Origin: Myxococcales bacterium
Lineage (GTDB): Bacteria > Myxococcota > Myxococcia > Myxococcales > Myxococcaceae
Length of the DNA: 64,000 nt
Reading direction: 5' to 3'
Assembly (NCBI GenBank): GCA_020846875.1
Contig: JADLDB010000067.1
Span: 62,001-126,000, forward strand
Below the pieces are notes generated by a model, which saw only the letters and a list, made by a program, of their open reading frames with translations, ran no database searches and was not told the DNA's origin. This document shows positions 1-64,000 of the stretch, in pieces (positions within the stretch are counted from its first letter, which is position 1; each line of letters opens with the position of its first letter). The position numbers and the translations under genes are program-made.

Positions 1-1437
1 CGCAGCCTCGGCCTGCTCGTGCTCGACGCCGCCCACGAGCTCGATCCGAAGGTGAAGCTGGCCTTCGGGCCCTCGCGGGGCACCGAGCAACTGCTGCTGG
101 TGCAGGGGGTGACCGACCTCCAGGACTTCGCCGGGCGGCTGACCGCCAACGCCGAGCGGCTGGCGGCGGGCGAGCTCAAGATTCGGCACGAGCAGTGGCT
201 GGTGGACGAGGCGCGCGAGTACTTCCGCACCATCGGGTGGGCCAACGCCGAGCTGCTCCTGCAGACCTTCCGCGGCTCCACCGTGCCGCTGGTGTCCTGG
301 GGCCGGCTCTACGCGCTGGCCTTCGGTCCCTTCCTGCCCGACACGTCGCTCCTGCGAGGCTTCAAGGTGGAAGCGGCGAACGGCGGCCTGGTCCTGCAGT
401 TGGGCCGGGTCGATCCCCGCCGGAATGGCTTCCCCGGCAGCCGCCCGCCCGAGTCAGCCATGGCCGCGGAGCACCTCAAGTGGATGACGGTGCTGGGCGT
501 GGACAGCGTGGGCGCCTTCAACACGCTGTGCATCAACGGGCAGGTGTCCACGCTGCTGCGCGTGGCCGAGGGCTTCCACGAGAAGCAGATCGGCCGCATC
601 GCCGACACCATCGCGGACGCGCGAAAGCGCCTGCGGATCATCTCCATCGCCGGGCCGTCTTCGTCGGGGAAGACGACCTTCATCAAGCGCCTCTCGGTGC
701 AGTTGCGGATCAACGGGCTCACCCCCATCAGCCTCTCGCTGGACGACTACTACGTCGATCGCGAGACGACGCCGAAGGGCGAGGACGGGAAGTGGGACTT
801 CGAAGCGCTGGAGGCGTTGAACCTGCCGCTGCTGCACGAGCACCTGAAGCGCCTGTTGGCCGGCGAGACGGTGACGCTGGCGAGGTACGACTTCAAGGCA
901 GGGAAGAGCCACCCGCAGGGCGGCCAGCAGCTCAACCTGACGCCCGGCGACCTGCTGCTCATCGAAGGCATCCACGGGCTCAACCCGAAGCTGCTCGGCG
1001 ACATCCCCGAGCAGGGGCAGACGTTCAAGATCTTCATCCACCCAGCCACCTCGCTGCCCTTCGACCGCCTGAGCCGGGTGAGCGCCACGGACCTGCGCCT
1101 GCTGCGCCGCATCATTCGCGACCGGCACTCCCGCGGGTACAGCGCGGCGGACAACATCATGCAGTGGCCCAACGTGCAGGCCGGCGAGCGCAAGCACATC
1201 TTCCCCTTCCAGGGCGAGGCGGACGCGGTGTTTGACACGTCGCTGGTGTACGAGCCGGCGGTGCTGAAGGTGTACGCCGAGCGCTACCTGCTGGAGGTGC
1301 CCCGCGCCCACCCGGCCTTCGCCACCGCCTGGCGCCTGCGGCACCTCGTCGATCGCTTCGTGGCCATCTACCCGGATCACGTGCCGCCCACGTCGATCAT
1401 CCGCGAGTTCATCGGCGGCAGCGGCTTCGAGTACTGA
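1..1437 (+). CDS. uridine kinase-like nucleoside kinase, 5' end cut off
   Basis: The reading frame is open to the left edge, so the true start lies outside; 478 residues are visible. A Walker A loop, GPSSSGKTT, sits at about residue 218 and is followed by a kinase-type DDYYVDRE motif and RDRHSRGY, all typical of the uridine kinase/phosphoribulokinase fold. The roughly 200 residues before the kinase domain (for example WGRLYALAFGPFLPDT) resemble the regulatory N-terminal half of the large bacterial nucleoside kinases that carry TGS/synthetase-like domains. The likely role is ATP-dependent phosphorylation of a nucleoside in salvage; the substrate cannot be read from sequence. It converges tightly with the response regulator, 2 nt between the stop codons. 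Confidence 0.8.
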   Translation, partial: RSLGLLVLDAAHELDPKVKLAFGPSRGTEQLLLVQGVTDLQDFAGRLTANAERLAAGELKIRHEQWLVDEAREYFRTIGWANAELLLQTFRGSTVPLVSWGRLYALAFGPFLPDTSLLRGFKVEAANGGLVLQLGRVDPRRNGFPGSRPPESAMAAEHLKWMTVLGVDSVGAFNTLCINGQVSTLLRVAEGFHEKQIGRIADTIADARKRLRIISIAGPSSSGKTTFIKRLSVQLRINGLTPISLSLDDYYVDRETTPKGEDGKWDFEALEALNLPLLHEHLKRLLAGETVTLARYDFKAGKSHPQGGQQLNLTPGDLLLIEGIHGLNPKLLGDIPEQGQTFKIFIHPATSLPFDRLSRVSATDLRLLRRIIRDRHSRGYSAADNIMQWPNVQAGERKHIFPFQGEADAVFDTSLVYEPAVLKVYAERYLLEVPRAHPAFATAWRLRHLVDRFVAIYPDHVPPTSIIREFIGGSGFEY

Positions 1438-1439
1438 CG

Positions 1440-2201
1440 TCAGGCCAGCGCGCGCTGCATCAGCAGGTGCGTCATCTGAGGCGTGGCGGGCAGCGGGATG
1501 CGGTACTGGGCCTTGAGCGCCACCGCGGCCGCCGCGTCCGAGGCCGAGGTGGGGTTCACCAGCAGCACCACCTTGAAGTCGCGCTTCTTGGCCTGGAAGC
1601 CCCACACCGCCTTGCGCACCTCGAAGCTGGCCTGGCTGCCCGACAACACCAGCACGTCAGGGGCCTCGGTGGGCAGCGCCCCGCCGTGCGTCATGTGCGC
1701 GCCGAGGTGCCGGCACACGTCGCCCAGCAGCCTGGTGGCGGCGGCGTCGTCGCTCATCACGTACACCCACTTCTGGCCGGGCTGCTTGGCGGGGACGGGG
1801 GAGGGCTGGCGGACCCGCTGCGTCTTGCGCTGGGCGACCAGCGCGCTGACCGTCTCGCGCACCGTGTCCAGCTCGAAGGGCTTGGACAGGTACTCGTCGG
1901 CCACGCCCACCAGCTCGTCGGCCGAGCCCGGCGTGGCGTGCCCGGTGATGAAGATGATCACCGCGTCGGGGATCTGCGAGCGGATCGATCGGGCCACGTT
2001 GGTGCCGCCCACGCCGGGCAGCTGCTTGTCCACCAGGCACACGTCGTAGGCCTTCTGCTGGATGCGCGTGAGCGCCTCTTCGCCGGTGGACACCGCGTCA
2101 CAGGCGTAGCCCATCTTGGTGAAGAGCCGGCCGAACACGCCGTGGACCGAGGTGTCGTCGTCGACGATCAGCGCAGACAGAGCCGTGGAGTTCTCGCTCA
2201 C
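1440..2201 (-). CDS. response regulator with receiver domain and a second REC-like domain
   Basis: The 253-residue protein opens with a CheY-type receiver domain: acidic pocket DDD at 14-16, phospho-acceptor Asp58 in CLVDKQLPG, and the conserved Lys107 in SKPF. A linker rich in Pro, Lys and Arg leads to a second alpha/beta domain from about residue 140 that lacks a clear phosphorylation site and looks like a degenerate receiver. I chose the GTG at 2201 because it starts just before the receiver domain and has GGGAGGAA upstream; the frame is open further 5', but that stretch has no protein-like features. No histidine kinase is adjacent, so this is an orphan regulator. Its output is unknown, probably protein-protein signalling because there is no DNA-binding domain. 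Confidence 0.8.
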   Translation of the reverse strand: MSENSTALSALIVDDDTSVHGVFGRLFTKMGYACDAVSTGEEALTRIQQKAYDVCLVDKQLPGVGGTNVARSIRSQIPDAVIIFITGHATPGSADELVGVADEYLSKPFELDTVRETVSALVAQRKTQRVRQPSPVPAKQPGQKWVYVMSDDAAATRLLGDVCRHLGAHMTHGGALPTEAPDVLVLSGSQASFEVRKAVWGFQAKKRDFKVVLLVNPTSASDAAAAVALKAQYRIPLPATPQMTHLLMQRALA

Positions 2202-2350
2202 CCGGTTCCTCCCAGGAGCCTCCCCCACCGCGCGCTCATTGTCCCTCGATCGGCCCCAACTCCCAAGTGTTTGGACCTGCCGCCGCAAGAAATCGCCCCG
2301 CGCCCGACAGGGGCAACTGTGGTTGAATGCGCGCACGCATGGCCGGAGTG

Positions 2351-4234
2351 ATGTGTCCCCGCTGTGGTACGGTATCCCCGAGCGAGACGCGCGCGTGTCC
2401 GAAGTGCGGCGCGTCCCTCGGCACCGACGCGGAGAAGACCGGCAAGAGCCAACGCCTCGATCCACCCTCGGGCAGCCGCGGCAAGCCCGTGGCTCGCAAG
2501 CCGCTGGCGACCGACGCGAACGCCGCCACCGCGCCGGACGACACCATGGCCGACGAAGGAGGCCGACCCGCGCCCTCGGCGCCGAAGAGGCCGGCGGCCC
2601 GCCCCGGAGGGCCCGTGCCCCAGGCTGGCGGCGCCGCGCCCCGCCGCTCCAGCCCCGGCCGAGCGGCGACCGGGAGCCTCGACGCTCCCCAGTCCCGCAC
2701 CGACTCGCTGGTGGCCCGGAAGATCCAGGAGTACCTGGTCGAGGAGCGCCTGGGCGTGGGCGGGATGGGCGTCGTCTACAAGGCGGTGCACCCGCTGATC
2801 GGCAAGCACGTGGCGATCAAGGTGCTGCGGCCCGACGTGGTCACCGATCCCCGCGACATGGACCGCCTGCTGGAGGAGGCGCGGGTGGTCAGCGCCATCA
2901 AGCACCGGGGCATCATCAACATCTTCGGGGCCGGCACCCTGGACGACGGGCGTCACTACCTGATCATGGAGCTCCTCGAGGGCGAGTCGCTCGAGGACAA
3001 GATGAAGCGCGACGGGCAGGTGTCCGCGTCGGACGCGGTGGTGATCCTCGAGCAGGTGCTGTCGGCGCTGTCCGCGGCGCACGAGGCGGGGATCGTCCAC
3101 CGCGATCTCAAGCCGGCCAACGTCTTCCTGGCGAAGGAAGGGCAGCTCTTCTACGTCAAGCTGCTCGACTTCGGCCTGGCGCGGCGCTCTCAGCAGAACG
3201 TCACCCGCATCGCCGGCACGCCCGACTACATCTCGCCCGAGCACGCGCGCGGGCGGCCCGCGGGCCCGCCGGCCGATCTCTACGCCTTCGGGGTGCTGTG
3301 CTTCCACATGCTGACCGGCCAGCTTCCCTTCGTGGGCAACACGCCGATGGAGGTGATGGAGAAGCACGTGCACATGCCGCCGCCGGTGCCGCACGACGTG
3401 AACCCGGCGATCCCCAAGGCGCTGTCCGAGCTGATCCTGAAGCTGCTGGCGAAGGATCCCGGCGAGCGGCCCGACGCGTCGCAGGTGAAGGCCGATCTGC
3501 GCGCCGCCACCAAGCAACTGCGCAACGCCGCCACCATGATGAGCCTGGCGGCCATCGAGGCGGTGACGTCCACCCCCGAGCAGGCGAAGGACGAAGAGAA
3601 GCGCGCCAGGGCGCTGGCCCGCAACGCCCAGGTCGCCGACCTCAAGCGCAAGGCGAAGAAGCGCTGGCCCGTGCTCCTCGGCGTGGGCGTGGGGCTGTGG
3701 CTCGTCCTGGTGCTGGTGTACGTGGCGTGGCCCGCGCCGCCGCCCCCCGAGCCGGTTCCGCCGGTGGTGAAGAAGGGCGGAGGGCAGAAGGATCCGGTGG
3801 CCGTGGCGCAGCCGGCGCAGCCAGGCGATCCGACGAAGGCGAAGGATCCGAGCGATCCCAAGCCGCTCGTGCTCCCGGTGCCCGTGGGCCCGGACGCGGA
3901 CACGGACGCGGGCGGCCAGGGCGGTCACGAGACAGTCGCGGTGGGGCCCGAGGTGCTGGAGGAGCCCGACGCCGCGGTGGAGGCGCCTCCTCAGGAGGAT
4001 CCCAACGAGGTGCTGGACGACGTGCGCCTCGGGCAGCTCAAGCGCGAGAAGCGGATCGACTTCAACCTGGACGACATGGAGGCGGTGATGAAGCAGGAGC
4101 CCGACCGCCGCGAGCTCTTCGAGGCCGCCCACCGCCGGGTGAAGAAGCTGTGCGAGTCGGTGCGTACCCTGAAGGACTTCTACGACTGCGACGACGAGGT
4201 CACCAAGCTGCGCACCCGCTTCTACAAGATCTGA
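2351..4234 (+). CDS. transmembrane Ser/Thr protein kinase with N-terminal zinc ribbon
   Basis: A Hanks-type kinase of 627 residues. A zinc ribbon (CPRCG at 2-6 and CPKCG at 16-20) is followed by a disordered Pro/Ala-rich linker and then the kinase domain (about 128-390): glycine loop GVGGMGVV, Lys157 in VAIK, HRDLKPAN with Asp252, DFG at 273-275 and TPDYISPEH. All catalytic residues are present, so it should be active. One membrane helix (441-460) places the kinase in the cytoplasm and about 165 residues rich in Pro, Asp and Glu in the periplasm. The ATG at 2351 is preferred because GGAG lies 3 nt upstream; in-frame ATGs at 2327 and 2339 lack a ribosome site. It is divergent from the response regulator. 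Confidence 0.9.
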   Translation: MCPRCGTVSPSETRACPKCGASLGTDAEKTGKSQRLDPPSGSRGKPVARKPLATDANAATAPDDTMADEGGRPAPSAPKRPAARPGGPVPQAGGAAPRRSSPGRAATGSLDAPQSRTDSLVARKIQEYLVEERLGVGGMGVVYKAVHPLIGKHVAIKVLRPDVVTDPRDMDRLLEEARVVSAIKHRGIINIFGAGTLDDGRHYLIMELLEGESLEDKMKRDGQVSASDAVVILEQVLSALSAAHEAGIVHRDLKPANVFLAKEGQLFYVKLLDFGLARRSQQNVTRIAGTPDYISPEHARGRPAGPPADLYAFGVLCFHMLTGQLPFVGNTPMEVMEKHVHMPPPVPHDVNPAIPKALSELILKLLAKDPGERPDASQVKADLRAATKQLRNAATMMSLAAIEAVTSTPEQAKDEEKRARALARNAQVADLKRKAKKRWPVLLGVGVGLWLVLVLVYVAWPAPPPPEPVPPVVKKGGGQKDPVAVAQPAQPGDPTKAKDPSDPKPLVLPVPVGPDADTDAGGQGGHETVAVGPEVLEEPDAAVEAPPQEDPNEVLDDVRLGQLKREKRIDFNLDDMEAVMKQEPDRRELFEAAHRRVKKLCESVRTLKDFYDCDDEVTKLRTRFYKI

Positions 4235-4296
4235 CGCGCCTCGCCGTTGGCTTCGCGTAGACGAAGGCAGGGACGAGGTGTAGAGCCCACGAACGC

Positions 4297-5475
4297 ATGG
4301 CCCGCGACGCGAAGAAGCTTGAGGTGGTGAAGGCGGCGAAGCAGGGGAAGAAGCCCGCCGCCGCGAAGCCGAGGCGCACCTCGAGGCCCGAGGCGAAGGT
4401 GGCCCAGCCCGCTGCGGTGACCGCCGCGCCGAAGCCCCAGCCGGTGTCGGCCTTCAAGCCGATCATCACCCGCTCCGACGAATTGCCGCTGGACCGGGCG
4501 CTGCTGCTGCGGATCCACGACACCATGGTGAAGGCGCGCTGCCTCGAGGAGCGGCTGATCGCCATGTACAAGTCGGGCCACGGCTACTTCTGGATCGGCG
4601 GGCCGGGTGAGGAAGCCTTCAACGTCCCGCTGGGCCTGTTGATCAAGAAGGGCGAGGGCCCGGCCTTCGACTACCTGCACTTCCACTACCGGCAGTCGGC
4701 CACCTTCCTCGCGCTGGGCGAGGAGCCGCTGGGGGCGATCCGCCAGATGAAGAACACCGCCAGCGATCCCTACTCGGGCGGGCGGAACTTCGCGGGCCAC
4801 TTCAGCAAGCGGGAATGGAACCTGTGCCCGGTGTCCTCGCCCATCGAGGTCCAGTACGCGATGGCCCCCGGCACCGCGCACGTGCAGAAGCGCTTCGGGG
4901 GCGACGGGATCACCATCGTCACCGGCGGCGACGCGGGCACCGCGGAAGGCGACTTCGCGTCCTGCCTGGTGTGGTCCTCGCGGCCCGGCCAGGAACTGCC
5001 GGTGTTGATCCTCGTCACCAACAACCGCTGGGGCATCTCGACGCCGTACGGGCAGGTGCAGGGCGTGGAGCGCCTGAGCGATCGCGGCGCCGCCTTCGGC
5101 ATGCGCACCAAGACCATCGACGGGAACGATCCGATCTCGAGCTACCTCGAGCTGAAGGAGGCCTTCGAGTACGTGCGCACGGAGCGCAAGCCGTACCTGG
5201 TGGAGGCCAACGTGTCTCGGCTGTTCGGCCACTCCTCCGCGTCGGGCGCCAACCTCATCAAGGGCGAGCCGGACTGCCTCGAGCTGTTCGAAGAGAAGCT
5301 GGCCGCGCACGGCGTGCTGTCCCGGGCCGACGCGAAGGCGCTGCGCGCGCGCTACGTGGAAGAGATGGCCGAGTTGGCGCGGCAGGCGAAGGAGGAGCCG
5401 CTGCCGGACGGCTCCACCATCTGGGAACACGTCTACTTCGGCGAAGGCCCACCGGACCCGCTGCCGAAGGGCTGA
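4297..5475 (+). CDS. 2-oxoacid dehydrogenase E1 component, alpha subunit
   Basis: The 392-residue product matches the alpha subunit of heterotetrameric pyruvate/branched-chain 2-oxoacid dehydrogenase E1. The first 55 residues are a Lys/Ala/Pro-rich extension. The catalytic part has FHYRQSATFLALG, GRNFAGHFS and a thiamine-diphosphate motif that starts GGDAGTAEGDF and ends VTNN; it carries GDA where the consensus is GDG. The enzyme decarboxylates a 2-oxo acid and passes the acyl group to a lipoyl E2. Together with the beta subunit 25 nt downstream it forms an operon, but no E2 or E3 gene is in the window, so the complex must be completed elsewhere. A branched-chain substrate is plausible because myxobacteria make iso-fatty acids, but this is inference. 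Confidence 0.88.
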   Translation: MARDAKKLEVVKAAKQGKKPAAAKPRRTSRPEAKVAQPAAVTAAPKPQPVSAFKPIITRSDELPLDRALLLRIHDTMVKARCLEERLIAMYKSGHGYFWIGGPGEEAFNVPLGLLIKKGEGPAFDYLHFHYRQSATFLALGEEPLGAIRQMKNTASDPYSGGRNFAGHFSKREWNLCPVSSPIEVQYAMAPGTAHVQKRFGGDGITIVTGGDAGTAEGDFASCLVWSSRPGQELPVLILVTNNRWGISTPYGQVQGVERLSDRGAAFGMRTKTIDGNDPISSYLELKEAFEYVRTERKPYLVEANVSRLFGHSSASGANLIKGEPDCLELFEEKLAAHGVLSRADAKALRARYVEEMAELARQAKEEPLPDGSTIWEHVYFGEGPPDPLPKG

Positions 5476-5500
5476 CGCGGAAGACGAGGACGCGACGACA

Positions 5501-6556
5501 ATGGCGAACATGGCTCAGGCCCTGCGCATGGCGCTGCACTACGCCGAAGAGAAGCTGGGCGTGACGGACATCTTCGGGGAAGACGTGGGCCCTCCGCTGG
5601 GGGGCGTCTTCACCTGTACGCAAGGGCTGCGGACGACCTGGAACTCGCCGCTGGACGAGCGAGGCATCATCGGCATGGCCATGGGCATCGCCCTGGCGGG
5701 GGGCCGGCCGATCGCCGAGATCCAGTTCTGCGACTACATCTACAACACCGTCGATCTGCTGAAGCTGGCGGGCAACACCTGCTGGGCGTCCAACGGGCAG
5801 TGGAACCTGCCGATGGTGGTGATGACGCCGGTGGGCAGCGGCATCCGCGGCAGCATCTACCACTCGCACTCCTTCGACGCGTCGGCCACCCACATCCCCG
5901 GGTGGAAGATCGTCATGCCGTCGACGCCGCTGGACGCGTACGGGTTGATGCTGGCCGCGTGCAAGGAGCAGAACCCGGTGATGTTCCTCATCCCCAAGGC
6001 GCTGATGCGCATCAAGGGCGAGGAGCCGATCCCCGGCGAGCCGGGCGAGGACAAGGCGCTGTCCAGGCTGATCGACGCGCCGCTGGGCGATCGCTCGCAG
6101 TGGAAGGCGCAGTGGCCGGACACCGGCGAGGTGGGAATCGACATCGGCCAGGCGAAGGTGGTGCGCGAAGGCCGCCAGGTGACGGTGGTGAGCTACGGCC
6201 GCACCATGCCGCTGTGCCGGAGCGCGGCGGAGGTCCTCGCGGGCGAGGGTGTCGACGCAGAGGTGCTCGACCTGCGCACCCTGTGGCCGTACGACTGGGC
6301 CACGCTGAAGGCCTCCATCGAGAAGACAGGCCGGGTGCTGTTCGTCAACGAGGACACCGAGGTGACCAACTTCGGCGAGCACCTGGTGCGGCGGACCACC
6401 GACGAGCTGTTCTACCAACTGCTCGCGCCGCCGAAGCTGTTGGCGGGAAAGTTCGTCCCCGGCATCGGCCTGGCCGACACCCTGGAGACCGCGTCGGTGC
6501 CGCAGGAGCACGACGTCGTCCAGGCACTCCGCGAGCTGGCGACCCAGGCGCCCTGA
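5501..6556 (+). CDS. 2-oxoacid dehydrogenase E1 component, beta subunit
   Basis: The 351-residue protein is the partner of the alpha subunit just upstream. Visible E1-beta signatures are FGEDVG near residue 25, PLDERGIIGMAMGIAL, EIQFCDYI, MTPVGSGIRGSIYHSHS (active-site His region) and the C-terminal transketolase-type domain with SYGRTMPLC and LDLRTLWPYDW. The subunit supplies half of the thiamine-diphosphate site at the alpha/beta interface and the surface that docks to E2. The intergenic gap of 25 nt indicates co-transcription. Which of pyruvate, branched-chain oxoacid or acetoin is the substrate cannot be decided from sequence alone. Confidence 0.9.
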   Translation: MANMAQALRMALHYAEEKLGVTDIFGEDVGPPLGGVFTCTQGLRTTWNSPLDERGIIGMAMGIALAGGRPIAEIQFCDYIYNTVDLLKLAGNTCWASNGQWNLPMVVMTPVGSGIRGSIYHSHSFDASATHIPGWKIVMPSTPLDAYGLMLAACKEQNPVMFLIPKALMRIKGEEPIPGEPGEDKALSRLIDAPLGDRSQWKAQWPDTGEVGIDIGQAKVVREGRQVTVVSYGRTMPLCRSAAEVLAGEGVDAEVLDLRTLWPYDWATLKASIEKTGRVLFVNEDTEVTNFGEHLVRRTTDELFYQLLAPPKLLAGKFVPGIGLADTLETASVPQEHDVVQALRELATQAP

Positions 6557-6574
6557 CCCACTGCCGGAGCTTCG

Positions 6575-6592
6575 AGGCGCGCGTAAGCGCCT
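6575..6592 (+). terminator. short hairpin after the E1 operon
   Basis: AGGCGC and GCGCCT form a perfect 6-bp stem around a GCGTAA loop 18 nt after the E1-beta stop. There is no T tract, so intrinsic termination is uncertain. Confidence 0.3.
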
Positions 6593-6663
6593 GAAAGAAC
6601 TACGCTCGTCGAGTGGGTTGATGTGTGATACGGCCTGACCGCGTTTTGATGCGGGGAGGCGGC

Positions 6664-8067
6664 ATGCGGCGCGTTCTGGTGGCTTCAGTCCTGGTGCTCA
6701 GCGCGTGCGGTCCGGGCGACGCGGTGCTGGAGGAGTGGGAGGACGAAGTCGAGCTGGCGGAAGGCCCGCTGCTGGGCGCCAACGGCCAGGACGCCGCGGA
6801 GCGTAGCTGTCACGTGGTGCTGCGCGAGGTGACGCGCGGGGCGACCAACTGCCTCTCCACGGGCTGCTGGTGGACCTTCACCGGCTTCGTCGACGTGTCC
6901 CTCCAGGCGGTGGCCGAGGGCGGCAAGGCGCAGGTGCTGTTCAGGAACCTCGACGCCACGACGTGGACGAAGGTGTCCACCACGAAGGTGTCGGGCGCGC
7001 CCGCCGGCTTTGCGCGCTACCGCTTCCGGCTGACGAAGGGCACCGTGAAGGACGGCATGTCGGCTGCCGCGTACTCGCGGGCGAAGGTGGAATTGGCGCC
7101 GTACCTCCTCACCACCACCGGGGCGCGGCTGTTCGATCACAACCGCCTGCCGGGCGACTTCGACACCTACGCGCTGAACCAGGCGGGCGGGTGGAAGGTG
7201 GCGGCCGACGCCTCGGTGTGCGCGCCGCCGCCGCCGGTGAAGGCGTGGATCGACTTCCTCGCCGGCTGGCAGACGCAGGCGCACGGCGCGCTGGTGGCGG
7301 GGCAGACCTTCACCCTGCGCTACGCCCTGGAGCGCCTCCCGGACTGCCGCGGCACCCACAACGGCTACCCGGCGTGGGACGTCACCGCGTCGGTGCGCTT
7401 CCTCCCGTCCGGCGAGCTGGTGGAGGGCAGCGCGCGCGGCTTCAACAGCCCCTCGGGCGTGCCGAACGACTCGTACGCCGTCTCCGCGCCGCTGGACGTG
7501 AAGATCCCCGCGGGCACCACCGCGCTGGAGGTGTGGTTCAAGAACTTCACCGGCGCGGGCTCCTCCTGCGTGGCGTGGGACTCCAACCTCGGGAACAACT
7601 ACCGCTTCGCGGTGGAGCCCAGGCCCTTCGCGCCCGTGCAGTGGGTGGGCAACGCCGGCTCGTCGTTTACCCGTGCGTGCAGCCGGGAGAACGGAGTGCC
7701 GGATCCGATCGCGCTCACCAGCTACCTCCACCAACGCGCGTGCACCTTCGTGGAGGTGGACGTCTACACCCCCGGCCTCACCGACGGCGCGGCGACGAAG
7801 CCGGAGGCCCTCTGGGCGCAGGCGGTGACGACGCTGGACGGCCAGGAGCGCCCTGTCAGCTGGCTCACCTTCGTCTCGCGCGTGGGCAACGACTACCGCT
7901 TCCACTACGAGCTGCCGCGCGCCGAGCTGTACCACGGGCCGAGGTGGTCCACCTTCACCTACCGCCTGCGCTTCTCCACCGACGGCGTCACCTGGCAGGA
8001 CGAGCCCACGCGCACGGTGACGCGTGACTCCAGCTTCTGCAACCCGGCCTGGGGCGACTGCGGCTGA
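6664..8067 (+). CDS. lipoprotein of unknown function
   Basis: I do not recognise a family. The 467-residue product starts MRRVLVASVLVLSACG, a clear lipoprotein signal with lipobox LSAC, so it is predicted to be anchored on the cell surface or in the periplasm. The mature part is rich in aromatic residues and beta-strand-like alternation, with scattered Cys (for example RSCHVVL, NCLSTGCWW, FTRACSR, SFCNPAWGDCG) that may form disulfides. The middle segment (AGQTFTLRYAL to ALEVWFKNF) resembles an immunoglobulin-like sandwich by composition only. The ATG at 6664 is chosen over an upstream in-frame start because GGGGAGG lies 4 nt before it and the signal peptide begins there. It converges with the GDPD gene, sharing an inverted repeat at the stops. 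Confidence 0.7.
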   Translation: MRRVLVASVLVLSACGPGDAVLEEWEDEVELAEGPLLGANGQDAAERSCHVVLREVTRGATNCLSTGCWWTFTGFVDVSLQAVAEGGKAQVLFRNLDATTWTKVSTTKVSGAPAGFARYRFRLTKGTVKDGMSAAAYSRAKVELAPYLLTTTGARLFDHNRLPGDFDTYALNQAGGWKVAADASVCAPPPPVKAWIDFLAGWQTQAHGALVAGQTFTLRYALERLPDCRGTHNGYPAWDVTASVRFLPSGELVEGSARGFNSPSGVPNDSYAVSAPLDVKIPAGTTALEVWFKNFTGAGSSCVAWDSNLGNNYRFAVEPRPFAPVQWVGNAGSSFTRACSRENGVPDPIALTSYLHQRACTFVEVDVYTPGLTDGAATKPEALWAQAVTTLDGQERPVSWLTFVSRVGNDYRFHYELPRAELYHGPRWSTFTYRLRFSTDGVTWQDEPTRTVTRDSSFCNPAWGDCG

Positions 8068-8077
8068 CTTCAGTCGC
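8054..8077. terminator. inverted repeat between convergent genes
   Basis: GCGACTG and CAGTCGC are a perfect 7-bp inverted repeat with a 10-nt loop, spanning both stop codons of the convergent lipoprotein and GDPD genes. It could act as a bidirectional terminator, although there is no T tract. Confidence 0.35.
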
Positions 8078-10073
8078 AGCGCTGCCCACCGCAGGTGGGG
8101 ACGACGAGGATCAGCTCGCTCTGGTCCGGCTCCGATTCGCTGCGCCCGCGCCCGAAGGGTAGGTTGTTGTCGTTGATGATCGCCACTCGCCCGCCGGGGA
8201 GCGCCGCGACTCCCTCGATGGTCCAGAAGGGGAAGGCGAAGCTCCCGCCGTCGGCCGTCTGGAGCTCGAGCAGATCGGCCGCCAGCTCCTTCGTCGCCAC
8301 GCCTCCCGGGGCCGAAGGCAGGGTGAAGCGGAAGAGGCGCTTGAAGCCGTCGGTCCGCCGCTCGGTGTCGTCGCGCTCCAGCGCGTAGCCGTGGGCAGCG
8401 TCGATCATCGTCAGGTCCCCCACCGTGCTGGCGCGGGCGTCCAGCGGGTAGCGGAAGGCCAGGTGCGTGAAGCGCCGGGAGGCGAGGTCGAAGGCGAAGG
8501 CCAGGCTCTCGCGGCTCGAGCCCAGCGGCTTCTCCAGCACCGCGAAGAGCGTCGTCCCGTCGGCGGAGAGCGCCAGGTTCTCGAAGCCCGCGCTGCGGGC
8601 GACGTTCGGCGCCTCGTCCACCTGCGGCCACTCGAGGCCCGCGCGGGTGGCGTCGCCTTCGAGCGCGTTCGGCTTGCCGAAGAGGGCGACCGTCTTGAGC
8701 CATGGGGCCTCGCGGTACGCCGTGCTCAGGGCGACCCAGTCGAAGCTCTGCAGGGTGACGCGGGCGCCGGCGTCGGCGAGGGCGACGGTGCGAGCCACAT
8801 AGCGGCTGAGCCCCGCGGGCTGGTCGAAGGGCGCGCCGGTGCCGTGCACCTTGGTCTCCACGTTGAGCGGGGTGGGGTACCTGAGCACCTCGTCCAGGGT
8901 GAGCAGCCGGTAGGGTGCCGGGCTCTTCAGCACCACCTGCGCGGGGAAGTCGGGCAGCGGGCGATCGCAGATCGCGGCGCGGCGGAGCGTGGCGAGGGGC
9001 GTCAGCGGCGCGAGGAAGCCTCCGTCCGGCGTCCCCCGGCACTTCGGCGGCCCCACCACCGGATCGTGCCAGACGATCGGTACGCCGCTGGCGGTGGCGG
9101 TGAGATCGAGCTCCAGGGTGGTGGCGCCCGCGCGCAGCGCCGCGTCGAAGGAGGCGCGCGTCTCTTCCGGCGCGAGGCCGCGGGCGCCCCGGTGCCCCTG
9201 CAGCTCCAGCCCGGCGTCGAGCACCACGCCGCCGAGATCCGGTCGATCGGTGATGATCCCGTCCACGCCCCACGCCACCAGCTCGGCCATGCGCCGGGGC
9301 TCGTCGACGGTCCAGGGGATGACGCGGAAGCCGGCGGCGCGGAGCTGCGCCACCTGCTCCTTCGACTCCAGCCAGCGGTGATCCGGCGAGGCCGCCGGCG
9401 GCGCTGCCCGGTGCGCCAGCGCGTCGGCCCGCAGCGCCTCCAGCGAGCGGAGCACCAGGTTTCTCCTGAGCTGCGGGTGATCCGGCCCCCGCCAGACGCC
9501 GCCGTCCAGCGCCAGCGGGAAAGGCGGCTCGACCAACCGGCCGGCCTCGTCGACGTGGAGGAGGAAGGGGCCGTGCTCGTCGCCCAGCCAGTAGGTGCCG
9601 TCGGGCGCGCGCACCAGCGACTCGGGATCGAAGTCGGCGCCGGTGAGCAGCCGCTCGGGCGTGAAGGCGTGGACGATGGGCCAGGGCACCTGCCGCAGTG
9701 GATCGCTCAAGGTGAACAGGGGGCGCGCCGCCAGGGTGCCCGCGTCGAAGTCCGCCGACAGCGCGTACACCCGCAGGAGGAAGTCGCTCGACGTCTCGGG
9801 GACGCCGTAGCCGTTGTCGCTGGCCGCCAGGAAGCCGCCGTCCGGCAGCGCGGTGAGCGACGAGAAGCCCTGCACCGGCTGAGAAGGGAAGGGACCTCCG
9901 GCGCCGGACGGGAGGCGAGCGCCCGAGGGTGGGCCCGGGGCGAAGGTGAGCGCCGGGAGCACCGCCCGCCCTGCCAGAGCAGGCCGGAATGTCTCCGCTG
10001 CAGACTCTAGCGGCACCCGCGCTGGCTGGGGACACGCGGAGAACGACAGGAGGATCGCGAAGAACCTGCGCAC
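8070..10073 (-). CDS. lipoprotein with a GDPD domain nested inside an esterase-like phytase fold
   Basis: The 667-residue protein begins with a short signal and a possible lipobox (SFSAC). Residues about 40-200 look like the first half of an esterase-like phytase propeller (GFSSLTALPDGGFLAASDNGYG, YWLGDEHGPF) and about 490-660 like its second half (GFENLALSADG, FWTIEGVAALPGG, INDNNLPFG). Between them lies glycerophosphodiester phosphodiesterase sequence: HRGARG at 294-299, ELDL at 321-324 and WHDP at 335-338 supply the usual catalytic His, Glu/Asp and His. Oddly, the strand-helix units that normally end a GDPD barrel (FRVIPWTVDEP, GVDGIITDRPD, 249-279) come before the HRG motif, as in a circular permutation. 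The likely role is extracellular hydrolysis of glycerophosphodiesters. The GTG start lacks a strong ribosome site. Confidence 0.78.
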   Translation of the reverse strand: MRRFFAILLSFSACPQPARVPLESAAETFRPALAGRAVLPALTFAPGPPSGARLPSGAGGPFPSQPVQGFSSLTALPDGGFLAASDNGYGVPETSSDFLLRVYALSADFDAGTLAARPLFTLSDPLRQVPWPIVHAFTPERLLTGADFDPESLVRAPDGTYWLGDEHGPFLLHVDEAGRLVEPPFPLALDGGVWRGPDHPQLRRNLVLRSLEALRADALAHRAAPPAASPDHRWLESKEQVAQLRAAGFRVIPWTVDEPRRMAELVAWGVDGIITDRPDLGGVVLDAGLELQGHRGARGLAPEETRASFDAALRAGATTLELDLTATASGVPIVWHDPVVGPPKCRGTPDGGFLAPLTPLATLRRAAICDRPLPDFPAQVVLKSPAPYRLLTLDEVLRYPTPLNVETKVHGTGAPFDQPAGLSRYVARTVALADAGARVTLQSFDWVALSTAYREAPWLKTVALFGKPNALEGDATRAGLEWPQVDEAPNVARSAGFENLALSADGTTLFAVLEKPLGSSRESLAFAFDLASRRFTHLAFRYPLDARASTVGDLTMIDAAHGYALERDDTERRTDGFKRLFRFTLPSAPGGVATKELAADLLELQTADGGSFAFPFWTIEGVAALPGGRVAIINDNNLPFGRGRSESEPDQSELILVVPTCGGQRCD

Positions 10074-10086
10074 GGGCCGCGAGCCT

Positions 10087-10098
10087 AGGCGCGCGCCT
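10087..10098. promoter_or_regulatory. 12-bp palindrome between divergent genes, possible operator
   Basis: AGGCGCGCGCCT is a perfect palindrome in the 104-nt gap between the GDPD gene and the beta-oxidation operon. Its position 80 nt before the FadN-like start would suit a repressor site, but in DNA this GC-rich it may be chance. Confidence 0.25.
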
Positions 10099-10177
10099 CC
10101 GAGAATTGTCCGGCCATCGGCGTGGGGCTGCGTTATGGATCGCGCCCGCTGGATCCACCCGCACCCGGAGTCACCTC

Positions 10178-12568
10178 ATGTCCTTCCGCATCCGCAAGGC
10201 CGCCGTCCTGGGCGCCGGCGTGATGGGCAGCGGCATCGCTGCGCACCTCGCGAACGCCGGCATCCCCGTCCTGCTCCTCGACATCGTCCCGCCCCAGGTG
10301 GGCGAGGGTGACAAGCCCGACTCGAAGGCCTTCCGGAACAAGTTCGCGCTCTCCGCCCTGGCCAACCTGCGCAAGCAGAAGCCCGCCCCGCTGATGACCG
10401 AGCGGGCGCTGGCCCTCATCGAGGTGGGCAACTTCGACGACGATCTGAAGCGCGTCGGCGAGTGCGACTGGGTGGTGGAGGTGATCAAGGAGGACTTGAA
10501 GCTCAAGCACCAGCTCTTCGCGAAGCTGGAGCCGCTGGTGTCGAAGACGGCCATCGTCAGCTCCAACACCTCGGGCATGAGCATCGCCGGGATGACGGAC
10601 GGCCGCGGCGACGACTTCAAGTCCCGCTTCCTGGTGACGCACTTCTTCAACCCGGTCCGCTACATGAAGCTGCTGGAGCTGGTGGCGGGAGAGAAGACGT
10701 CGCCTTCGGTGCTGGCCCGCATGGCCGGGTTCGGCGAGCGTGTCCTGGGCAAGGGGATCGTCTTCGGCAAGGACACCACCAACTTCATCGCCAACCGCAT
10801 CGGCACCTACGGGATGATGCGCACCATCCAGTTGATGGAGGCGCACCAGGTCTCCATCGAAGAGGTGGACAAGATCTTCGGGCCGGCGATGGGCCGCCCC
10901 AAGTCGGCCGTCTTCCGCACCGCCGATCTCGTCGGCCTGGACACGTTCCTGCATGTCACGAAGAACTGCTACGACTCGCTCACGTCCGATCCCGCCCGCG
11001 AGACCTTCAAGCCGCCGAAGTGGCTGGAGCAGATGGTCGAGAAGAAGATGCTGGGCGACAAGTCCGGCAGCGGCTTCTACAAGAAGCAGAAGGGCGACGG
11101 CGGCAAGGAGATCCTCGTCCTCGACCTGAAGACCTTCGAGTACCGGGCGCAGGCCAAGGTGCGCTTCGAGTCTCTGGGCGCGGCGCGCGACGTCGAGGAG
11201 CTGGGCGAGCGGGTGAAGACGGTGATGACCGGCACCGACAAGGCCGCGAAGTTCGCCGAGGCGGTGACGCTGGACACCCTGGCCTACGCCGCGCGCCTGC
11301 TGGGGGAGATCGCCGACGACTACGTCAACGTCGATCGAGCGATGCGCTGGGGCTTCGCCTGGGACATGGGCCCGTTCGAGGCCTGGGACGCGTACGGCGT
11401 GGCGGCGGGCGTGAAGCGGATGAAGGAGCTCAACGTGCCCGTGGCGCCGTGGGTGGAGGCGATGCTCGCGTCGGGCCGCACGAAGTTCTACGCGGCCGAC
11501 GGCAGGTACGACACGTACTGGAACGTGCCGTCGAGGTCGTCGCTCTTCGTGCCGACGATCGACCGGCAGCTCACCATCGACTCGCTCAAGCGCGGCAACA
11601 AGCAGGTGGCAGCCAACGACTCCGCCAGCCTGTGGGACCTCGGCGACGGGATCCTCGGCCTCGAGTTCCATTCCAAGATGAACTCGATCGACACGATGAT
11701 CATCGAGCTCATGGACCAGGCGGTGGACGTCGCCGAGAAGGACTTCCGCGGCCTGGTCATCGGCAACGACGGCGGCAACTTCTCCGCGGGCGCCAACATC
11801 GCCATGCTGCTGTGGGCGGTGAAGGACGGCCAGTGGGACGAGGTGAAGAAGCTGATCTCTGGCTTCCAGCGGGCCAACCAGCGCATGCGCTACTCCAGCA
11901 TTCCCGTGGTGACGGCGCCCTTCGGCCTCACCCTGGGCGGCGGCTGCGAGGTCACCATGGGCGGCAACGCCCAGCAGGCCGCGGCGGAGACGTACATCGG
12001 CCTCGTCGAGTTCGGCGTCGGCCTCATCCCCGGCGGCGGCGGCAACATGCAGCTCTTGCGCAACCTCTTCGGGGCGCAGGCGGGCAGCAAGGACTTCGAC
12101 GCCCTGCCGTACCTGAAGAAGGCGTTCCTCAACATCGGCATGGCGAAGGTGGCCACCAGCGCGGAGGAGGCGAAGGAGGCCGGCTTCCTCACCCCCGACG
12201 CGGGCATCTCCATGAATCGCGATCACCAACTGGCCGACGCGAAGGCCCGGGCGCTGGGCCTGGCCGAGGCGGGCTTCATGGCCCCGCGCGCCACCACCTT
12301 CTTCCTGCCCGGCCGCAGCGGCGCCGCCACCATCGACATGCTGCTGTACGACATGGTCCTCAACCACCAGATCAGCGACCACGATCGGCTGATCGGGAAG
12401 AAGCTGGCCACGGTGCTGACCGGCGGCGACGTGTCGCCCACCACGCCGGTGACGGAGCAGCGCCTGCTCGACCTGGAGCTCGAGGCCTTCCTGTCGCTGT
12501 GCGGCGAGGCGAAGACGCAGGATCGCATCCAGCACATGCTCGAGAAGGGCAAGCCGCTGCGGAACTGA
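10178..12568 (+). CDS. bifunctional 3-hydroxyacyl-CoA dehydrogenase / enoyl-CoA hydratase (FadN type)
   Basis: The 796-residue protein has the dehydrogenase first and the crotonase last, the order of Bacillus FadN rather than E. coli FadB. The NAD-binding site GAGVMGSGIAAH is at residues 12-23, and the dehydrogenase continues with SSNTSGMSI, THFFNPVRYMKLLE and FGKDTTNFIANR. The C-terminal hydratase contains SAGANI for the oxyanion hole and both catalytic Glu residues, in LGGGCEVT (about residue 591) and GLVEFGVG. It catalyses hydration of enoyl-CoA and NAD-dependent oxidation of 3-hydroxyacyl-CoA in fatty acid beta-oxidation. The ATG at 10178 follows GGAG. The thiolase gene starts 30 nt downstream, so the two form a classical beta-oxidation operon; the acyl-CoA dehydrogenase lies 38 kb away. 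Confidence 0.92.
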   Translation: MSFRIRKAAVLGAGVMGSGIAAHLANAGIPVLLLDIVPPQVGEGDKPDSKAFRNKFALSALANLRKQKPAPLMTERALALIEVGNFDDDLKRVGECDWVVEVIKEDLKLKHQLFAKLEPLVSKTAIVSSNTSGMSIAGMTDGRGDDFKSRFLVTHFFNPVRYMKLLELVAGEKTSPSVLARMAGFGERVLGKGIVFGKDTTNFIANRIGTYGMMRTIQLMEAHQVSIEEVDKIFGPAMGRPKSAVFRTADLVGLDTFLHVTKNCYDSLTSDPARETFKPPKWLEQMVEKKMLGDKSGSGFYKKQKGDGGKEILVLDLKTFEYRAQAKVRFESLGAARDVEELGERVKTVMTGTDKAAKFAEAVTLDTLAYAARLLGEIADDYVNVDRAMRWGFAWDMGPFEAWDAYGVAAGVKRMKELNVPVAPWVEAMLASGRTKFYAADGRYDTYWNVPSRSSLFVPTIDRQLTIDSLKRGNKQVAANDSASLWDLGDGILGLEFHSKMNSIDTMIIELMDQAVDVAEKDFRGLVIGNDGGNFSAGANIAMLLWAVKDGQWDEVKKLISGFQRANQRMRYSSIPVVTAPFGLTLGGGCEVTMGGNAQQAAAETYIGLVEFGVGLIPGGGGNMQLLRNLFGAQAGSKDFDALPYLKKAFLNIGMAKVATSAEEAKEAGFLTPDAGISMNRDHQLADAKARALGLAEAGFMAPRATTFFLPGRSGAATIDMLLYDMVLNHQISDHDRLIGKKLATVLTGGDVSPTTPVTEQRLLDLELEAFLSLCGEAKTQDRIQHMLEKGKPLRN

Positions 12569-12598
12569 AAGACGCACGAGGATTCAAGGAGAACGAAC

Positions 12599-13768
12599 AT
12601 GTCACCGAGAGTCGTGATCGCCAGCACCGCCCGCACGCCCTTCACCCGCGCCCACAAGGGCGAGCTGAAGGACACCCGCCCCGACACCCTCGCCGCGCAC
12701 GTGATCAAGGCGGCCATCGAGCGCGTCCCGGGCCTCAAGGGCGCCGAGGTGCAGGACGTGGTGCTGGGCTGCGCCATGCCCGAGGCCGAGCAGGGGATGA
12801 ACGTGGCTCGCATCGCCGGCCTCCTCGCCGGGCTGCCGGACACCGTGCCGGGGATGACCGTCAACCGCTTCTGCGCCTCGGGCGTGCAGTCCATCGCCCA
12901 GGTGGCGCAGGCGATCGCCGCCGGACAGTACGAGGTGGCGGTGGCCGGTGGGACGGAGACGATGACGATGGTGCCGATGGGCGGCAACAAGGTGTCGGCC
13001 AACCCCGAGCTGATGGAGAAGTACCCGGAGGTCTACACCTCCATGGGCGCCACCGCGGAGAAGGTGGCCGCGCGCTTCAAGGTGTCGCGCGAGGACCAGG
13101 ACAAGTTCGCCTTCGAGTCGCAGCGCCGGGCCGCGGAGGCGCGGGAGAAGGGGAAGCTGAAGGACGAGATCGCCCCCATCACCGTCACCGTCTTCGACGA
13201 CAAGGGGAAGGCCGCGCAGGTGACCGTCTCGGACGACACCATCCTGCGGCCCGACACGCAGTTGGACGGACTGGCGAAGCTGAAGCCGGCGTTCGACGCG
13301 AAGGGCACGGTGACGGCCGGCAACGCGTCGCCGCTGACGGACGGCGCGGGCGCGGCGGTGGTGATGAGCGAGGCGAAGGCGAAGGCGCTGGGCATCAAGC
13401 CGCTGGGCTACTTCGTCGACTACGTGGTGGCCGGGGTGCCGCCCGACATCATGGGCATCGGCCCGGTGCCGGCGATCCGGAAGTTGCTCGAGCGCAACAA
13501 GCTCGAGGTGAAGGACATCGACGTCTTCGAGGTGAACGAGGCCTTCGCCGCGCAGGCGGTGTACTGCTTGAGGGAGCTGGGCATTCCACCCGAGAAGGCC
13601 AACCCCAACGGCGGGGCGATCGCGCTCGGTCACCCGCTGGGCGTGTCCGGCACCCGCATGGTGGGCACGCTGCTGCGCGAGCTGAAGCGGCGCGGTGGGA
13701 AGTACGGCGTGGTGTCGATGTGCATCGGCGGCGGCATGGGCGCGGCGGCCCTGCTCGAGGTCGCGTAG
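12599..13768 (+). CDS. fadA: acetyl-CoA acyltransferase (3-ketoacyl-CoA thiolase)
   Basis: The 389-residue thiolase matches the family length. The nucleophile Cys92 is in NRFCASG, His345 in GGAIALGHPLG and Cys375 in SMCIGGGMG, so the full catalytic triad is present; the NEAFAAQA motif is also intact. The enzyme cleaves 3-ketoacyl-CoA with CoA to release acetyl-CoA, the last beta-oxidation step, using the product of the FadN-like protein encoded immediately upstream. An AAGGAG ribosome site precedes the ATG. A biosynthetic acetoacetyl-CoA thiolase role is the alternative, but the operon partner argues for degradation. Confidence 0.92.
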   Translation: MSPRVVIASTARTPFTRAHKGELKDTRPDTLAAHVIKAAIERVPGLKGAEVQDVVLGCAMPEAEQGMNVARIAGLLAGLPDTVPGMTVNRFCASGVQSIAQVAQAIAAGQYEVAVAGGTETMTMVPMGGNKVSANPELMEKYPEVYTSMGATAEKVAARFKVSREDQDKFAFESQRRAAEAREKGKLKDEIAPITVTVFDDKGKAAQVTVSDDTILRPDTQLDGLAKLKPAFDAKGTVTAGNASPLTDGAGAAVVMSEAKAKALGIKPLGYFVDYVVAGVPPDIMGIGPVPAIRKLLERNKLEVKDIDVFEVNEAFAAQAVYCLRELGIPPEKANPNGGAIALGHPLGVSGTRMVGTLLRELKRRGGKYGVVSMCIGGGMGAAALLEVA

Positions 13769-13771
13769 CCG

Positions 13772-13803
13772 CGTCCGGGTGGTGAGGGGCCCCTCTCCGG
13801 ACG
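13772..13803 (+). terminator. stem-loop after the beta-oxidation operon
   Basis: CGTCCGG and CCGGACG pair around an inner palindrome GAGGGGCCCCTC, starting 4 nt after the thiolase stop. It gives a long GC-rich hairpin but no T tract follows. Confidence 0.4.
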
Positions 13804-13861
13804 GCCGGGGTGGGGCTTCGTCGTGCCTGGACAGCCGAGCGGCCTGCTGTACGTGACGGGC

Positions 13862-14284
13862 ATGTTCCGCTGCGCCCACTGTGGTGCCTTCAACCGGATC
13901 CCCGCCACGCCCCCGGCGGGCGCGCCCACCTGCGGCCGCTGCAAGACGGGGCTCGACGTGTCCGGGGCGCCACAGGCCGTGGACGCCGACGGCCTCGCCC
14001 GGGCGATCGCCTCGTCGCCCGTGCCGGTGCTGGTGGACTTCTGGGCCCCGTGGTGCGGGCCGTGTCGCATGGCCGCGCCGATCCTCGAGCAGGTGGGGCG
14101 TGCCCAGGCCGGCAGAGCGGTAGTGCTGAAGGTGAACACCGAGGACCACCCCGAGCCGTCGGCGCGGCTGGGGATCCGCGGCATCCCCACCTTCATCGTC
14201 TTCAAGGAAGGCCGGGAGGTGGCCCGGCAGAGCGGGGTCCTTCCTGCCCCAGTCATGACGCAGTGGGTCGCGCAGCACGCGTAA
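13862..14284 (+). CDS. trxC: thioredoxin 2 with N-terminal zinc ribbon
   Basis: The 140-residue protein has the TrxC layout: a zinc-binding ribbon with Cys4, Cys7, Cys24 and Cys27, then a thioredoxin fold with the active site WCGPC (Cys65/Cys68), DFWAPWC before it and the cis-Pro in GIPTF. It reduces protein disulfides in the cytoplasm and, in E. coli, is linked to oxidative stress. I placed the start at the ATG just before FRCAHC because E. coli TrxC begins at the equivalent point; an in-frame GTG at 13823 would add 13 unremarkable residues. It follows the thiolase by 93 nt and a hairpin, so it is probably transcribed separately. Confidence 0.9.
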   Translation: MFRCAHCGAFNRIPATPPAGAPTCGRCKTGLDVSGAPQAVDADGLARAIASSPVPVLVDFWAPWCGPCRMAAPILEQVGRAQAGRAVVLKVNTEDHPEPSARLGIRGIPTFIVFKEGREVARQSGVLPAPVMTQWVAQHA

Positions 14285-14364
14285 TGGTGGCGTGAAGCGA
14301 TCGCCGGCCGGTGGCCTGGCGTCGCATGGTGTGGGGCCCCGGGCTTTGGTTAGGCTGCGCCGCG

Positions 14365-14793
14365 ATGGTGATCGCGCTCCTGGTGGTGTTGGGTGGCCTG
14401 CTGCTGGCGATGCTGGCGGTGTTGATCGCCGCGGTGCTCATGAAGGCCCGCCAGGCGCCCGTGGAGCCGCGGGTGACGTACTCGATGGACGACGTGCGAT
14501 CGCTGGCGCGCGCCGGCCGGAAGGTGGAGGCGATTCGCCTGTACCGGCAGCTCACCGGCCAGGGGCTGACCGAGGCGAAGGCGGCGGTGGAGCAGTTGTC
14601 GGGCCGCGCCCCGGCGGCGCCCCGCAAGCAGGGGATCATCCTCCGTGAGGTCCGCGACTCGGACATCGAGCTGCAGATCCGCTCCGGCCACCTGATGAAC
14701 GCCATCGCGCTGTACCGGGAGAAGAACGGCGTGGGGATGCAGGAGGCCCGCACCGCGGTGGAGCGCTGGAGAGACCGCCTGCGCGCCAGCTGA
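14365..14793 (+). CDS. membrane-anchored protein with ribosomal L7/L12 C-terminal-like repeats
   Basis: The 142-residue product starts with one membrane helix (about 1-28). The soluble part holds two copies of the helix-turn pattern seen in the L7/L12 C-terminal domain: RKVEAIRLYRQLTGQGLTEA followed by AKAAVE, and later HLMNAIALYREKNGVGMQEA followed by RTAVE. In ribosomes that domain recruits translation factors; membrane-anchored versions are common in bacteria and have no established role. The start is uncertain: the ATG at 14365 has TAGGCT 8 nt upstream, fitting leaderless transcription, whereas longer in-frame starts exist at 14311 and 14326. Confidence 0.6.
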   Translation: MVIALLVVLGGLLLAMLAVLIAAVLMKARQAPVEPRVTYSMDDVRSLARAGRKVEAIRLYRQLTGQGLTEAKAAVEQLSGRAPAAPRKQGIILREVRDSDIELQIRSGHLMNAIALYREKNGVGMQEARTAVERWRDRLRAS

Positions 14794-14866
14794 CCTCAGG
14801 GCTCAAGCTCGAAGATCGCCAGGTACTTCGCCACCCGCTTCGTGTCCTCGTGCGTCATCGGCAGCT

Positions 14867-15430
14867 TCAGTCCCGCCCGAAGATCACGTTGTCGAGGCAG
14901 GCGCGATCGTTGGGGCCGTCGACGAACTCGCCGCGGATCTTGAGCACGGTGATCTCTCCGAGCAGCGCGCGGAAGTCGTCGGCCGCCACGGGGAGGCCGG
15001 CGTTGGCGGTGCGCTCGTCGTAGACCCAGCCCGATTGATCGTCGAGGCGGATGCTGAACGGCGTCCAGTCGAGGCCTGGCGTGAAGCGGAAGTGGTTGGC
15101 GATCCGCAGGCTGCTGCCCTCGAGGATCACGTCGCGGCCCTTCACCTGGTTGTAGATGCTGAACTGCTTCAAGTCGAAGGTGAGGCGCTTACCGTAGAGC
15201 GCCGCGTGGTTGCCGCGGTACTTGGGCGGCGCCACGAAGTACCAGGCGTCGAGATCGTACGAGTCCTGCCCGCACAAGTTCCCCGCCGGGTAGCCGTCGG
15301 AGCCGTGCAGCTCGGGCCGGGTGTCCTCTCCGTTCCCGAACAGCGTCCAGCCTTCGTCGTCGCTCTCGAAGAGGCTCGACGTGGTGCAGCCGCTCAGGGC
15401 GATGGCGAGGCAGAGGACCGACCGGAACAC
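14867..15430 (-). CDS. lipoprotein with a laminin B (domain IV)-like fold
   Basis: The 187-residue protein carries a lipobox signal (LSGC at 13-16). The mature domain follows the laminin B pattern: a start at EGWTLFGNGE, then GYPAGNLCGQD, AWYFVAPPKYRGN, LYGKRLTFDLKQ, VILEGSSLRI, LDWTPFSIRLDD and a C-terminal LKIRGEF with CLDNVIF. In animals this domain is extracellular and structural; in bacteria it appears in secreted proteins, where it may bind carbohydrate or surface polymers, but no function is established. It starts with GTG, preceded by AAGGCGG. It lies 30 nt downstream of the FemAB-like gene on the same strand, so the two may be co-transcribed. Confidence 0.7.
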   Translation of the reverse strand: MFRSVLCLAIALSGCTTSSLFESDDEGWTLFGNGEDTRPELHGSDGYPAGNLCGQDSYDLDAWYFVAPPKYRGNHAALYGKRLTFDLKQFSIYNQVKGRDVILEGSSLRIANHFRFTPGLDWTPFSIRLDDQSGWVYDERTANAGLPVAADDFRALLGEITVLKIRGEFVDGPNDRACLDNVIFGRD

Positions 15431-15460
15431 AGCCGCCTTCTACCAGACGGGCGCGTGCTG

Positions 15461-16636
15461 TCAGGACTTCCGAACCCAAGGCGGCGGCCAGGGCTTGAGG
15501 CCGGCGATCCGCGCGCCCTCGCGGGTCAGCTGCTCCACCTGAAGGGCCTCGCGGCGACAGAAGTCCTTCACCGCGACCTCCAGGCGTCGCTCGAAGATGC
15601 GGTGCGCGCTGTGGATGAGGGTGGGCTCGAAGCCGCGGCTCACCTTGTGCTCGCCCCCGGCACCGGGCTCGAAGACCGCGCGCCGCAGGCGAATGCAGTC
15701 GTCGATCGAGTGGTACAGGCAGACGTGGAAGTGGAGGAAGGGGTGTTCCTCGAAGCAGCCCCAGTAGCGCCCGTAGAGGTGCGTGGGGGTGTGCAGGTTG
15801 AAGGCGCCGGCGATCACCTCGCCGCGGCGCTCGGCCACCACCAGCTCGATCGCGTCGGGCATGGAGGCGAAGGCGCGGGTGAAGAGCTCGCGGCCGAGCT
15901 GCACCGGCCCCCAGGAGTAGCGGCTGGCGGTGGCCTCGTAGAAGCGCCAGGCCAGCTCGGCGTGGCTCGGGTCCAGCGCTTCGCTGCGCACCGTCCGCAG
16001 TGAGATGCCCTGCCCGACGGCCGCCCCGCGCTCGCGCTTGAGCTGGTGGCGCCGCTTGGAGTCGAAGCGCGCGAGGAACTCGTCCCAACTGGCGTAGCCG
16101 GGGTTTCGCCAGTGGTACTGCATGGTGGCGCGGCGGAAGAGGCCGGCCGGCTCCAGCGCGCGCGCCTCGTCTTCCGGCGGGAAGAGGACGTGCACCGAGG
16201 AGCAGCCGGTGTCCTTCGCGTACTCGTGGGCGGCGGCGAGCAGCGCGTCACGGGTGGCGGCGGCGTCTTCGCTCGCGAGGCTGAGGAACCGGCGCGCCGT
16301 GAGTGGTGAGAGCGGCACGCCCAGGAGCAGCTTGGGGTAGTAGCGCACGCCCAGTTGCTGCGCGGCGTTGGCCCAGCCGAAGTCGTACACGTACTCGCCC
16401 ATCGAGTGGTGCTTGCGCCAGGCCGGCGCGGCGGCGATCAACGCCTCGTCACGCCACAGCGTCAGGTGGGCCGCTTCCCAGCCGCGCTCGCGGACGGCGC
16501 TGCCGGACTCCTCCATCGCGGCGATCCACTCCCAGCGCAGCACCGGGGCGGCTTCTCCGGGCAAGAGCGCGTTCCAGGCCGCCTTCGGCACGTCGGTGAT
16601 GGACTCGAGCACCTTCACGCGAGTGGGCGACGGCAT
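15461..16636 (-). CDS. GNAT-fold FemAB-like protein (peptidogalycan biosynthesis/recognition family)
   Basis: The 391-residue protein matches the family often annotated as peptidogalycan biosynthesis protein or DUF482, a FemAB-like acyltransferase of the GNAT superfamily. Recognisable blocks are WNALLPGEAAPVLRWEWIAA, SMGEYVYDFGWANA, MQYHWRNPGYASWDEFLARF, SKRRHQLKRERG, and GGEHKVSRGFEPTLIHSAH near the C-terminus. Family members have no proven substrate; related FemABX enzymes transfer aminoacyl groups to cell-wall precursors. It is divergent from the CapA-like gene with only 38 nt between the starts, so their promoters must overlap. Confidence 0.82.
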   Translation of the reverse strand: MPSPTRVKVLESITDVPKAAWNALLPGEAAPVLRWEWIAAMEESGSAVRERGWEAAHLTLWRDEALIAAAPAWRKHHSMGEYVYDFGWANAAQQLGVRYYPKLLLGVPLSPLTARRFLSLASEDAAATRDALLAAAHEYAKDTGCSSVHVLFPPEDEARALEPAGLFRRATMQYHWRNPGYASWDEFLARFDSKRRHQLKRERGAAVGQGISLRTVRSEALDPSHAELAWRFYEATASRYSWGPVQLGRELFTRAFASMPDAIELVVAERRGEVIAGAFNLHTPTHLYGRYWGCFEEHPFLHFHVCLYHSIDDCIRLRRAVFEPGAGGEHKVSRGFEPTLIHSAHRIFERRLEVAVKDFCRREALQVEQLTREGARIAGLKPWPPPWVRKS

Positions 16637-16674
16637 CGCGTGACTTCTCTAACGCACCGGTGTACCCGGCGCCC

Positions 16675-17712
16675 ATGCTCATCGTCGTCGCGCTGGCCGT
16701 GCTGGCCGCCGAGCCCCGGGCCGCAGAGGAAGACAAGGTCCTTCGCGTCCGTGCGGTGGGCGACGTGATGCTGGGCACGGCGGTCCCGGAAGGGAAGCTC
16801 CCGCCGGACGACGGCGCGCACCTGCTGGACGGAGTCGCCGCGCTCCTCAAGGACGCGGATCTCACCTTCGCCAACCTGGAGGGCCCCTTGTGCGACTCGG
16901 GCAGGTCGAACAAGTGCCGACCGGGGAGCAACTGCTTCGCCTTCCGCACGCCGACCTCCTACGCGAAGCACCTGGCGGCGGCGGGCGTGGACTTCGGCTC
17001 CACGGCGAACAACCACTCGGGGGACTTCGGCGAAGGCTGCCGCCGCGAGACGGAGGCGGCGCTGGACGCGAACGGCATCGCCTGGTCGGGGGCTCGTGGG
17101 ACGATCGGGAAGAAGACGGTGAAGGGCCGGCGGGTGGCGCTGGTGGCCTTCCACACCTCGGCGGCGGTCAACGACGTGAACGACTTGCCGACGGCGAAGA
17201 AGCTGGTGCAGCAGGCGAAGGCGGACGCGGACGTGGTGATCGTCAGCTTCCACGGCGGCGCGGAGGGGACGAACGCGACGCGGGTGCGTGACGGCATCGA
17301 GCGCTACCTGGGCGAGAATCGGGGCGACCTGAAGGCCTTCGCGCACGGGGTCATCGACGCGGGCGCGGACCTGGTGCTGGGGCACGGGCCGCACGTGCTG
17401 CGCGGCATGGAGCTCTACCGGGGGCACCTGATCGCCTACTCGCTGGGGAACTTCGCCACCTACGGGCGCTTCGATCTCTCAGGGCCGCTGGGCGTGTCGG
17501 CGGTGCTGGAGGTGCGCCTGGACGAGGCGGGGCGCTTCGCCGGGGGGCAGCTCTTCGCCACGAAGCAGGAAGGGAAGGGCGTGCCGGTGGTGGATCCTTC
17601 CGGGCGGGGCATCGCGATGGTGAAGGAGCTGAGCGCGAAGGACTTCCCGAAGACGGGCGTTCAGGTGGGCGAGGACGGAAAGCTGTCCGCGCGCGAGCTG
17701 GGGCAGCGGTAG
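16675..17712 (+). CDS. CapA/PgsA-type metallophosphatase
   Basis: The 345-residue protein has a signal peptide (MLIVVALAVLAAEP) and the PGA_cap metallophosphatase fold: AVGDVMLG, FANLEGPLC, STANNHSGDFG, IVSFHGGAE, LVLGHGPHVLRG and IAYSLGNF hold the metal-binding Asp, Asn and His residues in the usual order. Homologues named CapA or PgsA take part in poly-gamma-glutamate capsule production, but many bacterial copies lie outside capsule loci, as here, and act on unknown phosphoesters. Two cysteines in CDSGRSNKC are an insertion. The ATG at 16675 begins the signal peptide directly. Confidence 0.82.
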   Translation: MLIVVALAVLAAEPRAAEEDKVLRVRAVGDVMLGTAVPEGKLPPDDGAHLLDGVAALLKDADLTFANLEGPLCDSGRSNKCRPGSNCFAFRTPTSYAKHLAAAGVDFGSTANNHSGDFGEGCRRETEAALDANGIAWSGARGTIGKKTVKGRRVALVAFHTSAAVNDVNDLPTAKKLVQQAKADADVVIVSFHGGAEGTNATRVRDGIERYLGENRGDLKAFAHGVIDAGADLVLGHGPHVLRGMELYRGHLIAYSLGNFATYGRFDLSGPLGVSAVLEVRLDEAGRFAGGQLFATKQEGKGVPVVDPSGRGIAMVKELSAKDFPKTGVQVGEDGKLSARELGQR

Positions 17713-17743
17713 CGTCGAGCGACGGCAACCGCGGCCGGGGCAG

Positions 17744-17807
17744 CAACTTTGGTGCTCCGCCGGGAGACCCCGCCCAAACCCCCAGTTGTCAACTTCGGTG
17801 CTCCGCC
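17744..17807 (+). repeat. pair of 18-bp direct repeats before the DUF2752 gene
   Basis: CAACTTTGGTGCTCCGCC at 17744-17761 recurs with one mismatch at 17790-17807, 46 bp apart (start to start). Both copies lie in the gap before the DUF2752 gene and could be a regulator-binding site or a duplication remnant. Confidence 0.55.
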
Positions 17808-17815
17808 TGTGGATC

Positions 17816-18316
17816 ATGCACCGCGTTGACGGGTGGCGCCGGGCCGGGTGGACTGGCTGGTGGATGAGCCCCACGGCCGCCACTCCGGATCCTGGTGTCA
17901 GTTGGACGCATCGCGCGCTGCTCGCGCCGGGCGTGCGCCGCTTCGCGTTGTTGATCTTCCTCGGCTCCTTCTTCTTCCCGCTGACAGGCTTGTCGGTGGA
18001 CCTCTGCCCGCTGCACCAGGCGACGGGGTTGCCCTGTCCGGGCTGTGGGATGACGAGGAGTCTGGCGGCGCTGACGCAGGGCGACTTCTCCACGGCGGCG
18101 GGGCTGAATCCGTTCGGCTTTCTGGTCTGGCCGGTGCTGGCGGTGCTGGCGGTGCTGGCGCTGGTGCCGGCGCGGGGCGTGCAGCGGCTGGCGCAGCGCC
18201 TCGACGTGTACGGCCCGCTCCTCACGCGCGCCTTCCACCTGGTGCTCGCGGCGTTGCTGGGCTTCGGCGCGTTGCGCCTGGTGGCGCTGCTGGCTCTGGG
18301 CGAGCGCTTCCCGTGA
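17816..18316 (+). CDS. DUF2752 membrane protein
   Basis: The 166-residue protein has the DUF2752 signature CPGCGMTRS, preceded by LSVDLCPLHQATGL, and three to four hydrophobic helices (for example FALLIFLGSFFFPLTG and VWPVLAVLAVLALV). The family is a small inner-membrane group of unknown function; the Cys-rich motif suggests metal or redox chemistry at the membrane. The start is uncertain: ATG 17816 and ATG 17864 are both possible and neither has a strong ribosome site. Its stop codon overlaps the start of the next gene (GTGA), so the two are translationally coupled. Confidence 0.75.
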   Translation: MHRVDGWRRAGWTGWWMSPTAATPDPGVSWTHRALLAPGVRRFALLIFLGSFFFPLTGLSVDLCPLHQATGLPCPGCGMTRSLAALTQGDFSTAAGLNPFGFLVWPVLAVLAVLALVPARGVQRLAQRLDVYGPLLTRAFHLVLAALLGFGALRLVALLALGERFP

Positions 18317-18789
18317 CGACTTCGCCGCTGTCCGGCGCGGGGTGTGCGAAGCACGCGGGCGTGCCGGCGGTGGAGGTGTGCACGCGGTGCGGGGCGTTCC
18401 TCTGCGCGGAGTGCGTGGAGTACGTGGAGGAGGAGAGGCCGGTGTGCGCGTCGTGCGCGGCGATCGCCCGGGCGCAGCGGACGCCGCCGGCGCTCAAGGC
18501 GGCGCCCTTTCTCTCGGTGATGGGGCTGATCGGGATCGTCGAGGGTTTCCTGCAGCGCGGGCGGCTGGGGTTGGTCCTCTGGGCGCTGGCGATCCCGCTC
18601 GGCTTCACGGGGCTGGCCCTGTCGATTCAGCACGGGCGAAGGCTGTCGAAGCACGAAGGCCTGCGGCGGCCGGGCTTCGGGTGGGCGGTGGCGGGCCGGC
18701 TGCTGGGGCTCGTCCACGCGCTGGCCAGCGTGCTGCTCGCCGGCAGCTTCATCCTCTTCCTGGTGTCCCGGTACTTTCGCGCGCCGTGA
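18313..18789 (+). CDS. membrane protein with N-terminal B-box-like zinc finger
   Basis: The 158-residue protein begins with a Cys/His cluster, CAKHAGVPAVEVCTRCGAF then LCAEC and CASC, which fits a B-box-type double zinc site. Three hydrophobic segments follow (LSVMGLIGIVEGF, LGLVLWALAIPLGFTGLAL, LLGLVHALASVLLAGSFILF). Bacterial proteins with this layout are often annotated as B-box zinc finger or DUF4190-like membrane proteins of unknown role. The GTG start overlaps the TGA of the DUF2752 gene by 4 nt, so the two products are probably made together and may form a complex. Confidence 0.75.
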   Translation: MTTSPLSGAGCAKHAGVPAVEVCTRCGAFLCAECVEYVEEERPVCASCAAIARAQRTPPALKAAPFLSVMGLIGIVEGFLQRGRLGLVLWALAIPLGFTGLALSIQHGRRLSKHEGLRRPGFGWAVAGRLLGLVHALASVLLAGSFILFLVSRYFRAP

Positions 18790-18791
18790 CT

Positions 18792-19586
18792 TCACGGCCC
18801 CCGGCAGGCGGGGGACAAGAGCTCCGGCCGGTACTCGAAGTGCATCGTGTCGAAGTGCTGCCAGCGCCCGCCCCAGATGAAGCCTTCCGCCTCGAAGGCG
18901 TCGACGATGGCCTGGGGGATCTTGTTCTTCCACACCAGCGGCTCGCTGCGCCGCTTCCACCGCCAGTAATGCGAGCGCTCGACGTTGAGGTCGATGGCGA
19001 TCCCGAAGGCGTGCGCGGACAGCGACTGCGAGCGGGCGATCTTCCGCCAGCTCCAGGTGCCGCCGATGTTCCTGAGGAAGGGGAGCAGTGAGGGGTCGTC
19101 CTTCACCTGCGGCTCCAGGCGGGCCACCACCCGCGCCAGCGCCGGAGCAGCCAGTTGGTGGAAGGGGTAGCGCAGCCCGAAGAACTTCACCTTGCCCAGG
19201 CGCGAGGAGACCTCACCCCGCGTCCGTCCATAGGTGGCCATGAACAGCTCCACCACCCGCACCCGCCCGGGATCATCGGGCGCGCCGGCGTCGGACGTGT
19301 CGACGGGGACGATCGGCCCCGCCTGGTAGGGCGTGTGGAAGATGTCCTCGAGGTCCGGCACCTCCTCCGACTCGGGACTGAAGACCTCGGCGCCGCTGGT
19401 CCAGGGGACGTAGAGGCCGTCGGGCAGCTCCAGGCCCCAGCCCGCGTCCTCTCTCCACGCCACGGCGCCGGCGTACCAGGTGGGCAGGCAGGCGAGCGCG
19501 GGTGGTGGAGCGCCTGCGTCGCGGACACCGGCGTCTCCGCCGGCATCGGGTTGGGCGAGGACGAGCGCGAGGAGCAGCGGCACCAC
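18792..19586 (-). CDS. secreted M15-family peptidase (D,D-carboxypeptidase-like)
   Basis: The 264-residue protein has a short signal peptide and a linker with DAG repeats. The C-terminal catalytic part contains SLSAHAFGIAIDLN, which supplies the first zinc His and the Asp, and WQHFDTMHFEYRP, which supplies the second His; these are the M15 (VanY/endolysin) ligands. GVPA-type substrate groove features such as NIGGTWSWRKIARS are also present. It should cleave peptidoglycan cross-links or stem peptides outside the cytoplasm, either for the cell's own wall or against prey. The GTG start at 19586 opens the signal sequence MVPLLLALVLAQ. It converges with the DUF2752 pair. Confidence 0.8.
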   Translation of the reverse strand: MVPLLLALVLAQPDAGGDAGVRDAGAPPPALACLPTWYAGAVAWREDAGWGLELPDGLYVPWTSGAEVFSPESEEVPDLEDIFHTPYQAGPIVPVDTSDAGAPDDPGRVRVVELFMATYGRTRGEVSSRLGKVKFFGLRYPFHQLAAPALARVVARLEPQVKDDPSLLPFLRNIGGTWSWRKIARSQSLSAHAFGIAIDLNVERSHYWRWKRRSEPLVWKNKIPQAIVDAFEAEGFIWGGRWQHFDTMHFEYRPELLSPACRGP

Positions 19587-19632
19587 GAGGGGCAGATCTA
19601 CCCCGGCGAGGAGGTGCCTGCGATTTCGGCGC

Positions 19633-20160
19633 CTACTCCACGACGATCAGCTTCGCGCCGTTCTCCACCGCCGTGCCTTCCTTCGCGTGCACCTCGGTCA
19701 CCTTGCCGGCCTTCGGGGCCTTGAGCTCGTTCTCCATCTTCATGGCCTCCACCACCACCAGCCCCTGGCCTTCCTGGACCAGGTCGCCCACCTTCACGAA
19801 GACCTTGACGATCTTCCCCGGCATGGGGGCGGACACGGTCTGCTTGCCCTCGGCCTGGAAGGTGGCGGCCGCGGCCCGCAGGCGGATCCGCCGCTCGTCG
19901 GCGATGTCGAAGCGCACCACCTCGCCCCGCACCAGCACCGCCACCTCGTCGCCCTTGCCGTCGAAGTCGACGTTGTAGGAGTCGTCCTCGACGATCATCG
20001 ACACCGCGCCGTGGGGCAGCACCAGGGAGTCCACTTCGTAACGGTGGCCGTCCAGCGTCACGGCGTAGAGGCCGTTGCCCAGGGACTCGACCTCCACCGG
20101 CGTGGCCTGGCCGTTCTTCTGGGCCAGGTTCTTCGCGAAGTACGTCGTCTTGCGCGCCAT
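19633..20160 (-). CDS. biotin carboxyl carrier protein
   Basis: The 175-residue protein ends in a biotinyl domain with VEAMKMENEL; Lys141 is the biotinylation site, with the PMPGKI motif about 27 residues before it. The N-terminal 100 residues (GLYAVTLDGHRYEVDS, YNVDFDGKGDEV) resemble the connecting domain of acyl-CoA carboxylase alpha subunits rather than the Pro/Ala linker of E. coli AccB. It carries carboxybiotin from the biotin carboxylase encoded 6 nt upstream to a carboxyltransferase that is not in this window. A propionyl- or methylcrotonyl-CoA carboxylase is as likely as acetyl-CoA carboxylase. Confidence 0.88.
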   Translation of the reverse strand: MARKTTYFAKNLAQKNGQATPVEVESLGNGLYAVTLDGHRYEVDSLVLPHGAVSMIVEDDSYNVDFDGKGDEVAVLVRGEVVRFDIADERRIRLRAAAATFQAEGKQTVSAPMPGKIVKVFVKVGDLVQEGQGLVVVEAMKMENELKAPKAGKVTEVHAKEGTAVENGAKLIVVE

Positions 20161-20166
20161 GGCGGG

Positions 20167-21690
20167 TCAGCTCCGTTTCCAGCCGGTGAGTCGTCGTCCG
20201 GCCGTGCGCCAGGGAGAGAGGCCCGAGGTGCCGCCCGCCGACAGCCCAGCGACCTGGGCCTGCTGCTTCTCGGAGAGCTGGTGCGCGTGGACCGCCGCGG
20301 CGATCAGCGCGGCCTTCACCAGCTCCGGGTGCTCCTCACCCAGGAGCCGCTGGTGCTCGCGGCCCAGGAAGCCAGTGTCGTAGTTGCCCCGCTGGAACAA
20401 AGGGTGCTCGACGAGGTGCTTGAGGTAGCGGATGTTGGTGGTGATCCCCTTCACCACGTATTCGTCCAGCGCGCGGCGCACGCGGGCCAGGGCCTCGGCG
20501 CGGGTTGGGGCCCACACGGATAGCTTGGAGATCATCGGATCGTAGAAGTTGGGCACCGTGTACCCGGCGTACACCCCCGAGTCGTCGCGCACGAAGGGGC
20601 CCGAGGGGACGCGGAGGTACTGAATGCGGCCGGGCGACGGCATGAAGTTGGTGGAAGGATCTTCCGCGTAGACGCGCACCTCGATGCTGTGGCCACGGGG
20701 GGAGATGGGTTCGAGGAAGGGCAGCACGCCGCCCTGCGCCACGTGGAGCTGCCAGGCGACGAGGTCGATCCCGGTGACCCACTCCGTCACCGGGTGCTCG
20801 ACCTGCAGGCGGGTGTTCATCTCGAGGAAGTAGAAGTTGCGGCTTGAGTCGACGAGGAACTCCACCGTGCCGGCGCCCACGTAGCCCACCGACTTCGCCG
20901 CGCGCACCGCCACCTCGCCCATCGCCGCGCGCAGCTGGGAGGTGATGATGGGCGAAGGCGTCTCCTCCACCACCTTCTGGTTGCGCCGCTGCGCGCTGCA
21001 CTCGCGCTCGTTCAGGTGGATGACGTTGCCGTGGCTGTCCCCGAAGATCTGGATCTCGACGTGGTGCGGCTCGTCGAGGAACTTCTCCAGGTACACCGCG
21101 TCGTTGCCGAAGGCGCTCATCGCTTCGGACTTCGCGGCGCGCCAGGCAGACTCGAGGTCGCCTTCCTTCTCCACCCGGCGCATGCCCTTGCCGCCGCCGC
21201 CTCCCGCCGCCTTGAGCATGATCGGGTAGCCGAGCTTCCTCGCGAAGGCCTTCGCTTCGTCCACGGAGGCGAAGGGCGCTTCGGTGCCCGGCACCACGGG
21301 CACGCCGGCCTTCACCATGTTGGCGCGGGCGCGCGTCTTCTCGCCCATGGCGTCCATCGCGCTGGCCGGAGGGCCGATGAAGGTAAGGCCCGCCTTGTCG
21401 CACGCGCGCACGAAGCCGGCGTTCTCGGACAGGAAGCCGTAGCCGGGGTGAATGGCGTCGGCGCCGGTGCGCCGGGCCGCGTCGAGGATGTGATCCTGCA
21501 CCAGGTAGCTCTCGCGAGACGGCGGCGGGCCGACGCACACGGCCTGATCGGCGTAGCGGGTGTGCAGGGCGGACCGGTCGGCCTCGGAGAAGACAGCCAC
21601 CGTCGAGAGGCCCAGCTCCCTGCAGGTGCGCATCACGCGGACGGCGATCTCTCCGCGGTTGGCGACCAGCACTTTCTTGATCTTCGCCAT
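20167..21690 (-). CDS. accC: biotin carboxylase subunit of an acyl-CoA carboxylase
   Basis: The 507-residue enzyme starts KKVLVANRGEIAVRV, the biotin carboxylase signature. The ATP-grasp glycine loop GGGGGKGM is at 163-170, HHVEIQIFGD and HLNERECSAQRRNQK follow, and EMNTRLQVEHPVTE at 290-303 holds the metal-binding Glu and catalytic Arg. It uses ATP and bicarbonate to carboxylate the biotin of the carrier protein encoded next. It is about 55 residues longer than E. coli AccC, with an Ala/Gln/Gly-rich tail after residue 455. There is no ribosome site before the ATG; a promoter ends 8 nt upstream, which suggests a leaderless message. Confidence 0.92.
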   Translation of the reverse strand: MAKIKKVLVANRGEIAVRVMRTCRELGLSTVAVFSEADRSALHTRYADQAVCVGPPPSRESYLVQDHILDAARRTGADAIHPGYGFLSENAGFVRACDKAGLTFIGPPASAMDAMGEKTRARANMVKAGVPVVPGTEAPFASVDEAKAFARKLGYPIMLKAAGGGGGKGMRRVEKEGDLESAWRAAKSEAMSAFGNDAVYLEKFLDEPHHVEIQIFGDSHGNVIHLNERECSAQRRNQKVVEETPSPIITSQLRAAMGEVAVRAAKSVGYVGAGTVEFLVDSSRNFYFLEMNTRLQVEHPVTEWVTGIDLVAWQLHVAQGGVLPFLEPISPRGHSIEVRVYAEDPSTNFMPSPGRIQYLRVPSGPFVRDDSGVYAGYTVPNFYDPMISKLSVWAPTRAEALARVRRALDEYVVKGITTNIRYLKHLVEHPLFQRGNYDTGFLGREHQRLLGEEHPELVKAALIAAAVHAHQLSEKQQAQVAGLSAGGTSGLSPWRTAGRRLTGWKRS

Positions 21691-21697
21691 GGGCACG

Positions 21698-21726
21698 GGT
21701 CTATCGCGCAGGGGGCGGGGGACCAA
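21698..21726 (-). promoter_or_regulatory. candidate sigma-A promoter giving a leaderless accC message
   Basis: On the minus strand TTGGTC (21726-21721) and TAGACC (21703-21698) are separated by exactly 17 nt. The predicted transcription start falls within one base of the accC ATG, which has no ribosome site. Confidence 0.4.
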
Positions 21727-21810
21727 ACGGGAAGATCCGCGGGTAGACTGCGGGCCGCGACGAAGCAGGAAGCTGTGCGGCGGTGAGATTCGGGGTACGC
21801 CGCGCCCACC

Positions 21811-23022
21811 ATGTCCGCGCGCGACCTCGAGCTCGTCCTCTTCGGCGCCACCGGCTTCACCGGCCGCCTCGTGGCCGAGTACCTCGCGGTCCACGTCCCT
21901 GACGGCGTGCGCGTCGGGCTGGCCGGCCGAAGCCAGCAGAAGCTGGAGTCGCTCCGCGCCGGCCTCCCCTCGAGGGGCCGCTCCTGGCCCCTGCTCGAGG
22001 CCGACAGCGCCGACGCTGACTCGCTCGACGCAGTCGCCCGCCGCGCGCGCGTCCTCTGCACCACCGTGGGGCCCTATGCGAAGTACGGCCTGCCCGTGGT
22101 CGCCGCCTGCGCGAAGGCCGGCACGCACTACACGGATCTCGCCGGAGAAGTGCAGTTCATGCGCGACTCCATCGACGCCTGGAACGCCGAGGCCCAGCGC
22201 ACCGGCGCGCGGATCGTCCACTCCTGCGGCTTCGACTCCATTCCCTCCGACGTGGGGCCCTGGCTCTTGCACCACGAGCTCGGCGCGATGAAGCGCGTCA
22301 CCTACGTGGTGGAGGCGCTCAAGGGCGGCTTCTCGGGCGGCACCTACGCGTCGATGCTCAACGCCCTCGAGGAAGCAGGGAAGGACCGGCGGAAGCTCCG
22401 GGCGCTCGCGGATCCCCATGCGCTCTCGCCGGACCGCGCGAAGGAGCCCGACCTGGGGCCGCAGCGGGATCAAACCGGCTTCTCGTACGACGGCTTCGTG
22501 GGCCGGTGGACCGGCCCCTTCGTGATGGAGCCGATCAACACCCGCGTCGTCCGCCGCACCAACGCGCTGCTCGGCTACGCCTACGGCCGGAATCTCCGCT
22601 ACCGGGAGGTGTCCGGCATCCCGCGGGGGCTCAAGGGGCTGGGCGTCGCCGCGAGGCTGGCGGGCCTGGGCGTCGCGTCGCTGGGCCTCCTCTTCTGGCC
22701 CACCCGCCGCCTGCTCGCGCGGGCGCTCCCGAAGCCCGGCGAGGGCCCGTCCGAGGAGGCGCGGCGCACGGGTCGGCTGCGCGTCCGCACCTTCGGAGAA
22801 GCGGAGGGCGGCCGGCGCGCCAGCGTGGTGATCGAAGGGCAGGGCGATCCCGGCTACCAGTTGACCGCGATGATGCTCTCGCAGGCGTCGCTGGCGCTGG
22901 TGCTCGATTTGGACCGCCTGCCGAAGCGGGCGGGCGTGCTGACGCCCGTCACTGCGATGGGAGACGTCCTGGTGGAGCGGCTGCGCCGCGCAGGCATGAC
23001 GCTGACGGTCGAGAGTCCGTGA
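21811..23022 (+). CDS. saccharopine dehydrogenase-like / trans-acting enoyl reductase family protein
   Basis: The 403-residue protein opens with a Rossmann motif, LVLFGATGFTGRLVAEYL, and continues with VGLAGRSQQKLESL, CTTVGPYAKYGLPVV, GTHYTDLAGE and IVHSCGFDSIPSDVGPW, the signature set of the family that contains Mycobacterium Rv2449c and Rv2953. Rv2953 is a trans-acting enoyl reductase for polyketide lipids; other members are annotated as saccharopine dehydrogenase-like oxidoreductases without a known substrate. A hydrophobic stretch (LGVASLGLLFWPT) lies in the C-terminal half. No polyketide synthase is nearby, so the lipid connection is inference from family only. It is divergent from accC. 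Confidence 0.82.
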   Translation: MSARDLELVLFGATGFTGRLVAEYLAVHVPDGVRVGLAGRSQQKLESLRAGLPSRGRSWPLLEADSADADSLDAVARRARVLCTTVGPYAKYGLPVVAACAKAGTHYTDLAGEVQFMRDSIDAWNAEAQRTGARIVHSCGFDSIPSDVGPWLLHHELGAMKRVTYVVEALKGGFSGGTYASMLNALEEAGKDRRKLRALADPHALSPDRAKEPDLGPQRDQTGFSYDGFVGRWTGPFVMEPINTRVVRRTNALLGYAYGRNLRYREVSGIPRGLKGLGVAARLAGLGVASLGLLFWPTRRLLARALPKPGEGPSEEARRTGRLRVRTFGEAEGGRRASVVIEGQGDPGYQLTAMMLSQASLALVLDLDRLPKRAGVLTPVTAMGDVLVERLRRAGMTLTVESP

Positions 23023-23025
23023 GCG

Positions 23026-23499
23026 TCACTTGTCGCAGGGCACCGCGGTGCAGGCGCCCCACATGCCCGTCCGGTTCGTCTTCGCCTCGGACTCCAGGGT
23101 GTCGAACTCCACGGCGCGCGACTGGCCCCCCGGCGCGATGTACAGGCTGCAGGCCAGCCCGCGCTTCACCAGCTCGCTGTTGAGCTCCGTACCGCCCTGC
23201 TTCACGTAGGCCAGCGTGCGGCCGAAGCGGTCCTTGCAGGCAGCCTCGTCGTAGGAGAGTTGCACCTGCGCGCCCTCGATGAGGCCGCGGGTATACGCCG
23301 CCGCCTCCTGCCCGTAGCAGTCGTTCTTCCCGCCGGTCGTCTCGGGCGTGTCCACCAGCAGCAGGCGCACCCGCGTCCCGTCGGACAAGTCGAAGGTGTC
23401 GCCGTCCACCACCGCCTGCACCGTGCCGGACGACGGCCCGCACATGCTGCCGCCGCAGCCGCTCGCTGCGAGGGCCACGCCGAGGGCTGCCGCTCTCAC
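23026..23499 (-). CDS. secreted thermonuclease-like lipoprotein (SNase fold)
   Basis: The 157-residue lipoprotein (ASGC lipobox at 12-15) consists of one staphylococcal nuclease domain. DGDTF is at 32-36; RLLLVDTPE places Arg45, Asp50 and Glu53 at the positions of SNase Arg35, Asp40 and Glu43, and RFGRTLAYV supplies Arg94 for Arg87, so all catalytic residues are present. It also has extra cysteines (CGGSMC, CYGQ, AACKD, ACTAVPC) that suit an oxidising compartment. It should degrade DNA or RNA outside the cytoplasm with calcium. Its start overlaps the stop of the lamin-tail gene by 4 nt, so it is the last gene of the surface nuclease operon. Confidence 0.88.
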   Translation of the reverse strand: MRAAALGVALAASGCGGSMCGPSSGTVQAVVDGDTFDLSDGTRVRLLLVDTPETTGGKNDCYGQEAAAYTRGLIEGAQVQLSYDEAACKDRFGRTLAYVKQGGTELNSELVKRGLACSLYIAPGGQSRAVEFDTLESEAKTNRTGMWGACTAVPCDK

Positions 23500-25262
23500 C
23501 CGCCGTCCAGGCCGGCGTCTGGCTCGCCCGCGTCCGGGACCACGCCGCTGCAGGGCACGTTGACCAGGCCCGGCGTGCCGCGATCGCCCATCGCTCCGCC
23601 GTAGCGCACCCCCGCGGGCGTGACGCAGAGGTTGCCCGGCACGTCGTTGTCGGCGGGGTCAGTCAGGCCCGCGCTGAGCTGCGAGGACGCGCCGGGTGAC
23701 GAGCCCGAGTACGTCACCGAGTCCAGCACGCCGCCGTCGTACCCGGTGACGGCCAGCGTGTGGCCCCCGGAGTTGGTGAGCCCGAAGCTCAGCACGCCCG
23801 ACAGCGCCGGCAGCCCGCCGTTCTGCAGGGGGTCCGTGTTGCGCCCGAAGACGGCGAACGTGTTGGCCGTCACCGCCAGGCAGTTGGGCGAGGACAGCCG
23901 CGTGGTGGAGGTGTCGTGCGACAGCGCCACCCCGTTGAGGTCCGCGTCGGCCTTGAAGAGCACCTCGATGAACTCGCCGTTGGTGTCGCTGACGGCGTTG
24001 GGATCCGGCAGCCACTCGGTGATCACCACGTCGCCCGGGTTGGGCCGCACCACCGGCCGCACCGCGAGGCTGATGGGATCGATGCACTCGTCGGGGTCGG
24101 TCATCGTCCCCGAGTCGGGCGGCGGGCAGTCGGGGTTGGCCACCTTGGGGCTGCCGAAGTCGCCGCCGCCGTCCGAGCCCCAGCGGAACTGTGCCTTGCA
24201 GAAGTTGTCCGGGCTGTCGTTGGAGCCCGGATCCAGCTTCGTGGGATCGAGCTGCCAGGCCCGGCCGGACGAGGAGGGGTAGAGGGCGATTTCGTCGATG
24301 CCGGCGTCGCCGCGCGCCAGGCCGATCCGCTGGTTGGTGGTGTCCGCGAAGGACGTGCTGAACAGGGCCGTGGGCGTGGGCAGATCGCCGTTGACGAAGG
24401 TGTCGGCGCTGCGGGCCAGCAGGGCGTACTCGCCCGAGTTCACCCGCAGGCAGTCCCCGGAGGAGATCTTGCTGTCGCCGGTGGAGGTGTAGAGGGTGAG
24501 ATCGTTCAGGTCCACCGGCGCGCGGGCGAGCAGCTCGATCCACTCGCCGGTGGTGTCGCTGGCGGCCGCCGGGTTGGCCAGCACCTCGGTGATCACCAGG
24601 TCGCCCGGCTGCGGCGCGGTGATGGGCCGCACGGTGCCGTTGTCTACGCAGGTGCCGGTCATCGCCTCGGGCACGCACACCGGGTTCGCGGCGCCCGGGG
24701 TGCCCGCGGAGGCGCCGAAGTACACCATGCCCGCCGGGGTGTCGCACCAGGCAGCCTCGCTGTCGTTGGTCTCAGCGTTGGGATCGCTGGCCCCGTCCAG
24801 CATGCGGCTGCGGTTGGCCTTCGCGGCGACGGTCCAGCTCATCTCGTCGAGGGTGATCATCCCGCAACGCATGGTCACGACGCCGCGGGCGTTGCCCAGC
24901 GCGCCCAGGGAGTCGGCGTAGGAGTAGTTGATCCACGCAGGGTTGGGCCCGCTGCGGATGTCGCCGAGCGTGAAGGAGCTGCGGGCCGGCACCGATCCCG
25001 AGCGGATGGTGTGCGACTTGAGCCCCGAGCCGTCGGTGTCCTTGAACTGGATCACCATGCCCTTGAGCTCGAGCGGCGTGCCCAGGGTGTTGAAGATCTC
25101 GATCCACTCCTTGCCGGTGTCCGTGCCTTCGGGGTCGGCCATCACCTCGGTGATCACCACGTCTCCGGCCTTGCGGCCCACGCAGGGATCGGTGGTGTTG
25201 GTGGAAGGCCCACAGCCACACCACACGCCCGCTGCGATGGTCGCGAGAAGTACGCGTCTCAT
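23496..25262 (-). CDS. lipoprotein with three lamin-tail domains
   Basis: The 588-residue protein has a signal ending near CGCG (15-18) and then three lamin-tail (LTD) modules. Each begins with a GD(V/L)VITE motif: AGDVVITEVMADPEG at 32-46, PGDLVITEVLANPAA at 219-233 and PGDVVITEWLPDPNA at 409-423; the first two are followed by EWIE and the third by EFIE. Each ends in a Cys-bearing segment such as GTPGAANPVC or GSPKVANPDC. LTDs are immunoglobulin-like domains that in bacteria often accompany secreted nucleases and ComEC-like proteins, and DNA binding has been proposed. It lies 6 nt after the SNase/OB gene and overlaps the second SNase gene, so the three are one translation unit. A DAG-rich tail closes the protein. 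Confidence 0.85.
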   Translation of the reverse strand: MRRVLLATIAAGVWCGCGPSTNTTDPCVGRKAGDVVITEVMADPEGTDTGKEWIEIFNTLGTPLELKGMVIQFKDTDGSGLKSHTIRSGSVPARSSFTLGDIRSGPNPAWINYSYADSLGALGNARGVVTMRCGMITLDEMSWTVAAKANRSRMLDGASDPNAETNDSEAAWCDTPAGMVYFGASAGTPGAANPVCVPEAMTGTCVDNGTVRPITAPQPGDLVITEVLANPAAASDTTGEWIELLARAPVDLNDLTLYTSTGDSKISSGDCLRVNSGEYALLARSADTFVNGDLPTPTALFSTSFADTTNQRIGLARGDAGIDEIALYPSSSGRAWQLDPTKLDPGSNDSPDNFCKAQFRWGSDGGGDFGSPKVANPDCPPPDSGTMTDPDECIDPISLAVRPVVRPNPGDVVITEWLPDPNAVSDTNGEFIEVLFKADADLNGVALSHDTSTTRLSSPNCLAVTANTFAVFGRNTDPLQNGGLPALSGVLSFGLTNSGGHTLAVTGYDGGVLDSVTYSGSSPGASSQLSAGLTDPADNDVPGNLCVTPAGVRYGGAMGDRGTPGLVNVPCSGVVPDAGEPDAGLDGG

Positions 25263-25268
25263 GTCGAA

Positions 25269-26402
25269 TTACTCTCCCTCGTCCTGCTTCTCGGAGTCCC
25301 CGGCCGGGGTGTCCGTCGTCAACAGCTCTTCCAGTTGCTCGCTGGGGGCCAGCACCTGGCCCGGCAGCGACACCTGCACCTGAAGGTGATCGAGCCCGCG
25401 CGCGTCGCGGTACTTCTGCACCACGCCCCGCACCTGCACGTACTCGCCGCGCTTGAACTGCAGCCCGGTGTTGAGCAGCACGTCCTTGTCGAAGAAGACG
25501 ACGTCGAAGCTGGAGCTGCGGTTGCGCGACAGCTTCACCACCGACGGCCCGCTCTCCCCCATACGCACGTCCTGCACCGCGCCCAGGATCACCGCCTCCT
25601 GGCCCAGGCGCTGCTCCAGCTTGAGCATCGCGTCCCAGCGGGTGAGCGCGATGTGGGACTCGGGGTGGGTCTGCTGTTCCTTCTCGAAGCGGGTGATGGC
25701 GGCCTCGCGCTCGGCCCACCAGCGCAGCCGCTCGTCGTAGTCGTCGTAGTGCATCTTCCCCGGCGCCCAGATGCCGCGCTTGGCCTCGATGGCTTCCTTC
25801 TGGGCCTCGACGAAGTCCTTGTGGAAGCGGCGGCTGCGGCCGTACTTGGTGAAGTAGGGGCTCATGCCGGCGCGCACGCACTCCACGTTGTAGTTCACCC
25901 ACTGCCCGTTCTTCTTGGCGAAGATGTACGCGAGGTAGCGGCCGTAGAAGTCGCGGATCTCTCCGGGATGATCGCGCTCCAGCCGCACCTGGGTGACGCC
26001 CTCGAAGAAGCCTTCCGCGTAGTGCTTGGCGTCTTCCCCCAGGGGCGTGGCCATCTTCACCGGGCGCGGCGAGCTGCCCCGCAGCTTCTTCTTGTACGCC
26101 TCCCAGCCGGCGGCGAAGGCCTGGCGCTCCCAGTCCTTCTTGAAGGTCTCCTCGGTGTCGATGGCCAGCAGGCGCAGGCTGGCCGACAGCCCCTTCACCC
26201 GCACGGTGTCGCCGTCGATCACCGCGGAAGGCCCGTCGAAGGGGAACTCCCCCAGCTCCAGGGTGACGACCTCGAGCCGCTTGAGCAGCGCGGCCGCCTC
26301 GTTGCGCGTGTAGCGCTTGGAGTCCTCGGTGGTGCTGCACGACGCGAGCGCCACCAGCGAGGCGACGAAGAGCAAGCGTCGGGAAGGGACCGGGATCAGC
26401 AT
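25269..26402 (-). CDS. SNase-like lipoprotein with C-terminal OB-like domain
   Basis: The 377-residue lipoprotein (lipobox ALASC at 18-22) has an SNase domain with DGDTV at 63-67, RLLAIDTEE giving Arg77, Asp82 and Glu85, and DFYGRYLAYIF giving Arg155; these match the SNase catalytic set. Compared with a simple SNase it has a 50-residue insertion between the two motifs (about 95-140). A charged helical linker (205-265) leads to a beta-rich region (about 268-350, including KRGEYVQVRGVVQKY) that looks like an OB fold, a common nucleic-acid-binding module. The role is probably a surface nuclease with its own binding domain. It starts 49 nt after the HhH barrel gene and ends 6 nt before the lamin-tail gene. 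Confidence 0.85.
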   Translation of the reverse strand: MLIPVPSRRLLFVASLVALASCSTTEDSKRYTRNEAAALLKRLEVVTLELGEFPFDGPSAVIDGDTVRVKGLSASLRLLAIDTEETFKKDWERQAFAAGWEAYKKKLRGSSPRPVKMATPLGEDAKHYAEGFFEGVTQVRLERDHPGEIRDFYGRYLAYIFAKKNGQWVNYNVECVRAGMSPYFTKYGRSRRFHKDFVEAQKEAIEAKRGIWAPGKMHYDDYDERLRWWAEREAAITRFEKEQQTHPESHIALTRWDAMLKLEQRLGQEAVILGAVQDVRMGESGPSVVKLSRNRSSSFDVVFFDKDVLLNTGLQFKRGEYVQVRGVVQKYRDARGLDHLQVQVSLPGQVLAPSEQLEELLTTDTPAGDSEKQDEGE

Positions 26403-26451
26403 GCGGCGAGACGAAGAAGCGTAGGGAGTTCGGCCTTATAAATCGAGTGCG

Positions 26452-28629
26452 TCAGAAGGACGCGCGCACGTCCAGCATCAGCCGGTTCTCGGGGTTGGGG
26501 GTGCGGGCGCCCACGACGGTGCCGTCCACGTCCACCAACCCGACGGTAGAGAGGCGCTTGTCCAGCCAGAAGAACAAGTCGTAGCGGAAGCCGACGCGCG
26601 CGTAACGGCCGAGGCGGAAGGTGGCCTCCAGGTAGGTCCAGAGGTTGGTCTCGAGGTACGCCGGATCGCTGAGGTCCTGGTCCAGGTAGCGCGTCTTGAG
26701 GTGGAGGTTGAGCCAGTCGGTGGGGGTGTAGCGGGCCTCGAACCAGAGCTGCAGATCGTTGCGGAAGCTCTCCTGGTATTTCACGTCGTCGGTCCAGGTG
26801 AACCAGGCCTGGGTGGCGAGCATCACCCGCTTGTGGGGGTTGAACTCCAGGCGGCCGGCGATCCGGTAGAGATCGCCGTTGCAGGTGTAGGGATCGCCCT
26901 CGACGTAGAGGATGCTGCCGGCGGCGCACCGCCCCCGCTGGGAGGACGTGAGGTTGCGGTTGCGCAGGTCGACCCACAGGGACGGCTGGAAGAGCTGCCA
27001 CCCGGTGAAGTTCGCGCGGGTGAGCGTGTAGAAGTTGGGGACCCAGGCGGGCGCGGCGGGCGTGCCGTAGGGCGCCACCCAGAAGTCGTTGCGCGTCTTG
27101 AACTCCCAGTTCTTCCCGAGGCGGACGAAGTAGCGCAGCCGAAGGCCCAGCTCATTCTTCGCGCGCAGGCCCTCCAATTCGTCCGGCGCGGCGATGGGGC
27201 GGCCGAAGGGGTTGTGGAACTTGTCGTCGTAGTAGCGCAGGGACACCTCCAGTTCGTGGCCCTTGGGGCTGAAGGTGGTGCGCTGCTCCACGCCGAAGCC
27301 GCCGCCGCCGCCGATGGCGCGATCGAAGCTGCGGGCGCCCTCGAGGTAGAGGTTGACCGGGCCTACGGTAACGTGCCCGTTGACGCCCACCGCCCCGAAG
27401 GCGCCGCCGTTGGGGTAGCGGCTCCATTCCTGGAAGTCGAGCTCCATGGGCTGGACGTGGAAGAAGGGCGCGGCGCCATAGCCGGTCACCCCCAGGCTGA
27501 TCTTGTAGTTGGGCCTCACCGTGACGTGCGCGCCTCCGGCCAGCTCGTCGAAGAGGTACGGCAGGGTGCTGTAGATGAGCCGCGAGCTGTTCGAGGGGAT
27601 GTAGACGGGCGGCGCCTTGCACGCCGCGCTGGTGAGGTGCGGATCCTCGCAGGTCCGGCGATCGTAGAGCTCGTACTGGTAGATGGAGCGCGCCTGGTAC
27701 GAGAGGAAGCCGTACACCGACATGGTCGTCTCCCCGCCCAGGGAGATGTCCTCGAAGCTGCCGGCCACGCCCCGGAAGGTCTCGCGCCAGTCGAAGTCGG
27801 GGGTGATGTACAGGTTCTTCTCGCCGGCGCTGCACTCTCCGGAGAGCGGGAGATCGGGGTTGGACAGCTTGCAGGTGCGGACGTTCTCGATGGGCCGGCG
27901 GAAGTCGTCGGTCAGGTAGATGCCCGACGGCGTCGAGCGGCGCGTGTTGTCTAAGGTGACGCGCTCCCCGAAGCCGATGGTGTAGGTGCCGGCGACCACC
28001 TTGCGGTGCCCCGAGTTCCACATGGCGAAGAAGCGCGGGACGTGCAGCGCGTAGCCGAAGCCGGTGCTGATCAGCGCGTCCAGCGCCGGATCGTACGTGG
28101 GCGTGGCGGGGATGCGCCGGGTGGTGATCAACATCAGCCCCGCGGACAGATCCCACGGCCCCTTCAGGCGCGCGTGGAGCAGGGTGGGCGGGGGCGTGTT
28201 GTCGGTGGTGGTGAACCGGGTGACGGAGCGGAACTTGCCCGAGACGGGGAGCAGCGGGCGGGTGCTGTCGATGCGGATGAAGGGGGCGATCTCGATCAGC
28301 TGCTCGCCGGTGATGGCGCCGGCGGCCACCAGCTCGGCGGGATCGTCGATGCGGCCCTTGGCCGTCCGGTACTCGATGATCGCGTCGCAGTCGGCGTAGG
28401 TGAGTCCGGGCAGGTCGTACAGCTGATCGCGGCCGGCGGAGTTGAGCTCCACCCCCTCGCGCAGCACCTCCAGCAGGGTGTCGAGCTGATCGCTGGTGAT
28501 GTCACCGCGCTGCTCGAGGGTGAACAGGTCGTCTTCGTCCTCGACGATGATCTGCTGCTCGAAGACGGCGCCCTGGGCGCTGGCCGCGAGGAGACCGAGG
28601 ACGAAGACGAAACGGGCCGGGCGCGACAA
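26452..28629 (-). CDS. outer-membrane beta-barrel-like protein with N-terminal helix-hairpin-helix domain
   Basis: The roughly 725-residue product has a signal peptide (about 1-20, ending SAQG), then a ComEA-type helix-hairpin-helix region at about 59-100: VELNSAGRDQLYDLPGLTYA, DCDAIIEYR. HhH motifs bind DNA without sequence preference. From residue 130 to the end the sequence alternates polar and aromatic residues in repeated strands (LWVDLRNRNL, LWFEARYTPTDWLNLHLKTR) and ends in Phe (VRASF), the terminal signature of Gram-negative outer-membrane barrels. It could capture or pass DNA at the surface. No ATG or GTG start is available after the preceding gene; the TTG at 28629 fits the signal peptide. 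It is followed by the nuclease and lamin-tail genes in one operon. Confidence 0.8.
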   Translation of the reverse strand: MSRPARFVFVLGLLAASAQGAVFEQQIIVEDEDDLFTLEQRGDITSDQLDTLLEVLREGVELNSAGRDQLYDLPGLTYADCDAIIEYRTAKGRIDDPAELVAAGAITGEQLIEIAPFIRIDSTRPLLPVSGKFRSVTRFTTTDNTPPPTLLHARLKGPWDLSAGLMLITTRRIPATPTYDPALDALISTGFGYALHVPRFFAMWNSGHRKVVAGTYTIGFGERVTLDNTRRSTPSGIYLTDDFRRPIENVRTCKLSNPDLPLSGECSAGEKNLYITPDFDWRETFRGVAGSFEDISLGGETTMSVYGFLSYQARSIYQYELYDRRTCEDPHLTSAACKAPPVYIPSNSSRLIYSTLPYLFDELAGGAHVTVRPNYKISLGVTGYGAAPFFHVQPMELDFQEWSRYPNGGAFGAVGVNGHVTVGPVNLYLEGARSFDRAIGGGGGFGVEQRTTFSPKGHELEVSLRYYDDKFHNPFGRPIAAPDELEGLRAKNELGLRLRYFVRLGKNWEFKTRNDFWVAPYGTPAAPAWVPNFYTLTRANFTGWQLFQPSLWVDLRNRNLTSSQRGRCAAGSILYVEGDPYTCNGDLYRIAGRLEFNPHKRVMLATQAWFTWTDDVKYQESFRNDLQLWFEARYTPTDWLNLHLKTRYLDQDLSDPAYLETNLWTYLEATFRLGRYARVGFRYDLFFWLDKRLSTVGLVDVDGTVVGARTPNPENRLMLDVRASF

Positions 28630-28699
28630 AGCGCAGGCGACGCTACACGCTCGGGGGCGCCGTTTCGATGGCTTCCTCGATCGCCGCAGCCGCTGCGCG

Positions 28700-29044
28700 T
28701 CAGGCGTCGTCGTCCAGGGCGAAGGCGGTGAAGAAGGCGTCGGGCTCGGGCAGCCCGGTGAGGAAGACGAAGTCATGCTTCGCGCGGCAGAGATCGCGCC
28801 GGAAGTCCCCGAAGCAGGGCTCGTTGATGCCGCCGTCCACGCGCGGCTCACCGTCGCAGGCGTCGTGGGAGTTGACCGAGTGCGCGTGGATGAGGCCCTT
28901 GCGATCGAGAAAGCCGCGGGCGTTCACCTCGCGCGCGGTCTGGAACACGACGCCCGGCTTCCAGGCGCCCTTTGCCACGTCGGGCGGCTTCGAGGAGCAC
29001 GCGGCGAAGACGGCACAGCACACGAGCGCGAGACGAGACGGCAT
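28700..29044 (-). CDS. truncated PHP-like lipoprotein, first gene of the nuclease operon
   Basis: The 114-residue product has a lipobox signal (FAACSS, Cys15-16 region) and then the beginning of a PHP-type metal-binding domain: GLIHAHSVNSHDACDGEP, CFGDFRRDLC and AKHDFVFLT. In full-length relatives in other myxobacteria, as I recall the family, the sequence continues with further metal ligands for several hundred residues. Here it ends 23 residues after FVFLT with an acidic tail (FALDDDA), so the catalytic domain is incomplete. Either this is a decayed gene or a short derivative kept for binding. It lies 71 nt before the HhH barrel gene on the same strand. Confidence 0.6.
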   Translation of the reverse strand: MPSRLALVCCAVFAACSSKPPDVAKGAWKPGVVFQTAREVNARGFLDRKGLIHAHSVNSHDACDGEPRVDGGINEPCFGDFRRDLCRAKHDFVFLTGLPEPDAFFTAFALDDDA

Positions 29045-29176
29045 GGGGACCCCCGAGGGAACGAGGCGACGCGCGCGCCTTGGAGCACGGCGGGCGCCGC
29101 CCACGCAAGCCCCGGGGCGCTGGGCCCACTCCGCGCTCCCCAACGCGCGCCGAATTGAGCGAGACTCCTGACCGAC

Positions 29177-31108
29177 GTGGATCTCGACTCACTGCTGTCC
29201 GACTTGAAGGACTCGCTCCCTTCGACCCCCCGGCCCCTCGAGGAGACGCACCGCCCCGACTGGGAAGAGGCCACCCTTGTCTCCGGCGAGCAGCCGGTCC
29301 CGGCCGAGCCTCAGGCCGATCTTCGGCTCTCGCTCAGCCCGCCCGTCGCCGTCGACGCGCCCGCCGACGCCGACCGGGGGGATCTGGTGGTCGTCGGGGA
29401 GCTGGGCAAAGGCGGGATGGGCGTCGTGCTGCTCGCCCGCCAGCCGTCCCTCGATCGCGAGGTGGCCGTCAAAGTCCCCCTGCGCACCGCCAGCGAGAGC
29501 ACCGTGCACGCGCTGGTCCGCGAGGCGCGCACCACCGGCTCGCTGGAGCACCCCGGCATCGTCCCCGTCCACGCGCTCGCCTTCGACTCCGCCGGCACCC
29601 CGGCGCTGGTGATGAAGCGCATCGAAGGCGTCTCCTGGGCCACGCTGATGAGGGAAGCTGGCCACGGCGCCTGGCGCTTCGTCACCGCCGGCCGCGATCG
29701 CCTCGAGGCCCAGGTGCAGCTCCTGATGCAGGTCTGCAACGCCGTGGCCTTCGCGCACCGGCAGGGCGTGCTGCACCGGGACATCAAGCCCGCCAACGTG
29801 ATGGTGGGTGAGTTCGGCGAGGTGTACCTGGCCGACTGGGGCGTGGCCACGCGCAAGCCGCTGCCCGGCGAGGAGCGTAGGAAGGGGCTGGTCGGCACGC
29901 CGCTGTACTTCGCCCCGGAGATGGTCACCGGCGACGACGCGCAGATGGATGAGCGCACCGACGTCTACCTGCTGGGCGCAACGCTGTACCACGCGCTGTG
30001 CGGGTGGCCGCCCCACGCCGCGAGGAACCTGAAGGAAGCCCTCGCCCACGCCTGGGCCGGCGAGGTGCGCCCCATGCCTCAGGAGATCCCCGCCGAGCTG
30101 GCGGAGGTGATCTCCAGGGCCCTGGCGCGCGATCCTCCCCAGCGCTACCCGTCCGCCACCGCGCTGCGCGACGCCCTGGCCGAGTTCCTCCGGCACAGGG
30201 GCTCCAGCCGCCTCGCCGCCGCCGCGATGGAGCGCCTCGCCGCCCTCGAGGCCGAGCTCAAGCCCGCCAACCCGCCGAGGGAGCGGATCGCGCCCCTGGT
30301 GTCCGAGTGCCGCTTCGGTTTCCTTCAGGCGCTCAACGAATGGGCCGACAACCCGGTCGCCCGGGACGGACTCCAGCGCTGCATCGTCGCCGCCGCCTGG
30401 TTCGAGGTGCGCACCGGCAACGCGTCCGCCGCCCGCGCCTTGATGGCCGAGCTTGCGAAGGTGCCGGACGAGCTCAAGACCGCGCTGCGGACCCTGGAGC
30501 TCGATGACGAGCAGAGCCTGGTGCGCAAAGCCCACTTCGAGCACCTGGAGCGCGAGCTCGACCCCCGCGTGGCGATTCGCCAGCGGATCCGGCTCTTCCT
30601 GGCGCTCTCAGGCGTCATCCTGCTGGTCACCGTGCTGCCGTCGCTGTTGCCCGTCTGGCCGCAGCTCGAGGCGTGGCTGGGGCCGTGGCTGCTCGTCGGC
30701 AAGCTCTTGCCGGCGTCGCTGACGCTCCTGGTGGCGATCGTCCTCGGGCGGAGGAGTCTGTTGGGCACGCGGCTCAACCGGCGGATCAGCTGGCTGCTGG
30801 TGTTCGTCCTGCTCGCGGTGACCGTCAACCGGACCGTCGGCGTCTTCCTGGGCATCCCTCCCGAGAAGGTGCTGATCCTCGATCTCGTGGTGGGCGCGGC
30901 GCTCAGCTCCGGTCCGGCCCTGCTGTTCCACTGGGGCTTCTTCATCTCGCTGGGCTGCAACATCCTCGGGGTGATCGTAGCGCTGATCTGGCCGGAGCAC
31001 GTCCGGTGGATCTACGGGGCCGCGGCGGCGAGCGCCCTCTCGGGCCTCTTGATCACCTGGACCACCTGGCGCTCGGAGTTCACCCCGCCCATCGATCGTG
31101 CGCGCTGA
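29177..31108 (+). CDS. membrane Ser/Thr protein kinase with C-terminal multi-helix domain
   Basis: The 643-residue protein has an acidic N-terminal segment, then a Hanks-type kinase domain from about residue 70: GELGKGGMGVV, Lys99 in VAVK, HRDIKPANV with Asp202, and GTPLYFAPEM. The magnesium-binding DFG is DWG (220-222), which keeps the essential Asp. After the kinase comes a helical region (about 340-470) and then at least four membrane helices (LFLALSGVILLVTVLPSLL, LTLLVAIVLG, ISWLLVFVLLAVTV, ALLFHWGFFISLGCNILGVI). The topology differs from the other kinase in this window: here the membrane part is the sensor or anchor and no large periplasmic domain follows. The GTG start lacks a good ribosome site. 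It is divergent from the nuclease operon. Confidence 0.88.
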   Translation: MDLDSLLSDLKDSLPSTPRPLEETHRPDWEEATLVSGEQPVPAEPQADLRLSLSPPVAVDAPADADRGDLVVVGELGKGGMGVVLLARQPSLDREVAVKVPLRTASESTVHALVREARTTGSLEHPGIVPVHALAFDSAGTPALVMKRIEGVSWATLMREAGHGAWRFVTAGRDRLEAQVQLLMQVCNAVAFAHRQGVLHRDIKPANVMVGEFGEVYLADWGVATRKPLPGEERRKGLVGTPLYFAPEMVTGDDAQMDERTDVYLLGATLYHALCGWPPHAARNLKEALAHAWAGEVRPMPQEIPAELAEVISRALARDPPQRYPSATALRDALAEFLRHRGSSRLAAAAMERLAALEAELKPANPPRERIAPLVSECRFGFLQALNEWADNPVARDGLQRCIVAAAWFEVRTGNASAARALMAELAKVPDELKTALRTLELDDEQSLVRKAHFEHLERELDPRVAIRQRIRLFLALSGVILLVTVLPSLLPVWPQLEAWLGPWLLVGKLLPASLTLLVAIVLGRRSLLGTRLNRRISWLLVFVLLAVTVNRTVGVFLGIPPEKVLILDLVVGAALSSGPALLFHWGFFISLGCNILGVIVALIWPEHVRWIYGAAAASALSGLLITWTTWRSEFTPPIDRAR

Positions 31109-31118
31109 CCTGAGGGGG

Positions 31119-32243
31119 CTACTCCACCGAGACCAGCCGCACCTTCTTGTAGATGCGGCGATCGAGCGGCAGCCGGGCGTCGATGAAGCCGAGGGCCTCG
31201 TCGAACTCGAAGGTGAAGACAGGCATCGGCGGGGTGATGGAGACGATCAGCTCGAAGCTCCACAGGCTGGACAACTGCTCGCGCCCCATCAACGCCTCCT
31301 CCGGCGGCGCCGGCAGCTTCTGGGCGGCGGCCTGCACGTCCTTCAGCGCCTCCTTGTCCACCTGGCTGTCGTTGGACGGCTGCACCAGCTCCACCCTCAC
31401 CAGCTTGCCCGAGGAGTCCTGCACCACGCGGATGATCGCCCGCCGCGTCGCCTTGAAGGCCGACGCCAGCTCCCGCGAGAGCTCCTTGCGCGCCTCGAGA
31501 TCGATGCCCTGGATCCCCTGGATCCGATCGTTCGGCTGCGGCCGGCGGTTGGGCGCCAGCTGCTCCGAGTCGATGGGAGAGCCACCGCGCCCGTACGCCG
31601 AGGCGCGATCCGCCCACAGCTCGTTGTAGATCTTCGAGTTCTGAACGAACTGCTCGCCCAGGCCCTTGAGGCCTGACTTCGCCACCCGCTCCGCGTCCCA
31701 GGTCTTCAAGAGCGCCTTGCCGAGCTGCGAGTAGTACGGGTGCACCAGCCCGCGCTCCACCCTGCCCCGGCCCAGCGTCTCCTTCGCCAGCTCGTCCACC
31801 AACTGCTCCGGGGATCGCGGGGTGATCGAGCCCGGCCTCGCCTCGGCCTCCAGGGTGCCTGCGTCCAGCGACACCGTGAAGGAAGAGCCCGGCAGCAGGA
31901 GCACCCGGCTCCCCAGGCTGCCCGGTGGTGGGATGGCCCTTGGCGCGTCGGCCAGCGGGTTGTCTGCAAGCGGCACGTCCGTCTCCGCCGCCTCGGCCTG
32001 TCCGGTGGACGGCGGTGGCACGGCCTTCGTCGTCACCTCCTTCTTCGGGCCAGGCGGTGGCTCGGCCTCCGGCGGCGGCGCTCTGGGCGCGAGGTCGACG
32101 TACACCAGCGTCCCGTCAGGCAGCCGCAGCGGCTCCACCGGCAGGGCAGGGCGCGTCACCACCCAGCCCACGAAGGCCAGGTGCAGCGCCAGGCTGCCCA
32201 GCAGGGCCCACAGCCCGGCTCTGGAGGTAGGGGGGCGTCGCAC
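31119..32243 (-). CDS. TonB-like energy-transducer protein
   Basis: The 374-residue protein has a single N-terminal membrane helix (LWALLGSLALHLAFVGWVV), a Pro-rich periplasmic spacer with PPPEAEPPPGP and a C-terminal TonB-type domain at about 255-345 (RAIIRVVQDSSGKLVRVELV, QPSNDSQVDKEAL, then SLWSFELIV). TonB proteins couple the ExbB/ExbD motor to outer-membrane receptors; related TonB-domain proteins in myxobacteria also serve gliding and export machinery. A central helical region (LVHPYYSQLGKALLKTWDAE) is unusual for classical TonB and may be a partner-binding insertion. ExbB/ExbD genes are not in this window. It converges with the kinase gene, 10 nt between stops. Confidence 0.78.
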   Translation of the reverse strand: MRRPPTSRAGLWALLGSLALHLAFVGWVVTRPALPVEPLRLPDGTLVYVDLAPRAPPPEAEPPPGPKKEVTTKAVPPPSTGQAEAAETDVPLADNPLADAPRAIPPPGSLGSRVLLLPGSSFTVSLDAGTLEAEARPGSITPRSPEQLVDELAKETLGRGRVERGLVHPYYSQLGKALLKTWDAERVAKSGLKGLGEQFVQNSKIYNELWADRASAYGRGGSPIDSEQLAPNRRPQPNDRIQGIQGIDLEARKELSRELASAFKATRRAIIRVVQDSSGKLVRVELVQPSNDSQVDKEALKDVQAAAQKLPAPPEEALMGREQLSSLWSFELIVSITPPMPVFTFEFDEALGFIDARLPLDRRIYKKVRLVSVE

Positions 32244-32292
32244 GTCGCTCCCACCCTAACGCGTGTGAAGCGGATTTCGCTCCCCGGCGCCG

Positions 32293-33723
32293 TCAGGGCG
32301 GGGACTTCCGCCGGCGCAGCAGGAGGAGCAGCCCCAGCGCGGGAAACAGGCCAGGGCCGGCGCTGCACCCCGAAGCGGCCTGGCCGTCGATCGACGCCTT
32401 CCGCAGGAGGATGGGCGGCTTCGGCGGCTCGAGGCAGTAGCGCTGCGAGTCCAGGCCCACCACGCAGGTGAAGTCCTTCGGGCAGTCCGAGGCCGTCACG
32501 CAGGACACCTGGCAGCGGGTGACGCCCGCCAGGCTGCCGGTGCACACGCCCCGCTCGCCGCAGAACGTCCCGCCGGGAGTGCACGGCTCGCCCACGCCCG
32601 CCGGCGGGAGCTGGGCGAAGCGGCAGTACCCGGCGGGATCGCACTCGTACCCGGCGCTGCAGGCCGCCGAGGTGGAGCACGCCCGCGAGCAGTACGGCAC
32701 GGAGTGCTGGGGATCGAGCACGCAGCGGCGGCCGACGCACTGGGTGGCGCTGGTGCAGGGCCGCCCTTCGTCCACGCAGTCTGGATCGCGCAGGGGGCAG
32801 GAACGATCCGCGCACACCCCGTTTCCGCCGCAGTCCCCGCAGTCGGGATCGACGTTGAGCTCCGGGCAGGCCGCCGTGCACTGGCCGTCGGCTCCGCACA
32901 CGCAGTCCAGATCCACCTGCGGGCACCCCTGCACGCACCGGCCATCCCGGTTGCAGGTGGCCGCTTCCTTCTCCGCGAGCCACTGCTGCACGAAGGTTCG
33001 GTAGGCGTCGACCCGCGTGGCCGCGCCGTCGGTGCAGTCCTCGGTGCGGGTGAAGCTGTGCACGCCCACCACCCGCTCCACCCCGTCGGAGAAGGTCCGG
33101 AAGGTGGGGCCGCCCGAGTCGCCGTGGCAGATGCCTTTGTTCACCCCGTTGCCCACGAAGATCAGCGTCGGCGAGGCCTGGTTGATCAGCAGATCGACCG
33201 TGCGCTTCACCCCGCTGCCCGTGTCGTTGCCGATCGTCCCGTAGCCCACCGAGCGCACCGCCTGCCCGCTGGCCACCGACGCCTGGTTCCACGCCTTGGG
33301 CGTGACGTTGGGCGCCGACGCGAGCAGCGCCACGGCGATGTCCCCGCTCAGGGTGGCCGGGTTCCAGGTGGAGTGCATGCGCGTCTCCACCACCTGCCAG
33401 GTGTTCACCCCGGGGGCGATCTGCCCCTGGGTGGGCGCGTTGGTGGCGGCGATCTGCAGGGACGTGGCCCCGAGGATGCGGGGATCCACGCAGTGCGCCG
33501 CGGTGAGCAGCGTGCGCCGGTCGATGAGGGTGGCCGTGCACAACGAGCCCTGGCCGTTGTTCCCCTGGAGGATCAGCATGAAGACGTTGGGATCGCCGCT
33601 GGTGGCGGTGCCGCCGACGATCTCGTCACCCCGCTGGCCGGGCGAGGGCGCTTCCGCGGGGGCGTCTTCGATCGGCCCGCAGGCGGCGAGCCCCAGCAGC
33701 AGGGGAAGGACGAGGCGCTTCAT
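32293..33723 (-). CDS. trypsin-like serine protease with MYXO-CTERM-type tail (second of tandem pair)
   Basis: The 476-residue protein has a lipobox signal (LAACG, Cys15), a pro-segment, the activation site RGDEIVGG and a chymotrypsin-fold domain with His77 in TAAHC, Asp128 in SGDIAVALL and Ser203 in GDSGGP, so the triad is complete. From about residue 255 it becomes a Cys-rich stalk (repeats such as DGRCVQGCP, GNGVCADRSC, CTSATQC) and ends with SGCSAGPG, a hydrophobic stretch and RRRK, a MYXO-CTERM-type sorting tail. It should be secreted and anchored on the outer surface, for prey or matrix proteolysis. It lies 12 nt after its paralogue, with which it shares layout and probably the sigma-54 promoter. 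Confidence 0.9.
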   Translation of the reverse strand: MKRLVLPLLLGLAACGPIEDAPAEAPSPGQRGDEIVGGTATSGDPNVFMLILQGNNGQGSLCTATLIDRRTLLTAAHCVDPRILGATSLQIAATNAPTQGQIAPGVNTWQVVETRMHSTWNPATLSGDIAVALLASAPNVTPKAWNQASVASGQAVRSVGYGTIGNDTGSGVKRTVDLLINQASPTLIFVGNGVNKGICHGDSGGPTFRTFSDGVERVVGVHSFTRTEDCTDGAATRVDAYRTFVQQWLAEKEAATCNRDGRCVQGCPQVDLDCVCGADGQCTAACPELNVDPDCGDCGGNGVCADRSCPLRDPDCVDEGRPCTSATQCVGRRCVLDPQHSVPYCSRACSTSAACSAGYECDPAGYCRFAQLPPAGVGEPCTPGGTFCGERGVCTGSLAGVTRCQVSCVTASDCPKDFTCVVGLDSQRYCLEPPKPPILLRKASIDGQAASGCSAGPGLFPALGLLLLLRRRKSPP

Positions 33724-33735
33724 GGAGCTGGTCCT

Positions 33736-35190
33736 TTAGCGGACAGTGCGGCGCCGGCGCAAAGTGGGGAGGGCGAGGGCGAGGATCCACAGCGACGGCA
33801 ATCCTGCGCCCACCGCGCTGCAGCTTGTCGCCGCTGGGCCGGAGAGGCTGGCGGCCGCGGGGAGCACCGTGGGCGCGAACTTCAGCTGCCCCGGGCGGCA
33901 GTAGCGGCGTGAGTCCCCGCCCGCCTCGCACACCGAGCCCGAAGGACAGTCGTTGGTCACCACGCAGGCCGTGACGCAGCGGGTGAGCGCCGCGGCCGGC
34001 CCGGTGCAGATCGAGTCCACGCAGAAGTCCCCCGACGGGCTGCAGAAGTCGAACAGGTGCCGCTCGGGCTTGAGGGGGAAGCCGCAGATCCCCGCGCTGC
34101 AGACCATGGTGGACGGACAGTCCGCCGGCCCCGCGCATGGCTTCGAGCAATACGTCTGCGGGTGCTGGCTGTCGCTCACGCACAGCCGCTCGCGGCACGA
34201 CTGGGCCACCGTGCAGGCGCCGCCCTCGGCCACGCAGTCCGGATCCGCCACCGGGCAGGCCGCCTGGGCGCACACGCCGTTCCGGGCGCAGTCCCGGGGG
34301 CAGTCGGGATCCTTCGTCAGGTCCGCGCAGTCGGCGCTGCACCGCCCGTCGGCCACGCAGGCGCAGTCCTGATCCACCGGCGCGCACCCCGGCAGGCAGG
34401 CGCCGTCGGTGGCGCAGGTGGGCTGCTCCCACTGGGCCATCGTCGTCTTGATCCACTGCGCCGCCACGTCCACCCGACCGTCGAAGCCTTCGATGACGCA
34501 GTTCTGGTCGCCGTAGCTCACCACCCCCACCACCTTCTCGCTGGCCTCGCCGGGCAGCAGCATGAAGGCCGGTCCGCCGGAGTCGCCCGAGCAGGTCTGC
34601 TTGCCCTGCGCGCCGGACTCGATGGTGTAGGTCAGCACCTCGCGCACCCCGTAGGTGACCTCCCGCTTCACGCCCCCGCCCACCCCGCTGGCGTCGGTGA
34701 TCCCGAAGCCCACGTGGCGGATCGACCGGCCCACGTCGGTGCTGGTCAGCGCCCGCTCGTTGATGGGAATGGGCGTCACCCCCGTCACCGGCTGCGCCAG
34801 GCGGAGGATCCCGAAGTCCCACGAGCCGCCCCGGTAACTCGGGTGCGCTACCTGCTGCGTCACCTCCGCCGCGCGGGACAGGGACTGGATGCTGGAGCCG
34901 AAGCCCACCACGTAGAAGTCGCCCGGCCCGTAGGCCTCGATGCAGTGCGCCGCCGTCAACACCGTCTTCGGGGCGATCAACGTGCCGGTGCAGTACTCCT
35001 GCAGCCCGCCGTAGTTCACCGCCAGCACCACCACCGCCGGATCGCCCGAGGCCAGCGTGCCGCCGACGATCGCGTCTCCCCGCGCGCTCGACGCCTCGCC
35101 TGACACGTCGCTCACGTCCACCGAGGGGCCGCACGACAAGGCGAACACGGCGCCGGCCAACACCGTGACGATCCCCTGGCTCTTGCGCAT
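33736..35190 (-). CDS. trypsin-like serine protease with MYXO-CTERM-type tail (first of tandem pair)
   Basis: The 484-residue protein parallels its downstream paralogue: lipobox signal (ALSCG, Cys20), activation site RGDAIVGG, chymotrypsin fold with His82 in TAAHC, Asp125 in SWDFGILRL and Ser204 in SGDSGGP, then a Cys-rich stalk (about 270-445) and a tail TSCSAVG, hydrophobic helix, RRRR. The start at 35190 is fixed by AGGAG 5 nt upstream and the signal peptide; the open frame extends further 5' without protein features. A good sigma-54 promoter lies about 55 nt upstream, so expression of both proteases is likely tied to starvation or developmental activators. Having both a lipobox and a C-terminal sorting tail is odd. 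Confidence 0.9.
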   Translation of the reverse strand: MRKSQGIVTVLAGAVFALSCGPSVDVSDVSGEASSARGDAIVGGTLASGDPAVVVLAVNYGGLQEYCTGTLIAPKTVLTAAHCIEAYGPGDFYVVGFGSSIQSLSRAAEVTQQVAHPSYRGGSWDFGILRLAQPVTGVTPIPINERALTSTDVGRSIRHVGFGITDASGVGGGVKREVTYGVREVLTYTIESGAQGKQTCSGDSGGPAFMLLPGEASEKVVGVVSYGDQNCVIEGFDGRVDVAAQWIKTTMAQWEQPTCATDGACLPGCAPVDQDCACVADGRCSADCADLTKDPDCPRDCARNGVCAQAACPVADPDCVAEGGACTVAQSCRERLCVSDSQHPQTYCSKPCAGPADCPSTMVCSAGICGFPLKPERHLFDFCSPSGDFCVDSICTGPAAALTRCVTACVVTNDCPSGSVCEAGGDSRRYCRPGQLKFAPTVLPAAASLSGPAATSCSAVGAGLPSLWILALALPTLRRRRTVR

Positions 35191-35243
35191 CTGAGCTCCT
35201 CTGCAACCCTGCGAAACAGCAGAATTTTGCCCGCGCCCCGGTA

Positions 35244-35258
35244 GCAAGGTGTGTGCCC
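35244..35258 (-). promoter_or_regulatory. sigma-54 (RpoN) promoter for the protease pair
   Basis: On the minus strand the sequence reads GGGCACACACCTTGC followed by T. It matches TGGCACN5TTGC at every position but the first, with the GG (-24) and GC (-12) doublets at the correct distance. The predicted start site is near 35233, leaving a leader of about 43 nt with a strong ribosome site. Confidence 0.65.
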
Positions 35259-35446
35259 GATGGATCCCAAGAAGGATTCCGGCCCACTGGCGTGGCCGAC
35301 GGGCGCGGGTGCTCTGACCCCCTCGCCCCGATCCGGCCGGGAATCGGACACTTCGAGACCGGCTCCGCGTCAAAGGGCCTCACGTCGGGCGCTGGCCGAC
35401 AAAAGTCGTTTCGCGGGCAGAAGGCCACCGGTTACCCTCCGGCCCC

Positions 35447-36742
35447 GTGGGGACCGTGTTGAAGGGGGCGACGCTCGTCGAGCTCGAGCCCGCGAACGTC
35501 GAGGTCGCCGATCTTCGGATCTCCGGAGGGCGGATTCTGGGCCGCGGTCCTGCCGCCGCTCCGGAGGCGTCCGACGAGATCATCGATCTCTCCGGCCGCC
35601 TCGTCTTCCCCGGCTTCGTCAGCGCCCACCACCACCTCGCGGCGACGCTCTTGCGCGGCGCACCCCGCGCGGGCGCCGGCTTCGGTGGCGAGCGCGCGAC
35701 CCGCCTGGCTTTTCGCGAGGTGCTGAGCCTCGACGACGCTGAAGCGGCAGCGGCCGCGGGAGGGCTGGAAGGGCTGCTCGCCGGTACCACCACCGTCTTC
35801 GACACCCACGTGGCGACCCGCGAGGTGGAAGGCGCGCTGTCGCGCGTGGCGCACGGGCTGTCGGGCGTGGGCCTGCGGGCGGTGCTGGCCCAGCGGGTGC
35901 TGGCGGGCGACGAGGTGGCCCTGCACGAGTGCCTGTCCTACGCGGCGAAGTCCCGCGGGCGCTTTCGGGGGGCGGTGGGCCTGGGCGACCTGGGGCAGAT
36001 GGCCGACGAGGCGCTCCGGGCGGTGCGCCAGGCGCTCGACGACGCGAAGGTGCTGGGGCTCATCACCGTGGCCGAGGACGCGGAGGAAGAGGCGCAGTGC
36101 CAAGAGCACTATGGCGCCGTCCCCAGCGATCGCCTGCTGGAAGCGGATCTGGTCGGGGAAGGCGTCGTCATCGCCCAGGGCGTTCACCTGTCCTGGCCGC
36201 AGTTGTCTTCCCTCATCGCCCGCGGGCCGTGGCTCGTGCACACCGCGCGCTCCAACATGGCCAGCCAGACGGGGCACGCCACGCCGTCGAAGTTTGGCGT
36301 CCGGGGCACCTTCGGCACCGACGTCATGCCGCTTGACGTGCTGTCCGAGGCCCAGGCCGCCACCCTGCGCGCCAGCGAGTCGGGTCAGCCCATCGACATT
36401 CTGCGCTTCCTGGCCAACGGCCACCGCCTCGCGACGAAGGCCTTCGGCTTGCCGGTGGGCCCCCTGCGGGAAGGCGCCGCCGCCGATCTCGTGGTGCTGG
36501 ACTACCAACCGCCCACGACCTTTGACGCCTCCACCCTGGCGGCCCACGCCCAATCCGGCCTCTCCTCCAGGTACGTGGAGTCGGTGATGGTGGACGGCCT
36601 GTGGCGCCTGTGGAAACGCAAGCCGCTCGCCGTGGATCCGGTGGAGGTGGCCCGCACCGCGCGGCACGCGGCCGAGGCGATGTGGAAGCGGCTGGCGGAG
36701 GCGGCGCCAGCGACAGTGGCGGCGGGGAAGGGCGACGGCTAG
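35447..36742 (+). CDS. SsnA-like amidohydrolase with substituted metal ligands
   Basis: The 431-residue protein aligns along its length with SsnA and the TrzA/AtzA amidohydrolases: IIDLSGRLVFPGFVSAHHH, HTARSNMASQTGHA, FGTDVMPLDVLSE, LREGAAADLVVLDY and VMVDG. Of the usual metal ligands, His61 and His63 and Asp292 are kept, but the His of the HxAED motif is Thr207 (LITVAED) and the His of the AHGxxL motif is Gln244 (IAQGVHL). The AHAPFT substrate loop is also absent. It may therefore be a non-canonical or inactive hydrolase. E. coli SsnA is linked to selenium genes by context; here the gene abuts a selenoprotein gene, ATG following TAG directly. It starts with GTG, with no clear ribosome site. 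Confidence 0.78.
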   Translation: MGTVLKGATLVELEPANVEVADLRISGGRILGRGPAAAPEASDEIIDLSGRLVFPGFVSAHHHLAATLLRGAPRAGAGFGGERATRLAFREVLSLDDAEAAAAAGGLEGLLAGTTTVFDTHVATREVEGALSRVAHGLSGVGLRAVLAQRVLAGDEVALHECLSYAAKSRGRFRGAVGLGDLGQMADEALRAVRQALDDAKVLGLITVAEDAEEEAQCQEHYGAVPSDRLLEADLVGEGVVIAQGVHLSWPQLSSLIARGPWLVHTARSNMASQTGHATPSKFGVRGTFGTDVMPLDVLSEAQAATLRASESGQPIDILRFLANGHRLATKAFGLPVGPLREGAAADLVVLDYQPPTTFDASTLAAHAQSGLSSRYVESVMVDGLWRLWKRKPLAVDPVEVARTARHAAEAMWKRLAEAAPATVAAGKGDG

Positions 36743-37288
36743 ATGGGACGGACGATGCTCTGCGGGGTGCTCATGGGATTGCTGTCAGCGATGCCGCAGG
36801 TGGGTGACGTGGCGCCCGACTTCACCGTGAAGGACCTTGACGGCGCCGAGCTTTCCCTCTCGAAGCTGGTGGAGAAGGGGCCGGTGGTGCTGGCCTTCTT
36901 CCCCAAGGCCTTCACCCCCGGTTGAACGCGCGAGCTCACGGCGTACCGGGATCGGTATGCGGACATCCAGAAGCACCAGGGCACGGTGATCGCGATCTCC
37001 ACCGATGATCGCGAGACGTCCGCCAAGTTCCGCGAGTCGCTCAAGGCGCCGTACCACTTCATCGCCGACGAGGACGGGAAGCTGGTCCGCCAGTTCGACG
37101 TGAAGACGCCCATCGTCAATTACGCCAAGCGCACCACCTTCGTCGTCGGGCCCGGGCGGAAGATCCTCGCCATCCAGGAAGGCGGCGACGCCATCGATCC
37201 GTCCGGCGCGGTGCAGGCGTGCAGCCTCAAGCCCCCCGAGGCGATGAAGTACGTCACCGGCGGTGACGGCGGCGCGCCGAAGAAGTGA
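36743..37288 (+). CDS. selenocysteine-containing peroxiredoxin (UGA at codon 61 read as Sec)
   Basis: An in-frame TGA at 36923-36925 interrupts a gene that otherwise reads straight through to 37288, giving 181 residues. The TGA falls in FTPG-U-T at exactly the peroxidatic Cys position of the peroxiredoxin motif FTPGCT, within a normal thioredoxin fold ([24 protein letters not shown] before it; [25 protein letters not shown] after it). A bacterial SECIS hairpin follows at 36941-36960. The enzyme reduces hydroperoxides through selenocysteine; Cys160 may be the resolving residue. The first 16 residues resemble a signal peptide, so it may act in the periplasm. It begins immediately after the SsnA-like gene and is co-transcribed. 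Ordinary gene callers would report a 60-residue protein. Confidence 0.92.
36941..36960 (+). promoter_or_regulatory. bacterial SECIS element
   Basis: GCGTACCG (36941-36948) pairs with CGGTATGC (36953-36960) in an 8-bp stem with one G-U pair; the apical loop is GGAU. The loop begins 24 nt after the UGA, inside the 16-37 nt window known for SelB-dependent elements, and has G at its first two positions as required. It is translated as part of the peroxiredoxin. Confidence 0.85.
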
Positions 37289-37422
37289 ACCTCCTTCCAA
37301 CTCCTGCGAAGGAGCGCGCGGTGACGGCGCTTGACGACGGCTGGCGTCAGCGTGTTTGTTGCGCCGCCTTTTCGTTACTCACCGCGCGGGCCGGTCCGCG
37401 CCAACCTCAGGGAGACGTCTTC

Positions 37423-38526
37423 ATGAAGGTGCAGGCCCTCGTTCTCGGAGCCGCGCTCGGCTTCCTCCTCGCTACCGTGCCGTCCTGCGGCGGCAGTACC
37501 ACCTGCAGCTCCACTAACTGCGGCGGCTGCTGTGACTCCGCCGGCGCCTGCGTGCCCAAGTCGGCCAGCAACAGCAACACGGCCTGCGGAACCCAGGGCA
37601 ACACATGTGTCGACTGCACCAAGACGGGGCAGACCTGTAACCCCAACAGCTTCGCCTGCGAAGGCGGCACCGGCGGCGGTACCGGCGGCGGTACCGGCGG
37701 CGGCGCGACGGGCGGTGGCACGGGCGGCGGCGCGACGGGCGGTGGCACGGGCGGCGGCACGGGCGGCGGCACGGGCGGCGGCACAGGAGGCGGTGGCACG
37801 GGCGGCGGCGGCACGGGCGGCGGCGGCACGGGCGGCGGCGCGGGCGGGGGCGGCGGCTCGATGACGTGCAACTACCAGACGCAGGACTGCGCCATGGGCA
37901 CCTGCGTGGTGGCCAACAATATGGGCACCGCCTTCGCGTGCATCCCCGGCCAGTGCAACATGGCCCGCCAGGACTGCGACGGCGGCGCCTGCGCCCTGGG
38001 CAACGGCCCGTCAGGCATCGTCACTGCCTGCATCGCCAACGGCACCCGTCAGATGGGTGAGACCTGCGGCGGGGCCAATGGCTCCTGCGTCGCCGGCACC
38101 CTCTGCGGCGGCCCCCAGGGTGGCCCGAACACCTGCATCAAGCTGTGCTTCGGCAACCCCACCGACTGCCCCAGCGGCTACTCCTGCAGCAGCGGGGTGC
38201 AGGTGTCCTCGACCGTCTTCCTCCTCACCTGCGCGCCCGCGTGCGACCTGCTGCTGCAGAACTGCCCCAACATGCTGGCGTGCTACCCGTCCAGCACGGG
38301 GAACACCTGCTTCACGGCGGGCGCGGGCGGCGCGGGCGCAGCGTGCACCGGTGCCGACAACTGTCAGAAGGGCTTCGGCTGCTTCTCCATGGGAGGCCCG
38401 AGCGCCTGCCGCGCGTTCTGCAACCTCGACGGCGGCTCGCCGGGCTGCACCGCCGTGCCGGCGGACGGCGGCATGAATGCCTGCCTCCCCACGCAGGATC
38501 CGGGCGTCGGCGCCTGCCTCGAGTGA
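37423..38526 (+). CDS. Cys-rich lipoprotein with a Thr-Gly3 repeat linker
   Basis: I do not recognise a catalytic domain. The 367-residue protein has a signal peptide ending near PSCGG (Cys22). A first Cys-rich module (about 22-80; NCGGCCDSAGACVP, GNTCVDC) is followed by about 65 residues built almost only from TGGG and ATGGG units, then a second Cys-rich module (about 148-367) with pairs such as TQDCAMGTC, RQDCDGGACA, CVAGTLCGG and NCQKGFGC. This layout is common in myxobacterial surface lipoproteins of unknown function, where the Gly linker separates two disulfide-rich heads. The ATG at 37423 follows GGGAG. A strong terminator lies just after the gene. A TTGACG -35-like box is present about 80 nt upstream without a clear -10. 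Confidence 0.7.
   Translation: MKVQALVLGAALGFLLATVPSCGGSTTCSSTNCGGCCDSAGACVPKSASNSNTACGTQGNTCVDCTKTGQTCNPNSFACEGGTGGGTGGGTGGGATGGGTGGGATGGGTGGGTGGGTGGGTGGGGTGGGGTGGGGTGGGAGGGGGSMTCNYQTQDCAMGTCVVANNMGTAFACIPGQCNMARQDCDGGACALGNGPSGIVTACIANGTRQMGETCGGANGSCVAGTLCGGPQGGPNTCIKLCFGNPTDCPSGYSCSSGVQVSSTVFLLTCAPACDLLLQNCPNMLACYPSSTGNTCFTAGAGGAGAACTGADNCQKGFGCFSMGGPSACRAFCNLDGGSPGCTAVPADGGMNACLPTQDPGVGACLE
37664..37860 (+). repeat. in-frame Gly/Thr-coding tandem repeat
   Basis: About 197 bp of near-perfect 12- to 15-nt units (GGCGGCACGGGC with variants) inside the lipoprotein gene. The unit is a multiple of three, so slippage would change linker length without breaking the frame. Confidence 0.8.
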
Positions 38527-38554
38527 GCTGAAGGCCAGTCGCATTCGGTCAGCG

Positions 38555-38590
38555 GCCCCGTCTCCGGCACTTCCGGGGGCGGGGCTTTCT
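38555..38590 (+). terminator. rho-independent terminator
   Basis: A 13-bp stem, GCCCCGTCTCCGG paired with CCGGGGGCGGGGC (two G-U pairs), with a CACTT loop, followed by TTTCT. It lies 28 nt after the lipoprotein stop. Confidence 0.8.
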
Positions 38591-38915
38591 GCTGGTGCTC
38601 CGTCCCCAAGGTGGCCAGATGACCGCAGCAGCCCAAAGGGAGGTGAGCCGCGCGTGGCTCCGGCGCGTCGCCCGACCCGCAACGCCCCTCGTCTCCCCGG
38701 CCCCGTGACCAGGGCGCGTGGGCTTCGGACTCCCCCCGAAGGGTCCACCGCCCTGCCGCACGGCGACCCTGCTCCCCCAATCTGGTGTCAGCCCGCGCCC
38801 GCAGCCCGAGGTCAATCACCGCTGGAGGGCCCCGGGCCGGCGCAGGTGAGGCCGAAACGGGAGGGGCCTGGCCGCAGCGCCGAGGCCCAGAGTCCGGGCG
38901 GGGGGCGGACAGCGC
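38591..38915. other. intergenic region without a supported gene
   Basis: This 325-nt stretch lies between a terminator and the end of the convergent MYXO-CTERM gene. The open frames crossing it have only biased low-complexity translations and no ribosome sites. I see no RNA gene or regulatory site. Confidence 0.6.
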
Positions 38916-39815
38916 TCAGCGACGCCGGCGGCGCAGCGCCCAGAGCAACGCCAACGGTACGAGGAGGCCCGGTGCCGACGTGCAGCCACCCTGATCCGCG
39001 CCCCCCTTGTACCGGTAGGCTCCCCAGAAGCCGATCGTCTTGATGGGCGTCACCGCCTCGGCTCCCGACGGCTCGCCCAGGTTTCCCGCGAGATCCTTCG
39101 CCCGCAGGCGAATGTCGTAGGTGTTGCCGTTGGTGAGGTTGGACACCTTGATCGCCCCCGCGGTCGCCAGCACCTCGCCGCTGGCCACGAAGTCCGCCGC
39201 GCCTGGCGCCTTCACCTCGGCGATCACCACCTCTGCGTCCGAGGTCACCGTGAAGCTCACCCGCGCCGACTCGTCCAGCGCCACCACCTCGGTGATGTCC
39301 GGCGCGGCCGGCGCCAGCGTGTCGTAGACGATCTTCAAGGCGCTCGCCTGCAGCTTCCCCTGGCCGCTGAATCCGCAGCTCGTCGAGGAGTACTCCATCG
39401 CCCCGCACACCTTGTGCGTCTTCGCCAGGCCCACCGTCCCGCAGGGCGTCGTCGTTCCTTCCTTGAAGCCCGGCAGCTCGCTGATCGCCACGTCGAACGT
39501 GCCCTCGCGCGCGGTGCTGACCGTGATCGCCGGGATGTCGTCGTAGCGCACGTCGTTGGTGCCCGGGGTCTCTGCACACTCGGCTTCCGTGCTCCACAGC
39601 TTGAGCGGCGTGCACAGCAGGCCCACGCTGTAGTTGTACTTCCACCGCACTCGCAGCTGCAGGCTGCAGTCGCCCGCCCCGATGGTGTACGTGTTGGAAA
39701 AGCTGTTCCCCTCGCCCAGCTCCAGCGCCGACGTAGACGTCGTCTGCCCCAACGCAGGCAGGGCCAGCACCACCCACCACATCAACAGCCGAGAACTTTG
39801 CGCTCCTCGAAGCAT
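38916..39815 (-). CDS. secreted protein with fibronectin/Ig-like domain and MYXO-CTERM-type tail
   Basis: The 299-residue protein has a signal peptide (LLMWWVVLALPALGQ). Residues about 30-165 form a Cys-containing beta domain (SLQLRVRWKYNYSVGLLC, GTFDVAISELPGF, HKVCGAMEYSSTSCGF). Residues about 170-265 look like a fibronectin type III or Ig-like domain (APAAPDITEVVALDESARVS, TNGNTYDIRLRAKDLAGN). The C-terminus is GGCTSAPG, a hydrophobic helix and RRRRR, a MYXO-CTERM sorting tail. It should be exported and anchored on the surface. No enzymatic motif is visible. The ATG at 39815 gives the best signal peptide; ATG 39782 is an alternative. Confidence 0.75.
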   Translation of the reverse strand: MLRGAQSSRLLMWWVVLALPALGQTTSTSALELGEGNSFSNTYTIGAGDCSLQLRVRWKYNYSVGLLCTPLKLWSTEAECAETPGTNDVRYDDIPAITVSTAREGTFDVAISELPGFKEGTTTPCGTVGLAKTHKVCGAMEYSSTSCGFSGQGKLQASALKIVYDTLAPAAPDITEVVALDESARVSFTVTSDAEVVIAEVKAPGAADFVASGEVLATAGAIKVSNLTNGNTYDIRLRAKDLAGNLGEPSGAEAVTPIKTIGFWGAYRYKGGADQGGCTSAPGLLVPLALLWALRRRRR

Positions 39816-39927
39816 GGGGCCAGCTGCCGAGCAAGCCATGCGCCAGCAAGAAAGGCGCACATCTGCCCGATTTTCCGTGGTTTCTCGGAGGCCTCGGCCG
39901 GTGCCCCCTGCCAAAATGTCAGGGTCC

Positions 39928-40482
39928 TTAGAGCACCTGCCGGCGCTTCAGGTCCTCCACCACCACCTGGGCGATGTCCTTCACCGTCTTTGGCAGGGTG
40001 GTGGGATCAAAGCTGCTGGTCAACCCGCTCCACACCAGCCGGTCGTCGGCCAGCGAGAAGATCTGCGTCTCCACCCGCAGCGCCGCGCCGGTGGCCGTCT
40101 GTGCCGTGTATTGCACCTTCGACGCCGTCGTGCCCGCCGCCTCCTGTGGCTTCGCCGTCTCTTCGTAGCCGACCACCGACATCACCACGAGCGCATCGTA
40201 GCCCTCGCTCTTGAGCCGCTCCGCCACCTTGCCGCCGTCCGCCAGCTCCTCCGCGGGGATCAGCTTGTAGGACTGCGTCGCGGCCGGAACGAGCTCGGCC
40301 ATGGCGTTCTCCACCGCTTGCCGGTTGGCCGGATCCTTCGTCACCGCGATCACCGAGATCTTCTTGAACTTCGTCCCAGGCGTGACGTCCGGGTTGAACC
40401 AACTGGCGGTCAGCTTCAGCGGCGCGGCGCACCCGGACAGCGCGAGAGCGACGGTGGCGACGGCGAGGCGAGTCGAGATCAT
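39928..40482 (-). CDS. lipoprotein, paralogue of the upstream gene (DUF4136-like)
   Basis: The 184-residue lipoprotein (lipobox ALSGC at 14-18) begins its mature part with PLKLTASWFNPD, followed by KKISVIAVTKDPANRQAVEN and LIPAEEL, and later GYDALVVMSVVGYEE and DDRLVWSGLT. The order of these blocks parallels the lipoprotein encoded 25 nt upstream (TTKIVSTWKDPEA, VCAVVISGSPTLRRTAEDEL, KYVVVMKVEG, DGKLVWIGT). They resemble the DUF4136 group of periplasmic lipoproteins, whose function is unknown. The two genes form an operon that looks like an old tandem duplication. Confidence 0.72.
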   Translation of the reverse strand: MISTRLAVATVALALSGCAAPLKLTASWFNPDVTPGTKFKKISVIAVTKDPANRQAVENAMAELVPAATQSYKLIPAEELADGGKVAERLKSEGYDALVVMSVVGYEETAKPQEAAGTTASKVQYTAQTATGAALRVETQIFSLADDRLVWSGLTSSFDPTTLPKTVKDIAQVVVEDLKRRQVL

Positions 40483-40507
40483 GGGTGGCTTTCAATGATG
40501 AAGGGTG

Positions 40508-41095
40508 TCACTGCACCGCGGACACGAGCATGCCGTCGGCCTTGAGCTTCTCGCCGACCGCCTTGGCCACGTCGTCCACCAACTGCTCCACCTTCGAGGG
40601 ATCGACGGACTCGGAGGTGCCGATCCACACCAGCTTGCCGTCCTCTACGTTGTAGATCTTCGTGTCGATCTCCACGGTGGTGGTGTTGCTCACCACGGTG
40701 GTGTCGCCCCACATCGCCCCGTACGCGTTCCACACCGGGTCCTTCCCGGGCAGGCGGGCCTGCGTCTCCTGGCTCACTCCCTCCACCTTCATCACCACCA
40801 CGTACTTGAAGCCCTGCTCGGTGAGGCGCTGCTTCACCAGCTCGCGGTCCTTCACCTCGTTGTCGTTGAACAGCCGGTAGGCCTGCGTGCCGTCCGCCAG
40901 CAGGCGCACCAGCTCGTCCTCCGCGGTGCGGCGCAGGGTCGGGCTGCCGGAGATGACCACCGCGCACACCTTCTCGCCCTTGATCAGCGGCTTCGCCTCC
41001 GGGTCCTTCCAGGTAGAGACGATCTTCGTCGTCGCGCAGCCAGACAGCGCGAACACCAGGCTCAGGGCACAGCTCGCCAACGCAGCACGCTTCAT
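40508..41095 (-). CDS. lipoprotein, DUF4136-like, first of a duplicated pair
   Basis: The 195-residue lipoprotein (signal MKRAALASCALSLVFALSGC) has the same plan as the protein encoded downstream: a STWKDPEA strand after the lipid anchor, an alpha/beta core with KGEKVCAVVISGSP and FKYVVVMKVEGVSQ, and a C-terminal helix VDDVAKAVGEKLKADG. A TTTVEIDTKIYNVEDGKLVW segment supplies a strand pair. No catalytic residues stand out; periplasmic binding or assembly roles are possible but unproven. The start at 41095 is the first ATG that gives a clean signal peptide. Confidence 0.72.
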   Translation of the reverse strand: MKRAALASCALSLVFALSGCATTKIVSTWKDPEAKPLIKGEKVCAVVISGSPTLRRTAEDELVRLLADGTQAYRLFNDNEVKDRELVKQRLTEQGFKYVVVMKVEGVSQETQARLPGKDPVWNAYGAMWGDTTVVSNTTTVEIDTKIYNVEDGKLVWIGTSESVDPSKVEQLVDDVAKAVGEKLKADGMLVSAVQ

Positions 41096-41173
41096 AGGTG
41101 TGGTGACCCTCCGGGCAGCGCACTTAGCCGCCGGGGGAAGGCCACACAAGCATTCGTGAACGCGCGTTGGGAG

Positions 41174-42145
<972 letters not shown>

Positions 42146-42223
42146 GGGAGGGCCTCGACGTGTGGGGTTGACGCCAATCAACACCCACCACGTCATGCCT
42201 TCGTCACCACCGGCGCCGGTTCG

Positions 42224-43696
42224 TCATGCCCTGGTCACGGGCGCGCCTTCTGTCTGGGCGCCCTCACGCGCGCGGGGCGCGGAGGGCAGGGTCTCCACCC
42301 AGGCCTGGAACTCGGGCAGCGGGCGCAGCGAGGTGAGATCTGCGTCGGCCAGGGCGTGGGCCCGGTCGTCGAAGCCATTCTGAGAGGCGAGCGCCAGCAT
42401 CCTCAAGGCGGCCGCGGAGCTGCCTGCCTGCGCCCAGTTACAGGCGGCGTTGTAGGCGAGGGTGGCGCTCGGCTCCTCGTGGAAGGCGGCCTCGGCCATC
42501 AGCGCGGCCCGGTCGAACTCCTTGCGCACGGCGTGGACGCGCTCGGCGGCGAGGTAGGCGAGGGCGGCTCGCAGCCCCGGCAGACGGCGGGCCTCGGCCT
42601 CACGCCCGGCGCGCAGCAAGGCCCCGGCGAACTCGTGGAGGATCACCGGATCCTGCGCCTGCGCTGCCGCCTGGGCCCAGAGGGGAATGGCGCGCGCCTC
42701 GTCGCCGATCAACGAGAAGCCGGCCGCCAGCGCGTGGGGAGGCACCTCGAGGCCCTGGACCTGCGTGAAGTGATCGAGCGCCCGGCGCCCCTGCCCTTCC
42801 TTCAGGGCGATCCACCCGAGGATCAGGTGGGCGCGGCTGCGCAGCGCGACGGGAGTGGTGTCCGCCAGGGCGTCCTTCGCCAGCAGCTCTGCCTCTGGCA
42901 GCTTGCCTTCGTTGAAGAGCGCCTCGGCGCGTTGCAGGGACGCGGCCATGGGGTGCGCCGCGGGCCCCAGGGGCAGCTCGCCGCGCTGGTACGCGGTGAT
43001 GTTGGAGATGGTGCGGAAGGCGAGCAGCCCGAAGAGCGCCGCGATGAAAGGCTGCCTGGCGAGCAGCGCCCCGAGCACCACGGCACCGCCGAGCAGCAGC
43101 GAGAGGATCTGCGCCACCAGGAAGCCCGGGCGGCCCAACACGCGGGTCAACACCGCGCTCGCCACGCGGCCCCCGTCGAGGGCGGCGATCGGCACCAGGT
43201 TCATGAGGGTCCAGTAGAGGTTGGCGAAGAACAGCCCCTCCAGCACGTACCTGAGGCCGCCCGGGAGCCAGCCCGCCGCGCCCAGCGCCAGGCTGAGCAG
43301 CCCCGCGAGGACACCCAGCGCCAGGCCCGCCCCCGGCCCCGCGAGGGTGAACAGGACGTCCTGGTGCCAGGGCATGCGCTCGACGCCTTGCGCGCGGGTG
43401 AGGCCTCCGAGGCCGAGCAGGTGCACGGTGGGCGGGTACCCCATCAGGCGCGCGGCGGTGGCGTGGCCGAGCTCGTGCACCAGCACCGAGCCGGAGATCA
43501 TCACCATCCACAAGCCCATGCAGATCGCCCACGTGAGATCGTGCTGCGGGTGGTTGCGATCGGCCAGGATCGCGCCGGGCCAACCGGTGGGCGCGACGGA
43601 GTTGAGCTGGGTGAAGCTGAAGGCCAGCACCAGGCTGATCACCACGTGGCTGAAGTGCACGTCTACCGGAATGCGGCCGACCTTGAAGCGAAGCAC
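42224..43696 (-). CDS. site-2-protease-like M50 metallopeptidase with C-terminal TPR-like region
   Basis: The 490-residue membrane protein carries the zinc motif HELGH at 74-78 and the third ligand region NLVPIAALDGGR with Asp174, both within hydrophobic helices. These define the M50 site-2 protease family, which cuts transmembrane segments, often to release transcription factors. From about residue 250 the protein is soluble and made of helical pairs (SLQRAEALFNEGKLPEAELL, LAYNAACNWAQAGSSAAALR) resembling tetratricopeptide repeats, which may bind substrate. A substrate anti-sigma factor is not visible nearby. The GTG start has GAGG upstream and TTATAA about 13 nt before it. It is divergent from dusB. 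Confidence 0.87.
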   Translation of the reverse strand: MLRFKVGRIPVDVHFSHVVISLVLAFSFTQLNSVAPTGWPGAILADRNHPQHDLTWAICMGLWMVMISGSVLVHELGHATAARLMGYPPTVHLLGLGGLTRAQGVERMPWHQDVLFTLAGPGAGLALGVLAGLLSLALGAAGWLPGGLRYVLEGLFFANLYWTLMNLVPIAALDGGRVASAVLTRVLGRPGFLVAQILSLLLGGAVVLGALLARQPFIAALFGLLAFRTISNITAYQRGELPLGPAAHPMAASLQRAEALFNEGKLPEAELLAKDALADTTPVALRSRAHLILGWIALKEGQGRRALDHFTQVQGLEVPPHALAAGFSLIGDEARAIPLWAQAAAQAQDPVILHEFAGALLRAGREAEARRLPGLRAALAYLAAERVHAVRKEFDRAALMAEAAFHEEPSATLAYNAACNWAQAGSSAAALRMLALASQNGFDDRAHALADADLTSLRPLPEFQAWVETLPSAPRAREGAQTEGAPVTRA

Positions 43697-43828
43697 GTTC
43701 GCCTCTGCTTATAACCCGCCGCCCGACAGCGCGCAGAGGGTGGCGTGGCCAGGCCTGCACCAACCTGCCCCGGGAACGGCAGGTCGGGTTGCGTCAGGCC
43801 CGCCGTCTGCCGTAGGTGACGCTCGAGC

Positions 43829-44899
43829 ATGTTGCCCATCGGTCCGCACACCCTGAAGAACCGCTTCCTCCTGGCCCCCATGGCGGGCGTCAGCGAGAAG
43901 CCGTTCCGCGTGCTGGCCTTCCAGCAGGGCGCAGCGCTGTGTACCACCGAGCTGATCAGCGCGCAGGGCCTGTTCCGCCTGACCAACCGGACGATGCGCT
44001 ACCTCCGGTACGATCCGAACGTCGAGAAGCCGTACTCGCTGCAGCTCTTCGGCGGCGAGCCCGAGGCGATGGCGAAGGCGGCGGTGGTGGCGAAGCAGTA
44101 CGGCGCCGAGATCATCGACATCAACATGGGCTGCCCGGTGAAGAAGGTGACCAAGACGGGCGCCGGCTCCTCCTTGATGTGCGACTCGGGCCGCGCGGGG
44201 GCGATCGTCCGGCAGATCCGCGAGGCCACTGGCCTGCCCGTCACCGCGAAGATCCGCAGCGGGTGGGACGCGAGCAACAAGAACTTCCTCGCGCTGGCCG
44301 ACGCGCTGGGCGCAGCGGGCGTGGCGGCGCTGGCGGTGCACCCGCGGACGCGCGCGCAGGGTTACTCCGGGAAGGCCGACTGGACCGTCATCCGCGACTT
44401 GAAGCGCCACGTGGGCAGCGGCTTTCCCGTCATCGGCAACGGCGACGTGAAGACGGTGGCCGACGCGCACCGCATGCTGGACGAGACGGGATGCGACTAC
44501 GTGATGATCGGCCGCGGCGCGCTGGGCAACCCGTGGATCTTCCGTGAGCTGAACGGCGGCTCGAAGCCTTCGCCCCAGGAGCGCTGCCAGACGGTGCTCT
44601 CGCACTTCAAGCAGCACCTCGTGCACCACTCCGAGGCGCGCGTGCACAGGGAAGAGCTGGAGCCCGAAGCCCGGGCGGCGAAGGACGAGCGCATGGGCGT
44701 GCACAGCTTCCGCAGCCACCTGGCGTGGTACGCCCACGGGCTGTACGGCGCGTCGGCCTTCCGCGCCGAGGTGATGAAGCTGGACACCGCGCGCGAGGTG
44801 GAGGCCGCCGCCGAGCGCTTCTTCGTCGGCGCTCAGGTGGACGCGCAGGCCATGGCGGCGGATCAGGAAGACGTCGACTACCGCGCCGCGCTGGGGTGA
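43829..44899 (+). CDS. dusB: tRNA-dihydrouridine synthase B
   Basis: The 356-residue flavoenzyme starts with LKNRFLLAPMAGVSEKPFR, the FMN-binding strand of the Dus family. Cys102 in INMGCPVKKVTKTGAGSSLM is the catalytic acid, and HPRTRAQGYSGKADW, VIGNGDVKT and MIGRGALGNPWIF complete the barrel. It reduces uridines in the tRNA D-loop with NADPH. The short C-terminal domain carries the tRNA-binding helices. The protein is about the usual length. It is convergent with the molybdenum oxidoreductase gene. Confidence 0.93.
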   Translation: MLPIGPHTLKNRFLLAPMAGVSEKPFRVLAFQQGAALCTTELISAQGLFRLTNRTMRYLRYDPNVEKPYSLQLFGGEPEAMAKAAVVAKQYGAEIIDINMGCPVKKVTKTGAGSSLMCDSGRAGAIVRQIREATGLPVTAKIRSGWDASNKNFLALADALGAAGVAALAVHPRTRAQGYSGKADWTVIRDLKRHVGSGFPVIGNGDVKTVADAHRMLDETGCDYVMIGRGALGNPWIFRELNGGSKPSPQERCQTVLSHFKQHLVHHSEARVHREELEPEARAAKDERMGVHSFRSHLAWYAHGLYGASAFRAEVMKLDTAREVEAAAERFFVGAQVDAQAMAADQEDVDYRAALG

Positions 44900-44904
44900 G
44901 CCGG

Positions 44905-47055
44905 TCAGCTCGTGGAGAGCGGCTCCACCCGGCACGCTCCGGATCGAAACGCCGGGAAGCCGGAGATCGGATCGCGCTTCTCGTCCGAGATGAGCCAGTT
45001 CGGGTTCGCCTGGCCCCAGCCCGCAGGCATCACCACGCACTCGGGGTGCACGTCCCTGGTCACCACTGCGCGGATCTCGATCCGCCCGTGCGGCGACACC
45101 ACCGCCACCCGCGCCCCGTGCGTCACGCCCGCCTTCGTGGCCGCGTCGGGGTGAATGAGCAGCTCCGGCTCGCGCATCCGCGCCGTCACCGAGGGGCTCT
45201 GCGCGAACTGGGAGTTGATCCGCGCGCGAGGGCGGGGCCCGCTGACCAGCCGCAGCGGGAAGTCGGGCGTGAGGCCTTCCGTCGGCGCCGTCCACTTCGG
45301 CAGGGGCTCCTGGCCGGCCCGCTCGAGCAGCGTGGAGGCGAACTCCGCCTTCCCCGTCACCGTCCCGAAGCGCGCCTCGGTCCCGTCCGCCACCTCAGGC
45401 CTGGGCTGCACCGCGTCGTCCACCATCCAGGTGACGTGCCGCGCGTTCATCGCCTCCTGGAAGCTCCTCCACGGGAAATATTGCCCCAGCCCCATCGCCT
45501 GGGCCAGCTTCGTCAGGATGGTGAAGTCCGGCAGCGAGCCCGGCTGCGGCGGCACCAGCCCCTTCGCCGCCACGTGCTCGTCGTCAGCGTCGATGTCCTG
45601 CGACTCCGCGAAGGTGGACGCCGGCAGCACCACGTCGGACAGCTTCCCCGAGTCGGAGAGGTAGGGATCCACCGTCACCAGAAGCTCCAGCTTGTCCGCC
45701 GCCTTCCGGAGCCGCGCCGTGCCCGACGCCGTCACCAGCGCATTCGACGCCCAGAGGATCATCGCCCGCAGCGGGTACGGCTGATCGTCGAGGATCGCGT
45801 CCACGTACACCTCGCCCTGCGCCTCGCGGTTGTAGATCTCGTACAGCGGGAAGCGCTCCCGCCCCAGCGCCGCGGCCGTCACCGGCGGTGGCACCGGCTC
45901 GGGCGTGCGCATCCGGTACAGGGCCGGCAGCATCTCCTCCTTGAAGCGTGGGCCCAGCGCCGTCACCAGGCTCTTCGAGTCGTGCGTGCCGTCGAAGCGC
46001 CCGCACAGCACCTCCAGGGAGGAAATCGCCCGCACCGTCTGCACCCCGCTCTCGTGGTGCTCGACGCCGAGGCCCTGCCACACGCCCATCGGCTTGTCGG
46101 CGGAGATCAGCCGCGCCACCTTCTCCACGTCCGCCGCCTTCACGCTGGTGAGCGCCTCCACCCGCTCGGGCGGGTACTCCGCCGCCAGCGCCTCCAGCCC
46201 CTCGAAGCCCACCGTGTGCCTCGCCACGAAGTCCGCGTCGAAGAGCCGCTCGCGGACGATCACGTGCATCAACCCCAGCGCCAGCGCGCCGTCGGTGCCC
46301 GCGCGCGGCGAGAGGTACACCGTGGCCTCCTTCGCCAGGGTGGTGCGCACCGGATCGATGACGATCAGGTTGCCGTTCAGCGCCTTGGCCGCCACCACGT
46401 GCGCGAAGGGCGGCGCCGTCGTCGGAGGATTTGCCCCCCACACCACCAGCGTCTTCAGCGCGCGCACGTCGGGCGCGTACTTGGTGCCCACCGTGAGCGC
46501 CTGGCCCATCCGCAGCGACGCCTCGCACAGGCTGGCCACCGAGGCCACGTTGGGGCTGCCGTACGCGCGCGCGAAGCGGTGCAGGAAGTTCACCAGCGGG
46601 TGGCGCACCAGCGGCCAGCCCGTCTGGATCGCCAGCGCCTGCGGGCCGAAGCGCTGCTTCACCTGCTCCAGCCTGCGGGCGATTTCTCCCAGCGCGTCGT
46701 CCCAGCTCACCTCGTGCAGCTCGTCGCCGCGGCGCACCAGCGGGTGCCCGAGCCGCCCGTGGCTGTGCACCTGCTCGCGCAGGGCGTAGCCGTGCTCACA
46801 CACGAAGCCGCGCGTGCGGGAAGCGAGATCGCCTTCCACCTTCACCAGCCGCTCGTCCTGCACCGTGGCCACCACCCCGCAGTGCATCAGGCAGTAGCGG
46901 CAGGTGCCCTTGTTCTGCTCGACCGGAGCGCCGGTGCGGCCCGTCAGCGCCAGCCCCAGCGCCCCCGCGCCCACCGCCGCCACCGGGGCCGCCTTGAACA
47001 GATCGCGCCGCGTCCACTTCCTTCGGACGATCATCTTTGCCGGTGTGCGGCTCAT
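44905..47055 (-). CDS. Tat-exported molybdopterin oxidoreductase
   Basis: The 716-residue enzyme has a twin-arginine signal (TRRDLFKA at 15-22) followed by a hydrophobic stretch, a [4Fe-4S] motif with Cys52, Cys55, Cys59 and Cys86, and the bis-MGD cofactor domains of the DMSO-reductase superfamily (VVWGANPPTT, IVIDP-type VIDPVRT, DVVLPASTFAES, HGARVAVVSPHG). Cys177 in ASLCEASLRMG is the likely molybdenum ligand, as in periplasmic nitrate reductase and formate dehydrogenase; there is no Sec codon. The substrate is unknown. It is the third gene of an operon with NapH- and NapG-like electron carriers and overlaps the NapG-like gene by 4 nt, so electrons probably come from the quinone pool. Confidence 0.87.
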   Translation of the reverse strand: MSRTPAKMIVRRKWTRRDLFKAAPVAAVGAGALGLALTGRTGAPVEQNKGTCRYCLMHCGVVATVQDERLVKVEGDLASRTRGFVCEHGYALREQVHSHGRLGHPLVRRGDELHEVSWDDALGEIARRLEQVKQRFGPQALAIQTGWPLVRHPLVNFLHRFARAYGSPNVASVASLCEASLRMGQALTVGTKYAPDVRALKTLVVWGANPPTTAPPFAHVVAAKALNGNLIVIDPVRTTLAKEATVYLSPRAGTDGALALGLMHVIVRERLFDADFVARHTVGFEGLEALAAEYPPERVEALTSVKAADVEKVARLISADKPMGVWQGLGVEHHESGVQTVRAISSLEVLCGRFDGTHDSKSLVTALGPRFKEEMLPALYRMRTPEPVPPPVTAAALGRERFPLYEIYNREAQGEVYVDAILDDQPYPLRAMILWASNALVTASGTARLRKAADKLELLVTVDPYLSDSGKLSDVVLPASTFAESQDIDADDEHVAAKGLVPPQPGSLPDFTILTKLAQAMGLGQYFPWRSFQEAMNARHVTWMVDDAVQPRPEVADGTEARFGTVTGKAEFASTLLERAGQEPLPKWTAPTEGLTPDFPLRLVSGPRPRARINSQFAQSPSVTARMREPELLIHPDAATKAGVTHGARVAVVSPHGRIEIRAVVTRDVHPECVVMPAGWGQANPNWLISDEKRDPISGFPAFRSGACRVEPLSTS

Positions 47056-47678
47056 CCGTTCACCTCCGACGGTCGCTTCAGGCCGGGCCGCCCGGGGATC
47101 GGCTTCGGCTGCGCGGCCTCGCTCCCGAAGGGCTCGATCTTGATCGCCTGTGCCAGCTCTGGGCACGCCTCCTCACACAGCCCGCAGCCCACGCACGCCT
47201 CCGCGTGGAACAAGGGCGCCTTCTGCGGCCCCACCAACTCCACCGCCGCCTCCGGGTACGGGCACACCTGGTAGCAGAGCCGGCAGATCCCCTGGCCGTT
47301 CCAGGGCAGGCACTTCGAGCGCGTCAGCACCGGCACGCCCATCCGCACCTCCTTCGCGATCACGTCTGGATCCGCCTTGAGCGGCACCAGCGCATCGGTG
47401 GGGCACACCTGCGTGCACTTCATGCACAGGACACACGCCTTGTCCGCCGTGTCCACGAAGGGCAGCGCCTGCTCCAGTGACAGGGTGGACGGGAAGCGGA
47501 TGCAGTTGGTCGGGCACACCTCGGCGCAGCGGAAGCAGCCGATGCACGCCTGCTCGAAGGCGCCGGGCTTCAAGGCCCCCGGCGGGCGGATCTTCTTCGG
47601 GTTGGCGCGCGCGCGCTTCGGCACCACGGCCAGCGCGGTGGCGGCGGCGATCGCCCCGATGAGGACGCGGCGATTCAC
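47052..47678 (-). CDS. NapG-like periplasmic ferredoxin with four iron-sulfur clusters
   Basis: The 208-residue protein starts MNRRVLIGAIAAATALAVV, an export signal with an RR pair, and then has four Cys clusters: CIGCFRCAEVCP, CVLCMKCTQVCP, CRLCYQVCP (with a preceding Cys in KCLPWN) and CVGCGLCEEACP. This matches NapG/MauM ferredoxin-type proteins, which pass electrons from NapH to the periplasmic catalytic subunit. It overlaps both neighbours by 4 nt (GTGA and ATGA type), so the three products are made in fixed proportion. Its partner oxidoreductase here is not a recognisable nitrate reductase, because NapB, NapC and NapD are absent. Confidence 0.87.
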   Translation of the reverse strand: MNRRVLIGAIAAATALAVVPKRARANPKKIRPPGALKPGAFEQACIGCFRCAEVCPTNCIRFPSTLSLEQALPFVDTADKACVLCMKCTQVCPTDALVPLKADPDVIAKEVRMGVPVLTRSKCLPWNGQGICRLCYQVCPYPEAAVELVGPQKAPLFHAEACVGCGLCEEACPELAQAIKIEPFGSEAAQPKPIPGRPGLKRPSEVNG

Positions 47679-48646
47679 TGGCTCTTCGCCTCCGCCGTCT
47701 TCGCCTCCACGCCTTCCACCCGCAGCTTCACCAACTGCACCAGCGGCGGCGCGGCGAGGGTCCACGACAGCGCCTGTGTGGGGCACGACGCGATGCACTT
47801 CCCGCAGCGCTCGCAGCCGCTGTCCAGCGTGTTGGTCATCGGCGACTGGCCCAGGTTGCAGATCACGTCGCACACCGTGCAGTCGGTGCACTTCGAGCGC
47901 TCGTTGTGCACGCGGATGGGCGAGAGGTTGGCCAGCACCGAGAACATCGCCCCGCCCGGGCACAGGCTGCGGCAGAAGCCCGCGCGCGAGACGAAGGTGT
48001 CGAAGAGGAACGCCCCCGCTACCACCAGCGCCCCGGCGCCCAGCGAGCCGTAGAAGACGGCGCGGAACACCTCCCGGCCGATGATCGCCGGCGGGTAGAT
48101 GAGCGGCACCAACTGCGTGCCCGCCAGCGCCCCCACCACCAGCGCCCCCACCATCACCACCCGCGACGTGCTGCGCGGCACCTTCACGTCCTTCAAGGGG
48201 ACGCCCAGCCGCGTCAGCACCCACCGCGCCGCGTTCGCCGCCGCCAGCACCGGCAGGTAAGGGCACGCCCACCCGCAAAAAAAGCGTCCCAGCAGCACCA
48301 CCAGCACCACACCGGGGAGGACTGTCCACACCCAGTTCCACGACAGCCCGTGGAAGAGCGCCACCGCCAGCGACTCCAGCGGATCCACCAGCTCCAGCAC
48401 CCCCACCCACACGCTCGTCGGCGCCCCGTAGAAGGGCGGCGGGCTGTCCGGCAGGCGCGCAGCCAGGTGGGCCCACCGCGAATCCGCTGCGATCCCCGCG
48501 CCTTCCACGTCCAGCGCGTGCAAGTGCCAGAGGGGAAGCCCGAAGGTGAGCGCCACCGAGAAGCCGAGGAACAGCTTGCGGATCACCTGGTAGCGCCGGC
48601 CGTGTCGCAGCGTGATGTCCAGCGGCTGGAGGGCCCGGCGCGTCAT
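47675..48646 (-). CDS. NapH-like membrane quinol dehydrogenase subunit
   Basis: The 323-residue protein has four to five membrane helices, two Cys-rich membrane motifs (FFCGWACPYLP and GFCRSLCPGGAMF) and a C-terminal domain with two [4Fe-4S] clusters (CTDCTVCDVICN and CERCGKCIASCP). This is the NapH/MauN/NosR-type architecture that oxidises quinol and hands electrons to a periplasmic ferredoxin, here the NapG-like protein encoded next. It is the first gene of the operon NapH-NapG-oxidoreductase; the gap of 79 nt to rsgA contains a hairpin, so this operon probably has its own promoter. Confidence 0.88.
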   Translation of the reverse strand: MTRRALQPLDITLRHGRRYQVIRKLFLGFSVALTFGLPLWHLHALDVEGAGIAADSRWAHLAARLPDSPPPFYGAPTSVWVGVLELVDPLESLAVALFHGLSWNWVWTVLPGVVLVVLLGRFFCGWACPYLPVLAAANAARWVLTRLGVPLKDVKVPRSTSRVVMVGALVVGALAGTQLVPLIYPPAIIGREVFRAVFYGSLGAGALVVAGAFLFDTFVSRAGFCRSLCPGGAMFSVLANLSPIRVHNERSKCTDCTVCDVICNLGQSPMTNTLDSGCERCGKCIASCPTQALSWTLAAPPLVQLVKLRVEGVEAKTAEAKSQ

Positions 48647-48692
48647 GTCCGGCCCATTCTGGTGCGAAACCGGGGCCAGTGGAACCCAACAC

Positions 48693-48714
48693 CCTGCCTC
48701 CCCGGCCGGGCAGG
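48693..48714 (-). terminator. hairpin between rsgA and the NapH-like operon
   Basis: CCTGCC and GGCAGG form a 6-bp stem with a GC-rich loop 12 nt after the rsgA stop. No T tract follows, so function as a terminator is uncertain. Confidence 0.3.
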
Positions 48715-48725
48715 TCTGCTTGCAC

Positions 48726-49775
48726 CTACTTCCTGCGCACCCCGTGACCCACGCGCTCGCGCCGCTTCGACTCGGGGCGACCGCGGCTCTCTCTTGGCTG
48801 CTTGAGCCACGCCATCTCCCGCTGCAGCTCCACCCACGAAGCGAAGCGCTCCTCGGGCAGGGTGCCGTCTTCCAGCGCCGCCTTCACCGCGCACCCCGGC
48901 TCCGCGTCGTGACGGCAGTCGGCGAAGCGGCAGGACCGCGCCAGCGCCTCCACGTCGTCGAACGTCTTTGCCAGCCCATCTTCCGCCGCCCACATCTGCA
49001 CCTCGCGCAGGCCGGGCGTGTCGACGATCGCCCCGCCGCCGGGCAGCACCAACAGCTCGCGCCGCGTGGTGGTGTGCCGGCCGCGCCCGTCGTCGCGCAC
49101 GCCGCCCGTCTCCATCACCTCGGCGCCCACCAGACGGTTGACCAGCGTGGACTTCCCCACCCCCGAGCTGCCCAGGAGCGCCACCGTCTTGCCGAAGCCG
49201 ACGAGCGCCGCCAGCGGCTCCAGGCCCTCGCCGGTGAGCGCGCAGCCCACGTGCAGCGCCGCGTCCCGCGAGATCGCCCGCGCTCTCTCCACCTGCGCGT
49301 CGAGAGCTTCCGCCAGATCCTTCTTGTTCAGCACCACCACCGGCGAGGCGCGGCTCTCCCACGCCAGGGTGAGGAAGCGCTCCAGGCGGCGCAGGCTGAA
49401 GTCGCGATCGAGCCCCATCACCACCAGCACCGTGTCCAGGTTGGTGGCCAGCACCTGCGGCACGGCGTTGTCCCCCGCCACCTTGCGGATGAAGGCCGAG
49501 CGGCGCGGCAACACCGCGTGCACCAGCGCCTCGCCTTCGTCCGGTACGCGCGCCGCCACCCAGTCGCCCACCGCCGGCAGCTCCCCCGGGTTGTCCGCGC
49601 GGTGGATCAGCGTGCCGCCGGTGCGGGCCCAGTGCTCGCCGCGGTGAGACAGCACCTTGAGCTGTTTGCGGTACACCAGCGTCACCCGGGCGGGCGACAG
49701 CTTCTTCGACGCATGGGGCGCGAAGGCCTCCTCGAAGTCGGGGCCCCAGCCCTGCGCGGCTCTCCAGTCGCTCAT
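48726..49775 (-). CDS. rsgA: ribosome small-subunit-dependent GTPase A
   Basis: The 349-residue protein shows the circularly permuted GTPase order of RsgA/YjeQ: NKKD (G4) at 150-153, then GSSGVGKS (G1) at 202-209 and DTPG (G3) at 251-254. An N-terminal OB domain (GDWVAARV) precedes it, and a C-terminal zinc site is formed by Cys281, Cys286, His288 and Cys294. It binds the 30S subunit late in assembly and uses GTP hydrolysis to release maturation factors. The length is normal. It follows the desaturase gene by 31 nt on the same strand. Confidence 0.95.
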   Translation of the reverse strand: MSDWRAAQGWGPDFEEAFAPHASKKLSPARVTLVYRKQLKVLSHRGEHWARTGGTLIHRADNPGELPAVGDWVAARVPDEGEALVHAVLPRRSAFIRKVAGDNAVPQVLATNLDTVLVVMGLDRDFSLRRLERFLTLAWESRASPVVVLNKKDLAEALDAQVERARAISRDAALHVGCALTGEGLEPLAALVGFGKTVALLGSSGVGKSTLVNRLVGAEVMETGGVRDDGRGRHTTTRRELLVLPGGGAIVDTPGLREVQMWAAEDGLAKTFDDVEALARSCRFADCRHDAEPGCAVKAALEDGTLPEERFASWVELQREMAWLKQPRESRGRPESKRRERVGHGVRRK

Positions 49776-49806
49776 CAGGCGCGGCCCGACGCGCGGGCGC
49801 GGGGGA

Positions 49807-50850
49807 TCATGACGGGTAGCCCACCATGTGGTTGGCGTCGGGATCCCACAGCTTCAGCTTGAAGCAGGCGGCGATGTCCTTTGGCTGGAGCGACGTCTTC
49901 CCGGGGTGGGCCAGCTCGGGGATCGCCGCCATCGCCTCGGGCAGCCGGTAGAAGGGGATGGCCGCGTTCAGGTGGTGCACGTGGTGGAAGCCGATGTTGG
50001 CGGTGAACCACCTCATCAGCGGGCCCATCTCCATGTAGCTGGACGAGTCGGTCGCCGCGCCCGAGAAGGTCCAGTCCTGCCGGCTGGCGATGTGCGCCTC
50101 GGGGAAGTTGTGCTGTGCATAGAAGAGGTACGCCCCTGCCATCGCCGCCAGCCACATCGGCACCAGCCAGCCGAAGAGGAACCAGTCGAAGCGCCCCGTC
50201 GCGGTCAGCGCCGCCCCCGTCCCGTACACCAGCAGGAAGGACACCAGCCCGCCCCAGTGCTTGCCCGGCGCCCGGAAGAAGGGCCTCAGGCACATGCCGA
50301 TGGAGAAGACGGTCAGCACCGCGAGGATCATGTTCAGCGGGTGCCGCGCCAGCTTGTACAGCGTCTTCTGCGCGCCCGTCATCTGCCCCCACATCGCGGT
50401 GGTGACGACCGGGTAGCTGCCGATGTGGCTGCCGACGATCTTCGCGGTGTGGGCGTGGTGGTAGTTGTGCGTCTCGCGCCACACCGACGGCGGCACGAGG
50501 ATGCTCGTCCCGAACAGCCAGTAGATCCCCTGGGCCAGCTTCGAGTTTCGCAGGATCGCCCCGTGCTGGAAGTCGTGGAACAGGCAGAACACCCGAACGA
50601 TCACCAGCCCGTTCGCCAGGGCCAGCGCCAGCCGCACCGGCCACCACGGCGCGAGCACCGCGGCCAGCACCAGGCCCAGCATGATCGCCAGGGACGACAG
50701 CGTCACCCACCAACTCTGGGCGCGGCGCTCCACGGTGAAGGCCTTGCTGGCGACGAGGAGGTCCTTCTCCGGGCGGCGAGCGGCCTGGAGAGTCTCGGGG
50801 GGCTGCGTCAGGGCTTCGGCGGCGGTCATGCTGGCGCCGGTCGCTACCAT
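49807..50850 (-). CDS. membrane fatty acid desaturase
   Basis: The 347-residue membrane protein has the three histidine boxes of the delta-12/omega-3-like desaturase superfamily: HDFQHGA, HNYHHAHT and HHVHHLN. Hydrophobic segments include WVTLSSLAIMLGLVLAAVLA and FLLVYGTGAALTATG. It differs clearly from the delta-9 desaturase encoded at 41-42 kb, which belongs to the acyl-CoA group with a different box spacing. It should add a further double bond to membrane acyl chains; a hydroxylase or ketolase activity is possible in this superfamily. ATG 50850 is chosen; ATG 50829 is also possible. It follows the acyl-CoA dehydrogenase gene closely. Confidence 0.85.
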   Translation of the reverse strand: MVATGASMTAAEALTQPPETLQAARRPEKDLLVASKAFTVERRAQSWWVTLSSLAIMLGLVLAAVLAPWWPVRLALALANGLVIVRVFCLFHDFQHGAILRNSKLAQGIYWLFGTSILVPPSVWRETHNYHHAHTAKIVGSHIGSYPVVTTAMWGQMTGAQKTLYKLARHPLNMILAVLTVFSIGMCLRPFFRAPGKHWGGLVSFLLVYGTGAALTATGRFDWFLFGWLVPMWLAAMAGAYLFYAQHNFPEAHIASRQDWTFSGAATDSSSYMEMGPLMRWFTANIGFHHVHHLNAAIPFYRLPEAMAAIPELAHPGKTSLQPKDIAACFKLKLWDPDANHMVGYPS

Positions 50851-50879
50851 AGAGCCCCGGGGCCTGCCAAACCCCCTCA

Positions 50880-52631
50880 TCAGTCCACGTTGTCCCAGAT
50901 GTAGCGCTCTTGATCGACCGCGAAGTCGGCGAGCGACTTCACCAGCTCGTCCTCGTTCTCGTCGATCTGCCCGATGTTGGCGCGGACGATCCGCCGCACC
51001 CGCTGATCGTACACCTCGAGGATCTCGAGCTCCTTGGTGGCGCCGGCCGCGCCCTTCTCCTGCACCGCGGTGGACACGCGCGACATGGTGCAGGCCAGGA
51101 CGAACATCTGGATCATGATGTCCGCCAGGCGCCGGGTGGCGAACTGCTTGCCGATGATGTTCTTCCCGTGCTTGCGCAGCACCCGATCGACGGCGGTGGC
51201 GAGATCGCGCGTCAGCTCCTCGAAGGTCACCTGCTGCTTCTGCAGCGCGGGGTGCAGCTTCGAGAAGCCGGCCTTGTCCCGCTTGATGAGGTCGGTGGCC
51301 AGCGACGCCCGCCGCCGCGCGTACTCGGAGATCACCCCGAAGCCCTTGATCGGGTTGTCGAAGATGCCCTTCAGCGACTGCGACAGCTCCTTGAGGCTCG
51401 AGCCCACCTCGTTCATCGCGGTCAGCGCGATGAACAGCCGCAGGATGTCGTTGGTGCCCTCGAAGATGCGGTTGATGCGGCAGTCGCGCAGCGCCCGCTC
51501 GTAGGGGAACTCGCGCATGTAGCCGTTGCCGCCGGCGATCTGCAGAGCCTCGTCGATGGTCCGCCACATCGCCTCGGAGCCGTACACCTTGGTGATCGCC
51601 GCTTCCACCGCATACTCCTCGTGCCCGGAGTCGATCAGGTGGTTGACCAGGTTCACCGCCGACTCGGTGACGTAGCAGTCCACCATCATGTTCCCGAGCT
51701 TCTGCTTCACCAGGCCGAACTCGGCGATCGGCTTGCCGAACTGCACGCGCTCCTTCGCCTGCTTGGTGGCCAGGGCGATCATCCGCTTCATCGCGCCCAC
51801 GCTTCCGCCGCCCAGGCCCGTGCGCCCGGAGTTGAGGATCTTCATCGCCACCTTGAAGCCCTTGCCCACCTCGCCCAGCACGTGGCTGGCAGGCACCTTC
51901 ACGTTGTCGAAGTGCACGGTGGTGGTGTTGGACGCCCGCAGGCCCATCTTGTCCTCGTGCGGTCCGGTGGAGACCCCGGGCATGTCGCGGGTGACGATGA
52001 AGGCGGTGACGTTGCCGCGCTCGCCCTGCGGGCCCGTCTTGGCGAACACCGTATAGAACTGCGCGATGCCTCCGTTGGTGATCCACAGCTTGTTGCCGTT
52101 GAGGACCCAGTGGTCGCCGTCCTTCACCGCGGTGGTCTTGATCGACGCGGCGTCGGATCCCGCGCCCGGCTCGGTGAGGCAGAAGGCGGCGATCATCTCG
52201 CCGGTGGCCAGCTTCGGCAGGAAGCGCTGCTTCTGCTCGTCGGTGCCGAAGAGCACCAGGCCGCGCATGCCGATCGACGAGTGCGCGCCGATGGTGACGG
52301 CCACCGAGCCGTCGTAGCTGGCGACCTCCTGCAGCGTGCGCGAGTAGGCGGTGGCCGACAGCCCCATGCCGCCGAAGGCCTCGGGGATGATCAGCGAGAA
52401 CAGACCGAACTGCTTGAGCTCGTCGATGAAGGTGGCCGGGAAGTCGCCTTTCGCGTCCCACTCGCGGAAGTCCTTCTCGTGGGGCTTGAGCAACTGCTCC
52501 AGGGAGGAGCGGATGCTCTTGAACGTCTCCTGCTCGGCCGGCTTCATCTTCGGGTACGGCAGGATCAGGTCCTCCTCGATCGAGCCGAAGCACAGTTGCC
52601 CCACGAAGGACGTCGTCTTGTCGGTCGCCAT
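50880..52631 (-). CDS. acyl-CoA dehydrogenase with C-terminal extension (VLCAD/ACAD9-like)
   Basis: The 583-residue flavoenzyme has the acyl-CoA dehydrogenase core (CLTEPGAGSDAASI, WITNGG, GLRASNTTTVHFDNVKVP) with the catalytic Glu391 in RIFEGTND. After about residue 430 it has an extra helical domain of some 150 residues like that of mitochondrial very-long-chain acyl-CoA dehydrogenases, which in those enzymes aids membrane binding. It catalyses the first step of beta-oxidation and probably feeds the FadN-like/FadA-like pair at 10-14 kb. There is no ribosome site before the ATG, and a promoter-like pair places the transcription start at the ATG, suggesting a leaderless message. Confidence 0.92.
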   Translation of the reverse strand: MATDKTTSFVGQLCFGSIEEDLILPYPKMKPAEQETFKSIRSSLEQLLKPHEKDFREWDAKGDFPATFIDELKQFGLFSLIIPEAFGGMGLSATAYSRTLQEVASYDGSVAVTIGAHSSIGMRGLVLFGTDEQKQRFLPKLATGEMIAAFCLTEPGAGSDAASIKTTAVKDGDHWVLNGNKLWITNGGIAQFYTVFAKTGPQGERGNVTAFIVTRDMPGVSTGPHEDKMGLRASNTTTVHFDNVKVPASHVLGEVGKGFKVAMKILNSGRTGLGGGSVGAMKRMIALATKQAKERVQFGKPIAEFGLVKQKLGNMMVDCYVTESAVNLVNHLIDSGHEEYAVEAAITKVYGSEAMWRTIDEALQIAGGNGYMREFPYERALRDCRINRIFEGTNDILRLFIALTAMNEVGSSLKELSQSLKGIFDNPIKGFGVISEYARRRASLATDLIKRDKAGFSKLHPALQKQQVTFEELTRDLATAVDRVLRKHGKNIIGKQFATRRLADIMIQMFVLACTMSRVSTAVQEKGAAGATKELEILEVYDQRVRRIVRANIGQIDENEDELVKSLADFAVDQERYIWDNVD

Positions 52632-52637
52632 GCGGCG

Positions 52638-52666
52638 AACCTAACGCTGTGCGGCACGAGGGGTAA
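52638..52666 (-). promoter_or_regulatory. candidate leaderless promoter of the acyl-CoA dehydrogenase gene
   Basis: On the minus strand TTACCC (52666-52661) and TAGGTT (52643-52638) are 17 nt apart. The predicted start site coincides with the ATG at 52631. Each box matches the consensus only partly. Confidence 0.35.
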
Positions 52667-52771
52667 GGAGAACCTCGGTGCGGCCGGGCACGTCCTGTCC
52701 GGAATACCGACCGTCTCCGCCGAGCGACGGCTGAGGGTCGGAAACCAGCCCACGAATCGAGCGCTTGGCGG

Positions 52772-52786
52772 TGGCACCCGCCTTGC
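52772..52786 (+). promoter_or_regulatory. sigma-54 (RpoN) promoter of the Cys/Gly-rich lipoprotein gene
   Basis: TGGCACCCGCCTTGC matches the TGGCAC-N5-TTGC consensus in all fixed positions. The predicted start near 52798 leaves a short leader with GGAGG before the ATG at 52822. Confidence 0.7.
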
Positions 52787-52821
52787 GAACCCGCGCACCA
52801 CACTCGTCGTTGGAGGTCGCC

Positions 52822-55164
52822 ATGGATTCCCGTCTTCGCAGCCTTTCCTTCCTCTGCCTCTTCGCCGCCGCCCTGTGGGGCTGTGGCGGTCCTGAAGTCG
52901 CCCAGTGTCAGAGCGACGCTGACTGCACGCGGTCGCAGCGCTGTCTGATGGAGCTCTGCGTGGCCGCGCTCGCCCCGGATGCAGGGAGCACGCAGGACGC
53001 CGGCGCCCGGGACGCCGGTGCGGAGGACGCCGGAGCCACGGAAGACGCGGGCCAGCCGGGGGAGGACGGCGGGCCGGGCTCACCCGATGCCGGCCAGACG
53101 GAGCCTGATGCCGGCCAGCTCCAGCCCGACGCGGGGATGACTGACTTCGACGGGGGAATGGTGGAGGTGGACGCGGGGACGGCTTGCGTGCCGCTGCGCT
53201 GCAGCGACGTCGGCGCGACCTGTGGCACCGCCGCCGACGGCTGCGGAGGCACCCTGGCCTGCGGCTCCTGCTCGGCGCCCCAGACGTGCGGCGCGGTGAC
53301 GCCGAACCAGTGCGGCTGCCGGCCGAAGACGTGCGCGGAGCTGGGCGCCAACTGCGGCACCAACGTGCCCGACGGCTGTGGTGGCACCATCCCGTCGTGC
53401 GGCCCGATGCCGAGCTGCGGCGGCGGTCAGTGGTCGTGCGACACGTCGACGTACCAGTGCACCTGCGCGCCGAAGACCTGCGCCAGCCTGGGCGCCACCT
53501 GCGGTCAGAACCTCGCCGACGGCTGCGGGGGCACCATCCCCTTCTGCGGCGCTGGCCTCAACTGCGGTGGCGGGCAGATGTACTGCGACACCTCGGTGAA
53601 TCAGTGCATGTGCCGCCCGAAGACGTGCGCTGACTTGAACGCGACCTGCGGCGTCAGCCTGCCGGACGGCTGCGGCGGGGTGATCGCCTCCTGCGGCGTG
53701 GGGAACCACTGCGGTCAGTTCCGGGTGTGCTCGGCGCAGAACCAGTGCGTGTGCGCGTCCAACGTCGACTTGCCGGACGACCTGTTCCAGGACACCAACT
53801 GCGACGGGGTGGACGGGAACGCCAGCCTGGCCGTCTTCGTCTCGCCGAACGGGAATGACGGCAGCCTCGGCACGCGCGTGGCGCCCGTCCGTACGCTCGC
53901 TCGTGCGGTTCAGCTCACCGGCGGCAAGACAGCCATCTTCATCGCCGCGGGCAGCTACGCACCGCCAGCGTCGTGGCCGCTCGGCATCTCCCTCTTCGGC
54001 GGCTATGACTCCAGCTTCAACCGATCGGCCTCGGCGTCGTCGCGCGCCACCATCCAGGGCGCTGCGGGCGGCATGCTGATCCAGGGCATGACGTCGCCCG
54101 TCACCTTCGAACGCGTCATCATCCGCTCCTCGACGCCGACGGCTGTGGGTGCGGGCTCGCAGGCGCTGCGGATCGTCAACTCCGGCGCCAACGTGACGCT
54201 GCGCTTCGTCGACGTCATCGCCGCGAATGGCACGAACGGGGTGTCAGGAAGCGCTGGCAGCAACGGATCAGTTGGAACGCGAGGCGCGGACGGCGCCTGG
54301 GCCGTGCGAGGGAATCCATGGTGGACGAGCCCTGCGTACTCGGGCGACGCCACCGGGCCGGCCGGAACTCCGCACACCCGTGGTGGATCTGGCGGCCGAG
54401 GCGGTTGGGCCAATGCGCCGAATGCGTCCAGCGGCGGCGCTGGTGGAGCGCCGGGTGGTGCGGGTGGCGCCGAGGCCTGCAACAATGCGCCGTGGGGAGG
54501 ACACGGGACACCTGGATCAGTGGGCACCGTAGGTGACCTAGGCATCTCAGGGAGCGGCCTGGGCGCGCTGTCTCCTTCCAGCTACGACTGGCAGCCGGTC
54601 GCGTCCTCCCATGGCGTGTCGGGCACGGCGGGCGGACCCGGCCAGGGAGGTGGGGGGGGGGGCGGCGGCGGCATGTTGAAGTGCTTTGCCGGCTCATGGG
54701 AGGCAGGGGGCAGTGGGGGGAGTGGTGGCAGCGGCGGCGGAGGAGGAATGGGAGGAAGCGGTGGCACCGCTGGTGGCGCCTCGATCGCCCTCACCCTGGT
54801 CGCTTCAGCGCCTGCAATGCTCTCGGTCAACCTCATGTCCGGAAACGGTGGGGCCGGAGGCCTGGGGGGCCCTGGCGGTCAAGGGGGCGCTGGAGGGATG
54901 GGCGGCTCCAATGGTTACGGGGTCGTGGTGTCGGGGAGCTTCAGCTCGGGCTATGGGGGCAAGGGTGGCGCGGGCGGGGCGGGTGGCATGGGTGGCGCAG
55001 GCGGTAACGGCGCCGGCGGCTCCACCATCGGCGTGTGGTGCCAGGGCGTCACCTCGGTCATCGGCGGGCCCAACGTCGTCATCACCACCGGGACCGCGGG
55101 AACTGGCGGCTCGCCCTTCGGCAGCGGCCAGGGCATCAAGGTCAACACCTACGGCTGTCCGTAA
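52822..55164 (+). CDS. large surface lipoprotein with Cys repeats, beta-helix-like segment and Gly-rich tail
   Basis: The 780-residue lipoprotein (signal ending LWGCGG, Cys21) has a linker of DAG repeats (about 54-115), then four Cys-rich repeats (about 120-315) each containing a variant of CAxLGAxCG, DGCGGTI and CG, then a segment like the DUF1565/right-handed beta-helix start (LAVFVSPNGNDGSLGTRVAP, GGKTAIFIAAGSY, about 325-440). The last 330 residues are about half glycine (GGSGGRGGW, GGAGGAPGGAGG, GGKGGAGGAGGMGGAGG), resembling mycobacterial PGRS or glycine-rich beta-helices. It is probably a filament or adhesin on the surface. GGAGG precedes the start and a sigma-54 promoter lies upstream, so it is likely induced under starvation or development. 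Confidence 0.8.
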   Translation: MDSRLRSLSFLCLFAAALWGCGGPEVAQCQSDADCTRSQRCLMELCVAALAPDAGSTQDAGARDAGAEDAGATEDAGQPGEDGGPGSPDAGQTEPDAGQLQPDAGMTDFDGGMVEVDAGTACVPLRCSDVGATCGTAADGCGGTLACGSCSAPQTCGAVTPNQCGCRPKTCAELGANCGTNVPDGCGGTIPSCGPMPSCGGGQWSCDTSTYQCTCAPKTCASLGATCGQNLADGCGGTIPFCGAGLNCGGGQMYCDTSVNQCMCRPKTCADLNATCGVSLPDGCGGVIASCGVGNHCGQFRVCSAQNQCVCASNVDLPDDLFQDTNCDGVDGNASLAVFVSPNGNDGSLGTRVAPVRTLARAVQLTGGKTAIFIAAGSYAPPASWPLGISLFGGYDSSFNRSASASSRATIQGAAGGMLIQGMTSPVTFERVIIRSSTPTAVGAGSQALRIVNSGANVTLRFVDVIAANGTNGVSGSAGSNGSVGTRGADGAWAVRGNPWWTSPAYSGDATGPAGTPHTRGGSGGRGGWANAPNASSGGAGGAPGGAGGAEACNNAPWGGHGTPGSVGTVGDLGISGSGLGALSPSSYDWQPVASSHGVSGTAGGPGQGGGGGGGGGMLKCFAGSWEAGGSGGSGGSGGGGGMGGSGGTAGGASIALTLVASAPAMLSVNLMSGNGGAGGLGGPGGQGGAGGMGGSNGYGVVVSGSFSSGYGGKGGAGGAGGMGGAGGNGAGGSTIGVWCQGVTSVIGGPNVVITTGTAGTGGSPFGSGQGIKVNTYGCP

Positions 55165-55187
55165 GCAGAGACCAGGGCAGGGCCGAG

Positions 55188-55227
55188 GCGGCGGTGCGCT
55201 CCGGGGGCGCGCCGCCGCTTCATTTTT
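55188..55227 (+). terminator. rho-independent terminator
   Basis: GCGGCGGTGCGC pairs with GCGCGCCGCCGC in a 12-bp stem (one G-U pair) with a 7-nt loop, followed by TTCATTTTT. It ends the lipoprotein gene and lies just before the stop of the convergent membrane-protein gene. Confidence 0.85.
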
Positions 55228-55232
55228 CGCGT

Positions 55233-56408
55233 TCAGACGGCGCGCAGGTGCTGCACCAACTCGGGATCGCCGGCGGCGAAGGCGTGCCGGAGCGACTCGA
55301 GGCTGCGGTGGTCCACCGGGCGTCCGGCCCCCGCCAGCGCGTCCTTCCACAGCCTCGTCTCGCGCGCCGTCAGCTTCCCGTCCACCGCCAGCGCCAGCGC
55401 GAGCAACTGCAGGCTCAGCCGTAGCTCCTCGGGGGCCAGCGCCTTCAAGCTGGCGAGGAACTGGCCCACGTCGTCCAGCTCGTTGTTCCCCGTGTCGCCG
55501 GCCCGCCTCGAGACGAGCGTCAGCATGCGCACCAGGTTGGGGTGGAGGTCCTGCGTCCGGACGATCGCCGCCGCCACCGCCCGTACCGCCGACAGCTTCC
55601 CCTGCGGCGAGAGGTTCGCCACGTCGGAGAAGGCCACGTCCACCAACTCCGTGAGCGCGCTCGGGCCCATCGCGCGAATCCGCGCCTCGCGCAGGAGCTT
55701 CCAGGTCACCAGGGCGTTCCACAGCGCCGTCACCGGCACCGCGACGAAGGGCACCAGCGCCCCCAGCACGCTGCGAACGGCCACGCGCCCGAGGAGCCGC
55801 CGCACCAGCATCTTCACCAGGAAGTTGGTGACGCCCACCTTCGCTTTGTAGGCGAAGGACGCCAGCACCAGCCGCCACTTCTTCACTTCCCGGTGCGGAT
55901 TCACCCTCGCCGTGAGATCGATGGGGTTGGGCAGCTCCAGCGCCGCGCGGGCCAGCCCGTCCACCAGCGCCTCGTCACTCGACTTGCGGTCCTTCCCGAA
56001 GAGCTCCAGGCCGGCGACGCGTGCCAGCTCGTGCACGGAGCGCAGCGTGTCCCAGTAGAGGAAGAGGATCTCCAGCACCGCGGCCAGCAGCGTGATGCCC
56101 CCGAGGAAGGCCCAGTACTGAAGCCCGTCCATCGAGAACGCCGACGCGCCCGGAGGCAGCAGCGGCTCGGCCACCACCTCCGCCGCGGCCGAGACGCCAC
56201 CCGAAAGCGCGCCCGCCAGCGCCGAGCGGAAGACGGCCCCCGCCTGGATCCGCCACAGCGCCCTGCGCTCCTCGGCGTTGAGCACGTGGATGGCGTCGCT
56301 GGAGCTGACCGCCGGCCTCGAGGTGGAGCGCGCGCGGAAATAGCGGACCCCCACCCGCTCGAGCAGGGGCTTCTTCGCCGGAGTCGAGGCCGCCGCGCCG
56401 TCGCTCAC
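55233..56408 (-). CDS. membrane protein of unknown function, third gene of the GH1 operon
   Basis: I do not recognise the family with certainty; it may match the uncharacterised LBF_2804-type proteins. The 391-residue product has two to three hydrophobic segments in the middle (LQYWAFLGGITLLAAVLEIL, then VRSVLGALVPFVAVPVTALW) between soluble helical regions. The C-terminal 110 residues (LSLQLLALALAVDGKLTARE and DELDDVGQFLASLKALAPEE-like stretches) resemble a TerB-type helical bundle. It starts with GTG, overlapping the stop of the 5-helix protein gene by 4 nt. Confidence 0.7.
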   Translation of the reverse strand: MSDGAAASTPAKKPLLERVGVRYFRARSTSRPAVSSSDAIHVLNAEERRALWRIQAGAVFRSALAGALSGGVSAAAEVVAEPLLPPGASAFSMDGLQYWAFLGGITLLAAVLEILFLYWDTLRSVHELARVAGLELFGKDRKSSDEALVDGLARAALELPNPIDLTARVNPHREVKKWRLVLASFAYKAKVGVTNFLVKMLVRRLLGRVAVRSVLGALVPFVAVPVTALWNALVTWKLLREARIRAMGPSALTELVDVAFSDVANLSPQGKLSAVRAVAAAIVRTQDLHPNLVRMLTLVSRRAGDTGNNELDDVGQFLASLKALAPEELRLSLQLLALALAVDGKLTARETRLWKDALAGAGRPVDHRSLESLRHAFAAGDPELVQHLRAV

Positions 56409-56986
56409 GGGGCCTGGGCGCCCTTCATCGTCCGCCGCACCTGCAGGACGATCAGCGTGACTCCACCCACCACCAGCACGCCGGTGACGACGTTCATCGC
56501 CACCACCATCGTCGAGTCCTCGGTGAGCGCCTTCGCCACGCCCGCGTGGAAGTCCTGCGTAGTGCCCACCTTCGCGTACTGCGCGGCGGTCATGAACGCG
56601 AGCAGCCCCAGCGTCGCGATGCACGAGAGCGCCGTGGCCCACGCCAGCGCCGCCTTCTTGAGGTGAATGAGCAGGCCGACGCCCAGCGCCGAGACGAAGC
56701 CCAGGCCCACGCACGCGAAGGCGAACACCAGGTACAGCGGCACCAGCGGCACCGTCGTCGTGTCCAGCAGGTAGACGAACATCCAGTCGGGGCGGAAGAA
56801 GAACATCCAGCCCACGGCCAGCGAGTAGAGCGCCGAGAAGATCACCGAGAAGACCGCCGCCCGCCACACCTCGGGCAGCCCGCCGCGGGCGATCAGCTTC
56901 ATGGAGATGAGCGCGGTCACGGCGCCGACCACCAGCGTCGTCGGCGGGTCGATCATCACGGTGGATAGGACGAGAGGCGGCGTCAT
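56405..56986 (-). CDS. integral membrane protein of unknown function
   Basis: The 193-residue protein has about five membrane helices (TTLVVGAVTALISMKLIA, AAVFSVIFSALYSLAVGWMF, VPLYLVFAFACVGLGFVSAL, ALAWATALSCIATLGLLAFM, VVAMNVVTGVLVVGGVTLIV) and no recognisable catalytic motif. It overlaps the GH1 gene upstream and the membrane-protein gene downstream by 4 nt each, so the three products are translationally coupled. A role in the same membrane process as its downstream neighbour is likely; a link to the glycosidase is suggested only by position. Confidence 0.7.
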   Translation of the reverse strand: MTPPLVLSTVMIDPPTTLVVGAVTALISMKLIARGGLPEVWRAAVFSVIFSALYSLAVGWMFFFRPDWMFVYLLDTTTVPLVPLYLVFAFACVGLGFVSALGVGLLIHLKKAALAWATALSCIATLGLLAFMTAAQYAKVGTTQDFHAGVAKALTEDSTMVVAMNVVTGVLVVGGVTLIVLQVRRTMKGAQAP

Positions 56987-58296
56987 GGTTGGGCCTTCTC
57001 ACGCGGCTCGGGTGGTGGCGTCAACACGCGGCTCGAGGCCACCTCGCGGAAGTAGTCGCACGCGGGGGTGGGCGTGCGCTCCAGCGTCTCGAAGTCGACG
57101 CGGTACAGCCCGAAGCGCGGGCCCCAGGCCTCCAGCCACTCGAAGTTGTCCATCAAGGACCAGTGCAGGTAGGTGGTGACATTCACCCCGTCGGCGCGGG
57201 CGGCCAGCAGCTCCTTCCAGTGATCGTACAGGTAGCGGGGACGGCGCAGGCCGGATCGATCGTCCATGCCGTTCTCCGTCACCCACACCGGCAGGCCGTA
57301 GCGCTTGAGCTGCCGCAGCAGCACGCCGAAGCCCTCCGGGTAGTACTCCCAGCCGATGTCGGTGAGGCCCCGGTGCAGCTTGTCCACGAACTCGAAGTGG
57401 ATGAAGGGCGGCCGGGTGATGAAGCGCAGGTGCGCGCGCGTGTAGTAGTTGATCCCCACGAAGTCCATCGAGCGGGTCCCGCCGTCGATGGTCGCCTTCC
57501 CCGCGGTGAGGCCGGGCAACTGAAGGCGCAGGGTGCCGGTGTGCAGGGCCTCGAGGAAGGCGTGGTTGAAGCCGGCCTCGCCCAGCCGGGTGAGCGCCTG
57601 GTCCAGCGGGTGCCAGCGGCGCGACGGGGCGAAGAGCGTCATGTGCTGGGCGACGCCGATGGGGCGCTGGGTGCCGCGGGCCGTCTCCAGGAGCGCCGCG
57701 CGGGCCGCGACGTGGGCGCGCACCAGGTTGGCCGCCGCGGCGAAGGCCTTCTTCCCGTCCGAGAGGCCAGGAGGCATCAACCCGGACAGGTAGCCGCCCA
57801 GCAGGAAGACGTTGGGCTCGTTGATGGTGGTGACGGCCACGTCCAGCCCGTCGAGCAAGTCCGCGCACCGGTTCGCGTACCGCGTCCACGAGTCCAGCGA
57901 AGACGGCTCGTGCCAGGGCGTCTGGGCGTGGAACCAGCGCGGGTGCGTGAAGTGGTGCAGGGTGACGACGGGGCGAATGCCCGCCCGGGTGAGCGCCTCG
58001 AGCCGCCTCCGGTACCCCGCCCAGGCCTCGTCGTCCCAGCGGCTGCGCTCCGGCTCCACCCGCGCCCACTCGATGGACAGGCGGTAGGCGGTGGCGCCCA
58101 GCCGCTGGATCAGCGGGACGTCGTCGAAGAAGCGCTCCCAGTGGCCGGTGCCCTTGCCGCAGCGGGCCTGGGCGTCGTGCAGCTTCCCGGCGCGCTCCCA
58201 GTCGGACCAGTCGTTCTCGATGCCGCCCTCGACCTGGTAGGCGCTGGTGGCGACGCCGAAGACGAAGTCGGGAGGAAAGGACGGCGGGGTGCTCAC
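56983..58296 (-). CDS. glycoside hydrolase family 1 beta-glycosidase
   Basis: The 437-residue enzyme begins with the GH1 signature FPPDFVFGVATSAYQVEGG. The acid/base Glu160 is in TINEPNV and the nucleophile Glu341 in VTENGM; HHFTHPRWF and HWSLMDNFEW complete the sugar site. It hydrolyses beta-glucosides or beta-galactosides; which one cannot be told. No signal peptide is visible, so it acts in the cytoplasm, in keeping with hydrolysis of imported disaccharides. It is the first gene of a three-gene overlapping operon with two membrane proteins that do not look like sugar transporters. Confidence 0.92.
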   Translation of the reverse strand: MSTPPSFPPDFVFGVATSAYQVEGGIENDWSDWERAGKLHDAQARCGKGTGHWERFFDDVPLIQRLGATAYRLSIEWARVEPERSRWDDEAWAGYRRRLEALTRAGIRPVVTLHHFTHPRWFHAQTPWHEPSSLDSWTRYANRCADLLDGLDVAVTTINEPNVFLLGGYLSGLMPPGLSDGKKAFAAAANLVRAHVAARAALLETARGTQRPIGVAQHMTLFAPSRRWHPLDQALTRLGEAGFNHAFLEALHTGTLRLQLPGLTAGKATIDGGTRSMDFVGINYYTRAHLRFITRPPFIHFEFVDKLHRGLTDIGWEYYPEGFGVLLRQLKRYGLPVWVTENGMDDRSGLRRPRYLYDHWKELLAARADGVNVTTYLHWSLMDNFEWLEAWGPRFGLYRVDFETLERTPTPACDYFREVASSRVLTPPPEPREKAQP

Positions 58297-58376
58297 GGCG
58301 CGCGCTCCTTATTCGGCTCGTGCGCCTCGCGCCACCGCGCGGAGGATCCGCCCGGGGACGGCGCCCGCCTGGAGCG

Positions 58377-58955
58377 TCACTTTGCCGCGGCGGCGTTGGC
58401 CTTCGCCTGCGCCTCGGCCCGGCCCTTCACCGCCCTGGTCGCCGCCAGCACCGAGCCCACGTTCACCCCGACGGTGACGGTCTGCTGCTCGTCCTCGAGG
58501 CTCTGCGCCAGCCCGCTGAAGTTCTTCACCGACAGGGTGTGGGTGAGCAGCGCCTTGCCGCCGGGCGCGCTCTCCACCTTCCACAGCCACTTCGAGCCCT
58601 TCAGGTCGCCTGAGGCCCAGGCGCCGGTGATGGTCTTCGTCGCGGCGTTGGGGGTGAAGCGCACCGTGTAGTCGGTGTCGGGGCCGGGCACGTCGAGCAC
58701 GAAGCGGACCTCCACGTCGCCGGCCTTCTCCTTGACGATCTCGCTGGTCGTCACCTTCGGCATGAAGTCCTTGAACTCCTCCATCTTCACCAGCACCGCC
58801 CACACCCTGTCCGGGTCCGCGTCCACCAGCACCACCCCGGTGGCCTGGGCGAACTTGCTGTCGGTGCCCTGCTCGACCAGCACCAGCGGGCCCCGGTTGA
58901 GCAAGGGGGCCAGGTCCACCTGGGCAATCGTCAACAGGGCGAGGGTCGTGAGCAT
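58377..58955 (-). CDS. secreted SRPBCC-fold (START-like) protein
   Basis: The 192-residue protein has an N-terminal hydrophobic signal (MLTTLALLTIAQ) followed by a domain resembling polyketide cyclase/SRPBCC proteins: VVLVDADPDRVWAVLVKMEE then FKDFMPKV, an internal strand set (VRFVLDVPGPDTDYTVRFTP) and a C-terminal long helix region (VNVGSVLAATRAVKGRAEAQ). These folds bind hydrophobic ligands in a deep pocket. A lipid- or coenzyme Q-binding role is possible; the protein itself gives no further hint. It lies between larB and the GH1 gene without overlap. Confidence 0.7.
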   Translation of the reverse strand: MLTTLALLTIAQVDLAPLLNRGPLVLVEQGTDSKFAQATGVVLVDADPDRVWAVLVKMEEFKDFMPKVTTSEIVKEKAGDVEVRFVLDVPGPDTDYTVRFTPNAATKTITGAWASGDLKGSKWLWKVESAPGGKALLTHTLSVKNFSGLAQSLEDEQQTVTVGVNVGSVLAATRAVKGRAEAQAKANAAAAK

Positions 58956-59002
58956 GAGCGCGTCATATTGCAGGACCTCGGCAAGATGCGAGAGCCGGGC
59001 GC

Positions 59003-59668
59003 TCACTTCCGGTCGATGGCGTGCAGCACCCGAACGGCGGCACAGGCGGCTCCATAGCCGTTGTCGATGTTCATCGTCGGCACCCCGGGGGCGCAGCTCG
59101 CCAGCACGGCGTTGAGGGCGGTGTGGCCGCCTTCCGCCACCCCGTACCCGTTGGACGACGGCACCGCGATGATCACCGAGCCGACCAGGCCGCCCAGCAC
59201 GGTGGGCAGCGCCGCGTCCATGCCGGCCACCACCACCACCACCGGGTGTCCCTTGATGTCCTCGAGGCGATCGAGCAGCCGCCACAGCCCGGCCACGCCC
59301 ACGTCCACGTACGAGGAGGAGCCGATCCCGTGGTAGCGCAGGGTGCGGGCGACCTCCCGGGTGACGTGGGCGTCGGAGGATCCGGCCGCGACGATCGCCA
59401 CCCGCGCCGGGCCTTCCGGCCGGCTCAGCTTCCCGAAGTAGGCGGTGCGGGAAACGGGCTCGTAGTCGAGCGCGTCGCGCAGGCCTTTGGGCAGCCCCTC
59501 GAGCTGGGCGACCGCCAGCCGGGTCAAGAGGAGGCTCGCGCCCTTCGCCTGCGCCGTCTCCAGGATGTGGGCGAGGTGATCGATCGTCTTCCCCTGGCAG
59601 AAGATCGCCTCGTCGAAGCCGATGCGCTCCGTGCGGTGAAAGTCGAGGGTGACTTCGTTGGCAGCCAT
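59003..59668 (-). CDS. larB: LarB, nickel-pincer nucleotide cofactor synthesis enzyme
   Basis: The 221-residue protein has the PurE-like carboxylase fold of LarB: RVAIVAAGSSDAHVTREVAR, VVVVAGMDAALPTVLGGLVG and VIAVPSSNGYGVAEGGHTAL. LarB carboxylates nicotinic acid adenine dinucleotide to make pyridinium-3,5-biscarboxylic acid mononucleotide for the nickel-pincer cofactor of lactate racemase and relatives. LarC and LarE are not in the window. The N-terminal region (DFHRTERIGFDEAIFCQGKT) is the family-specific helix pair. It is a single gene with 53 nt to the small ORF upstream. Confidence 0.9.
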   Translation of the reverse strand: MAANEVTLDFHRTERIGFDEAIFCQGKTIDHLAHILETAQAKGASLLLTRLAVAQLEGLPKGLRDALDYEPVSRTAYFGKLSRPEGPARVAIVAAGSSDAHVTREVARTLRYHGIGSSSYVDVGVAGLWRLLDRLEDIKGHPVVVVVAGMDAALPTVLGGLVGSVIIAVPSSNGYGVAEGGHTALNAVLASCAPGVPTMNIDNGYGAACAAVRVLHAIDRK

Positions 59669-59721
59669 GCGGGAAGACGCCCTCTAGCGGCGAGCGGGCC
59701 CGCGCGCCACCGGGTTGTGGC

Positions 59722-59862
59722 TCAGCGCGGCTCCAGGCGCACCGCGTCGAGCAGCTTCACCTTCACCTGCGGCGGTTCGAAGGTGTACTGCCAGCGGGTC
59801 AGCGCGAGCGAGGCGACGACGACGAGCAGCCACCGCGCCTCCTGTCGCTCGGTTCGCCGCAT
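59722..59862 (-). CDS. small membrane protein (46 residues)
   Basis: A short frame starting MRRTERQEARWLLVVVASLA, with a basic N-terminus, one membrane helix and a polar tail (FEPPQVKVKLLDAV) before TGA. GAGG is 2 nt before the ATG, closer than usual. It sits in the 240-nt gap between larB and the ligase gene where no other gene fits. I cannot name a family. Confidence 0.4.
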   Translation of the reverse strand: MRRTERQEARWLLVVVASLALTRWQYTFEPPQVKVKLLDAVRLEPR

Positions 59863-59893
59863 GACCTCGGCATAGCGCCGTCAGGTCCAGGCG

Positions 59894-59899
59894 TATAGT
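59894..59899 (+). promoter_or_regulatory. TATAGT -10 box just before the ligase start
   Basis: TATAGT matches the -10 consensus at 5 of 6 positions, and the predicted start is about 3 nt before the ATG at 59909, which has no ribosome site. No clear -35 box is seen. Confidence 0.35.
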
Positions 59900-59908
59900 C
59901 CCCGGCGC

Positions 59909-60970
59909 ATGCTGCCCTTCGCCCCGCCGCTGGAGCCGATGCTCGCCCAGGCGCAGGAAGAGATCCCCAGCGGCGCCGGCTGGTCCTTCGAGCCGAAGTG
60001 GGACGGCTTCCGCTGCGTGGTGTTCCGCGACGGCGACGCGGTGCACCTGTCGAGCCGCAACGGCCAGCCGCTCCAGCGCTACTTCCCCGAGGTGGTGGAG
60101 GCGCTCCAGCGCGCCTTGCCGGAGCGGTGCGTGGTGGATGGCGAGATCATCCTCCCCGGGGAGCGCGGGCTGGACTTCGGCGCGTTGCAGGCGCGCATCC
60201 ACCCGGCGGCCTCGCGCGTGCAGAAGTTGTCGAAGCAGACTCCGGCGGGCTTCGTGGCCTTCGATCTCCTGGCGCTGGGCGACGACGACTGGCGGGGGCG
60301 GCAAGGCGCCGAGCGGCGCATGGAGCTCGTCCGCGTCGTCACCTCCAGCGAGCAGGTCTTCGTCACCCCCCAGACGCAGGACGCCGAGGTGGCGCGGCGC
60401 TGGTTTGTGGACTTCGAGGGCGCGGGCTGCGACGGGGTGATCGCACGCCGGGACGAGCTGCCCTACCAGAGCGGCAAGCGGGTGATGGTGAAGGTGAAGC
60501 ACCACCGCACCGCGGACTGCGTGGTGGGCGCGTACCGGGAAGGAAAGGCGAAGGGCACGGTGGGCTCGCTCCTGCTGGGGCTCTACGGCGAGGACGGCGC
60601 GCTGCACCACGTCGGCCACACCTCGTCCTTCACGGCGAAGGAGAAGCGCGAGCTCAAAGAGAAGCTGGCGCCGCTGGAGGGCGGCGTGTCCTTCGGCAGT
60701 GGCCGCACGCCCGACGCGCCCAGCCGCTGGTCGAAGGACAGGGACGACGAGCCGACCTGGGTGGCGCTGTCCCCTACTCTGGTGTGTGAGGTCCGCTACG
60801 ACTACCTGCAGGGCCCGCGCTTCCGGCACGCGACCACCTTCCTGCGGTGGAGGACGGACAAGGCGCCCGCGGACTGCACCTTCGCGCAGCTCTTGCCGCC
60901 TCACCCCTTCTCCTTGCGCGCCATCGTCGCGCTGGGCCGCGGAGGGCAGGGTGTCGCTGCGCCCCGCTGA
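59909..60970 (+). CDS. ATP-dependent DNA ligase (LigC/LigD-ligase type)
   Basis: The 353-residue enzyme has the nucleotidyl-transferase motif EPKWDGFR with the adenylated Lys30, followed by VDGEIILPG (motif III), FDLLALG and VMVKVKH (motif V). The C-terminal OB domain starts near GSLLLGLYGEDG. It is a compact ligase without the primase or nuclease domains of LigD and without a Ku gene nearby, in keeping with LigC-type enzymes used in base-excision or non-homologous end repair. Its end overlaps the start of the NFACT gene by 20 nt, so the two are co-translated. Confidence 0.9.
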   Translation: MLPFAPPLEPMLAQAQEEIPSGAGWSFEPKWDGFRCVVFRDGDAVHLSSRNGQPLQRYFPEVVEALQRALPERCVVDGEIILPGERGLDFGALQARIHPAASRVQKLSKQTPAGFVAFDLLALGDDDWRGRQGAERRMELVRVVTSSEQVFVTPQTQDAEVARRWFVDFEGAGCDGVIARRDELPYQSGKRVMVKVKHHRTADCVVGAYREGKAKGTVGSLLLGLYGEDGALHHVGHTSSFTAKEKRELKEKLAPLEGGVSFGSGRTPDAPSRWSKDRDDEPTWVALSPTLVCEVRYDYLQGPRFRHATTFLRWRTDKAPADCTFAQLLPPHPFSLRAIVALGRGGQGVAAPR

Positions 60971-62447
60971 GCTGGAGCTGCTGGCCGCCGAGGTGACGCG
61001 CGAGCTGGCGTTCGCCGTGGTGCAGAAGGTGAGCGCCCCCACCTCGAGCCGCGTGTACCTGGAGCTGCGCGTGCCGGGGCGGACCGAGGTGCTGTCCCTC
61101 TGTGCAGAGCCGGGCGTGGCGCGGCTGTCGGCCGTCGAGGCGCGGCCGCCGAACCCTCCCACGCCGCCGGGCTGGCAGGCGGTGCTGCGCAGAGAGCTGA
61201 CCGGGGCGAAGCTGCGGGACGCGGAGGCGTTGCCCACTCGGCGGACGCTGCTGCTTCACCTCGAGCGAGAGCCACCCCAGCCCCGTCTTCGAGCGTGGCG
61301 CGACCCGGACGCACCCGCTCCGCGAGCCTCTTCGGCGGAGCAGGAAGGTGGGACGCGGGCCGAGGCGGACGGGCGGCGCCTCCTCACGTTGGTCCTGGAG
61401 CTGGGCACGGCACCGGCGCTCGCGCTCCTCGCTCATGGCGCACGGATCCTCGCGCTGTCCTCTCCCGCCCGAGAAGGGCTCAAGGTGGGAGGCTCCTGGG
61501 CTCCGCTGGACGAGCGGCCCTCGGGGGACGCGCCGTCGCGGCTCCAGAGCGACTTCGTGCACCTGCGCCTCGCGCACGGCGCGGAAGGCCTCTTCGGGCC
61601 CGTCGAGCAGGCGAAGTGGACGGACGCGCGGAGGGCGCCCTTGCTGGCGAAGCTCAAGCGCTTGTCCAGGACGCGCGAGAAGGTGCGGGGCGATCTGGAG
61701 CGCGCCGCCCGCGCCGGCGACTTCCGCCGGGAGGGCGAGCTGCTCGCGCAGAACCTCCACCGGCTGACGCGCGGCGCGAGCAGCGTGATCCTGCCCGAGT
61801 ACCTCGAAGACGGCGCCACCCGGGAGGTGACGATCGCGCTCGATCCGAAGCGCACGCCCCGCGCCGAGGTGGACTGGCGCTTCCACCAGTACAAGAGACT
61901 CCAGCGGGGGACCGAGTTGGCCCGCGCGCGGCTCGCCTCCCTGGACGCGGAGGAGGAGTCGCTGAAGCGAGAGCTCGAGCGACTCGACGCCCTGGCGCCG
62001 GGGCCTCCTCCCGTCGAGGCGCTCCGCCGCGAGAAGCCCGGCCAGGCCCCGCTGCCTCCCTACCGCGAGTACGTGGGGCAGGGCAGCCAGCGGATCTGGG
62101 TCGGCCGCGGCTCCACCCACAACGACACGCTCACCTTCCGGGTGGCCAGGCCCTTCCACCTCTGGCTGCACGCGCGCGGCGTGCCGGGTGCTCACGTGGT
62201 GGTGCCGCTGGAGAAGGGCGCGCCGCTCTCCAGCGAGGTGTTGATCGACGCCGCGCACCTCGCGCTCCACCACTCCGAGCTCAAGGGCGAGCCGCGCGGC
62301 GAGGTGAGCTACACGCCGGTGAAGTTCGTGCGGAAGGCGAAGGACGCGGGGCCCGGCGCGGTCACCTTCACCCGCGAAAAAACCGTCCTCCTTCGCGTCG
62401 AGCCCGAGCGCCTCGCGCGCCTGCTCGCGAGCGAGCAAAGCCGCTGA
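60951..62447 (+). CDS. RqcH/NFACT-family ribosome quality control protein
   Basis: The 498-residue protein ends with the NFACT-R (DUF814) domain: YREYVGQGSQRIWVGRGSTH, NDTLTFRVARPFHLWLHARG and VVVPLEKGAPLSSEVLIDAA. The N-terminal NFACT-N region includes PNPPTPPGWQAVLRRELTG, and a central coiled coil is predicted from the run of Arg, Glu and Leu (about 300-370). RqcH binds stalled 50S subunits and adds alanine tails to nascent chains. Where Bacillus RqcH has Asp97-Arg98, this protein appears to have Arg97-Arg98, so tailing may be altered; the alignment is by eye. It starts with GTG after GGAGGGCAGG and overlaps the ligase gene. Confidence 0.82.
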   Translation: MSLRPAELELLAAEVTRELAFAVVQKVSAPTSSRVYLELRVPGRTEVLSLCAEPGVARLSAVEARPPNPPTPPGWQAVLRRELTGAKLRDAEALPTRRTLLLHLEREPPQPRLRAWRDPDAPAPRASSAEQEGGTRAEADGRRLLTLVLELGTAPALALLAHGARILALSSPAREGLKVGGSWAPLDERPSGDAPSRLQSDFVHLRLAHGAEGLFGPVEQAKWTDARRAPLLAKLKRLSRTREKVRGDLERAARAGDFRREGELLAQNLHRLTRGASSVILPEYLEDGATREVTIALDPKRTPRAEVDWRFHQYKRLQRGTELARARLASLDAEEESLKRELERLDALAPGPPPVEALRREKPGQAPLPPYREYVGQGSQRIWVGRGSTHNDTLTFRVARPFHLWLHARGVPGAHVVVPLEKGAPLSSEVLIDAAHLALHHSELKGEPRGEVSYTPVKFVRKAKDAGPGAVTFTREKTVLLRVEPERLARLLASEQSR

Positions 62448-62466
62448 TCCGCCAATCGCATTCGGC

Positions 62467-62483
62467 GTGACGCTCTGCGTCAC
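62467..62483 (+). terminator. stem-loop after the NFACT gene
   Basis: GTGACGC-TCT-GCGTCAC is a perfect 7-bp hairpin 20 nt after the stop codon. It has no T tract; an operator role is also possible. Confidence 0.35.
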
Positions 62484-62717
62484 CCACCTTCGTTGATCCG
62501 CTGCGGAGGGGTGTGTTACAGGCCGCGCCCTTTCCGGGGCTTGGGCCCGAGGCTCCACGAGGTGCGCTTTTCTTGTCGATCGACGCGGTCAGCCTGTGTG
62601 CTTCGCTAACGGTCGCCCCGTCGAGTGGCAGACCCGCCAGCCAGGCGTCGGGTGCAGCGCACGACAGCCGCACCGTGAATCCCGCGACTTGGTCGCGATC
62701 GACCCGCCGTGGCGGAT

Positions 62718-62732
62718 GGGCACGCTTGTTGC
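62718..62732 (+). promoter_or_regulatory. sigma-54 (RpoN) promoter of the outer-membrane protein gene
   Basis: GGGCACGCTTGTTGC matches TGGCACG-N4-TTGC except for the first T. GG (-24) and GC (-12) are correctly spaced. The predicted start near 62744 leaves a short leader with GGAGG before the GTG at 62767. Confidence 0.65.
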
Positions 62733-62766
62733 CCGTGCGTCGCGGCCACTTGAGCCGGAGGCTTGC

Positions 62767-63966
62767 GTGAAGAGACTGTCCACCGCCCTGTTGGGCCTTG
62801 CGCTGCTGCCCGCGCTGGCGCTGGCCCAGGCGCCCGCGAGCTCCGAGGTTCCGGCGAAGGAAACGCAGGCCGCGTCGGGGAATTCCGGCGACGCCCAGCA
62901 GACCGCGCCGACCACGCCGCCTCCGACGTCCAGCAGCGCGACGGCGCCAGCGGCGCCCAACCTGACGCCCACCACCACTGCGCCCACGGTCAGCAAGAAG
63001 AAGAGCGCGCTGGCCAACGCGGTCCAGGCGCGTACGCCGGAGGAGCAGGCCAACCAGTCCGGCTTCCAGTTCATCGTGGCGCTCGACCACTACCTGGGCG
63101 CGGGCACCTTCGTGGACGCGAAGTACTACTCGTACCTGGCGGCCTTCCTCACGGTGGTGCCGCAGTACCTCTTCGGCATCGGCAAGCAGCGCCTGGTGGC
63201 CAGCGTCACCGCGCGCCTCGCCTACGAGTACACGATGCCCGACGCGGAGACGGGCCGGAAGGTGGGCTTCTCGGACACGCGCATCGGCTTGTCCGCGCCG
63301 GCCATCTTCCGCGACAACGCGTTCACCGGCATCGCCTTCAGCCCCAACATCGGCCTCACGCTGCCCACCTCGCCCGAGTCGTGGAACGCGGGGATGATCA
63401 CCGCCCTGTCCGCCGGCGTCACCATGTCGCGCTCGGTGAAGGTGGTGGACTTCCGGCTCCAGTTGGGCGGCTCGCGCAGCTTCTACACCTCGGCGCAGTC
63501 GGGGGTGCGGGCGTCGGACGCGCGGGACGAGAACGGCAACCTGTACGTCACCTGCCGCACGGGCGAGCCGGTCTGCGGCTTCAGCAGCATGAACCCGGCC
63601 TGGTCCTTCAACATTGGCGGCCAGGTGCAGTGGCGCGCCACCGGCAGCCTGCTCTTCTACGTCGGCTACACCTTCATCAAGTCCTGGCGGCACGGCGCCA
63701 CCTACAGCCAGGACGAGTTCACCCCCAAGGCGCTGGACGAGAACGGCAACGCGGTGGCCGACGTGGGCCTGGGGCAGATGGACCGCACCTCGGCCTTCCT
63801 CGGCGCCAGCTACCAGTTGAACGAGCACTACTCGATCGACCTGGGCGTCTCGAACGTCCAGACGCCGCTGACCCCGACCGGCCAGGTTCGCTTCCCCTTC
63901 CTCTCTTTCGGCACCTGGGCGGACAACGCCACCAGCCTCTACTTCACGCTCACCGCCGCCTACTGA
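62767..63966 (+). CDS. outer-membrane beta-barrel protein of unknown function
   Basis: The 399-residue protein has a signal peptide (LSTALLGLALLPALALAQA), a disordered segment rich in Pro, Thr and Ala (about 20-90), then a barrel-like domain from about residue 100: strands such as GFQFIVALDHYLGAGTF, LVASVTARLAYEYTM, FRLQLGGSRSFYTS and SLLFYVGYTFIKSW alternate aromatic and small residues, and the protein ends in an aromatic residue (LTAAY). I do not recognise a named family; the size suggests about 12 strands. GGAGG is 5 nt before the GTG start. The sigma-54 promoter upstream suggests regulation by an enhancer-binding protein, so a role in stress, development or motility is possible. Confidence 0.75.
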   Translation: MKRLSTALLGLALLPALALAQAPASSEVPAKETQAASGNSGDAQQTAPTTPPPTSSSATAPAAPNLTPTTTAPTVSKKKSALANAVQARTPEEQANQSGFQFIVALDHYLGAGTFVDAKYYSYLAAFLTVVPQYLFGIGKQRLVASVTARLAYEYTMPDAETGRKVGFSDTRIGLSAPAIFRDNAFTGIAFSPNIGLTLPTSPESWNAGMITALSAGVTMSRSVKVVDFRLQLGGSRSFYTSAQSGVRASDARDENGNLYVTCRTGEPVCGFSSMNPAWSFNIGGQVQWRATGSLLFYVGYTFIKSWRHGATYSQDEFTPKALDENGNAVADVGLGQMDRTSAFLGASYQLNEHYSIDLGVSNVQTPLTPTGQVRFPFLSFGTWADNATSLYFTLTAAY

Positions 63967-64000
63967 GCCCCTCTCATGACGATCTCGATCTCGACTTCGC

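Follow-up and report, generated by a model that had tools for sequence, protein, structure and literature searches.

A conserved locus of an outer-membrane barrel, a lamin-tail lipoprotein and SNase lipoproteins in Myxococcota, likely part of an envelope machine handling nucleic acids

Background

In SusCD-type nutrient complexes, a large outer-membrane barrel cooperates with lipoproteins at the surface and with a degradative enzyme. Lamin-tail domains (LTD), in combination with nuclease parts, are known from DNA-degrading enzymes and loci (PMC6085458, PMC8289736): the extracellular nuclease ExeM of Shewanella consists of an LTD, an OB-like part and an EEP nuclease (PMC6085458), and the DNA-degradation loci of Ca. 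Izemoplasma, which are linked to the use of extracellular DNA, cluster LTD and nuclease parts (PMC8289736). Enzymes of the DNaseI family carry either an LTD or a helix-hairpin-helix (HhH) domain (PMC4486849).

The locus described here has elements of each of these systems and matches none of them. It shares with ExeM the LTD, OB-like and nuclease parts of an envelope nucleic-acid enzyme, but ExeM is a single polypeptide of the cytoplasmic membrane fraction, with another nuclease fold and without a barrel (PMC6085458); the Ca. Izemoplasma loci encode one large protein together with transporters, in an organism without an outer membrane, and likewise lack a barrel (PMC8289736). The PADLOC model C3a212 ('SNc+LTD') also associates an SNase with an LTD, whereas here the two are separate lipoproteins encoded with a barrel, and only the SNase part is matched. 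A large barrel paired with lipoproteins, which are probably exposed at the surface, and with a degrading enzyme recalls SusCD, but no TonB-receptor or SusD domain was matched in the proteins of the barrel locus. The initial annotation knew of no described system with a barrel, an LTD protein and an SNase, and our search of the open-access literature, which leaves subscription papers outside its scope, found none either.

Results

Layout of the locus

The window, i.e. the whole stretch of 64,000 nucleotides that was analysed, is part of contig C67 in a genome of 7.06 Mb. On its minus strand, four closely spaced genes, all with predicted exported products, occupy positions 23026-28629 and are preceded by a shorter frame:

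23026-23499, minus strand: SNase lipoprotein, 157 aa (Pfam SNase 6.2e-20; PDB match to staphylococcal nuclease 6.5e-19; catalytic residues conserved)
23496-25262, minus strand: triple LTD lipoprotein, 588 aa, mature pI 4.2 (Pfam LTD 1.1e-21, three stretches; model matches lamin Ig domains)
25269-26402, minus strand: SNase-OB lipoprotein, 377 aa (Pfam SNase 3.4e-11; OB match weak; lipobox Cys22 invariant)
25371-25589, minus strand: C-terminal OB-fold-like domain of the SNase-OB protein (PF01336 2.4e-4, below the cut-off; matched in 14 of 21 members)
25764-26225, minus strand: SNase domain of the SNase-OB protein (catalytic Asp, Arg, Glu and Arg kept in 21 of 21 aligned members)
26452-28629, minus strand: HhH-barrel gene, 725 aa, TTG start; signal peptide, HhH domain and then a predicted outer-membrane barrel of about 24 strands (Pfam HHH_3 2.1e-8; AlphaFold2 pLDDT 85.6, pTM 0.84; conserved C-terminal F)
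26458-28242, minus strand: barrel region, residues 130-724, with three loops predicted to face outward and carrying conserved cysteine pairs (AlphaFold2 and conserved columns)
28273-28458, minus strand: HhH domain, residues 58-119, hairpin LPGLT instead of GhG, net charge -7 (Pfam, motif and charge comparison)
28700-29044, minus strand: relic of a PHP-like lipoprotein gene, outside the conserved operon (two-piece match to full-length relatives)

The barrel and SNase-OB genes are separated by 49 nt and the SNase-OB and LTD genes by 6 nt, the LTD and SNase genes share a 4-nt overlap, and the PHP-like frame ends 70 nt from the barrel gene, provided that the latter starts at the TTG at 28629. Position, strand and spacing of these five open reading frames agree with the initial annotation, and the export that it proposed for all their products is consistent with their signal-peptide and lipobox patterns, which are also conserved among relatives. 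A protein kinase gene (29177-31108) upstream and a saccharopine-dehydrogenase-like gene (21811-23022) downstream are both oriented opposite to the operon, which consequently ends at 23026 and, the relic aside, starts with the barrel gene. A search for sigma-70 promoters found none, and is uninformative in so GC-rich a genome. No conserved nucleotidase or nucleoside transporter lies beside the locus among the loci compared.

A TonB_2-domain protein is encoded at 31119-32243 of the window; it occurs near the barrel gene in the genera g1, g4, g16, g25 and g26 and is absent there in other genera. As it accompanies the locus in close relatives only, it was rejected as a conserved upstream partner, and since the Myxococcus group has a different upstream gene (ATP-grasp-like by eye), neither gene belongs to the operon.

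The PHP-like frame

The initial annotation had counted the PHP-like frame as a fifth member of the system. Within its 114 residues, however, positions 1-96 and 97-112 match parts of full-length relatives that lie about 143 residues apart, the remaining C-terminus of the intact relatives has been lost, and the intact genes lie elsewhere in related genomes and do not adjoin the barrel gene. By this comparison the frame is a deletion relic and no working member of the operon, so that a system of five genes finds no support. The name 'PHP-like' reflects a motif alone, because the Pfam PHP profile matches neither the frame nor an intact relative, and the frame does not combine the PHP profile with the complete metal motifs of PHP phosphoesterases. 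The family to which it belongs, PHP-like lipoproteins with a HAHSVYSHDACDG motif and without a Pfam match, is intact in relatives (L078-L085).

The barrel protein and its HhH domain

An AlphaFold2 model built from 38 locus proteins confidently predicts an outer-membrane barrel, and the initial description of an HhH-bearing barrel thus holds in both parts, the HhH domain matching HHH_3 with 34.6 bits (cut-off 27; matched in 26 of 38 members). From the strand order of the model, both protein ends and the short turns would lie on the periplasmic side, whereas the three long loops that hold the conserved cysteine pairs C253/C266, C327/C337 and C568/C583 (alignment columns) would point outward. Among solved structures, Foldseek retrieved ushers and TonB receptors at low TM-scores only; none of them was accepted as the identity of the barrel, as this is a generic similarity which does not allow a specific barrel family to be assigned. 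None of the 38 members has a Pfam match to a plug and TonB-receptor barrel of the SusC type, nor to a DUF560 14-stranded barrel with N-terminal TPRs of the Slam type. HhH-barrel proteins of similar size probably also exist in Bacteroidota.

The closest solved relative of the HhH domain, found by profile search, is ComEA. The features expected of a DNA-binding HhH domain are nevertheless missing: the hairpin reads LPGLT or similar, without GhG, in 37 of the 38 barrel members, the domain is acidic rather than basic in the window protein, and Myxococcus- and Corallococcus-like rows have a shorter second half of the domain. A standalone protein resembling ComEA, taken as a control from a sister genome, carries the motifs GVG and GFG and a charge of +9. 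Separate HHH_3 proteins are present in genomes with as well as without the barrel. Nucleic-acid binding by the HhH domain is therefore unlikely, judging from its charge and hairpin.

The LTD lipoprotein

Three stretches of the LTD lipoprotein match the Pfam profile (77.7 bits), and in Foldseek its model matches the Ig domains of lamin A/C and B1, so that its first description as a triple lamin-tail lipoprotein stands. Nucleic-acid binding by this protein is doubtful on sequence grounds because of its strong acidity, though binding of DNA through bridging metal ions is possible for it as well as for the HhH domain. LTD domains are common elsewhere in the same genome (18 hits), in contrast to SNase genes. 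Another contig of this genome (G000, C169:87312-104529) has a row of six LTD-domain genes, all on one strand and with long open frames. The modules of family f11 (L116-L120) and of L122 have an additional short LTD gene in front of their SNase-OB gene.

The SNase lipoproteins

Both SNase assignments are backed by PDB sequence matches in addition to Pfam scores of 44 bits (SNase-OB protein) and 72.1 bits (SNase lipoprotein) against a cut-off of 21, and the domain was detected in all 21 aligned SNase-OB members. The OB fold proposed for the first of the two proteins reaches a sub-threshold match only. Asp21, Arg35, Asp40, Glu43 and Arg87 (SNase numbering) are intact in both nucleases of the window, as had been noted at the outset, and these residues are invariant across relatives except for Asp40 in one of 24 SNase lipoproteins. 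This conservation supports the predicted cutting of nucleic acids by both lipoproteins; of the 'binding and cutting' machine first envisaged, it is the predicted cutting that persists.

The genome has only two SNase genes, both in the operon. Five further module-bearing genomes that were sampled have one SNase gene each, also inside the operon, whereas 14 sampled barrel-less genomes of Myxococcaceae have none. In all six module-bearing genomes checked, the SNase genes are confined to the locus: the SNases of this family are dedicated to it. Apparent fusions of an SNase to a large protein in Corallococcus-like genomes were rejected, the long frames being noise of reading high-GC DNA.

Conservation across Myxococcota

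The barrel is present in 86 of the 145 order genomes and in 108 of the 195 genomes of the phylum sample, the latter count including a few weakest matches that are HhH fragments only. Among 44 order-level and named loci (window included), an LTD gene adjoins the barrel gene in all but one, where the contig ends, and only seven lack an SNase lipoprotein gene, four of these being cut off before it could appear. Of 18 deeper loci, 15 have an adjacent LTD gene and 13 an adjacent SNase gene, and the barrel gene is last rather than first in all but one. On the barrel tree, the barrel-first order maps as a single change (98/98 support) with the block intact, three truncated or unresolved loci being set to barrel-last by default. 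Within the clade of Myxococcus-, Corallococcus- and Cystobacter-like genomes, most rows have no SNase-OB gene.

Barrel and SNase lipoprotein occur together in 80 of the 145 order genomes, the barrel alone in six, the SNase alone in one and neither in 58 (Fisher p 2.5e-32, uncorrected for kinship), and they lie no more than 6 kb apart in all 68 genomes that have both on one contig. The pairwise distances of barrel, LTD and SNase proteins are correlated with one another (r 0.68-0.86), as expected from joint vertical inheritance. No relatives were found on plasmids or viral contigs. By these sequence comparisons the locus is a vertically inherited core locus of the main Myxococcaceae genera. An arrangement conserved across the phylum is far beyond chance, and the scattering of genes that would have spoken against a common role is not seen.

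In six genomes (G125-G127, G129, G188 and G191) barrel and LTD lipoprotein are present without an SNase lipoprotein at the locus, which indicates that the pair has some SNase-independent role. Two relatives of genus g23 with small genomes (L072 and L073; 2.1-2.7 Mb) retain barrel and LTD but lack SNase genes altogether, and their barrel rows are placed on a very long branch.

Discussion

The conserved neighbourhood, the co-occurrence and the fact that gene order changed only once, leaving the block intact, strongly support the barrel, LTD and SNase genes as one functional unit; the unit first proposed survives without its fifth gene. As barrel, LTD lipoprotein and SNases have been kept together in myxobacteria and their relatives, an undescribed envelope machine that handles nucleic acids is likely. 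The locus is explained most simply by an envelope complex with nuclease activity. Building on the linkage of the genes, the modelled barrel fold, the lipoprotein signals, the catalytic residues and the dedication of the SNases to the locus, we give a nearly even chance to a more specific reading, namely that the four products form a single outer-membrane nuclease complex for extracellular nucleic acid, probably for scavenging. The barrel would act as a large channel or as a scaffold, its small HhH-derived domain lying in the periplasm, and the LTD lipoprotein, its constant partner, would probably dock the enzymes on it. One or two SNase lipoproteins would cleave DNA and RNA reaching the cell, and the fragments would enter, probably via the barrel, and supply phosphate, nitrogen and nucleotides, e.g. 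from lysed prey. We infer the surface location, the physical complex, its substrate, the import of products and the nutritional purpose. Against this reading speak above all the six genomes in which the barrel-LTD pair stands without an SNase lipoprotein at the locus, and also the lack of a conserved neighbouring nucleotidase or nucleoside transporter and an HhH domain and LTD protein that do not resemble DNA binders. A bolder version, in which LTD and SNase lipoproteins, working on a barrel with about 24 strands, form a dedicated, previously undescribed machine of the whole phylum for the capture, cutting and import of nucleic acids, core to myxobacteria and a nucleic-acid counterpart of SusCD, is doubtful at present.

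Sequence does not separate the three purposes named in the initial annotation, nutrition, defence and DNA uptake, although the existence of separate ComEA-like HhH proteins and the vertical inheritance of a core locus argue against the latter two. The alternative that survives best, if rather improbable itself, is that the barrel serves as a surface-display device, carrying or holding the lipoproteins of the operon at the cell surface, and is no nutrient channel. As in Slam clusters, a barrel with a small periplasmic domain adjoins lipoprotein genes, but Slam is a 14-stranded DUF560 barrel with TPRs, and here about 24 strands are combined with an HhH domain (PMC5449769). The persistence of the barrel-LTD pair without an SNase suits display, and fits a docking role of the pair equally.

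It is less probable again that the operon belongs to a transformation apparatus, in which DNA would enter through the barrel, be trimmed by the SNase and be held by the HhH domain. Transformation of Riemerella requires an HhH protein of the envelope and a barrel protein, which are separate there and fused here (PMC8459023), and the HHH_3 match and the relationship to ComEA point the same way. On the other hand, the fused domain is acidic, has lost the hairpin glycine and is shortened in one clade, there is also a separate protein resembling ComEA whose motifs are intact, and two nucleases would destroy the incoming DNA.

An envelope defence that cuts phage DNA during entry is quite improbable. 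The nucleases are predicted envelope proteins and both match the PADLOC model C3a212, but the match spans their SNase part only, the barrel and LTD proteins match no model, the locus holds no complete defence-system gene set, and it is neither patchy nor carried on mobile elements. A toxin of the SitA type, transferred from cell to cell by outer-membrane exchange, is a very improbable identity for the SNase lipoprotein: myxobacterial lipoprotein toxins with nuclease domains exist, but sitAI loci consist of polymorphic toxin-immunity pairs and are often found on mobile DNA (PMC8546572), whereas this protein is small, non-polymorphic and present once per genome, and no conserved immunity gene follows it.

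Conclusions

The locus defines a large barrel family, the barrel part of which is without a Pfam model, and the HhH domain of this family is an example of one that has lost the marks of DNA binding. To our knowledge, the uptake of nucleic acids from lysed prey by Gram-negative predators is not well worked out. If the four products do form an outer-membrane nuclease complex, the locus, which is amenable to gene deletion in Myxococcus xanthus, would bear on how such predators take up the nucleic acids of their prey.
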